A DNA stretch of 39,441 nt from an uncultured bacterium (lineage in GTDB: Bacteria > Patescibacteriota > Minisyncoccia > Phycocordibacterales > GWA1-40-21), in NCBI GenBank assembly GCA_903850545.1, contig CAINLW010000013.1, forward strand, positions 1 to 39,441, in the 5' to 3' direction. Positions 1 through 39,441 of the stretch are shown here, piece by piece; position 1 is the stretch's first letter; the number at the start of each line of letters is the position of its first letter. Both the position numbers and the translations under genes were made by a program. The notes under the pieces are model-generated. The model searched no databases and was not told the DNA's origin. It was given only the letters and a program-made list of their open reading frames with translations.

Positions 1-1
1 A

Positions 2-262
2 GAAGCTTTTGGCGCTTTCGTAAATATTGCTCCAGACACTGACGGACTTGTACATGTTTCTGAAATTGCACCATTTAGAGTTGATAATGTCGGGGATTAT
101 CTAAAAATAGGAGATAAAGTTCCGGTAGTAGTAAAAGAAGTAGACGAGAGAGACAGAATCGCATTGTCTATTAAAGCAACTGCGCCTGATTTTATAAAAA
201 GAAAGGTTGTTCCTGTGCCACCAAAACCACCGGTTCCACCTGCAGGACCAGCAAAAATTTAA
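2..262 (+). CDS. pnp: C-terminal fragment of S1-domain protein, probably polynucleotide phosphorylase (5' truncated by window)
   Basis: Frame 2 reads [59 protein letters not shown]...KI*, typical S1 domain followed by a Pro-rich tail. Confidence 0.75.
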
Positions 263-286
263 ACTGGAGGATTAAGTAAACAAAAT

Positions 287-327
287 ACAAAATGCGAGTT
301 TCCACTCCTCGGAAACTCGCATTTTGT
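287..327 (+). terminator. Rho-independent-like hairpin after pnp
   Basis: ACAAAATGCGAGTTTCC-ACTCCTC-GGAAACTCGCATTTTGT perfect 17-bp stem. Confidence 0.8.
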
Positions 328-381
328 TTAGTGTAAATTTTGATATATTTTGTTATAATACAAAAACCAACCCTAAACAAA

Positions 382-1464
382 ATGAACGACGAAGATACAA
401 AAATTAAACAAAATGATACTGATTCCAACGCAAGAGAAATAATAGCAAATCAGCTGGATTCATTTATTAATCAAACAAACAACCAAAACAATGCTGATGT
501 TGCTTCTTATTATTCAAAACTAGAAAAGGAACCGGATCCTTTAATAAAAATTCCCGATATACCGACTCAAGAAACTCAAAAACAAACTAGACCAATAATC
601 AGAACATACAAAAGTGATGTAGAGGAAATGGTTCAAACAAATCACATCTCTTCAATCAACATTGCTCTCGCAGAAAACAAAAAAATAGCCGTTCAAACAC
701 AACAAGTTGATGTTGAAAATAAAAAAATATTAATAAATAAAAGTATTTTGATTTTGAGTGTTATATTAATTATTGGTGGGGCTGCAGCTTTTTTTGTTCC
801 AAAATTTTTAGTTAGTATGCAAAATAAAAAACCTGAACAACCTATTGAAACGGTAGACTCAAAACCAGTAATGACAGCCGATTCACAAGAAAAATTAAAC
901 ATCAAAGACATCAACATAAACAGAGTAAACACAACTTTGAAAGAAAGGGTTGATCAATCCGCGACATCACTTGGACAAATAAAAAACATATTTCTCACAG
1001 AAGGCACTGGCACCGAAGAAAAACTCATTACTTCAAAAAAATTCCTCTCTTTAATTGGAGCAACGGTTCCAGATGAAATACAAAGAACTCTAAAAGATCA
1101 ATATATGTTTGGTTTGCACAATTACAGTGGAATTCAAAAATTTCTTGTTTTAAAAGTCGGGTCTTTTGATACCACTTTTTCAGGAATGCTTAATTGGGAA
1201 ACAAATATGTGGAGTGATTTTAAAGAACTATTTAATCTACCTTCAGACAACACTAACCCCAATGACTTATTGGGAATGCAAATAAAAAAATTCCAAGACG
1301 CTACATTCAACAATAAAGATTGCAGAGTTGTAAAAGATTCCTCAGGTAATATTATATTTTTGTATTCGATAATAGACGATAACACAATAGTAATAACTAC
1401 TCTTCCAGACACATTGAAAGAAATAATGGAAAGAACGAGCAAGGCCAGGGTTGTTACGCAGTAA
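382..1464 (+). CDS. hypothetical single-TM protein
   Basis: ORF MNDEDTKIKQ... (in-frame start downstream of the listed 340 start); TM segment ILINKSILILSVILIIGGAAAFFVPKFLV. Confidence 0.75.
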   Translation: MNDEDTKIKQNDTDSNAREIIANQLDSFINQTNNQNNADVASYYSKLEKEPDPLIKIPDIPTQETQKQTRPIIRTYKSDVEEMVQTNHISSINIALAENKKIAVQTQQVDVENKKILINKSILILSVILIIGGAAAFFVPKFLVSMQNKKPEQPIETVDSKPVMTADSQEKLNIKDININRVNTTLKERVDQSATSLGQIKNIFLTEGTGTEEKLITSKKFLSLIGATVPDEIQRTLKDQYMFGLHNYSGIQKFLVLKVGSFDTTFSGMLNWETNMWSDFKELFNLPSDNTNPNDLLGMQIKKFQDATFNNKDCRVVKDSSGNIIFLYSIIDDNTIVITTLPDTLKEIMERTSKARVVTQ

Positions 1465-1552
1465 AACAACAACTTGTTTAATGAAGGGAGTTTGTTACAA
1501 TTAAATAGTCTGAATTTTTATCAGTGGATTGATTTAAAATTAAACTAATATT

Positions 1553-1912
1553 ATGGATATACAAAAAATTAAAATTAAACTCGAAAAAGAATTGGTTTTA
1601 TTGGAGGAGGAAATGCACGAAGTTGGACGAAAAAATCCTAGTAACCCTAAAAAATGGGAGCCCGTTGAAACAGATTTAAATGCTGATATGGCAGATGGTG
1701 ATGAAATTGCTGACGAAATGGAAAACTTCAGTGAAAACGAGTCAATTTTAAGCAAACTAGAACCTCAGTACAATGATGTTAAAGATGCTTTAGAAAAAAT
1801 TGAAAAAGGTACCTATGGAAAATGTGAGATTGGTGGGGAAAATATTACACAAGCAAGACTTAAAGCAAATCCGTCAGCAAGAACTTGTGTGAAGCACTCA
1901 AAAAAAGTATAA
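1553..1912 (+). CDS. DksA/TraR-family zinc-finger-like regulator with degenerate Cys motif
   Basis: EEEMHEVGRKNPSNPKKWEP...ALEKIEKGTYGKCEIGGENITQARLKANPSARTCVKH; family-typical layout, but each CxxC has only one Cys. Confidence 0.85.
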   Translation: MDIQKIKIKLEKELVLLEEEMHEVGRKNPSNPKKWEPVETDLNADMADGDEIADEMENFSENESILSKLEPQYNDVKDALEKIEKGTYGKCEIGGENITQARLKANPSARTCVKHSKKV

Positions 1913-1939
1913 GGAAATAGTATAAGTATAAAAGAAATA

Positions 1940-1980
1940 AAACAAAAAGGATTTTCGCAAAGCAAAAATCCTTTTTGTTT
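1940..1980 (+). terminator. terminator hairpin
   Basis: AAACAAAAAGGATTTT CGCAAAGC AAAAATCCTTTTTGTTT. Confidence 0.8.
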
Positions 1981-2062
1981 TATGTTATTTCGTATATATA
2001 CTGTATAATAGTTTCAGAATTATTCGTTGCCATTCGTAACATTCGTATAATTTCCGTATCAT

Positions 2063-3652
2063 ATGAGCTTTGCCAAAACTTTTAGTGCACAAACGATAGG
2101 TCTAGGTGCAAAAATAATAGATGTTGAAATCGATCTTTCAAAGGGTCTAAATAATTTTACAATTGTCGGGCTACCAGACAAAGGGGTGGGGGAATCAAAA
2201 GACAGAGTGTCGGCCTCTGTTAAAAACTGTGGTTTTATTTCTCCAAAAAGCTTAAACCAAAAAACGGTTGTATCGCTTGCTCCAGCCGATATTAAAAAAG
2301 AAGGTCCGATTTTTGACGTTGCCATATCTCTTGCATACCTCCTTGCTAGCGAAGAAATAAAATTTGATTCAAAAAAGAAACTTTTTCTTGGTGAACTTTC
2401 TCTTGATGGAAACTTAAGAGGGGTAAATGGTGTTCTTCCAATAGTTGCAGAGGCAAAAGCTAGAGGTTTTACCGAGGTCTTTTTACCAAAAGACAATGCG
2501 AGAGAGGCTGCACTTGTTTCCGGGATTACCATCTACGGTGTAAATAATTTAAAGGAAATTATTGAACATTTGAATATCAAACCTAAAGATGCAAACCGAG
2601 ATTTTGAAAAATTTCTCGGAGAAAAAAAAGTTCCAAAAAAACTAGAACCACAACCTCAAACAGAAATAATTCTAGAGGATGATACTGACGAAACACATAT
2701 AGATTTCAGCGAAATAAAAGGCCAAGAAACAGCCAAGAGGGGTTTGGAAATTGCAGCAGCTGGCGGACACAACATTGCAATGTATGGACCTCCTGGTACA
2801 GGAAAAACAATGCTTGCAAAAGCTTTTGCTCATATATTACCTTCGCTTTCATTTGATGAAATACTTGAAATTACCTCAATTCACTCTATTGCTGGAGTAT
2901 TAAAAAGGGATATTATTACAAAATCTCCAGTTCGTTCTCCACATCACACCGCTTCATATGTTTCTATTGTAGGTGGAGGTACTATTCCTAAACCTGGAGA
3001 AATAACTCTCGCTCATCGCGGAGTACTATTTTTGGATGAATTTCCGGAATTTGATAGAAAGGTAATCGACACACTTCGTGAACCGCTTGAAGAAAGCGAG
3101 ATAAGTATTTCAAGAGCTAGAGGCACCGTTACATTTCCTGCAAATTTTATTTTAATCGCAGCAATGAACCCTTGTCCTTGTGGAAACTTTGGTTCAAAAA
3201 CAAAAGAGTGTATTTGCAAACCAACCGACCTGCTAAGGTATCAAAGAAAAATTTCTGGTCCTATCATAGACAGAATAGATATGTGGGTAGAAGTTTCACA
3301 AATTAATTATGAGAAACTAAGCGAAAAAGATGAAGGTAAAAAAGAAACTATAAAAATAAAAGAAAGGGTTATTAAAGCAAGGGAGGTACAAAAAGAAAGA
3401 TTTGCAAAAGCTGGTAGAAAAATAAAAACTAATAGTGAAATGTCATCAAAAGATCTCTCTAAAATTGCTGATTTAGAAGATAAAGCAAAAGAAATACTAA
3501 ACACTTCAGCTAAAAAATTGGATCTATCAGCTCGTGCATATCATAGAATTATCAAACTCGCGAGAACCATCGCCGACTTAGAAGGGAACGGGACAATAAA
3601 TTCTTCTCATATACTTGAAGCATTGCAATATAGACCGAAGAGGAATCAGTAA
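2063..3652 (+). CDS. comM: YifB/ComM family Mg-chelatase-like AAA+ ATPase
   Basis: Walker A GPPGTGKTMLAK, HRGVLFLDEFPEF, AAMNPCPCGNFGSKTKECIC, N-terminal FTIVGLPDKGVGESKDRV. Confidence 0.95.
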   Translation: MSFAKTFSAQTIGLGAKIIDVEIDLSKGLNNFTIVGLPDKGVGESKDRVSASVKNCGFISPKSLNQKTVVSLAPADIKKEGPIFDVAISLAYLLASEEIKFDSKKKLFLGELSLDGNLRGVNGVLPIVAEAKARGFTEVFLPKDNAREAALVSGITIYGVNNLKEIIEHLNIKPKDANRDFEKFLGEKKVPKKLEPQPQTEIILEDDTDETHIDFSEIKGQETAKRGLEIAAAGGHNIAMYGPPGTGKTMLAKAFAHILPSLSFDEILEITSIHSIAGVLKRDIITKSPVRSPHHTASYVSIVGGGTIPKPGEITLAHRGVLFLDEFPEFDRKVIDTLREPLEESEISISRARGTVTFPANFILIAAMNPCPCGNFGSKTKECICKPTDLLRYQRKISGPIIDRIDMWVEVSQINYEKLSEKDEGKKETIKIKERVIKAREVQKERFAKAGRKIKTNSEMSSKDLSKIADLEDKAKEILNTSAKKLDLSARAYHRIIKLARTIADLEGNGTINSSHILEALQYRPKRNQ

Positions 3653-3688
3653 AAGTTTAAAGTTTATAACGCCGAAAACAATACAAAT

Positions 3689-3722
3689 AAAAAGAATTTT
3701 CGCTCTGCGAAAATTCTTTTTT
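3689..3722. terminator. bidirectional terminator between convergent comM and M23 gene
   Basis: AAAAGAATTTTCGC-TCT-GCGAAAATTCTTTT. Confidence 0.8.
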
Positions 3723-3767
3723 GTGTTTATATTAACTTTATAGACTTTACGGAATTTAGATTTTAGA

Positions 3768-4877
3768 CTAATTTAGGGGGTTCTTCGCTCCACGAACCTC
3801 AAAGTGCAAGTGTGGTCCTGTTGAATGTCCAGTATTTCCTGTAAGTCCTATTATTTGGCCTTGATATACAAAATCTCCAACATTTACATTTACCGCGCTC
3901 ATGTGTCCATAAACGGTTTGTGTTCCATTATTATGAGAAATAACAACATATTTTCCGTATCCTCCGTTCCAACCAGAAGATCTGGCAATTATTACTTGAC
4001 CAGCCGCAGCCGCATACAAAGTCGATCCAGTATGAATTCCTATATCAACAGCATTATATCCGTGTATCCCTTGTGTTTTTATACCACCAGATATTGGTCT
4101 AATATAATATCCGGCAAGTTCTGGACCACTACCACCTCTATATGGATTTGCACTAGACGATTTTATTGTTCCACTTACTCTAACAATTCCTTCACCATCA
4201 GGAATTACAATTGTATCACCGAGTGCTAAAACTGAATCTGATTCTAATCCATTAAATTGAGATATTTCTCCAACATCACCTTTATATTTCTTAGCAATTG
4301 ATTTCAGAGTGTCTCCTTTAATAACAGTATGTAAAGTTCCTGAAACTGGCAAAATTACGAGTGTTTGTCCTTCTTTTATACCAGCTGAGCCAATATCATT
4401 AGCCCAAATAATTGTGTTTGTGGTAACTCCATACATTTTTGCTATTGATGACAAGGTATCTCCTTTTCTTACTGTATATTTGCTAATTTGCCCAGTACTT
4501 ATGGAGTCTTCAATGTCAGCAGAAGTTCCTGAAGGACCACTATCAGCTATCAAAGCTTCACCATCATCTGCAGTATTTATATCTCCGCCTCCGACAGCCG
4601 CGTTTGAATCAAAATTTACTGTGCCTGTAAGAAGAGGGACGTTTTGTGAATTTGTTTCTGTGTCTATAATCTGAGTGTTATTGGGATTTCCTGCAAAAAA
4701 ATCTGAAATTGCTGAGAAAATACTAGCGTTTGCTGTAACAGGAAGGAAATAACTAAGAGAAAAAATCATTACAAAAACAACCAACCAGTTTGTATAAATG
4801 GCTAAAAATATAGATTTTATTGATTGACTTTCGGAGTTTTCCTCTCTTTTAAAGTCAGCTATAGTTTTTTTACTCAA
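3768..4877 (-). CDS. LysM (x2) + M23 family metallopeptidase
   Basis: YTVRKGDTLSSIAKMYGVTTNTIIWAN, HTVIKGDTLKSIAKKYKG; M23 motifs GYNAVDIG, VYGHMSA, TGPHLHFEVR. Confidence 0.95.
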   Translation of the reverse strand: MSKKTIADFKREENSESQSIKSIFLAIYTNWLVVFVMIFSLSYFLPVTANASIFSAISDFFAGNPNNTQIIDTETNSQNVPLLTGTVNFDSNAAVGGGDINTADDGEALIADSGPSGTSADIEDSISTGQISKYTVRKGDTLSSIAKMYGVTTNTIIWANDIGSAGIKEGQTLVILPVSGTLHTVIKGDTLKSIAKKYKGDVGEISQFNGLESDSVLALGDTIVIPDGEGIVRVSGTIKSSSANPYRGGSGPELAGYYIRPISGGIKTQGIHGYNAVDIGIHTGSTLYAAAAGQVIIARSSGWNGGYGKYVVISHNNGTQTVYGHMSAVNVNVGDFVYQGQIIGLTGNTGHSTGPHLHFEVRGAKNPLN

Positions 4878-5024
4878 AATATTCTTATTTTTAAAGGTTT
4901 TTCTGCTGTTCTGAATTTATATGCTTCTGTTGAGCCATATTTCAGCATTTTCCGTCTTTTTCAGTATTTGTTAATTATACTACCCAAGAGAAAGGAGTCA
5001 ACGTAGTTATCCACAGGATAGGTG

Positions 5025-5164
5025 TTAGCTATTAGCTACTAGCTGGTAGGAAAAATAATTCTAGGAGGAATTTCCGCTTTGCGAAAATTCCTCCTAGAAT
5101 TATTTTTTTGACTTATCGCATATTTTATATTTTTTAACCCCTAAAAGCTAGTAGCTAACAGCTT
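5025..5164. repeat. TAGCTNN heptads in inverted arrangement around a long hairpin
   Basis: TTAGCTATTAGCTACTAGCTGGTAGG ... AAAAGCTAGTAGCTAACAGCT flanking hairpin 5051-5107. Confidence 0.75.
5051..5107. repeat. long perfect/near-perfect hairpin between divergent genes
   Basis: AAAAATAATTCTAGGAGGAATTT(CCGCTTTGCG)AAAATTCCTCCTAGAATTATTTTT. Confidence 0.85.
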
Positions 5165-5184
5165 GCATGTGTTATATTAGTTCT

Positions 5185-7128
5185 ATGCCACACCTTTTAG
5201 GATTAAACGAAAAACAAAAAGAGGCCGTTTTGCAAAAAGACGGGCCTATTTTAATTATTGCTGGTGCAGGGGCAGGCAAAACAAAAACTTTGGCACATAG
5301 AATTTTGCATTTAATAAAAAATGGTGTTCATCCTGAAAATATCCTTGCGATAACCTTCACAAACAAAGCTTCAAAAGAAATGAGGGAGAGGGTGGAAAAG
5401 ATTATTGCTCATGATAAAACCCTTAACATTCCATTAAGTTATCATTACAAACCTTTCATAAGTACATTTCACTCGCTTGGAGTTCATATAATAAAAGAAA
5501 ACAGTGGACTAATAGGTTTAATAAAAAACTTTAGCATTATGGATAGAAGCGATTCTTCAAAACTTATAAAAGAGTGCCTGAGAAGCTTAGATATAGATTC
5601 CAAACAATTCGAACCTAATAAAATTTTAAACATTATATCTCGTGAAAAAGGGGATTTGAATACTATTGAAAATTATACAGCCGGTGTAGAAGATGGGTAT
5701 ACTTTAAAATCTGTAACAGCAAAAGTTTGGCCAATGTATGAACAAAAACTAGCTCAAGAAAAAGCTTTGGATTTTGATGATTTATTGTTAAAAACCTACA
5801 ATATTTTAAAAAAACATAAGGAGGTTCTAGAAAAATATCAAAATCTTTGGAAATATATCCACATAGATGAATATCAGGACACAAACAAAGTTCAATATAT
5901 GACCGCAAAACTTTTGGCTGAAAAAAACAGGAATATTTGCGTGGTGGGGGATATAGACCAAAGTATTTATAGTTGGCGTGGAGCAGACATTCAAAACATT
6001 TTAAGTTTTGAGGAGGACTATCCTGAGGCAAAAGTAATCTTGCTTGAAGAAAATTATCGTTCAACCCAAACTATCCTTGCGGTAGCAAACGAAGTCATAC
6101 AAAAAAATAAATTGAGAAGGGAAAAAAATCTTTTTACAAAAAACATTGTAGGAGAAAAAGTCTCGTTCCTAAAGGCTTTAAACGAGATAGAGGAAGCTAG
6201 ATTTATAGCCAGAAAATCACAAGAACTGATTGAGAAAGGCGCCAACCCTAGAGAAATAGCCGTGCTTTATAGGGCTAATTTTCAATCTCGCGTGCTTGAA
6301 GAAGCTTTCTTAACTGAAAGTGTCCCATATCAAGTTCTGGGAACAAAATTCTTTGATAGAAAGGAAGTCAAAGATGTTTTGTCCTTTCTGCGTGCAAGTG
6401 TCAACCCAGAAAGCTTGAGTGATTTAAAGAGGATAATAAATGTTCCAGCAAGAGGAATCGGTAAGGTAACTATTTTAAAAATATTTGAAGGAAATAAAGA
6501 CAAATTGCCAGATGGTATAAAGGAAAAGGTAAATAATTTTTATAATTTACTTGCAAAAATAAAAAGCGATACGGAAAAATCAAAGCCTTCAGAAGTAATT
6601 AAATTTATTATAAAAGAATCTGGACTTGAATTAGAATTACAAAAAGGAACAGATGAAGACAAAGAAAGACTTGAAAACATGCGCGAGCTTGCGACTTTAG
6701 CAATCAAATATGATCATCTCCCAAAACCAGAAGGTATAGAAAAACTTTTGGAAGAATCGTCACTTGCTTCAGACCAAGACTCATTAGAAAAAAATGAAAA
6801 CGCTGTAAAACTTATGACTGTCCACGCATCAAAAGGTTTAGAATTTGATTATATTTTTGTTACCGGACTAGAACAAGATCTTTTTCCTCACCAAGGAATG
6901 GGCGTTGATGCAAAAACCCCTGAAGAAATGGAAGAGGAGAGGAGATTGTTTTATGTAGCTTTGACTCGCGCAAGAATTAAGTTATTCTTAACATATGCTG
7001 AGATGCGAACAATTTACGGTTCACAACAAATGAATCTCCCTTCAATTTTTCTCGGAGAATTTGATAATGGTCATCTTGAGGAAGAAAATTTCGAATATCG
7101 TGAAAAAATTGTCTACCTTGAGTGGTAA
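5185..7128 (+). CDS. pcrA: UvrD/PcrA-type SF1 DNA helicase
   Basis: GAGAGKTKTLAHRI, FTNKASKEMRERV, IHIDEYQDTN, VVGDIDQSIYSWRGADI, LMTVHASKGLEFD, YVALTRA; MPHLLGLNEKQKEAV start preferred over 5167. Confidence 0.95.
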   Translation: MPHLLGLNEKQKEAVLQKDGPILIIAGAGAGKTKTLAHRILHLIKNGVHPENILAITFTNKASKEMRERVEKIIAHDKTLNIPLSYHYKPFISTFHSLGVHIIKENSGLIGLIKNFSIMDRSDSSKLIKECLRSLDIDSKQFEPNKILNIISREKGDLNTIENYTAGVEDGYTLKSVTAKVWPMYEQKLAQEKALDFDDLLLKTYNILKKHKEVLEKYQNLWKYIHIDEYQDTNKVQYMTAKLLAEKNRNICVVGDIDQSIYSWRGADIQNILSFEEDYPEAKVILLEENYRSTQTILAVANEVIQKNKLRREKNLFTKNIVGEKVSFLKALNEIEEARFIARKSQELIEKGANPREIAVLYRANFQSRVLEEAFLTESVPYQVLGTKFFDRKEVKDVLSFLRASVNPESLSDLKRIINVPARGIGKVTILKIFEGNKDKLPDGIKEKVNNFYNLLAKIKSDTEKSKPSEVIKFIIKESGLELELQKGTDEDKERLENMRELATLAIKYDHLPKPEGIEKLLEESSLASDQDSLEKNENAVKLMTVHASKGLEFDYIFVTGLEQDLFPHQGMGVDAKTPEEMEEERRLFYVALTRARIKLFLTYAEMRTIYGSQQMNLPSIFLGEFDNGHLEEENFEYREKIVYLEW

Positions 7129-7157
7129 CTTACTTGGAAGCAAGGCTTCCAAGTAAG
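7129..7157. repeat. REP-like palindrome copy 1
   Basis: CTTACTTGGAAGC-AAG-GCTTCCAAGTAAG, 13-bp perfect stem starting immediately after the uvrD stop. Confidence 0.9.
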
Positions 7158-7171
7158 ATATAATAATTACT

Positions 7172-7828
7172 ATGGGCTCTAGAAAAATTCCCTTCATAAA
7201 TAATGAGTATTATCACATCTATAACAGAGGTGTCGACAAACGAGAAACATTTTTAGATAAAAATGATTTTTTACATTTTCTTGATGGTATTAAAGAATTT
7301 AATAGACCAGAAACAATAGGTAGTCTATACGAAAACTCATTTAGAAAAAGCGAGCCTTCACTTGGAAGCAAGGCTTCCAAGTTAGTGGACATAATCGCTT
7401 TTTGTATAAACCCGAACCATTTTCATATAATTCTCAAGCAGAATTCAGACAAAGGCATAGAAAAATTTATGCAAAAATTAGGCACTAGTTATACTAAATA
7501 TTTTAATAACAAAAACAAGAGAAGCGGTGCTCTATTCCAAGACAAATTTAAAGCAAAACACATCGATAATAATGAATATCTTTTATATATTAGCGCATAT
7601 GTAAATTTAAATAACAAAATACATCACATTCCTGAAGATAAAATATATATATCTAGTATGGAAGAATATGACAAAAATATTATTGATATTTGTAATAAAG
7701 AGATAATTCTCGATCAATACAACAATAATCACGAATACATAACCACCATAAATGAACTGCTTCCAGAATTAATGAGACAGAAGTCAGAAAAAAGAGAATT
7801 GGAACAGGAATTCGGAGAAATCATATAA
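7172..7828 (+). mobile_element. REP-associated tyrosine transposase (RAYT/IS200-like Y1 transposase, Transposase_17) CDS
   Basis: NNEYYHIYNRGVDKRETF; HUH motif NPNHFHIIL; candidate catalytic Tyr in KLGTSYTKYFN; GALFQDKFKAKHI. Confidence 0.92.
7360..7382. repeat. REP-like palindrome copy 2, inside the transposase ORF
   Basis: ACTTGGAAGCAAGGCTTCCAAGT, encodes SLGSKASKL in frame. Confidence 0.95.
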
Positions 7829-7833
7829 TAAAC

Positions 7834-7856
7834 ACTTGGAAGCAAGGCTTCCAAGT
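7834..7856. repeat. REP-like palindrome copy 3, downstream of transposase
   Basis: ACTTGGAAGCAAGGCTTCCAAGT. Confidence 0.95.
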
Positions 7857-7864
7857 AAAATGCC

Positions 7865-8695
7865 ATGCATATAAAAAACACAAACATAATACATGCAAAA
7901 AAATCATTGGGTCAGAACTTTTTAAAGTCTAAAACGGCTCTTTTGGCTATGATAAACGCAGGAGAAATCACTTCCAAGGACACCGTTCTTGAAATAGGTC
8001 CCGGACAAGGTGCACTTACTGAAAAAATACTGGAAACTGGTGCAAAAGTCATTGCGGTAGAGAAAGATGACAGACTTATTGAGTTTCTAAATGAGAAGTT
8101 TGCTTCTCAAACCCAAAATGGCCAATTTACCCTTATTCATGGCGATATTTTAGAATTGGACCTATCCACCATTGGCCTTAAAACTGTTGATTATAAGTTG
8201 ATAGCTAACATTCCATACTATATTACAGGGCTAATCTTCAGAAAATTCCTATCTGGAGACATTCAACCGTCAAAATTGGTGATAATGGTACAAAAAGAGA
8301 TCGCTGACAGGATAATTGCCCGAGACAACAAAGAAAGTCTTCTCTCTCTTAGTGTTAAAGCCTACGGAACCGCAAAAAAGGTGATGAAAGTAGACAAAGA
8401 GAATTTTAGTCCAAAACCCAAAGTGGATTCGGCGATTTTGTTAATAAATAACATTTCTAAAGATTTTTTCGATAAAATATCAGAAAAAGACTTCTTTGAA
8501 GTTATAAAAACTGGTTTCGCACACAAAAGAAAGATGTTAATTGCAAATTTAAAAGAAAAATTTGGTACGACTGCGCAAACAAGTCAAAACAACTTACAAA
8601 AAATATTTCAAGACCTAAAAATATCGGAGAAGGCGAGGTCTGAAGATTTAAAACTTGAAGATTGGAAAAATCTGATAAAAAACCTTTCAATATAA
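7865..8695 (+). CDS. rsmA: 16S rRNA (adenine(1518)-N(6)/adenine(1519)-N(6))-dimethyltransferase
   Basis: AKKSLGQNFLKS, VLEIGPGQGALTEKI, ANIPYYITG, FSPKPKVDSAIL. Confidence 0.95.
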   Translation: MHIKNTNIIHAKKSLGQNFLKSKTALLAMINAGEITSKDTVLEIGPGQGALTEKILETGAKVIAVEKDDRLIEFLNEKFASQTQNGQFTLIHGDILELDLSTIGLKTVDYKLIANIPYYITGLIFRKFLSGDIQPSKLVIMVQKEIADRIIARDNKESLLSLSVKAYGTAKKVMKVDKENFSPKPKVDSAILLINNISKDFFDKISEKDFFEVIKTGFAHKRKMLIANLKEKFGTTAQTSQNNLQKIFQDLKISEKARSEDLKLEDWKNLIKNLSI

Positions 8696-8778
8696 TTTAT
8701 TGATGAATCATAAAAAAACTCTGTAAAATTAAACTGAGGTTTTTGTGTTTTGATTAGAATGATTATATAATTAAGAAC

Positions 8779-10632
8779 ATGATAAACACAAACAAAATAA
8801 AAGTGTTGCTTTTTTCTTTTTTATTATTAATATCTTTCACCACGTTTTCCAACGCAACAGAAATTATTTTAAATCCAACATATTCCACAAGTACAAATCA
8901 GTACACATCGGTCACAGCTGAATCAGTTTTTACAAGAAACTTAACTGTAGGGTCTTATGGAAAAGATGTAATGGCACTTAAAAAAATACTTGGGTACGAA
9001 TTCGTTTATAGTACTGTAGATACATCTCCAACCTTTACATCAAACACAGCGAGTTTAGTAAAACAATTTCAAGAAAAATACGCTACAGAAATACTTATTC
9101 CAAACGGTTTATCTGCTGGAACAGGATATGTTGGATTATCAACAATAAAAAAATTAGACACTTTAGCAAATAATTATTATATAAAACTTGATATTTTTAC
9201 TCTCCCAACGATCAGTACAGTAAAAAACATTTTTGCTACTACATTAGTGCTTGGCTCAACAGGGGATGATGTTTCATTACTAAAAGTTGTATTAAACTCA
9301 GACAAAGATACCAAAATTATTTCAAACTCAACCATAGAAACAGATATTTTCGATTCTGCAATAGAACTAGCCGTAATAAAATTTCAAGAAAAATATATAA
9401 ATGAAATTTTGATACCATCTGGATTAACAAAAGGAACTGGAATAGTTGGACCTTCTACAAGAAAGAAACTTGATGCAATAATTAATAGTATATTGAATCC
9501 ATCAAAAGCAACAAGTACCTCCGCCACAAGCACCAATTCTACTTCGACACAATCGACAAATAGCCAAATACAAAACATAATTAATAAAGTTGTTCCAGCT
9601 GTTGTCGTTTACCCAATTCCTGGCAAACCAGATTCTGTGGCACCAACAATCACCGTTACAGCAAGTCCAGAAAAGGTCACAAAAGGACAACCAGCGACTT
9701 TATCTTGGAGAGCGGACAACGCAATAGATAAATGTAAAATATCATTTAAAGACTCTTCTGGGTCAACCTTAAGCGGAACAATAGATACTACTGGCAATAA
9801 ATCTACCGGTTCGATTAGTACAACAACAACATTTACAATCGTCTGCTACAACAAATATGGTATTCCGGGAAGTAAAAATATTTTAGTGCAAGTAATAGAC
9901 CCAAATGCAACAAAAAATCTATCTCTTTCTAAAATAGCATCCATTGTTTCAATAAGCCCTTTGTTTGTAAATAGAGGGGGGATTGTAAAAATTATAGGAA
10001 CAGATTTTCTTACATCAAACAATGTTTATTTTGATGGAACAATTGTAGATAAAAGTTTAATTATTAATCAAAGCAGTACTTCAATATCTTTCAAAATTCC
10101 TGAATATAAATACTGTGCATCAGGCAATTGTCCTATCTCTTCAAAAGATACTGTGATTGAAACCGGGGGTAAAAAAATAGTTCAAGTCGCCAACTTAAAC
10201 GGCTTCAGTAATGATTATTACTACGTACTTCCAAGCAAAACCCTTGTTATAAAAGGAACTCCTATAACAATCTACACTCCACCTACGTTTGCTTTAACTT
10301 CTGTAAAACCTGTGTCGGGTAATAGAGGAGATACCATCACTCTCACGGGTTCTAGTTTTTCATCCGATTCTATAGTTCTTTTTGGCGGATTTAAAGTTGC
10401 AGATAATTTAATTGTTTCAAAAAATAGCACTGCAATTTCCTTTAAAGTTCCTTCTTTCCAAATGGGCTGTACTGAACCCTTATATGAAGTCTGTCCAAAG
10501 CTTCCTTTGGTAGGGAGTGGCACAATAATTGAAACTGGAGGTATTAAAAATATTTCTGTAATGAATACCTTAAGTAAAGCGACTACGACTTCAGTTATTT
10601 TTACACTGCCGAGCAAAAAATTCACTTATTAA
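8779..10632 (+). CDS. secreted protein with two peptidoglycan-binding-like domains and two IPT/TIG-like domains
   Basis: Signal peptide; two copies of VKQFQEKYATEILIPNGLSAGTGYVGLSTIKKLD / VIKFQEKYINEILIPSGLTKGTGIVGPSTRKKLD; ISPLFVNRGGIVKIIGTDF, VKPVSGNRGDTITLTGSSF. Confidence 0.85.
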   Translation: MINTNKIKVLLFSFLLLISFTTFSNATEIILNPTYSTSTNQYTSVTAESVFTRNLTVGSYGKDVMALKKILGYEFVYSTVDTSPTFTSNTASLVKQFQEKYATEILIPNGLSAGTGYVGLSTIKKLDTLANNYYIKLDIFTLPTISTVKNIFATTLVLGSTGDDVSLLKVVLNSDKDTKIISNSTIETDIFDSAIELAVIKFQEKYINEILIPSGLTKGTGIVGPSTRKKLDAIINSILNPSKATSTSATSTNSTSTQSTNSQIQNIINKVVPAVVVYPIPGKPDSVAPTITVTASPEKVTKGQPATLSWRADNAIDKCKISFKDSSGSTLSGTIDTTGNKSTGSISTTTTFTIVCYNKYGIPGSKNILVQVIDPNATKNLSLSKIASIVSISPLFVNRGGIVKIIGTDFLTSNNVYFDGTIVDKSLIINQSSTSISFKIPEYKYCASGNCPISSKDTVIETGGKKIVQVANLNGFSNDYYYVLPSKTLVIKGTPITIYTPPTFALTSVKPVSGNRGDTITLTGSSFSSDSIVLFGGFKVADNLIVSKNSTAISFKVPSFQMGCTEPLYEVCPKLPLVGSGTIIETGGIKNISVMNTLSKATTTSVIFTLPSKKFTY

Positions 10633-10696
10633 GGTTTTTGATTTCTTAATTAAAAATTAGTGTGGTATAATTTAAAATACGAAAATTAAAGTAAAT

Positions 10697-10742
10697 ATAC
10701 GAATCAACGAATCATGCGAATGATACGAATGGCTACGAATAA
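10697..10742 (+). repeat. CGAAT-family degenerate short-period repeat
   Basis: CGAATCAACGAATCATGCGAATGATACGAATGGCTACGAAT. Confidence 0.8.
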
Positions 10743-10768
10743 TTAAATTAAAAAATCATAAAATACGA

Positions 10769-10807
10769 AGAGGCAAGACCTCAAATGCATGAGGAGGACT
10801 TGCCTCT
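10769..10807 (+). other. stable hairpin without U-tract, possible leader/attenuator RNA
   Basis: AGAGGCAAG a CCTC aaatgcat GAGG agga CTTGCCTCT. Confidence 0.5.
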
Positions 10808-10889
10808 AAAAACGACAATAATTAATTAGATTCATTTTTAAATTTTAAACTATATTTTTATTCTTTACTTTTTTATTTTTTAACTTCCT

Positions 10890-11867
10890 ATGATCGACAA
10901 AAAATATTTGCCATCAAAAAAATTCGTAACAGCTCTCTCTGTTGCTGTTGTTATTATCTGTATTGTTGTTGTAATAAGTTATTGGAAGCCAAGAACAACT
11001 TCCTTTTTAAACAGTAACTTATCGGCAACAAACACCTCAGCAGTTGTAAATATTGATTCGGATAATGATGGCCTCCCAGATTGGAAGGAAAATTTGTATG
11101 GAACTGATCCTAAAAAAGCCGACACGGATACTGACGGCACTTCAGATTTTGATGAAATCGCTCTAAACAGAGACCCATTAAAAGCAAATACTGCACCAAA
11201 AGGGCAAGAGGCAAACGACAAGATAGACCTAGCAATAATAGAAGAAAACAAAAAAGCGATGGAAGAGTATGAGAAATTAAACGAAATTGATAAATTTTCG
11301 CGTAATTTAATGTCAAATATTATTGCTTCACAACCAGTAAACGGTTCTATGAGTACAGACACTATAAACGAAATAGTCTCTAAATCCGTAGCAGAAATGC
11401 CTGAAAAAAGTTATGTGGGAATAACAAAGAGTACAGATTTAAACCTACAAACGACCGACAACACAAACTTGTCTAAAAATATGACGGCTTACTCAAAAAA
11501 CTTTTTCACTGCAACTCAAAAAATCATACCTGTTTTTGGTGCAGAACTAGAAATAATAAGTTTGTATGTTTCAGGTACTAGTAAAATAGTTAAACCTGCA
11601 ATGGCACAAGTTACTGATGTTTATCAAGAAGTGGTGAATGAATTGATTAAAATGCCAGTTCCTGTAGCTATAGGATATTATGATGTAAGTTATCATCTTA
11701 AAATAATAAATGATTTGGAAATGATGATAGCTATTGATAATAACATTGTAAATTCAGACAAAGAGTCTTTGTCTATCTTCTCTAATCTTTCAAAATACAA
11801 AGATATTACATCAAACCTTCTTTCGACGTTAACCACCGTAGACAATATTTTAAAAATACAAAGATAA
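10890..11867 (+). CDS. membrane-anchored protein with thrombospondin type-3-like Ca-binding repeats
   Basis: N-terminal TM; DSDNDGLPDWKENLYGTDPKKADTDTDGTSDFDEIALNRDP. Confidence 0.8.
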   Translation: MIDKKYLPSKKFVTALSVAVVIICIVVVISYWKPRTTSFLNSNLSATNTSAVVNIDSDNDGLPDWKENLYGTDPKKADTDTDGTSDFDEIALNRDPLKANTAPKGQEANDKIDLAIIEENKKAMEEYEKLNEIDKFSRNLMSNIIASQPVNGSMSTDTINEIVSKSVAEMPEKSYVGITKSTDLNLQTTDNTNLSKNMTAYSKNFFTATQKIIPVFGAELEIISLYVSGTSKIVKPAMAQVTDVYQEVVNELIKMPVPVAIGYYDVSYHLKIINDLEMMIAIDNNIVNSDKESLSIFSNLSKYKDITSNLLSTLTTVDNILKIQR

Positions 11868-11875
11868 AAGATAAA

Positions 11876-11922
11876 CATACGAATATATGAATTATGCGAA
11901 TAATACGACTGACTACTAATAA
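11876..11922 (+). repeat. CGAAT-family degenerate repeat (decayed)
   Basis: ATACGAATATATGAATTATGCGAATAATACGACTGACTACTAATAAATAC. Confidence 0.55.
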
Positions 11923-11997
11923 ATACAACAAACATAATAATTATTCTATTAGAAGTTTATATAATAAGTGATATAATAAACTGATTAATAAAAAAGG

Positions 11998-14070
11998 ATG
12001 AATTTTCAAAAAAGATTTACAAAAAAAATATTATTCTTACTTATCATTTCTATACTCTCATTAAATTTGAGTTTTTTTACAGTACCAAAAAAAGCAAGTG
12101 CTATTATAGGTATTGCTGATGTTAGTATTACCCATGATCCACTAGCTTTTTTTCAAGCTGCAGGAAAAATCGTATGGGATAAAGGTGATCAATATTTATG
12201 GAACCTTTTTAAAGCGTTGATGAGAAACGTAGCAAAAAAGATGATAAATAATATAACTCAAGCAACAGTAACTTGGATAAATGGGGGTATGAACGGTAAA
12301 CCTGCGTTTCAAGCTGATTTTCATAAATTTATGACAGGTCCTGGAGGAGTCAACGACCAAATTATGGGACAATTCTTTCAAGATGCCGGTTTAGGTTTTC
12401 TTTGTTCACCATTCCAGCTTCAGATAAAATTAGCCCTTCAACTTGGTTATGGTGCTGGTTTAAAAGAAAAAATCGGTTGTACCCTTACTGACATTGAGCA
12501 AAATATGAAAAACGGGGCTAGAAACAGCAGTATTAGTTTAGGCTTAGATGTAAATGGTAAAACTGTTAGTATGGGTGCAAGTAATTTTAAAAAGAATGGT
12601 GGGTGGAATGAATGGATAAAAGTAACACAAAATCCTCAAAACAATCCTGTCGGCGCATACCTTATTGCCAAAGAAGAATTGGACTCAAGAATAACAGTTG
12701 GAGGAGAAACGAAACAACTCGATTTTCTATCAGGTAGTGGCGCGCTAAGTTTTACTAAATGTGTAGATATATATTATGCTGCCGATAATGGTGGTGAAAT
12801 TACAAGATCCAAAGAATATGATCAAAATGGTGACAGACCTTTTCCTTCTCAGTCAAACGTACCTAATATAGCAACTCAATTTCAAAATTTCACAACTAAA
12901 CAAGATTGTAAAGTAAAAACTCCCGGTTCTGTAATTACTGGTGGTCTTAATAAAATAAGTGGTTCAGGTATTGATCAACTTGGTTTATCCGCCTCATTGT
13001 CTGATGGTATAGACGCCATACTAGGAGCTCTACTTAATTATGAAATGGGCAAACTACAAAAAGGAATTTTAGATAGTGGTCTTGCTAATAATAATGCGTA
13101 TAATTCTGCTTTAGACCTTTCTTCATCAAACGCGATGAATAATTATAATGCGGACCTATCAACCTTATATGATGAACAAAGAGATTGGAATAATACTGAC
13201 TGGACTAATCCAAGCACAATTCCGCAGCCTAAAATTCCAACTTTCGCTAATAGTGCATCAACAACACCCCTTCTTAATTACAATCCGTGCACAGGTGAAC
13301 CAATATTAAGTGGATCTGGAGCAGATGCTCATGGATGCTATCCATCGTCAGGATATTCATGGTGTGATTTAAAAAGTAGATGTATTCTTTCTTGTTTGGA
13401 AGGATGTACTACATCTACAATAACATCTGTAAACACGACACTGATAAGATACGATCAAACAACTGGATTCCCTATATATACCCCTCCAGTAATCAGTGGT
13501 AACACAAGCTATAATGGAAATGACTCCTTAAACCAAGCAAAAAATAACGCTACAACTCTTGTAAATTCTCTAAAAAAATCGGAATTAGCCTATCAAAATG
13601 ATTATTTGATTGCCAAAAACATACTCACTCAAGCTAAGGCTGTTTTTGCAACATCAAGCGTTTGCAATTCAAGTTACAATAAAACTGACTGCGTATTAAG
13701 ATCAATACTTATCAGATCAAATGTAATTACAAATATAGATGGAGCAAATGATTCAAACAGAACGATCGCCTCTATATTGTGGAATTTACCAGCAATAGAA
13801 AAGAAATTATCAGCTTCAAACGACAAAATAGAAATTTTGAACAAAGCATCTATGGACATAAGTGGTGCTGGCACAATACCTGCGATTCAAGACGCATTGA
13901 TTAAAGTTAATTCAACATCATTTGACTCAACTTCATTAAACACAACCATAGTAGACATCAGATCATGGCTTAGCGGAGTAGGGAAAATGTACAACACTTC
14001 GGTTTGCCCGATAGATTTGACACAAGTATTAAAGATAAATTCAGCGACGAGCACGGTAACTAGTTTGTAG
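11998..14070 (+). CDS. large secreted/envelope protein of the secretion cluster, unknown family
   Basis: 690-aa ORF with N-terminal signal/TM segment, co-directional with TrbL/VirB4 genes. Confidence 0.75.
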   Translation: MNFQKRFTKKILFLLIISILSLNLSFFTVPKKASAIIGIADVSITHDPLAFFQAAGKIVWDKGDQYLWNLFKALMRNVAKKMINNITQATVTWINGGMNGKPAFQADFHKFMTGPGGVNDQIMGQFFQDAGLGFLCSPFQLQIKLALQLGYGAGLKEKIGCTLTDIEQNMKNGARNSSISLGLDVNGKTVSMGASNFKKNGGWNEWIKVTQNPQNNPVGAYLIAKEELDSRITVGGETKQLDFLSGSGALSFTKCVDIYYAADNGGEITRSKEYDQNGDRPFPSQSNVPNIATQFQNFTTKQDCKVKTPGSVITGGLNKISGSGIDQLGLSASLSDGIDAILGALLNYEMGKLQKGILDSGLANNNAYNSALDLSSSNAMNNYNADLSTLYDEQRDWNNTDWTNPSTIPQPKIPTFANSASTTPLLNYNPCTGEPILSGSGADAHGCYPSSGYSWCDLKSRCILSCLEGCTTSTITSVNTTLIRYDQTTGFPIYTPPVISGNTSYNGNDSLNQAKNNATTLVNSLKKSELAYQNDYLIAKNILTQAKAVFATSSVCNSSYNKTDCVLRSILIRSNVITNIDGANDSNRTIASILWNLPAIEKKLSASNDKIEILNKASMDISGAGTIPAIQDALIKVNSTSFDSTSLNTTIVDIRSWLSGVGKMYNTSVCPIDLTQVLKINSATSTVTSL

Positions 14071-14197
14071 CTTATTAGAACATTAGCTTTTTAGAAAATA
14101 CAATAAAAAAGTTCTTTGGTTAGTAAGCTTGTTAGCTTTTTAGGAAATACATAGGTGCATTTCCTAAAAAGCTAAGAAGCTACAACCTACAACCTGT
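14067..14197. repeat. TAGCT-family heptad cluster with inverted arms
   Basis: TAGCTTATTAGAACATTAGCTTTTTAGAAAATACA ... GTTAGCTTTTTAGGAAAT-acataggtgc-ATTTCCTAAAAAGCTAAGAAGCTACAA. Confidence 0.75.
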
Positions 14198-14230
14198 TAA
14201 AAGATGTGTTATAATTTATTCGGTTAAAAA

Positions 14231-16570
14231 TTGCTATCAAAAAATTTAATTATGTATTGGCGAAAAATAAAAAATTCTTTAAAAGACTTCAGGATTTCCA
14301 AAAAATCTATCGCTATTATTTTCCCTGTAATCTCACTTCTTGTTTTTTTACCTTCTCATTTTGCACATGCAGATGCGTCAGATATGTGGAGCTTCTTCAC
14401 TGGTGGACTAAGTGGAATAATATCGACACTTCTTACAATAGTAATATTTCCGATTGTTGCTTTTTATGACTATATAACTGGGGTTATTCTTGATTTTTCT
14501 TTGAACTATTCAGTATATGGGAGTGGATTTACAATGATGGATGCCGGTATTAGAACTGTTTGGGTCCTTATGCGAGATACGGCAAATGTTGCCTTCATTT
14601 TCCTCTTACTTTATGCCGGAATAAAACAAATTTTATATCAGGAAGCATCAAAAAAGATATTATCAAGTATAGTAATCGCCGCTGTTTTAGTAAACTTCAG
14701 TATGTTTATTACAAGGGTTATGATTGATGCAAGTAACATGGTTGGAACTGCAATATATAATCAAATTAGTGGAGGGGCAGATAAAGGTGATGGTGTCGAT
14801 TTGAGCGGTTATATTATGACTGGCCTCCGTGTAGATTTTAAAACTGTTGTCTCTGAGATAAACATGAAAGATTTTTCAGCAAACCCAAATGACCCTGATC
14901 TTAGTAAAGCTCCTGAGGTATCTCATATGTTACTTAACACAATATTAATAATTATTAAATGCGTTGTTATTCTTTGGGTTTTTATTATACTTTCTGCGAT
15001 GCTTATTGGTAGATTTGTTATGCTTGTTTTGTTGCTGGCCACTTCTCCCATTGGATTTGTTGGTAATGCTCTTCCCATACTTAAAACGGCATCAACAGCT
15101 TGGTGGAAAAGTCTCACCGACCTGTGTTTAATGTTGCCAACTCTTATGTTTTTCTTATTACTAACAATTAGGCTTTCTGAAAACATACCACCAAAAGGCG
15201 GTGGTTTTGTTACAGATATTTTTTATTTCCTTCTCGTAGCTTTCTTATTATTTAAAACGGTAAGTGTCACAAAGAGTTTGAGTGGTCCTATGGGAGAATA
15301 CGCAAGCAAGATTGCTGGAGCTGCAACTGGACTTGCACTTTCTGCCGCCACTGGAGGAGTAGGTGCATTAGCAAGAACCACGATTGGAAGAGGTGCAACT
15401 GGTATTGCAGAAAGTAAGGCTGGGCAATGGCTTAAAGAAAGAGGTGCCAAAGGTGGTTTTGGTGGTGGTCTAGCAAACTTAACATTAAAAGGGGTAAAGG
15501 GTACAGCCAATGCTTCTTTTGATACAAGTAACATGGCCGCTGCTGGTTTGGGTCACCTCTCAAGTCTGGGCGGGGTTAGTAATATGATTGATAAAGGTCA
15601 TCTTTCTGGTAGTGGAAAATACGGAAAAGAAAGTGGATATTCTGGTATGCTTGAAGATAAAAAACTAAAAACAAAAATAAAAACAGCAGAGTATGAAAAA
15701 TACGCAGAAGATATGGAGAAAAAAGAAGCAGTAAAATATGATACTGAACTTGCAAAACTAAGAAGAGAGAAAGACAAAACTACAGATCCAGCAGAAATAG
15801 CGGGAATTGAAGCTAAAATTAAAGAAAAAGAAGCAGAAAAGAATAACAATACATCTTCAGGTATAGATAATCAGATTAAAACAGCAAAAGATGCTGAGGG
15901 ACAAAGAGTAAGAACCGAGATTAGAACAAAAAATAATTCTATCGGAGAAAAAAATGAAGAAAAGAAAAATATAATATCTTCCGCGACTATGGAAGGAGAT
16001 GCAAAAGTAAAACAAATAGAAGAAGAAAAAAAGAAAAAAAGAAAGGAAATGGAGGATCTAGCTCGCAAAGCTTTCCTTAAAGATGACCTTGTAGAAGCTA
16101 ACAGAATAGAAGGAGAAATAGATGGTGAATTGAAAAAAATCGATGATGATGGTAAGGCGGAATTAGAAGACATTAAAAAGAAAAAAGAGCAGAGTTTAGA
16201 AAAAATAAAAAAAGAAATTGATCAGCTTGAAAAAGAAAAAGGAGAAATAAAGAAAAAAACAGATTCTGAAATAGAAAAGGAGGTAGAAAACGAAATAAAA
16301 AATGGAGACAATGAAGAACATAAAAGAATTTTACAGAGAAGAGGAATTAGAAAAGATTATGCAGATAGTATAAGAAAAAAATGGTTTACTCTATTATCGC
16401 AAGCTGACAAGGATGAAATTGCTATGGTTGCAGAAAAAGGAACCGACAAAGAAAAGAAGAAATTATTAGAAGAATATTATGAACGAGCAAAAGCGAAAAG
16501 AAAAGAAAAATCTGATTATGATAAAGAACACCCTTCATCTTCATCTGAAACTCCTCCTTCGGCCCACTAA
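14231..16570 (+). CDS. TrbL/VirB6-like polytopic membrane protein with long charged coiled-coil C-terminal tail
   Basis: Multiple TM segments, TANVAFIFLLLYAGIKQIL, then K/E-rich tail (EEEKKKKRKEMEDLARKAF...). ORF-track start used; an in-frame ATG at 14252 (MYWRKIKNSL) is possible. Confidence 0.8.
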   Translation: MLSKNLIMYWRKIKNSLKDFRISKKSIAIIFPVISLLVFLPSHFAHADASDMWSFFTGGLSGIISTLLTIVIFPIVAFYDYITGVILDFSLNYSVYGSGFTMMDAGIRTVWVLMRDTANVAFIFLLLYAGIKQILYQEASKKILSSIVIAAVLVNFSMFITRVMIDASNMVGTAIYNQISGGADKGDGVDLSGYIMTGLRVDFKTVVSEINMKDFSANPNDPDLSKAPEVSHMLLNTILIIIKCVVILWVFIILSAMLIGRFVMLVLLLATSPIGFVGNALPILKTASTAWWKSLTDLCLMLPTLMFFLLLTIRLSENIPPKGGGFVTDIFYFLLVAFLLFKTVSVTKSLSGPMGEYASKIAGAATGLALSAATGGVGALARTTIGRGATGIAESKAGQWLKERGAKGGFGGGLANLTLKGVKGTANASFDTSNMAAAGLGHLSSLGGVSNMIDKGHLSGSGKYGKESGYSGMLEDKKLKTKIKTAEYEKYAEDMEKKEAVKYDTELAKLRREKDKTTDPAEIAGIEAKIKEKEAEKNNNTSSGIDNQIKTAKDAEGQRVRTEIRTKNNSIGEKNEEKKNIISSATMEGDAKVKQIEEEKKKKRKEMEDLARKAFLKDDLVEANRIEGEIDGELKKIDDDGKAELEDIKKKKEQSLEKIKKEIDQLEKEKGEIKKKTDSEIEKEVENEIKNGDNEEHKRILQRRGIRKDYADSIRKKWFTLLSQADKDEIAMVAEKGTDKEKKKLLEEYYERAKAKRKEKSDYDKEHPSSSSETPPSAH

Positions 16571-16590
16571 AAACAAACCTTTTAAAATAT

Positions 16591-17331
16591 ATGCAAGATG
16601 ATAACAAAGATTTAAAAGAATATTTAAAAACACTCCCTCTTGAACTTAGACAGGCTATTCTTTCTGTCGACTATCAAAAAAGATTGCAGGAAATTGTTAA
16701 AAACAATAAACTGATGATAGATCAGGCTGGAAAACTGGAAGGGGAAACAACCCTCGTTATTATTGGAATAGAACCTTTAGACAAATATGTTGAAAATCTT
16801 GTAAAGAATGTAGGTTTGTCTCGTATTCAAGCGCCTATTGTTGCTCACGATGTAAATGAACTAATTTTCAAAAATATTCGTACTTCATTAAAAAATATAA
16901 ACGATTCAATAGTTCAAGAAGAAGAGTATCAGAAAAGTAAAAAAGAAAATCCAACTCAAGAAAGTGTTCTTGCAGAAATAGAAAATCCCGAAACAATAAA
17001 AGGGGGTGGGGAAACTGTTTCGTTTAGTGCATTAAATTCAAAAGGGTCTCAAGTAGAAGAATATCCTGAGTTTGAAAATGAGCAAGTAGAAATAAGACCA
17101 AACACACTTCCGGAAAATATGCCCGAATCAGAAATAACGATTGTTCAAGGGCAAACGGCACACACAATTGAACCGTTTCATCAAAATGTTTCACCTGTTC
17201 AAAATATAGTTGAATCAAAAATGACAAATACGGTGGTTGTGCCAAAACAAACAATTGTTGTTGAAGAAAAAACAAAATTACCAGAAAAAACCATATCCTC
17301 AAATGACGTATATAGGGAAACGGTAGTTTGA
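16591..17331 (+). CDS. hypothetical protein
   Basis: MQDDNKDLKEYLKTLPLELRQAILSVDYQKRLQEI...; located in secretion operon. Confidence 0.75.
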   Translation: MQDDNKDLKEYLKTLPLELRQAILSVDYQKRLQEIVKNNKLMIDQAGKLEGETTLVIIGIEPLDKYVENLVKNVGLSRIQAPIVAHDVNELIFKNIRTSLKNINDSIVQEEEYQKSKKENPTQESVLAEIENPETIKGGGETVSFSALNSKGSQVEEYPEFENEQVEIRPNTLPENMPESEITIVQGQTAHTIEPFHQNVSPVQNIVESKMTNTVVVPKQTIVVEEKTKLPEKTISSNDVYRETVV

Positions 17332-17346
17332 TAAGGAAAACGACTC

Positions 17347-17424
17347 TGTCTTTGCGAGCGTAGCGAAGCAATCCAGATTAAATTCAATAATAACCTAGAT
17401 TGCTTCGCTACGCTCGCAAAGACA
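17347..17424. repeat. 27-bp perfect inverted repeat, REP/BIME-like
   Basis: TGTCTTTGCGAGCGTAGCGAAGCAATC (17347-17373) vs GATTGCTTCGCTACGCTCGCAAAGACA (17398-17424). Confidence 0.9.
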
Positions 17425-17462
17425 CAAAATAAAAAGAGGTTTAGTGACTGTAAATTACTTAA

Positions 17463-17557
17463 CCCCCGTGAAATATCCGCTTACAGCGGATTCCAGCAGT
17501 AGCTGGATTTCACAGGGTGGCGATTTTTATAGTCGTTACACTTCTTAAAAATCATTC
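17463..17557 (+). promoter_or_regulatory. structured 5' leader element, copy 1 (upstream of PrgI gene)
   Basis: Outer stem CCC-GTGAAAT...ATTTCAC-GGG; inner hairpins ATCCGCT/AGCGGAT and TCCAGC/GCTGGA; then GATTTTTA...TAAAAATC; same layout as 36753-36856 on the minus strand. Confidence 0.7.
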
Positions 17558-17989
17558 ATGCAATACCAAGTTCCACAATTTATTGAAGTTGAAGATAAAA
17601 TTGTTGGTCAGCTCACACTGAAACAGTTCTTATATTTGGCTGGGGGAATAGGAGGTTCTGTTGCCCTTTTTCTGTATGTACCTTACAAGCTAGTTTCAAT
17701 CCTTCTAATCTTACCCTTAGTGGTTTTTTCTTTAGCTTTAGCTTTCTACAAAATAAACAATAAACCTTTTATAGACACCGTACAAGCATCTTTTTATTAT
17801 TTTCTCAGTGATAAATTATATCTTTGGAAAAAAGTTGACAAAAAACCAATTTCTCAAATCATAGCGCAGGCACAAGGAATAAAATCGGCTATTAATGTAC
17901 CAAAAATGTCAGACAGCAAACTTAAAGATCTAACTTGGAGCCTTGATATTAAGGAAAGTTTGAATCCAGTCACAAGGCAAGAACCGTAG
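17558..17989 (+). CDS. PrgI family protein
   Basis: MQYQVPQFIEVEDKIVGQLTLKQFLYLAGGIGGSVALFLYV...; classic PrgI N-terminus. Confidence 0.9.
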   Translation: MQYQVPQFIEVEDKIVGQLTLKQFLYLAGGIGGSVALFLYVPYKLVSILLILPLVVFSLALAFYKINNKPFIDTVQASFYYFLSDKLYLWKKVDKKPISQIIAQAQGIKSAINVPKMSDSKLKDLTWSLDIKESLNPVTRQEP

Positions 17990-18474
17990 CTTGTAGCTTC
18001 TTAGCTTTTTAGGAAATAAATATTATGCAGGAAAAAATTAATACTTATAAGGATTTGATAGTGTGGCAAAAATCAATGGTTTTGGTTACTGAAATATATA
18101 AATTAACAGAAAAAATGCCGAAGGAAGAAATTTATGGACTGACTTCCCAAATGAGAAGATCTGCTGTATCAATACCGTCAAATATTGCTGAGGGGAGACG
18201 AAGAGGTGGTAGGAATGAATACAAACAATTTCTTACAATCTCTTATGGTTCTGGGGCTGAACTTGAAACACAGATCGAATTATTAAAAAGATTACCATTT
18301 GGAAAAGATTTAAGTTATAATAATGTAGATGGGTTACTTTCTGAAGTAATGCGTATGATCAACAAAATGCTTTCTGGCCTAAGAAGCCAAAGTTAGGAAT
18401 TGGTTTAAAATTTATTAGTTTTTTAGGGAATATAATCAATACATTTCCTAAAAAGCTAAGAAGCTACAAGCTAC
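17986..18474. mobile_element. candidate mobile cassette: four-helix-bundle gene bracketed by perfect 32-bp inverted repeats
   Basis: GTAGCTTGTAGCTTCTTAGCTTTTTAGGAAAT (17986-18017) and its exact reverse complement (18443-18474) flank ORF 18025-18396. Confidence 0.55.
18025..18396 (+). CDS. four helix bundle protein (23S rRNA intervening-sequence protein S23 family), copy 1
   Basis: YKDLIVWQKSMVLVTEIYKLTEKMPKEEIYGLTSQMRRSAVSIPSNIAEGRRRG. Confidence 0.95.
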   Translation: MQEKINTYKDLIVWQKSMVLVTEIYKLTEKMPKEEIYGLTSQMRRSAVSIPSNIAEGRRRGGRNEYKQFLTISYGSGAELETQIELLKRLPFGKDLSYNNVDGLLSEVMRMINKMLSGLRSQS

Positions 18475-18489
18475 AAGCTTTAAAATACA

Positions 18490-19119
18490 ATGCCTATCAG
18501 TAAAGCAACACAGGACTTTGTTCCTATAAAAGAAATACGAGATGGAGTAATAATCTTGAAAGACGGTTCAATGAGAGCTGTTGTTATGGCTTCTTCTGTA
18601 AACTTTGCCCTTAAATCTCCTGATGAACAACAGGGTATAATAATGCAGTTTCAAAATTTTCTTAATGGATTAGATTTTTCAATACAAATTTCTGTACAAT
18701 CAAAAAAACTCGACATTAGACCATATATTGCTATGCTCGAAGAAAGATTTAAAAACGAAACTGGAGATCTTATGAAAATACAAATTAAAGAATACATCCA
18801 GTTCATCAGAAACTTTGTTGATCAGACAAGTATTATGACAAAAACATTTTTTGTTATTGTTCCTTTCTCTCCAACAATTATTAATTCCTCCAACAATCCT
18901 TTTAGCCAAATGGTAAACAAAACACCAGAGGAAAACCCTAATAAAAATACCCATTTTGATGAAAATAGAACTCAGTTGGAGCAGAGAATAGGTTCAATCT
19001 CACAAGGTTTATCAAGATGTGGAATAAAAACAATACAACTGGGAACTGAAGAGGTTGTTGAATTATTTTATAAGATATTTAACCCGGGAGACATGGAGAA
19101 ACCGATTATTCCGAATTAG
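18490..19119 (+). CDS. TraC/VirB4 N-terminal-domain-like protein
   Basis: MPISKATQDFVPIKEIRDGVIILKDGSMRAVVMASSVNFALKSPDEQQGI...; upstream of VirB4. Confidence 0.75.
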   Translation: MPISKATQDFVPIKEIRDGVIILKDGSMRAVVMASSVNFALKSPDEQQGIIMQFQNFLNGLDFSIQISVQSKKLDIRPYIAMLEERFKNETGDLMKIQIKEYIQFIRNFVDQTSIMTKTFFVIVPFSPTIINSSNNPFSQMVNKTPEENPNKNTHFDENRTQLEQRIGSISQGLSRCGIKTIQLGTEEVVELFYKIFNPGDMEKPIIPN

Positions 19120-19164
19120 CTGTCAGCTATTAGCTACTAGCTTTTAGAAAATACAATCAAAAAA

Positions 19165-19545
19165 ATGCTGGAAAAAATTAATTCTTATAGAGATCTTATA
19201 GTGTGGGAAAAAGCTATCAATTTAACTGTGGAAATATATAAAATTACAGAAAATTTCCCAAAAGAAGAAATTTATGGACTTACTTCTCAAATGAGAAGAT
19301 CCGCTGTATCTATACCATCAAATATCGCTGAAGGTAGAAATAGAGGAACCAGAAAAGATTTTTGTAATTTTTTACGAATAGCTTTAGGCTCATGCGCGGA
19401 ATTGTCAACCCAAATAGAAATAGCCAAAAAATTATCAAAGCCTACCTTGTTAAATTACAAAAATGCAGAATCAGTTCTTACAGAAATAATGAAAATGTTA
19501 TATACTATGATTAAGAACTTAAATGTTCAAAAAAACAATAATTAA
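19165..19545 (+). CDS. four helix bundle protein (S23 family), copy 2
   Basis: YRDLIVWEKAINLTVEIYKITENFPKEEIYGLTSQMRRSAVSIPSNIAEGRNRG; paralogous to copy 1. Confidence 0.95.
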   Translation: MLEKINSYRDLIVWEKAINLTVEIYKITENFPKEEIYGLTSQMRRSAVSIPSNIAEGRNRGTRKDFCNFLRIALGSCAELSTQIEIAKKLSKPTLLNYKNAESVLTEIMKMLYTMIKNLNVQKNNN

Positions 19546-19609
19546 AAGCTTTCGGCTATTGTTTGTTAGAAAATTTCTAACAGCTAACAGCTAACGGCTA
19601 ACAGCTAAT

Positions 19610-21427
19610 ATGGGAATATTTGATTTTTTTAAAACAAAAAAGAACGACGAGCAACTAACTTCATTCTTACCACAAGAAATATATGAGGCTGGAGTTTTGG
19701 AATTACAAGACATTATTGCTCCTTCCGCATTAAAAATTTCACCAAAACAATTAAATTTGGGGGAAAAAATAGCTAGATCTTTTTTTGTTATTTCATATCC
19801 AAGGTTTTTGTCAGAAAGTTGGTTTTCTCCCATTATAAATTTGGATAAGGTTTTTAATATTTCTATTTTTATTCATCCTATTGATACAGCAAAAGTTCTT
19901 CGACAGTTTCAAAAAAAGGTTGCTGAGGTTCAAAGCCAAATCAACACGAGAGAGAAAAAGGGGTTAGTTAGAGACCCAATGCTTGATACTGCTTATCAAG
20001 ATTTGGAATCACTTAGAGACAATCTAATGCAGGCTCAAGAAAAACTTTTTGATGTCGGACTTTATTTGACTTTGTATGGCGATACTGAAGACGAACTCGA
20101 TAAAATTGAATCAGAAATAAAATCAATCCTCGAATCAAAGATGATTTATATTAAACCTGCACTTTTTCAACAAGAACAAGGATTTAAGAGTATACTACCA
20201 ATTGCAACAGACCTCCTTGAGGTTCACTCGAAACTTAATTCTGCACCATTATCAAGTATTTTTCCTTTTGTTTCTTTCGACTTAACCTCAGACAAGGGAA
20301 TTCTCTATGGTATCAATAGACATAATGCCAGTTTAGTTATTTTTGACAGATTTTCTCTCGAAAACTATAATTCGGTCACTTTTGCAAAATCTGGTTCTGG
20401 TAAATCATATTGTACAAAACTAGAAATTTTAAGAAGTCTTATGTTTGATACTGATGTTATTGTTATCGACCCTGAAAAAGAATATCAATTCCTTGCAGAG
20501 GCAACTGGTGGAAAATCTTTTGATATTTCTTTGAATTCTACTAGCCACATTAATCCTTTTGACTTACCTGTACCTGGGGAAGATGAGTCTCCGGCAGATG
20601 TTTTGAGAAGTAATATTATAAATCTTGTCGGCCTTTTTAGAATAATGCTTGGGGGACTAACTCCGGAAGAAGATGCGATCATTGATAGAGCTATTTCTGA
20701 AACTTACGCACTTAAAGATATTACTGCGGATTCTGATTTTGCAAATGTGGAACCTCCACTTCTTTCAGATTTTGAGCTTGTTCTTTCCGGAATGAAAGGG
20801 GCTGAGTCTATTGTTCAAAGGCTTTCTAAATATACTAGAGGAACCTGGGCAGGTTTTTTGAACAAACCTACAAACATAAACATAAACTACAAATTCATCG
20901 TTTTCTCGATAAGAGATATGGAGGAGGAATTAAAAACAGTTGCAATGTATATTATCACTCACTATATATGGAACGCTGTTAAAAGAAACAGGAAAAAGAG
21001 ACTTTTGGTAGTAGATGAGGCATGGATTATGATGAAATCTGATGATGCAGCTTCATTCTTGTTTGGAATGGCAAAAAGAGGAAGAAAATATTTCTTGGGT
21101 CTTTCAACGATTACACAAGATGTCGAAGATTTTATGAAGTCTCCATATGGTTTGCCTATTGTTACTAACTCTTCAATGCTTGTTCTTCTAAAACAATCTC
21201 CAACTGTTATAGATAATCTTCAAAAAGTTTTTAATCTTACCGAGGAAGAAAAATATCTTCTACTTGAGTCAAATGTAGGTGAGGGAATGTTCTTTGTTGG
21301 CCAAAAACATGTCGCAATCAAGATTATAGCTTCCTATACTGAAGACCAGATTATCACTTCAGATCCTTCTCAACTTTTAAATATCAGAAGAGCAAAAGAA
21401 GAATTAAAAATGTCACAGGGGTTGTAA
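19610..21427 (+). CDS. virB4: VirB4-type secretion/conjugation ATPase
   Basis: Walker A AKSGSGKSYCTKLEIL, DVIVIDPEKEYQFLAEATGG, RLLVVDEAWIMMKSDDAASFLFGMAKRGRKYFLGLSTITQDVEDF. Confidence 0.93.
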   Translation: MGIFDFFKTKKNDEQLTSFLPQEIYEAGVLELQDIIAPSALKISPKQLNLGEKIARSFFVISYPRFLSESWFSPIINLDKVFNISIFIHPIDTAKVLRQFQKKVAEVQSQINTREKKGLVRDPMLDTAYQDLESLRDNLMQAQEKLFDVGLYLTLYGDTEDELDKIESEIKSILESKMIYIKPALFQQEQGFKSILPIATDLLEVHSKLNSAPLSSIFPFVSFDLTSDKGILYGINRHNASLVIFDRFSLENYNSVTFAKSGSGKSYCTKLEILRSLMFDTDVIVIDPEKEYQFLAEATGGKSFDISLNSTSHINPFDLPVPGEDESPADVLRSNIINLVGLFRIMLGGLTPEEDAIIDRAISETYALKDITADSDFANVEPPLLSDFELVLSGMKGAESIVQRLSKYTRGTWAGFLNKPTNININYKFIVFSIRDMEEELKTVAMYIITHYIWNAVKRNRKKRLLVVDEAWIMMKSDDAASFLFGMAKRGRKYFLGLSTITQDVEDFMKSPYGLPIVTNSSMLVLLKQSPTVIDNLQKVFNLTEEEKYLLLESNVGEGMFFVGQKHVAIKIIASYTEDQIITSDPSQLLNIRRAKEELKMSQGL

Positions 21428-21429
21428 AA

Positions 21430-21500
21430 TGGCTTTTAGCTACTAGCTGTTAGCTTTTAGAAATTTTCTAACAGCTAGAAGCTAGCACCTAACAGCTAAT
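21430..21500. repeat. TAGCT heptad inverted pair
   Basis: TTTTAGCTACTAGCTGTTAGCTTTTAGAAATTTTCTAACAGCTAGAAGCTAGCACCTAACAGCTAA. Confidence 0.8.
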
Positions 21501-21520
21501 TATGTGATATTTCAAAATAA

Positions 21521-22213
21521 ATGAATATTATAAAAAAAATACTAGAAAACCCATTTGTTATAATAATTTATTCATCATTTCTAATTCTTTTTCATGTGAG
21601 TCCTGCTTTCTATTTATTAGAACAAAAACTCTTCTCTTATGAAAGTGTTTGGTTTCAGTTAGTTGTATCTATAAATGCTTTTATTGTTTTGTTTATTATT
21701 CCATTTTATATAATAAAATTTATATATAAGAAAAAAATTGTTGATTTTGGATTTAGAATGCCAGAAAACCTATCTTATACTATAAAATTGACTGTGCTGA
21801 TCTTGGTATTTTTTACTCCTATTATGTTTTTTTTAAGCAAACAAACATCCTTTCAGGACTATTATTCTGTTGATCAAAATATTATAAACTTCATCCTTTT
21901 AAGTATTATAAGTGGTATATATTATTTTGCTGAAGAATTTTTATTTAGAGGTTTATTGTTTTTTGGCATATGGGATAAGTTCAAATTTCATAGTTTTTGG
22001 ATAGTTAACACCCTTTTTGCTTTATTTCATATAGGAAAACCGCCGTATGAAATAATTCTAGCTTTCTTCTTAGGACTAACTCTGACCTATCTTTCATACA
22101 AAACTAAATCATTTATTCCCGCAGTAGTTGTACATTTTACTCTTGCCCTTATATTAAACATAATTGTAACCTTCTTTTACACATCAAAAATTGTTGGTTC
22201 GTTTCATTATTAA
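21521..22213 (+). CDS. CPBP family intramembrane (CAAX-protease-like) metalloprotease
   Basis: Polytopic; AEEFLFRGLLF, NTLFALFHIG, VVVHFTLALILN. Confidence 0.88.
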   Translation: MNIIKKILENPFVIIIYSSFLILFHVSPAFYLLEQKLFSYESVWFQLVVSINAFIVLFIIPFYIIKFIYKKKIVDFGFRMPENLSYTIKLTVLILVFFTPIMFFLSKQTSFQDYYSVDQNIINFILLSIISGIYYFAEEFLFRGLLFFGIWDKFKFHSFWIVNTLFALFHIGKPPYEIILAFFLGLTLTYLSYKTKSFIPAVVVHFTLALILNIIVTFFYTSKIVGSFHY

Positions 22214-22282
22214 AATTAGTGCCTCATAAAACAATATTGGTAACTTACTTTTCCTTTTGTTTATGTTATAATTTATTACGAC

Positions 22283-23293
22283 ATGTTAGATTTTATCAAA
22301 AAAATAATTCCGCTTTCTTTAATGCTAATTGCCTTTTTGTCTATTGGTAATATTGTTTTTGCCCAAGAATCTGCCACAAATTCGATGTCGTCAATTTATT
22401 TAAATATTTCTCCTTCTAACCCAAGAGCGGGGGATAGCTTTGTTTTAACAGTTTCTAGCGATTTACTTGATTTGGATTCATCAAAAATAGTCTGGTATGT
22501 TGACGGTGTTGCAAGAAAAGAAAACGCAAACAAAAGTATTACAATAAAATTGGGAAGGGATGGCAAAATAACAACAATAAGAGTTGTGGTTGAAACTTCC
22601 GATGGAATAATTAAAGAAACAACAAAAGAAATTACACCAGGTGGAGTTGATTTGATTGTTGAGGCAATGTCATATTCAATGCCATTTTATAAAGGGAAAC
22701 CTTCTTTTATACCTGAAGGAACAGTTAAAATTGTGGCTATACCAGACATCACTATTGATGGTGTAAAAATTTTGTCTAAAGATTTAAATTTTAAATGGAC
22801 GAAAGGAGACGACATCTTGATTGCTAATTCTGGAAATGGTAAAGATTTAATTATAGTCAACAGTGCCATTCCTGTAAGAGATATTACCGTTGGGGTACAA
22901 ATATTAGATGATTTGGGTAACATTCTTGCAGAAAATTCCAAAATACTTGTCAAAAAAGACCCTTCTATTCTTTTTTATGAAAATAGTCCTTTATATGGAG
23001 TTTTATACAACAAAGCTGTGACAGGAAACTATTATCTTGGAACAAAAGAAGAATTAAATATTACAGCAAAACCTTTTGGTTTTACTTTTAATAACGACAC
23101 GGCAAGTGAATCAAATTATGTCTGGTCAGTAAACAATAATAATGTTGCTATGGATGGAAAGGCAAATGAATTATTAATGAAGCAGACATCTGAAGGAACG
23201 AAGGGAACAGCTTCGATTTTATTAAATATAAACAATATTAATAAAATAACACAGTACGCAAGTAATGGTTTTAATGTTGAGTTTGGAAATTAA
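22283..23293 (+). CDS. secreted Ig-like/surface protein
   Basis: Signal peptide, ...NISPSNPRAGDSFVLTVSSDLLDLDSSKIVWYVDGVA... Confidence 0.7.
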   Translation: MLDFIKKIIPLSLMLIAFLSIGNIVFAQESATNSMSSIYLNISPSNPRAGDSFVLTVSSDLLDLDSSKIVWYVDGVARKENANKSITIKLGRDGKITTIRVVVETSDGIIKETTKEITPGGVDLIVEAMSYSMPFYKGKPSFIPEGTVKIVAIPDITIDGVKILSKDLNFKWTKGDDILIANSGNGKDLIIVNSAIPVRDITVGVQILDDLGNILAENSKILVKKDPSILFYENSPLYGVLYNKAVTGNYYLGTKEELNITAKPFGFTFNNDTASESNYVWSVNNNNVAMDGKANELLMKQTSEGTKGTASILLNINNINKITQYASNGFNVEFGN

Positions 23294-23336
23294 ATATACA
23301 AATATACAAATGGCTACGAATAATTTAAAGATAAAA

Positions 23337-24467
23337 ATGAAAAAAAATAATTATAAAAAAATAAAAGGAATTATACTTTTAATAACATTCTTTTTATTAA
23401 CAACTTTTGTTTTTGCTCAAGATCCGCCCCCAATAGAGCAGACATTTCCACCACTCTCTACTACCCCTGACTCTTACAATGTAGTACAAAGTAACTCCAC
23501 ATATGATGCAAGCACACCAACAAACGATGACACTTGTAACACAACAACCTGTCTTACTAGAATAACAAATACACAATGTTGTAATAAAGGAGAGTGTAGT
23601 TCAACAACCCATAAAATAGTTGGTGTTGCTGGCAAAGAGGGTTTCCAGTGTTATATACCTCTAGAGCCAGGAGCTTTTAAAAGAGTAGATTCAAGTGCTC
23701 CTCTTAATGTTTTTTTAGGACAAATTTTTAAATATGGAATAGCCGTGGCTATTACACTAGCAATGGTAATGCTAATTTACGGCGGAATTTTAAAAATGAC
23801 CACTGACTCATGGAGTAAATCAGACGAAGCAAAAAATATAATAGAAAATGCTCTTTACGGTTTGGGACTCGTCCTTATATCATGGTTATTGCTTTTTACA
23901 ATAAATCCTGCACTTGTTGATTTTAAAAATAATACTCTTCTAAATCCACCTCCTCCACCGCCAACTCCTCCCCAAGCAATTGTTAGTAAGGTTTCAACAA
24001 GTGGTCATGGAATAAGTAACGACTATGCTGTAGAGCAACTTAGAGCTTCCAGTATTAATATATGGAGTTCTGGTAGTTGTAGCGATCAGACAAATAAAAA
24101 ATGTACTAGTTTAGAGGGAATACCCCAGTCAGCAATTGATGGTCTTAAAGATGCACGAACCCACTGTGTTAGTTCAAAAGGTATTGAATCAAGCTGTATT
24201 ACTGTTACTGCTGGAACAGAAACTGGACATGTATCTCACGGTTCAGGAATTGCTACGGTTGATATAAGTTATAATTCAATAGCTCTTAAAGCTCTTATGG
24301 ATAGCGGATTAAAAGAAAATCCTACTTTTGCTGGGGGGAAAGGAGCAAGGTTAACATTCACTTGCGAACCGCCTGGGGGAGGTAAAACTCCTGTCCGATG
24401 CGATGGTAAAAGTGAAGATGGTAAAAGTGAAGTGGAGGTGGGTGTTATTCATGTTCAGTTTAAGTAA
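23337..24467 (+). CDS. VirB2-like pilin region with C-terminal M15-peptidase-like domain
   Basis: Start MKKNNYKKIKGIILLITFFLLTTFVFAQ preferred over 23265 (which overlaps the upstream gene); two TMs IFKYGIAVAITLAMVMLIYGGIL / ALYGLGLVLISWLLLFTI; C-term SLEGIPQSAIDGL...TETGHVSHGSGIATVDIS. Confidence 0.75.
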   Translation: MKKNNYKKIKGIILLITFFLLTTFVFAQDPPPIEQTFPPLSTTPDSYNVVQSNSTYDASTPTNDDTCNTTTCLTRITNTQCCNKGECSSTTHKIVGVAGKEGFQCYIPLEPGAFKRVDSSAPLNVFLGQIFKYGIAVAITLAMVMLIYGGILKMTTDSWSKSDEAKNIIENALYGLGLVLISWLLLFTINPALVDFKNNTLLNPPPPPPTPPQAIVSKVSTSGHGISNDYAVEQLRASSINIWSSGSCSDQTNKKCTSLEGIPQSAIDGLKDARTHCVSSKGIESSCITVTAGTETGHVSHGSGIATVDISYNSIALKALMDSGLKENPTFAGGKGARLTFTCEPPGGGKTPVRCDGKSEDGKSEVEVGVIHVQFK

Positions 24468-24475
24468 ATTTAAAT

Positions 24476-25726
24476 ATGTCAAAAAACACTTCAATCTTAA
24501 TAATTATTGGTACATTTCTCCTCATTGTTGGAGGTCTGATTTTCTTCTATGTTTCTTCAAATAATTCTGGAAATATTTCTCCAACAACACAAGCAACTTC
24601 AAGTCCTTTTGGGGACAATTCGGGAGACAGAACCATTGATACAAATACTCAAACGACAGATTTTATAAATAAAAACAATAACATAAAAAAAGATCAGTTA
24701 ATTCAACTTTATAAAAATCCAACTTCTGGTTCTGTCTTTGTAACTAATAAAAACAACAAAACAGTTGTTAAATTTGTAGATAGAGCTGTTGGAAACATTT
24801 ATCAATATGTCCCTGGTATAGAAAATGGGGAAGTAACGAGAATTACAAACACAACGATCCCTAAAATTCAAGAAACTGTTTGGTCAAGCACTGGTGAAAA
24901 TTTAATTTTGAGATATTTAGATAATGATACTGATGATATTGTGAGTTTTTCTTCAAAAATAAAACTAGACGCAAGCTCAACTGATCGAGTGGGAGAAATT
25001 ACTGGTTCCTTTTTATCATTAAAAAACATTAAACAATTGGTCATAAGCCCAAAAGGAGATAAAATTTTTGGTTTAGTTGATAAAAGTGATAAGTCTGGTA
25101 CATTTGGCTTCATTGCAAATCTTGATGGTAGTAATAAAAAAACCGTTCTCGATTCGCCCATAACTTATTGGAATGTTGCTTGGCCAAAAGAAAGTGTAAT
25201 TACTCTTACAACAAAGCCAAACTATATGGATTCTGGTTTATTATTCTTTTTTAATCCTCAAACGTCTGTAATGGAAAGAATGTTAGGAAATGTCATCGGA
25301 ATGTCCATCTTAACAAACAAAGATGCTAATTTGGTAGCTTATTCATACAGTAACAATAGCTCATTGAGTCTAGATGTTTACGATACTATTAATAAAATCA
25401 ATAAAAATATTAAAATTCAAACATTAGCAGATAAATGTGTTTGGGGAAATAATAATAGTAAGATTTTATATTGTGCTGTTCCAAAAACTGTTTCTTCCGG
25501 TAATTATCCAGACGTCTGGTATCAAGGCTTGACCTCTTTTGAAGATGATTTTTGGAAAATAGACACAGAAAGTGGAAAAACTGAACTAGTATACCAAATC
25601 GATCCAAGCGAAAATATCAACGTAGATGCTTTTGGTTTGACAATAAGTTTAGACGACCAATATCTATCTTTTACAAACAAAAACGACTTGAGTTTATGGC
25701 TTTTAAAATTAGCTGATAGCTTTTAG
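24476..25726 (+). CDS. membrane-anchored beta-propeller-like (TolB/WD40-like) protein
   Basis: N-terminal TM; repeated ENLILRYLDND, ISPKGDKIFGLVDKSDKSGTFGFIANLDGSN, ISLDDQYLSFTN. Confidence 0.65.
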   Translation: MSKNTSILIIIGTFLLIVGGLIFFYVSSNNSGNISPTTQATSSPFGDNSGDRTIDTNTQTTDFINKNNNIKKDQLIQLYKNPTSGSVFVTNKNNKTVVKFVDRAVGNIYQYVPGIENGEVTRITNTTIPKIQETVWSSTGENLILRYLDNDTDDIVSFSSKIKLDASSTDRVGEITGSFLSLKNIKQLVISPKGDKIFGLVDKSDKSGTFGFIANLDGSNKKTVLDSPITYWNVAWPKESVITLTTKPNYMDSGLLFFFNPQTSVMERMLGNVIGMSILTNKDANLVAYSYSNNSSLSLDVYDTINKINKNIKIQTLADKCVWGNNNSKILYCAVPKTVSSGNYPDVWYQGLTSFEDDFWKIDTESGKTELVYQIDPSENINVDAFGLTISLDDQYLSFTNKNDLSLWLLKLADSF

Positions 25727-25835
25727 CTACTAGCTGTTAGAAAATACAAAATAAAAAAACGGCATCCGCCGTTTTTTTTATTTGTTTTTGTATTGTTTAA
25801 AAACTAACACCTAACAGCTAATAGCTACAAGCTAG
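25710..25835. repeat. TAGCT heptads - terminator - inverted heptads
   Basis: TAGCTGATAGCTTTTAGCTACTAGCTGTTAG (25710-25740) / CTAACACCTAACAGCTAATAGCTACAAGCTAG (25804-25835). Confidence 0.85.
25754..25778. terminator. bidirectional terminator
   Basis: AAAAAACGGC-ATCC-GCCGTTTTTTTT. Confidence 0.9.
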
Positions 25836-25844
25836 TATTAACAC

Positions 25845-26330
25845 TTATTTAACGTATTTAATAACCAACCTTCTGTCTCTTCCTTCTCCGATTGATTCAG
25901 TTTTGATGTTTGGTTGGCCTGAAAGGGCACCGTGTATAATCAATCTTTCATAAGATGACATTGGGTCCATTTCGACATCCGTCTTCATATCTCGAGCCCG
26001 ATTTGCAAGTATCCCGGCCTTTATTTTTAATCTATCAATCATTGAGGCTCTATAATCATTAACATCTATTGCAAAATCTGCCACCTGCCCAACTGCGCCA
26101 TTTAGGCTGGTTTCTTCCAAACCCTTACTCGCAATTCTTCTTATTAAGTGTGATAGGGCTTGAAACGTCTCTCCTCTGTCTCCAATAAGCAAGCCTGATT
26201 CAGGACTTCTTATTATATAGAGTTTTTTTTGTGTTAGAGGATCTTCGGTTTCTTCAACAATATCATATCTAACACCCATACTACTAAGTATATCCTCTAT
26301 TAATTTTTTATTATTTTTTTCTTTGTTCAT
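25845..26330 (-). CDS. jag: Jag/SpoIIIJ-associated KH-R3H RNA-binding protein
   Basis: KH-like SPESGLLIGDRGETFQALSHLIRR; R3H-like MDPMSSYERLIIHGALSGQPNIKTESIGEGRDRRLVI; adjacent to yidC. Confidence 0.93.
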   Translation of the reverse strand: MNKEKNNKKLIEDILSSMGVRYDIVEETEDPLTQKKLYIIRSPESGLLIGDRGETFQALSHLIRRIASKGLEETSLNGAVGQVADFAIDVNDYRASMIDRLKIKAGILANRARDMKTDVEMDPMSSYERLIIHGALSGQPNIKTESIGEGRDRRLVIKYVK

Positions 26331-26392
26331 ATATTTCTTCTTTTATTACTTATGTTTTCGACTTGTTCTATCTATATGTTTTAGCACACTTT

Positions 26393-27142
26393 TTATTTTT
26401 TAACCACTAATTCTGCCTCTTTTTTGTATTTTTTTCTCATATAAAGTTCTTGTGCTATGGCAAATAAACTACTTGTAATCAAATATAAAGAAACAACAAG
26501 AGGAAAATTTTTGGCTATAAAAAACATTATTATGGGCATTACATACTTCATCTGCATATTCATACTTTTTGCTAACTCATCAGTAAAAGCGGGATTTTTT
26601 CCGTCTTTTGAATCAATTTTTTTTGTTTTTGGTATTGTAATCTGCATTTGTAAAAATTGCGCAACCGCAACAAACAAAGCAAAAAGTATGCTGTTTTTTG
26701 TAACATCTATCCCAAAAAAAATCATGTTTATAGTGTCTGGTATTTTGGTGAACGAATATATTGTTGTTTGGTCAATTTTTGGCAAACCTCCTTTCAAAAA
26801 AATCCAATATAAAGCGATAAGGATGGGAAGTTGAATTAACATCAAAAAAATCCCAGAAAAAGGGTTTATTCCTTTTTCTTTATATAACTCCATTGTTTTT
26901 TCGGCCTGAACTTTCTTGTCGTCTTTATATTTTAATTTTATATTGTTTATGTCTGGCTCAATTTGTTTCATTTCAAATTGGGTTTTAATAGACTGTTGTG
27001 AAAGAGGGAATATAATCACTTTTATAATGCAGGTAAAAAGAATGACGGCTAAACCAACATCATGAAATGGAACTATATTTATAAATGCCACCAAACCGTT
27101 ATAAAGAGGCGCATAAAAGAAGTTGTGAAATAAAAATGACAT
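26393..27142 (-). CDS. yidC: YidC/Oxa1 family membrane insertase
   Basis: VILFTCIIKVIIFPLSQQSIKTQFEMKQIEPDINNIKLKYKDDKK...KEKGINPFSGIFLMLIQLPILIALYW. Confidence 0.95.
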   Translation of the reverse strand: MSFLFHNFFYAPLYNGLVAFINIVPFHDVGLAVILFTCIIKVIIFPLSQQSIKTQFEMKQIEPDINNIKLKYKDDKKVQAEKTMELYKEKGINPFSGIFLMLIQLPILIALYWIFLKGGLPKIDQTTIYSFTKIPDTINMIFFGIDVTKNSILFALFVAVAQFLQMQITIPKTKKIDSKDGKNPAFTDELAKSMNMQMKYVMPIIMFFIAKNFPLVVSLYLITSSLFAIAQELYMRKKYKKEAELVVKK

Positions 27143-27189
27143 GAAGTTATTCTATACGAAAATAACCAAATATACAAACATTCTTTTTG

Positions 27190-27528
27190 TTAAATAATAA
27201 TTTTATTTAACACAAAACCTACATCTTTTTTAACTTCATTATAATCAAGAGGCAGGTTTGTTTTTTTTAATAGAAAAACAACGGTTTTTTTGAATTTTGG
27301 ATCTAATTTATTAAGTTTTTCCTCTATATAACTACTTATTTTCCTTTTTATGTTGTGCCTTCCGACAGATGTTTTCTCGTTTTTTTTAGAAACAATGATA
27401 GCAAAACTTGGTTTTTTACTCTCTTTTTTAGAAATTTTTGCGTATAAAAACATTCCGTGTATAGAAATCCCGGTTTTAATGGTTTCTTCAATATCAATTC
27501 TGTTTGCCCTATATTTACGATTTAACAT
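27190..27528 (-). CDS. rnpA: ribonuclease P protein component
   Basis: SFAIIVSKKNEKTSVGRHNIKRKISSYIEE; genomic context rpmH-rnpA-yidC. Confidence 0.88.
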   Translation of the reverse strand: MLNRKYRANRIDIEETIKTGISIHGMFLYAKISKKESKKPSFAIIVSKKNEKTSVGRHNIKRKISSYIEEKLNKLDPKFKKTVVFLLKKTNLPLDYNEVKKDVGFVLNKIII

Positions 27529-27529
27529 A

Positions 27530-27592
27530 ATATGCGAATGTTATGCGAATTTTACGAATGAATTACGAATATTACCCGAATGATACAAATAA
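27530..27592 (+). repeat. CGAAT-family repeat between rnpA and rpmH
   Basis: TGCGAATGTTATGCGAATTTTACGAATGAATTACGAATATTACCCGAATGATACAAAT. Confidence 0.8.
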
Positions 27593-27618
27593 TTATAGTA
27601 CTAAATTACAAATTTATC

Positions 27619-27646
27619 AAAAAAAGGCTTTTTAAAGCCCTTTTTT
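27619..27646 (-). terminator. terminator downstream of rpmH
   Basis: AAAAAAAGGCTTTTTAAAGCCCTTTTTT, abuts rpmH stop. Confidence 0.8.
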
Positions 27647-27648
27647 GA

Positions 27649-27783
27649 CTATACTGTTAATTTTTTTCTTCCGGTTTGTCTTCTTCTTTTTATAGTGTTT
27701 CTACCATATTTGCTTTTACTTCTAACAAGAAAACCGTGCGTTTTTGCTCTTTTTCTCTTTTTTGGTTTGTATGTAAATGACAT
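27649..27783 (-). CDS. rpmH: 50S ribosomal protein L34 (44 aa, absent from supplied ORF track)
   Basis: Reverse complement reads [44 protein letters not shown]. Confidence 0.97.
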
Positions 27784-28059
27784 AAAATATAAATTTAAAG
27801 ATTAAAATGAAAAGTTTAAAATTAAATAAATAATATCAAAATTCATTTATAAAAGTACTATAACTTAAAACCTTTTAAAAAACAAGTCTTCTTTTTTTAT
27901 TAAGGGGGTATAATAGTACAGGATTTTACTAATAATTTTAAACTTTATTCTTTCTTTTTTCATTTTTATCTTTACTTTTCTTTTGTCCCCACTTTATTCA
28001 CATCTTATAAACAAAATTTTGTTTTTATTAAAAGAAATATAGTTTTATAATTTACACCA
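27784..28059. other. oriC: candidate oriC region (rpmH-dnaA intergenic)
   Basis: AT-rich, canonical gene context; DnaA-box-like TTATTCACA (27994-28002) and near-box TTATAAACA (28005-28013). Confidence 0.6.
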
Positions 28060-29394
28060 ATGAACGAAAACAAAATCCTTTGGAATAATGTCCTCGCCCA
28101 AATTGAGTTGGGTATTTCAAAAGCAAATTTTAGTATGTGGTTTAAAGACACTTATATCATCAAACAAGATGATGGTATCGTTTTTTTGGGTGTTCCTAAT
28201 GTTTTTGTAAAAGATTGGCTTTTAAATAAGTATCATAAAGACATTTTAAAATATCTACGTAATTTTGGTGAACATATTAGAAACATAGAATATGTTGTTT
28301 CTAAAGAAGAGAACAAAAACCAAACGAAAGAACTCTCTGGAAGTCGTAATGAGCTTCCTTTAACAAATTGTTATATAAACAAAGAGGATAACCTTAACCC
28401 AAAGTATACTTTTGATACTTTCGTTATTGGTCCTTTTAATGAACTTGCTCATGCTGCATCCCAAGCTATTTTAAAAAGATCCGCAGCTTATAATCCTTTG
28501 TTTATTTTTGGGAGCACCGGTCATGGAAAAACTCATCTTATACAAGCGGTGGGGAACCACTTTAAAACAAACGACCCGAGTAAAAAAATCTATTATATGA
28601 CTTCGGAAAAGTTTGCAAATGATTATTTAAACTCTTTAAATAGTGGAAATATTAATATTTTTAAAGAAAAATATAAAAAATACGACCTTTTAATTATTGA
28701 TGATATACAATTTCTATCCTCTAAAACAAAAACGCAGGAAGAATTTTTCCATTTATTTAATAGTTTTCATGATGGAGGTAAACAATTAATTTTTTCCTCA
28801 GATAAACACCCAAATTTCATTCCTGATATAGAAGACCGTATAAAATCAAGATTTAATGCTGGTATGATTGTTGAAATACAAAAGCCGGACTTTGAATCAA
28901 GAATACAAATTCTAAGAAAAAAGTCTTCTTTGTTAAACCTTCATTTATCAAATGAAAATGTAGAATATATTGCTTTAAACATAGAAGGAAACGTGAGGGA
29001 ACTTGAGGGTATTTTAAATCTTATTTTATGCCAAACCGAGCTTAAAAATAAAGAATTAAACATTAATGAATTAAAAGAACTATTAAAAAACGCATCCAAA
29101 CCAAAGAAAAACGTATCTGTTAAAGATGTAATCCGTGTAACTTCTGAGTTTTATGGGATAGAAGAAGCCTCAGTTTTTGAAAAAGGGAGAAAAAAAGAGG
29201 TGATAAAACCAAGACAAGTAATAATGTATATATTGAGAGAAGATTTTGATTTTTCTTTTCCTTCGATTGGCGACAAAATTGGTAACAGAGACCATTCAAC
29301 GGTAATTCATTCTTATGAGAAGATTAAAAACGATTTAAAAACCGATCCGGAGTTAGTTCAAGAATTGGGTCAGATTCGTTCCATGTTGAAATAG
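28060..29394 (+). CDS. dnaA: chromosomal replication initiator protein DnaA
   Basis: FIFGSTGHGKTHLIQAVGN, LLIIDDIQFLSSK, IGNRDHSTVIHSYEKI. Confidence 0.98.
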   Translation: MNENKILWNNVLAQIELGISKANFSMWFKDTYIIKQDDGIVFLGVPNVFVKDWLLNKYHKDILKYLRNFGEHIRNIEYVVSKEENKNQTKELSGSRNELPLTNCYINKEDNLNPKYTFDTFVIGPFNELAHAASQAILKRSAAYNPLFIFGSTGHGKTHLIQAVGNHFKTNDPSKKIYYMTSEKFANDYLNSLNSGNINIFKEKYKKYDLLIIDDIQFLSSKTKTQEEFFHLFNSFHDGGKQLIFSSDKHPNFIPDIEDRIKSRFNAGMIVEIQKPDFESRIQILRKKSSLLNLHLSNENVEYIALNIEGNVRELEGILNLILCQTELKNKELNINELKELLKNASKPKKNVSVKDVIRVTSEFYGIEEASVFEKGRKKEVIKPRQVIMYILREDFDFSFPSIGDKIGNRDHSTVIHSYEKIKNDLKTDPELVQELGQIRSMLK

Positions 29395-29601
29395 TTGTTA
29401 ATAAGATATTGATAAGTTCGTTACAACAAACTTGATTGGTTGTGAACATATGTAGGATAATTTAAAAATTAGTTTAATAACAACTTTTAATAAACGGTTT
29501 GATTTATTAAAAAATCAAATAAATGTTATAAAATAAGGGTAGAAATAGTTATAAACAAGTAAAGGTCTGTAATAATTATAAGAGTTAATTTATATATAAA
29601 A

Positions 29602-30702
29602 ATGAAGATTGAATGTGTAAAAGAAAAACTCCATATTGCTATATCAAAAGCAGAAAAGATAGTTGGAAAAAACATTAATTTACCAGTGTTGTCTTGTTTA
29701 TTATTAGAAACTAAAGGAAACAATTTGATAATAAGAGCAAACAACCTTGATTTAGGATTGGAAATTTCAGTTCCTGTAAAAGTTGAAGAAGGTGGTAAAG
29801 TTGCAGTTCCAGCGAATATAATAAGTGGTTTTCTAAATAATTTAAATGATGATAAAAATATTTTCTTAGAAACAACAGATAATCTATTAAAAATTTTTAC
29901 AACCTCTAGCGAGGCCAAAATAAAAACCTTTTCTACTGAAGACTTTCCAACAGTACCGATGGTAGATAATGAGAAAAACTACAAAATTAACTCAAAAGAT
30001 CTTATAAACGGAATTAAATCGGTCATATACAGCTCTTCTTTATCTAGCGTAAAACCGGAACTTTCTAGTGTTTATATATATACAAACGACGACAATTTGG
30101 TGTTTGTTGCGACCGATTCTTTCCGTCTTGCCGAAAAAACAATAAAAACAAGAAAAATCATTGATTTAAATAATGTTTTAATTCCTTTTAAAAATGCATC
30201 AGACATATTAAAAATAATTGATAATATAGATGTTGATATTGAAATAAACTCAACAAAAAACCAAATTTCTTTTAATTTTAACGGAACATATGTAGTCTCC
30301 AGGGTTATTGACGGTACCTTTCCAGACTACAAACAAATTTTACCAAAAGAAGAAAAAACAAAAGTTGTTTTGTTAAAACAAGATTTAATAAACTCATTAA
30401 AAATTTCCAACGTTTTTTCAGACAATTTCAATCAAATGAATATTAGTGTTAAAAAGGGAGAAAAAACAATAAAAGTAAAAACTAAAAATAATAATATTGG
30501 AGAAAACATAAACAAAATAGAAGCAAACATAGAAGGGGAGGACATAGAAGTAAACTTTAACTATAAATACATAACAGATTGTTTAAATTCAATTACTTCT
30601 GATAGCGTAACTTTATTTTTTAATGGAATAAACAAACCACTAGTTATAAAAGGCACATCAGATAGGACATTTACATATCTTGTAATGCCGATGAACCGCT
30701 AG
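29602..30702 (+). CDS. dnaN: DNA polymerase III subunit beta
   Basis: KIECVKEKLHIAISKAEKIVGKNINLPVLSCLLLE...FVATDSFRLAEKT...TYLVMPMNR. Confidence 0.95.
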   Translation: MKIECVKEKLHIAISKAEKIVGKNINLPVLSCLLLETKGNNLIIRANNLDLGLEISVPVKVEEGGKVAVPANIISGFLNNLNDDKNIFLETTDNLLKIFTTSSEAKIKTFSTEDFPTVPMVDNEKNYKINSKDLINGIKSVIYSSSLSSVKPELSSVYIYTNDDNLVFVATDSFRLAEKTIKTRKIIDLNNVLIPFKNASDILKIIDNIDVDIEINSTKNQISFNFNGTYVVSRVIDGTFPDYKQILPKEEKTKVVLLKQDLINSLKISNVFSDNFNQMNISVKKGEKTIKVKTKNNNIGENINKIEANIEGEDIEVNFNYKYITDCLNSITSDSVTLFFNGINKPLVIKGTSDRTFTYLVMPMNR

Positions 30703-30704
30703 TA

Positions 30705-30827
30705 ACATACGAATATTACTCGAATGATACGAATGGCTACGAATAAGAAATTAAATTTAATTTATTCGTAACATTCGCATAATATTCGTACTTCATTCGT
30801 AAAATTCGCATAACATTCGTATAATAC
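30705..30827. repeat. CGAAT-family inverted pair
   Basis: ACGAATATTACTCGAATGATACGAATGGCTACGAAT ... ATTCGTAACATTCGCATAATATTCGTACTTCATTCGTAAAATTCGCATAACATTCGTATAAT. Confidence 0.85.
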
Positions 30828-30828
30828 C

Positions 30829-31083
30829 ATGTTTGATATAGCTAAATACCTAGAAAAATTTAAAATAATGGGAAACTCAAAGTTGTCTTTGAGGATTTCT
30901 GTTGCTGAGGCTATAAAAGAAATTTGTGGAATAGAAATTGAATCAAAAAATATTGAAATTAAAGATTTTGTTGCAAGAATAAGTGAAAAACCAATAATAA
31001 AAACCCAAATTTTTATAAAAAAATTTAAAATTCTAGAAAACATAGAGAAAAAAACAAACGGAAAGATAAAAGAATTACTATAA
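30829..31083 (+). CDS. small conserved-looking protein downstream of dnaN (possible DUF721/DciA-like)
   Basis: 84-aa ORF MFDIAKYLEKFKIMGNSKLSLRISVAEAIKEICGIEIESKNIEIKD... Confidence 0.6.
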   Translation: MFDIAKYLEKFKIMGNSKLSLRISVAEAIKEICGIEIESKNIEIKDFVARISEKPIIKTQIFIKKFKILENIEKKTNGKIKELL

Positions 31084-31125
31084 AAACTTAATATAGAAAG
31101 TCTTATTTTTTTTGTAAAAATTTAA

Positions 31126-33705
31126 CTACTTAATTTTAAGAGGTATTATAACCTCGCCTTTATTATAAATAGTGTCATAAACTACAACCTTAAGCTCGTT
31201 TAAACCCAAAACATAAGAGTTTGTTGAAGAAGGGACGAAGTTTATAGTAAAAGGATAGGAGTCTGAGGTTCCAATAAACTCGTTATTGAGATAATAATAA
31301 GCCTTGTTTACAACATAAAGGGCTTTTGCAGTAAAAGATATTCCTATACGATTATCCTTACCATACTCAGTGTTTGAAGAGGGAGAAAAAATTGTAATTT
31401 TTGGTTTGTTTGTTTCCGTGTGAATGTCGTCATAGTTTGTTGGTTTATTAATTAAAGTTTGTGGATGAGCTTGCATCCAAACCTGTACGGAATATTCCCA
31501 AAAATTAAATTGGGGGTCATTCGCTGGATTTATTGGAGGAGCACCAGTTGGATCATTTTTGTTAATCCAATAAAGAATAGAATGAATGTTTGGCACTGAG
31601 ACCTCTTTTTTTGTTTCTTCCGGTGTTAAATTAGTAGCAAGTTTGCCAGAAATTTTATCAATAAAATAAGTTTCGTTTCCTTGCCAAAAACCTCGAAGTA
31701 CTGGTTTAAGGTTTGGATCAATTTGTGGAGGTTTGGTAAAATTATTCGGTGTGGTGCTAGCAAGAGCAACATCCATAAGTTGTCTCCAGAGAGGTGAAAC
31801 AATTAGACCAGCAACTTTTTTCTTCATAGGTTTATTATCATTATTTCCCGCCCAGGTTCCTATAACAATGTCCGGCGTATATCCGATAGTCCAAACATCT
31901 TTATAATCATTTGTGGTACCAGTTTTTGCAGCCACCTCTCTTCCTGGAAAAGTAAAAACAGAATTTGTACCATACTCTGGTAATTTGGCTACATTATCAG
32001 ACAAAACATCAGAAATAGTTTCGGCAATTTTTGGTTCAAGAATTGATTGGGGGTTTTGTTTATAATTTTCCAAAATATTTCCTTGTAAATCTTCCACAGA
32101 AAGAATTCCAGTATAAGGATTTCTAATTCCATCATTTGCAAAAACCCCATAAGCACTTGTTATATCAAGAAGAGAAACCTCACCCCCTCCAAGAACCAAA
32201 GTTAAACCGTATTGGTTTGGATCATCAGACAAACTTTTTATTCCCATAGATTTTGCTGTGTTTATAGAATCTTTAATCCCAGCAAGATAAAGTAGTTGTA
32301 TAGAAGGAATATTTAAAGACAAAGCAAGCGCATTTCTAAGTGATACTGGACCGCGATATAATCCATCAAAATCTTCTGGCATATAACAGGCGGTAGACGA
32401 AGAAACCGTCGCGGTCGGGTCTATCGGATTTCCGTTCGGAGTGCATGTTGTTTGAAACTCTGTCGGTGTGTCAAAAAGAACAGTGTCTGGCGTATATCCC
32501 TTTTCAAAAGCAGTAGCATAAACGAAAGGCTTAAAAGTAGACCCTGGTTGTCTGTGTGCAAGCGCGATGTTAAAATTTCCATCTATTTCTTTATCAAAAT
32601 AATCTCTGGAACCAACCATTGCGAGTATTTGTCCAGTTTTTGGGTCAATAGCCACAGTTGATGCATTTGTGGAATTAAAATTTTTTTCAAGTGTGACAGA
32701 ATAATCTTTAATAATTTTTTCAGCTTTTGACTGCAAATCATAATCTAGGGTTGTAATAATCTTAAATCCCTTTTCTATCATCGCGGTTTCGCCATATTTG
32801 TCTACTAAAGACTGTTTAATGAACTCTACAAAATGCGGAGCACGAATGCCATATTTTTCTTGTGGTAAGAAAGAAACGGTCTCTTTTATAGCTTTATCAT
32901 ATTCCTTTTGAGTTATAAAATTATTTTCCAACATTTTTAAAAGAACGAGTTTTTGCCTAGTGTCTAATTGTTTTTTGTTTTGTCCATAAGGCGAGTAGTA
33001 AGTAGGGGCTTTTGGTATAGCCGCAAGATATGCAGATTCTGCCAATGTAACTTCTGAAGCCCTTTTTCCAAAAAAAGTTTGGCTGGCTTCCTCAACTCCA
33101 TAAATTGTTCCTCCATATGGATTACCATTTAAATATACAGCTAAAATTTGTTCTTTTGTCATCACTTTTTCTATTTCAACAGAAAGAACCCACTCTTTTA
33201 GTTTTCTGGAAATTTTCTTTTCTGTAGTAAGAAGAGAATTTTTAATTACTTGTTGTGTAATAGTTGAACCACCTTGGCTAAAACTACCAGACATAATGTT
33301 TGAAAAGACGGAACGAATAATTGAAGATATTTTTATACCACCATGTTGATAAAACCCCGCATCTTCTATAGCAACAGTTGCGTTTTTTAAATCTTTAGAA
33401 ATGTTTTCAAAAGGAACGATTGTTCTTTTTGTGTTCTCATGAACATCATAAAGTAAAATTTTTCCGGTTCTATCATATATTTTTGTTGATTGAGTGACTT
33501 TTCTTGTTTCAAAAGAATTTAAATCGGGCATTTGAAAAGTTGAAATCCACAAAGCAACAAATCCACAAAAAACAAAAAAAAGAGTCAATAAACTAATAAA
33601 AATCTTTTTTCTGTTGTTTTTTACAAAGCATGCAAGTTTTTTTGCTTTTGGTATGGTGTTTTGGTTTATGTGGTGATTAATCACTTTAATTTTGTTGTTC
33701 AACAT
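31126..33705 (-). CDS. class A penicillin-binding protein (PBP1A-like)
   Basis: Transglycosylase EDAGFYQHGGI, GGSTITQQVIKN; transpeptidase PGSTFKPFVYATAFE, KTGTTNDYKDVWTIGYTP. Confidence 0.96.
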   Translation of the reverse strand: MLNNKIKVINHHINQNTIPKAKKLACFVKNNRKKIFISLLTLFFVFCGFVALWISTFQMPDLNSFETRKVTQSTKIYDRTGKILLYDVHENTKRTIVPFENISKDLKNATVAIEDAGFYQHGGIKISSIIRSVFSNIMSGSFSQGGSTITQQVIKNSLLTTEKKISRKLKEWVLSVEIEKVMTKEQILAVYLNGNPYGGTIYGVEEASQTFFGKRASEVTLAESAYLAAIPKAPTYYSPYGQNKKQLDTRQKLVLLKMLENNFITQKEYDKAIKETVSFLPQEKYGIRAPHFVEFIKQSLVDKYGETAMIEKGFKIITTLDYDLQSKAEKIIKDYSVTLEKNFNSTNASTVAIDPKTGQILAMVGSRDYFDKEIDGNFNIALAHRQPGSTFKPFVYATAFEKGYTPDTVLFDTPTEFQTTCTPNGNPIDPTATVSSSTACYMPEDFDGLYRGPVSLRNALALSLNIPSIQLLYLAGIKDSINTAKSMGIKSLSDDPNQYGLTLVLGGGEVSLLDITSAYGVFANDGIRNPYTGILSVEDLQGNILENYKQNPQSILEPKIAETISDVLSDNVAKLPEYGTNSVFTFPGREVAAKTGTTNDYKDVWTIGYTPDIVIGTWAGNNDNKPMKKKVAGLIVSPLWRQLMDVALASTTPNNFTKPPQIDPNLKPVLRGFWQGNETYFIDKISGKLATNLTPEETKKEVSVPNIHSILYWINKNDPTGAPPINPANDPQFNFWEYSVQVWMQAHPQTLINKPTNYDDIHTETNKPKITIFSPSSNTEYGKDNRIGISFTAKALYVVNKAYYYLNNEFIGTSDSYPFTINFVPSSTNSYVLGLNELKVVVYDTIYNKGEVIIPLKIK

Positions 33706-33818
33706 AATATGAATTATAACACGAATGGGGAATAGCTCGAAGTTTTTTACAAAGGTGATTTTCTACACTGTAAAAAGCTACCTTTCTAAAAAAACATTAA
33801 TGTGATAAATTTATTAGT

Positions 33819-35018
33819 ATGATAAATACAGATTCAAAAAAAATAGAAGAGTTTTTAACGCGGGGGGTTGAAAATATTTACCCAAACAAAGATTTTGTAA
33901 GGAAACAACTTTTAAGCGGTAAAAAATTAAAAATGTACCTCGGAATAGACCCTACCGGACCAACCTTACATATGGGACATGCTGTTCCCTTAAAAAAACT
34001 TAGTGAATTTCAAAAACTAGGACACGAGGTTATTTTACTAATTGGTGATTTTACGGCAATGATTGGAGATCCAACTGATAAGACATCAGCACGAAAACAA
34101 CTTACCAGAAAAGAAGTTCTAAATAATTGTAAAATATACAAAAAACAAGCTTCAACTTTTCTTAAGTTCGGTTTCTTTGGAGCAAAGTTAAAATATAATT
34201 CAAAATGGCTCGGCAAACTTTCTTTTACAGAATTAATCAAACTAGCTTCTAATTTAACCTACGCACAAACTATTAAACGTTCCATGTTTCAAGAACGTCT
34301 TAAAAAAGACCAAGATATTTATTTAAATGAGTTTATGTATCCTTTAATGCAAGGGTACGACAGTGTGGCTCTTGATGTTGATGGCGAAATTGGCGGGAAT
34401 GATCAATTGTTTAATATGCTTGTGGGACGCGATTTGCTAAAAAAACTTAAAAACAAAGAAAAATTTGTTATTTCCACAAAATTACTAGAGGATACAACAG
34501 GGAAAAAAATGGGGAAAACAGAAGGAAACATGGTTTCGATGCTTGATAATGAGTTTGAAATGTTCGGAAAAGTTATGAGTTGGACCGATGGAATGATTAT
34601 GCCTGCTTTTGAGGTTTGTACCAATGTTTCGATGGAAGATATAGAAAAATACAAAAAAGATTTAGAGGACGGAGTAAATCCTCGTGATATAAAAATAATA
34701 TTAGCAAAAGAAATTGTTAAAATTTATCACAATGAGGAAAAAGCCAACAAGGCGGAACAGAATTTTATCAAAACCTTCCAAAAAGGAGGTTTGCCCGAGG
34801 ATCTAGAATTGATAAAGACAGAAAACGGAAAAGCATTAGCAGAATTTCTAGTCGAAAATAAAATTGTTTCTTCAAAAACAGATTTTAGAAGACTTGTTGT
34901 TGAGGGAGCCGTAAGTAATGCAGAAACAGGAGATAAACTTACAGACGTAAATTACAAAATTCACACTAACATTGTTTTAAAAGTTGGGAAGAAGAGATTT
35001 GTTAAGATTGGTTTATAA
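33819..35018 (+). CDS. tyrS: tyrosyl-tRNA synthetase
   Basis: GIDPTGPTLHMGHAVPLKKL, KMGKTEGN, C-terminal S4-like domain. Confidence 0.95.
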   Translation: MINTDSKKIEEFLTRGVENIYPNKDFVRKQLLSGKKLKMYLGIDPTGPTLHMGHAVPLKKLSEFQKLGHEVILLIGDFTAMIGDPTDKTSARKQLTRKEVLNNCKIYKKQASTFLKFGFFGAKLKYNSKWLGKLSFTELIKLASNLTYAQTIKRSMFQERLKKDQDIYLNEFMYPLMQGYDSVALDVDGEIGGNDQLFNMLVGRDLLKKLKNKEKFVISTKLLEDTTGKKMGKTEGNMVSMLDNEFEMFGKVMSWTDGMIMPAFEVCTNVSMEDIEKYKKDLEDGVNPRDIKIILAKEIVKIYHNEEKANKAEQNFIKTFQKGGLPEDLELIKTENGKALAEFLVENKIVSSKTDFRRLVVEGAVSNAETGDKLTDVNYKIHTNIVLKVGKKRFVKIGL

Positions 35019-35051
35019 CTACAAGCTGTTAATTTTTAAGAAATAATAATT

Positions 35052-35080
35052 AAAAAAAGAAGGGTATGCCTTCTTTTTTT
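35052..35080 (+). terminator. terminator after tyrS
   Basis: AAAAAAAGAAGG-GTATG-CCTTCTTTTTTT. Confidence 0.8.
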
Positions 35081-35097
35081 ATGTTAAAATTATATCT

Positions 35098-35577
35098 ATG
35101 AAAGTTATCGCAATAGACCCAGGCTATGAAAGGATGGGAGTGGCAATTATAGAAAAAATAAAAGGAAAAGAAGAACTCCTTTTTTCAGAATGTTTTAAAA
35201 CTTCTGCAAAAATTCCCCACGAAGAAAGATTAAAATTTATTGGGCAAGAAATAGAAATGCTAATAAAAAAACACAAACCAGAAGCGATGGCTATTGAAAC
35301 TTTGTTTTTTAAAAACAATCAAAAAACTGCCATGCATGTTTCCGAGGCTAGGGGAGTTATGCTTTATGTGGCATCAGCTCATGGATTGAAAGTGGTGGAA
35401 TTTTCACCAATGGCAATTAAAATAGCAGTTACTGGCTATGGATCAAGTGAAAAAAATCAGGTGACATTTATGGTAAAAAAACTTATCAAAATATGTAAAA
35501 CGATCAAATATGATGATGAGTACGATGCAATAGCAGTAGGATTAACCTTCTTTGCTACGCAGAAGTCTAAAGTCTAA
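35098..35577 (+). CDS. ruvC: crossover junction endodeoxyribonuclease RuvC
   Basis: VIAIDPGYERMGVAII, AIETLFFKNNQKTAMHVSEARGVML, YDDEYDAIAVGL. Confidence 0.95.
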   Translation: MKVIAIDPGYERMGVAIIEKIKGKEELLFSECFKTSAKIPHEERLKFIGQEIEMLIKKHKPEAMAIETLFFKNNQKTAMHVSEARGVMLYVASAHGLKVVEFSPMAIKIAVTGYGSSEKNQVTFMVKKLIKICKTIKYDDEYDAIAVGLTFFATQKSKV

Positions 35578-35679
35578 AGTCTAAAGTCTGTAAAGTCCAT
35601 AAAGTAAAAAACCAATTTAACAGAGAGAAATTGGTTTTTTGTATTTAATTTCAACTTTAGACTTTCAACTTTTGACTCG
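35563..35679. repeat. TAAAGTC heptads - terminator - inverted heptads
   Basis: AAGTCTAAAGTCTAAAGTCTAAAGTCTGTAAAGTCCATAAAGT / AACTTTAGACTTTCAACTTTTGACT around terminator 35606-35640. Confidence 0.85.
35606..35640. terminator. bidirectional terminator
   Basis: AAAAAACCAATTT-AACAGAGAG-AAATTGGTTTTTT. Confidence 0.85.
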
Positions 35680-35687
35680 TCGCCAGA

Positions 35688-35963
35688 CTACCAATCATCC
35701 AGAGGTTTAAAGTCACCAGAATCGATACCACCTTCATCATCTTCATCTTCTTGTAAGATTGCCTCATCTTCTAATAAAAGGGGGTCAGCCAAAAGAGGAT
35801 CTACTACAGGAGTAACTTCATCAAAAGCATCAAGAACACCATCTGATAAAGTACCACTTTCTTTTTCTGTTTCTTCCTCTTCTCCTGCTACTTTTTTAAC
35901 ATCGTCTTTTGTACTTTTATCTTCCTTTTTAATATTTTTTTTAAGATTTTTTAATTTAGACAT
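35688..35963 (-). CDS. small lysine-rich/acidic bipartite hypothetical protein
   Basis: MSKLKNLKKNIKKEDKSTKDD...EDEDDEGGIDSGDFKPLDDW. Confidence 0.7.
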   Translation of the reverse strand: MSKLKNLKKNIKKEDKSTKDDVKKVAGEEEETEKESGTLSDGVLDAFDEVTPVVDPLLADPLLLEDEAILQEDEDDEGGIDSGDFKPLDDW

Positions 35964-36111
35964 TGATTTTGCGAAATCACGTCGCGCAACTGTCGTTTAA
36001 GCGTGACGAAACTTTTGTTAATAAATTGCTCTTTTTGAGCTAATACTTGTATTTTCCAAGATTTTAAAAAAAAAGCAACTAGTCCAACCTGTGGACAACT
36101 CCATAATAGGT

Positions 36112-36220
36112 TTTAGCTACTAGCTGTTAGTTTTTAGGAAACTCAAAACAGAGAAAAAATAACAAGTTTTTATTATTTAATGTTTTCTAACAGCTAAAGG
36201 CTAACACCCAACAGCTAGTA
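36112..36220. repeat. TAGCT heptad inverted pair
   Basis: TTTTAGCTACTAGCTGTTAGTTTTTAGGAAACTCA ... TTTTCTAACAGCTAAAGGCTAACACCCAACAGCTAGTAG. Confidence 0.8.
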
Positions 36221-36221
36221 G

Positions 36222-36752
36222 TTATTCCGCATTTGTATAAACATCCTGCACATCATCATTGTTTTCAAGATCTTCAATAAGTTTTTCAAGTCCAGGAGTA
36301 TCTTCTTCAGAAACAGGGACCATTGTTTTTGGAACCCAGCCTTCTACCGTTCTTTCAAATGCCCAGCTTGCGCTACCTGAGCTTGCAAGGGATGTATTGT
36401 TTAAGGATAAAATATGCTTAATTTCAGCGGCAGCTCTATTTTTATTTGAGGTTAATCCTTCAATGATAATAGCAACTCCACCTGGACCATAAGCTTCGTA
36501 AGTAACCTCTTCCATTTGTTCTGCTCCAACACCTACAGCTTTTTTAATTGCTCTTTCAATATTATCGCTCGGCATATCTACAGATTTTGCTTTTTCAATT
36601 GCAGATTTTAAACCTGGTGAAGTCATGTTGCCGTTAGCTTTCTTCGCCTCCATTTGTAACATTTTTGCCATTTTGGTAAAAACCGAGCTTTTTTGTGCAT
36701 CAGTCTTTTCTTTAAGTCGCTTTATTTTTGAAAATTTATTGTGTCCGGACAT
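36222..36752 (-). CDS. yebC: YebC/PmpR family protein, shortened (176 aa)
   Basis: MSGHNKFSKIKRLKEKTDAQKSSVFTKMAKMLQMEAKK...YEAYGPGGVAIIIEGLTSNKNRAAAEIKHIL...NNDDVQDVYTNAE. Confidence 0.93.
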   Translation of the reverse strand: MSGHNKFSKIKRLKEKTDAQKSSVFTKMAKMLQMEAKKANGNMTSPGLKSAIEKAKSVDMPSDNIERAIKKAVGVGAEQMEEVTYEAYGPGGVAIIIEGLTSNKNRAAAEIKHILSLNNTSLASSGSASWAFERTVEGWVPKTMVPVSEEDTPGLEKLIEDLENNDDVQDVYTNAE

Positions 36753-36856
36753 GGTTGATTTTTAAGGAGTGAAGCGACTATAAAAATCACCACCCCGTGA
36801 AATATTTTGCTTCAGCAAAATCAAATCGTGGAAGATTTATATTTCACTGGGGTTAT
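36753..36856 (-). promoter_or_regulatory. structured 5' leader element, copy 2 (upstream of yebC)
   Basis: Minus strand: AACCCCAGTGAAAT...(GATTT/AAATC)(ATTTTGC/GCAAAAT)...ATTTCACGGGGTGGTGATTTTTATAGTCGCTTCACTCCTTAAAAATCAACC-ATG. Confidence 0.7.
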
Positions 36857-36958
36857 CACTAATAACCCAAAAAGCTAATGAACTAAGAATATATTATTAA
36901 AACTAAAAAAACAAGGTAAATTTTACAAATTTTAATTAAAGAGTATATTATCTTATAT

Positions 36959-38056
36959 ATGGGTCCTAAAATAAACATGGGAGGTGGTATGGAAAAGAAT
37001 AGAATTAATATTCCATTTTTTGCGAATTTAACCATTTCTGATTATTATAATGAAGGTGGATTTTCAAGAGGAATATCTGGAGCCGGGGATTTAAGCCACG
37101 TACCTAAAGATGTTTTAGAAAGTGCTGATTTTGACACAACCTTTCATTGGCCCGAAAAACTACCAGTTGGTTTTAACCCCCAAAAATTAATAGAAGAATG
37201 TAAAAATCCTAGTTTAGGGATCAGAAAACTTCACAAGGAAGGCATAACCGGTAAAGGGATAAAAGTCGCAATTTTTGACCAAAAAATATCTCCTGACCAC
37301 GCAGAATTTAAAAGAAATATTATTAGTTATAAAGAATATAATAAACAGGAATGCGATGTTAGTCTGCATGGTCCAGGTGTGGTGAGTTTGTTGGCTGGAA
37401 AAACTTGTGGAGTGGCTCCAGATGTTAGGGTTATGTATAGTGCCGATTTGTCACCCGGGAAAGATTACTCTTGCTATATAAAATCATTGGAAGAAGTTAT
37501 TGAATATAATAAAAACAATAAAGAAAAAATCAAAATCGTTAGTGTTTCTAAAGGTCATCTAGACGAGCCACTGTTAAAAGAGTGGATTGAAATAAAAGAA
37601 AAAGCTAAAAAATTAGGAATCACAGTTATTGATAGTCAGTATTTTATTATAAATAATATTACGGGTGGCGGATCAAAAACAAATAAAGATAGTTTTGACG
37701 ATTATGAGTTACCACTTTTTTACGGCGAGGTTGACTATCAGAAGAAAATAACTAAAAGAAAGATACTAGCAGAAAAAGTCGGGGGAGAAATAATTGTACC
37801 GTCTGATTATAGAACAATGGCTTCGAGAAAAGGGGATAAGGAATATGTTTATAATGCTAAAGGAGGATGGAGTTGGGCAATCCCTTATTTTGCAGGTGTA
37901 TTTGCACTGGCATTACAAGTTAAACCAGATTTAACAAACGAAGAATTTTTAGAAATTGTTAGAAAAACCGCCGGCACAACAAAAAAAGGATTTAAAGTTA
38001 TTAATCCAGTAGGAATTATTGAGGAGATGAAGAAAATAACAAAAAAAGAAAATTAA
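36959..38056 (+). CDS. subtilisin-like S8 family peptidase
   Basis: Catalytic-like triad VAIFD(Q), SLHGPGVVSLLAG, GGWSWAIPYFAGVFAL. Confidence 0.85.
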   Translation: MGPKINMGGGMEKNRINIPFFANLTISDYYNEGGFSRGISGAGDLSHVPKDVLESADFDTTFHWPEKLPVGFNPQKLIEECKNPSLGIRKLHKEGITGKGIKVAIFDQKISPDHAEFKRNIISYKEYNKQECDVSLHGPGVVSLLAGKTCGVAPDVRVMYSADLSPGKDYSCYIKSLEEVIEYNKNNKEKIKIVSVSKGHLDEPLLKEWIEIKEKAKKLGITVIDSQYFIINNITGGGSKTNKDSFDDYELPLFYGEVDYQKKITKRKILAEKVGGEIIVPSDYRTMASRKGDKEYVYNAKGGWSWAIPYFAGVFALALQVKPDLTNEEFLEIVRKTAGTTKKGFKVINPVGIIEEMKKITKKEN

Positions 38057-38090
38057 ACCTGGATTGCCACGCTAGCGCTCGCAATGACAT
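38057..38090 (+). repeat. REP-like single arm related to 17347-17424 element
   Basis: CCTGGATTGCCACGCTAGCGCTCGCAATGACA. Confidence 0.65.
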
Positions 38091-38135
38091 ACAAACAAAA
38101 AGGAATTTCTCTTCGAGAAATTCCTTTTTGTTTGT
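38091..38135. terminator. bidirectional terminator with 20+ bp stem
   Basis: ACAAACAAAAAGGAATTTCTC-TTC-GAGAAATTCCTTTTTGTTTGT. Confidence 0.9.
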
Positions 38136-38166
38136 GTTTCCTAATAAGCTAAGAAGCTACTTTCTA

Positions 38167-39186
38167 CTACCTGTTTAGGTGCCTCCTTGCTCTGTCCGTC
38201 ACCGTTCTTCCCCTTGGTGTTCTTTCTATCAATCCAAGTTTTAAAAGATAAGGCTCATAAACATCTTCGATAGTCGCTTGTTCTTCTGAAAGCGCTGCAG
38301 CTAAGGTATTGAGTCCTACAGGCCCGCCCTTGAACTTGTCTTCTATTATCGTAAGCATTGCTCTATCTTCAGAATTGAGGCCTAATTCATCAATATTTAG
38401 CATATTTAAGGCCTCTTTTACTATGTCGTTTGTAAGGTTCTTTTCTCTAACTTGGGCCAAATCACGACCCCTTTTGAGTAAATAGTTTGCTGTTCTTGGT
38501 GTGCTTCTGCTTCTTTTTGCTATTTCTGTTTTGGCCTCATTTTCAATTTCAACACCAAGTATTTTTGCGGATCGCTCAATTATTTTTTCTATTTCTTCAT
38601 CTGAATAAAATTCTAGTTTAAATACTCCACCTGAAAATCTAGAACGAAGAGGAGCAGACAGCATTGCGATTCTTGTTGTCGCTGCAATCAAAGTAAATGG
38701 TGGAAGATCGAGCTGAATAGTTCTTGCACTCGGACCTTTGCCAATAATAATATCAAGCGAACCATTTTCCATAGCGGGGTAGAGAACTTCTTCAATTGTT
38801 TTATTTAATCTGTGAATTTCATCAATAAATAAAATATCACCAGGTGAAAGGTTTGTAAGAATAGCAGCGAGGTCACCAACTTTTTCAATTGCAGGACCAG
38901 AAGTAGATTTTAGTTGTGTTCGGGTTTCTTTTGCAATAAGATTCGCCAAAGTCGTTTTTCCAAGTCCTGGAGGGCCATAAAAAAGCAAATGCTCCGGAGG
39001 ATGTTTCCTTTGCTCCGCAGCTTTTAATAAAATTTTCAGGTTATCTTTGATGTTTTTTTGACCAATATATTCTGCCCATGAATTTGGTCTTAGTGTCTGG
39101 TCTAAAAATTTTTCGTCACTATTTATAGGGCTAGTTTCTTGGCTGTTTCTAGAATCAGTAAGTTTTTTTTCATTTTTGCTTGACAT
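38167..39186 (-). CDS. ruvB: Holliday junction branch migration DNA helicase RuvB
   Basis: [65 protein letters not shown]. Confidence 0.97.
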
Positions 39187-39207
39187 AGTATTATTCCATG
39201 ATATACT
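39180..39207 (+). promoter_or_regulatory. near-consensus sigma-70 promoter, divergent from ruvB
   Basis: TTGACA (39180-39185) - 16 nt - TATACT (39202-39207). Confidence 0.7.
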
Positions 39208-39213
39208 CTTTAT

Positions 39214-39441
39214 AGAGCCTATGTGGGGCGTTTTTTATTCCCCATTTTTCTTTGTCTGTAGTTCTGAATATAAATCTCTAAACAATTGAGCTCGCAAGAG
39301 TTTACGGGTTCTTTTTCAAGGACATTTTGGTCTTATTTCTTCGGAAATATTGCTGAGGTTATCCTTAAAAACTAATTTAACTTTTTACCGCCAGGTTTAA
39401 AGTATTGTTTAGAGATTTATGTTTTGAACATCCTGTTCGGA
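39214..39441 (+). ncRNA. candidate structured ncRNA (6S-like long hairpin architecture), truncated or ending at window edge
   Basis: No convincing ORF; 17-bp closing stem ATAAATCTCTAAACAAT (39270-39286) / ATTGTTTAGAGATTTAT (39404-39420), nested TTTTTCAAGGA/TCCTTAAAAA and TATTTC-TTCG-GAAATA. Confidence 0.4.

Follow-up and report, generated by a model that had tools for sequence, protein, structure and literature searches.

A dispersed palindromic unit before the start codons of prgI, yebC and other genes in a genome of Paceibacteria

Two apparently unrelated genes, prgI and yebC, are preceded by similar multi-hairpin leaders in a stretch of 39,441 nucleotides (hereafter, the window) of contig CAINLW010000013.1 from an uncultured bacterium. 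Are these leaders a regulatory RNA or copies of a mobile element? Both possibilities were raised in the preliminary description. The sequence of both copies was re-read and agreed with that description, including the 43 nt between GGGTGG and the ATG at each gene. The downstream genes were identified correctly according to Pfam: prgI occupies 17558..17989 of the plus strand with its ATG at 17558 (PF12666, E 2.8e-08), and yebC occupies 36222..36752 of the minus strand with its ATG at 36752 (PF01709 and PF20772). The two copies form a 54-nt inverted match of 87% identity and fold better than shuffled sequences (z -4.7 for prgI and -3.7 for yebC; none of 200 shuffles was equally good).

Each leader is composed of a central palindrome, P1, and a hairpin, H2, which abuts the start codon. 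In the prgI copy (plus strand), P1 is located at 17462..17518 (ACCCC...GTGAAAT / ATTTCAC...GGGT) and carries two inner hairpins, 17475-17491 and 17492-17507; it was recognised by sequence, fold and covariation in 121 distinct rows. H2 follows at 17519..17557 with the stem GATTTTTA/TAAAAATC around the core TC-GT-TAC-AC-TT. A probable, degenerate third hairpin, H0, was found by eye at 17440..17461 of the same strand from a weak resemblance (GTTTAGTGACTGTAAATTACTTA versus GCGACTATAATTTTCTTAACC of better-preserved units). In the yebC copy (minus strand), P1 at 36792..36853, likewise recognised by sequence, fold and covariation, has two inner hairpins of other sequence than those of prgI, and H2 at 36753..36791 reads GGT-GATTTTTA ... 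TAAAAATC-A-ACC. The inner hairpins therefore do differ between the two genes, as first noticed, but they are modules, and the TCCAGCAGTAGCTGGA hairpin of prgI recurs in the mutM, ftsX and pilB copies. The stem GATTTTTA/TAAAAATC, described earlier as identical in both copies, exists; its sequence is not fixed, since it extends outward and covaries.

Initially regarded as a two-copy feature, the leader is in fact repeated many times in this genome. A 20-base pattern search gave ten matches, nine of them genuine, while the covariance model R1 found 19 copies at E<=1e-5 and 31 at E<=0.01, the weakest matches being mostly P1 palindromes without H2. The census covered 354 kb of this genome (G000), biased to contigs with matches, and 340 kb of a second genome, G053, chosen regardless of matches. 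Strong copies abut the start codons of yebC, prgI, mutM, uL10, uL11, priA, ftsE, ftsX, nusA, mreB and ppdK, and further copies precede the genes of an NYN-domain protein, of an ftsA/pilM-like protein and pilB; apart from prgI and yebC, these are presumed identities, recognised from the protein starts. Characteristic protein starts, MSGHNK and MPELPEV among them, show the abutted ATG to be the true start codon. P1-type palindromes (ACCCC.GTCAAAT...ATTTGAC.GGGG) also occur in this genome without H2 and away from start codons (L069, L070, L072-L075).

Within one order of Paceibacteria the family has a patchy distribution, the covariance model matching 24 of 60 genomes, this genome included; elsewhere in the class it is rare, with two other genomes matched at a stricter E-value in a sample of about 111-112. 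Many of the named matches of the pattern scan belonged to Nomurabacteria, Taylorbacteria and Zambryskibacteria; scattered matches in other phyla may be due to chance. Six exact matches to the H2 pattern were found in viral contigs (L329-L334). A literature search found no description of such an element in CPR bacteria. A repeat family of this size is of interest in the streamlined CPR genomes, where intergenic space is scarce.

The full unit consists of three abutting hairpins, H0-P1-H2, with H0 toward the upstream gene and H2 ending on the downstream ATG. P1 (ACCCC...GGGGT) is a palindrome with a variable insert and joins H2 with zero gap; after its GGGGT, H2 reads GAT-GATTTTTA-t-AN-TC-RY-NNN-RY-TC-N'T-TAAAAATC-a-ATC, followed directly by ATG. 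In the better-preserved units, H0 lies on the opposite flank of P1 and carries the same core inverted, so that the core on the inward-reading strand is GA-RY-(GNA or GNNA loop)-RY-GA at each end. Only this core is common to H0 and H2, the stems being of the TTAGAAAAT type in H0 and of the GATGATTTT type in H2. The complete arrangement was found in 10 or so units of G053, and three abutting hairpins were predicted (DNA parameters) for the sense strand of the unit between groES and groEL. A long-range switch between H0 and H2 through complementary cores was considered and rejected, as the cores within one unit often mismatch in the examples read, for instance AC-TTC-GT versus GC-TAC-GC at bL27.

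The covariation predicted in the preliminary description was found. All 21 modelled pairs change on both sides among 121 distinct rows; double changes number 349 versus 83 in shuffles, 92.6% of the cells pair, and slid controls collapse. The alignment was fitted to the structure, which makes the pairing percentages lean high, and the contrast with the controls is large. The outer triplets of H2 covary as well: GAT/ATC in most copies, GGT/ACC at yebC, GGC/GCC at mutM and CAT/ATG at uL10 and ppdK, with GAC/GTC and AGC/GCT also present. A coding explanation, in which P1 and H2 would be translated into the conserved leader peptide GDDFYSRF-P-stop, can be practically dismissed: the frame is open in GTGAAAT-type copies such as prgI, but the explanation is refuted by in-frame TGA/TAA in the ATTTGAC and ATTTAAC families and by one-base indels in the loops.

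The adjacency of further copies to start codons was predicted as well and is equally real. Covariation and adjacency do not decide between the two readings, since compensatory changes are found in mobile REPINs too (PMC3116915). A cis-acting RNA leader would be a transcribed H0-P1-H2 or P1-H2 that controls translation of a set of housekeeping genes, either through a protein or metabolite binding to it or through cleavage close to the AUG, which would leave a leaderless mRNA. The exact spacing to the AUG, the position of the AUG within the stem at uL10 and ppdK, the strong covariation, and the fact that several targets are translation genes speak for it, as do the many copies that lie between a TATAAT promoter and the ATG. 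In several copies such TATAAT-like promoters are found some 25-60 nt upstream of P1, and the unit is therefore probably part of the 5' UTR or of intercistronic RNA. No ribosome-binding site is evident, and a hairpin that reaches the AUG would be expected to influence initiation; a transcribed unit would form a structured leader with a likely cis effect on its gene. A promoter inside H2 itself (TATART box) was rejected, as the -35-like TTGACG is at a distance of just 13 nt and ordinary TATAAT promoters precede several of the copies.

Despite these points, an RNA leader as the nature of the unit is considered unlikely. The comparison with Rfam suggested earlier was negative, and with it the riboswitch by homology was discarded: the window gave zero matches at the gathering level, and at ten element loci no match at E<=1 was obtained except miRNA-type matches to the P1 palindrome of L110, judged to be chance. 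Downstream of the uL10 copy, a sub-threshold match to the Rfam L20_leader was observed at L021:1425-1558 (31.5 bits; gathering 58.7). The patchy distribution also argues against a riboswitch or protein-binding leader common to prgI and yebC, and so does the strand on which the element folds, discussed below.

Comparison with relatives shows that the same genes can do without the element, which again disagrees with an RNA leader. It is absent at yebC of three close congeners, G002, G005 and G001, whose proteins are 77-86% identical, while it stands at the same codon in G000, G003 and at least two other families (G025, G036). In the element-free congeners, a -10 box is located about 14 nt before the yebC ATG, which suggests a short or leaderless mRNA in that state. 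In congeners, the place of the element before prgI is taken by a spacer of 25 or 4 nt or by other repeats. Identity between copies also stops at the start codon: for the ftsX, pilB and L064 copies of G000, each 9-nt block ahead of the ATG agrees at 89-100% and those beyond it at 11-67%. At the NYN-protein gene, the element is present in G000, G002 and G004, each time with different P1 and H2 sequences, and the upstream flank is the same in G000 and G002, as if cassettes had been replaced or converted. No obvious target-site duplication was seen at yebC or prgI, where the flanks have diverged. Many alike copies at unrelated genes, the end of identity at the ATG and the presence or absence at orthologues support the second of the original suggestions, a mobile element just before start codons. 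The evidence of dispersal is presence/absence polymorphism between congeners; neither an excised form nor movement was seen, which limits this reading.

On balance, the leaders of prgI and yebC are probably both copies of one dispersed DNA element, palindromic and with a REPIN/MITE-like design. The unit would spread as folded single-stranded DNA by means of some enzyme, and would persist at sites where it abuts a start codon with one end while its other end lies at, or close to, the stop codon or promoter that precedes. Docking could come from target choice or from selection. Fold-back copying between each arm and the partner that flanks it might afterwards preserve the perfect match of the arms.

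The strand that folds can be recognised from the changes that break Watson-Crick pairs in the core mini-stem. Read on the UC strand, these are A.C in 32 cases and G.T in 4 (two rows are probably non-family), and A.C on the UC strand corresponds to G.T wobbles on the GA strand. The tandem G.A also places the folded strand on the GA strand, where G..A loops occur in 87 of 113 H2 and 43 of 70 H0 hairpins and where, with DNA parameters, the fold is predicted to be more stable in 96 versus 13 cases for H2. At H2 the GA strand is the antisense and at H0 the sense strand, so that it reads inward at both ends. Tetraloops are GNNA and mostly non-GNRA (GATA, GGTA, GGCA, GACA, GTTA). In DNA both GNA and GNNA loops are stable, whereas the loops favoured by RNA are GNRA. 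The main stems contain 957 Watson-Crick pairs, 4 GT and 3 AC. These facts are explained by a symmetric folded-DNA element and not by a single regulatory transcript, for which the folding signal on the antisense strand at H2, the opposite orientation of the H0 and H2 cores and the near lack of G.U in the main stems are all unfavourable. An antisense RNA may nevertheless be the folded species at the GA strand. The counts come from related copies, which are not independent, and the bias is absent in P1 (GT 59, AC 51); both points also weaken the REPIN/MITE-like reading. It follows for similar cases that strong covariation and a fixed position before the AUG are insufficient for calling a riboswitch, and the strand bearing the wobbles should be checked.

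GNA-type loops on the GA strand and strict Watson-Crick stems would also favour the extrusion of cruciforms. Control at the DNA level, with extruded palindromes affecting transcription or supercoiling at gene junctions, would suit the placement at gene starts; it is nonetheless quite improbable, given that the distance to promoters is not constant, that some copies are internal to operons (prgI and the rplO-secY unit, for example), and that presence is patchy. A phage N4-like hairpin promoter, to which GNA loops on the template strand bear a resemblance, was considered and set aside.

A dispersed element of this kind shows an unusual precision in its placement. The catalogue of family hairpins, for which part of the seeds came from a model built on copies next to an ATG, has 183 entries: 113 (H2) terminate at an ATG beginning a long reading frame, and the other 70 (H0) do not; a core-plus-stem scan of the 340 kb of G053, independent of the model, gave the same docking pattern. 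The outer arm of H0 holds the stop codon of the upstream gene (same-strand frame of at least 60 codons) in 38 of 69 cases, compared with 3, 10 and 3 for windows shifted by 40, 80 and 120 nt. Docking as exact as this at starts and stops is not usual in a passive repeat and would be in keeping with an element that has a function, which counts against the REPIN/MITE-like reading. How a dispersed element chooses, or survives at, the start and stop codons of core genes is a testable question. H0-type hairpins apparently stand beside tRNA genes at L043:1501-1567 (beside an apparent tRNA 3' end) and L035:1501-1568. At L028 (G053:C1 about 167250-167420), a SerRS-like gene has a terminator-like hairpin and then a full H0-P1-H2 in its likely 5' UTR.

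In the unit between rplO and secY of G053, the outer arm is the end of rplO itself, and the inner arm is complementary to it. A genome of the same family without the unit has the near-identical coding end GGTTCTATAAAATAA, with one synonymous difference from G053; therefore, an arm can match host coding DNA. In the arms of the unit, past fold-back copying of coding DNA may have left a natural record. A bolder version can be offered tentatively, as a possibility that we doubt: a new class of DNA element that fits between the stop of one gene and the start of the next and builds its end hairpin with an inverted arm copied from the coding sequence beside it (a target-templated palindrome), being spread by some enzyme and possibly serving as an intercistronic regulator.

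Known systems resemble the element in part, REPINs most closely. REPINs are inverted doublets with a paired spacer and compensatory changes; a three-hairpin 'clover' fold has been discussed for them, and they are described as randomly distributed in extragenic space (PMC3116915). Two REP superfamilies with a terminal GTAG or CGTC tag are distinguished in PMC3733652. Like REPINs and BIMEs, the element is a short extragenic unit with two inverted hairpin-forming ends, a paired spacer, compensatory changes and many copies per genome. Unlike them, it has ends that share only the core, so that the H0 and H2 stems are not identical inverted repeats (a further point against the REPIN/MITE-like reading), and it is placed precisely at start codons and, in many cases, at stop codons.

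REPINs are thought to be moved by RAYTs, and Y1_Tnp genes were sought for this reason. That the units are a genuine REP/REPIN family with a Y1 (RAYT) transposase as mover could be supposed from the inverted hairpin doublet with compensatory changes, from the two Y1_Tnp genes of this genome, one of them inside the window, and from another inverted doublet, with the core GA-GC-GTA-GC-GA, in the same spacer as the prgI copy. This is very improbable, as Y1_Tnp genes do not track copy number: the two are uncorrelated in 60 genomes (Spearman 0.13, p 0.32), and no Y1_Tnp gene is present in the copy-rich G053 and G022. RAYT was on these grounds rejected as the mover of H0-P1-H2, and the lack of a linked transposase also speaks against the REPIN/MITE-like reading. 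In addition, no constant GTAG or CGTC tag was seen in the H0 and H2 lists, read by eye, and the Y1 gene in the window is flanked by a different hairpin. This RAYT-like gene (7172-7828, plus strand; domain at C13:7376-7606) is accompanied by the hairpin ACTTGGAAGCAAGGCTTCCAAGT three times, at 7132, 7360 and 7834, and is probably a REP/RAYT unit of another kind.

With identical ends, the RAYT link and the GTAG/CGTC tag all lacking, the element is REPIN-like in design but is not filed as a REPIN, and it is therefore reported as a variant of dispersed palindromic elements. It shares with bacterial MITEs the non-coding nature, terminal inverted structure, dispersal and presence or absence between relatives, and differs in having ends that are folded into hairpins and arms that are adapted; no autonomous partner was found, and no target duplication was obvious in the diverged flanks. 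Hairpins in a subterminal position, with bases left unpaired, are also typical for the ends of IS200/IS605-type elements, and the short outer pairing beside the hairpin recalls the pairing of guide and cleavage site in IS200/IS605; in the present element, by contrast, the two ends are inverted and do not share one strand orientation, and some copy-rich genomes have no Y1 gene. Ribosomal-protein leaders and riboswitches of Rfam are similar as structured sequences directly before genes such as uL10 and uL11, whereas the element stands at many unrelated genes, has no Rfam match and has its H2 folding signal on the opposite strand.

Other repeats were observed in the window. The inverted doublet at 17347-17424, in the same spacer as the prgI copy, has halves reading TTGC-GA-GC-GTA-GC-GA-A-GCAA with the common core GA-GC-GNA-GC-GA; it looks like an ordinary REPIN and is the only such pair in 354 kb. 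Two related genes of the 23S-IVP type, at 18025-18396 and 19165-19545 of the plus strand, have 72% identical DNA, and the first belongs to PF05635. It is bounded by 32-nt perfect inverted repeats (17986-18017 and 18443-18474), and together with them it recalls the intervening sequences of 23S rRNA, here outside rRNA. A 65-nt inverted pair of 89% identity lies at 27528-27592 and 30762-30826, with CGAATNNTACGAAT-type repeats around it. Dispersed AGCTAACAGCTAATAGCT-type repeats adjoin many gene ends, at 5016-5067, 19114-19165, 21427-21478, 25707-25758 and 36104-36155.
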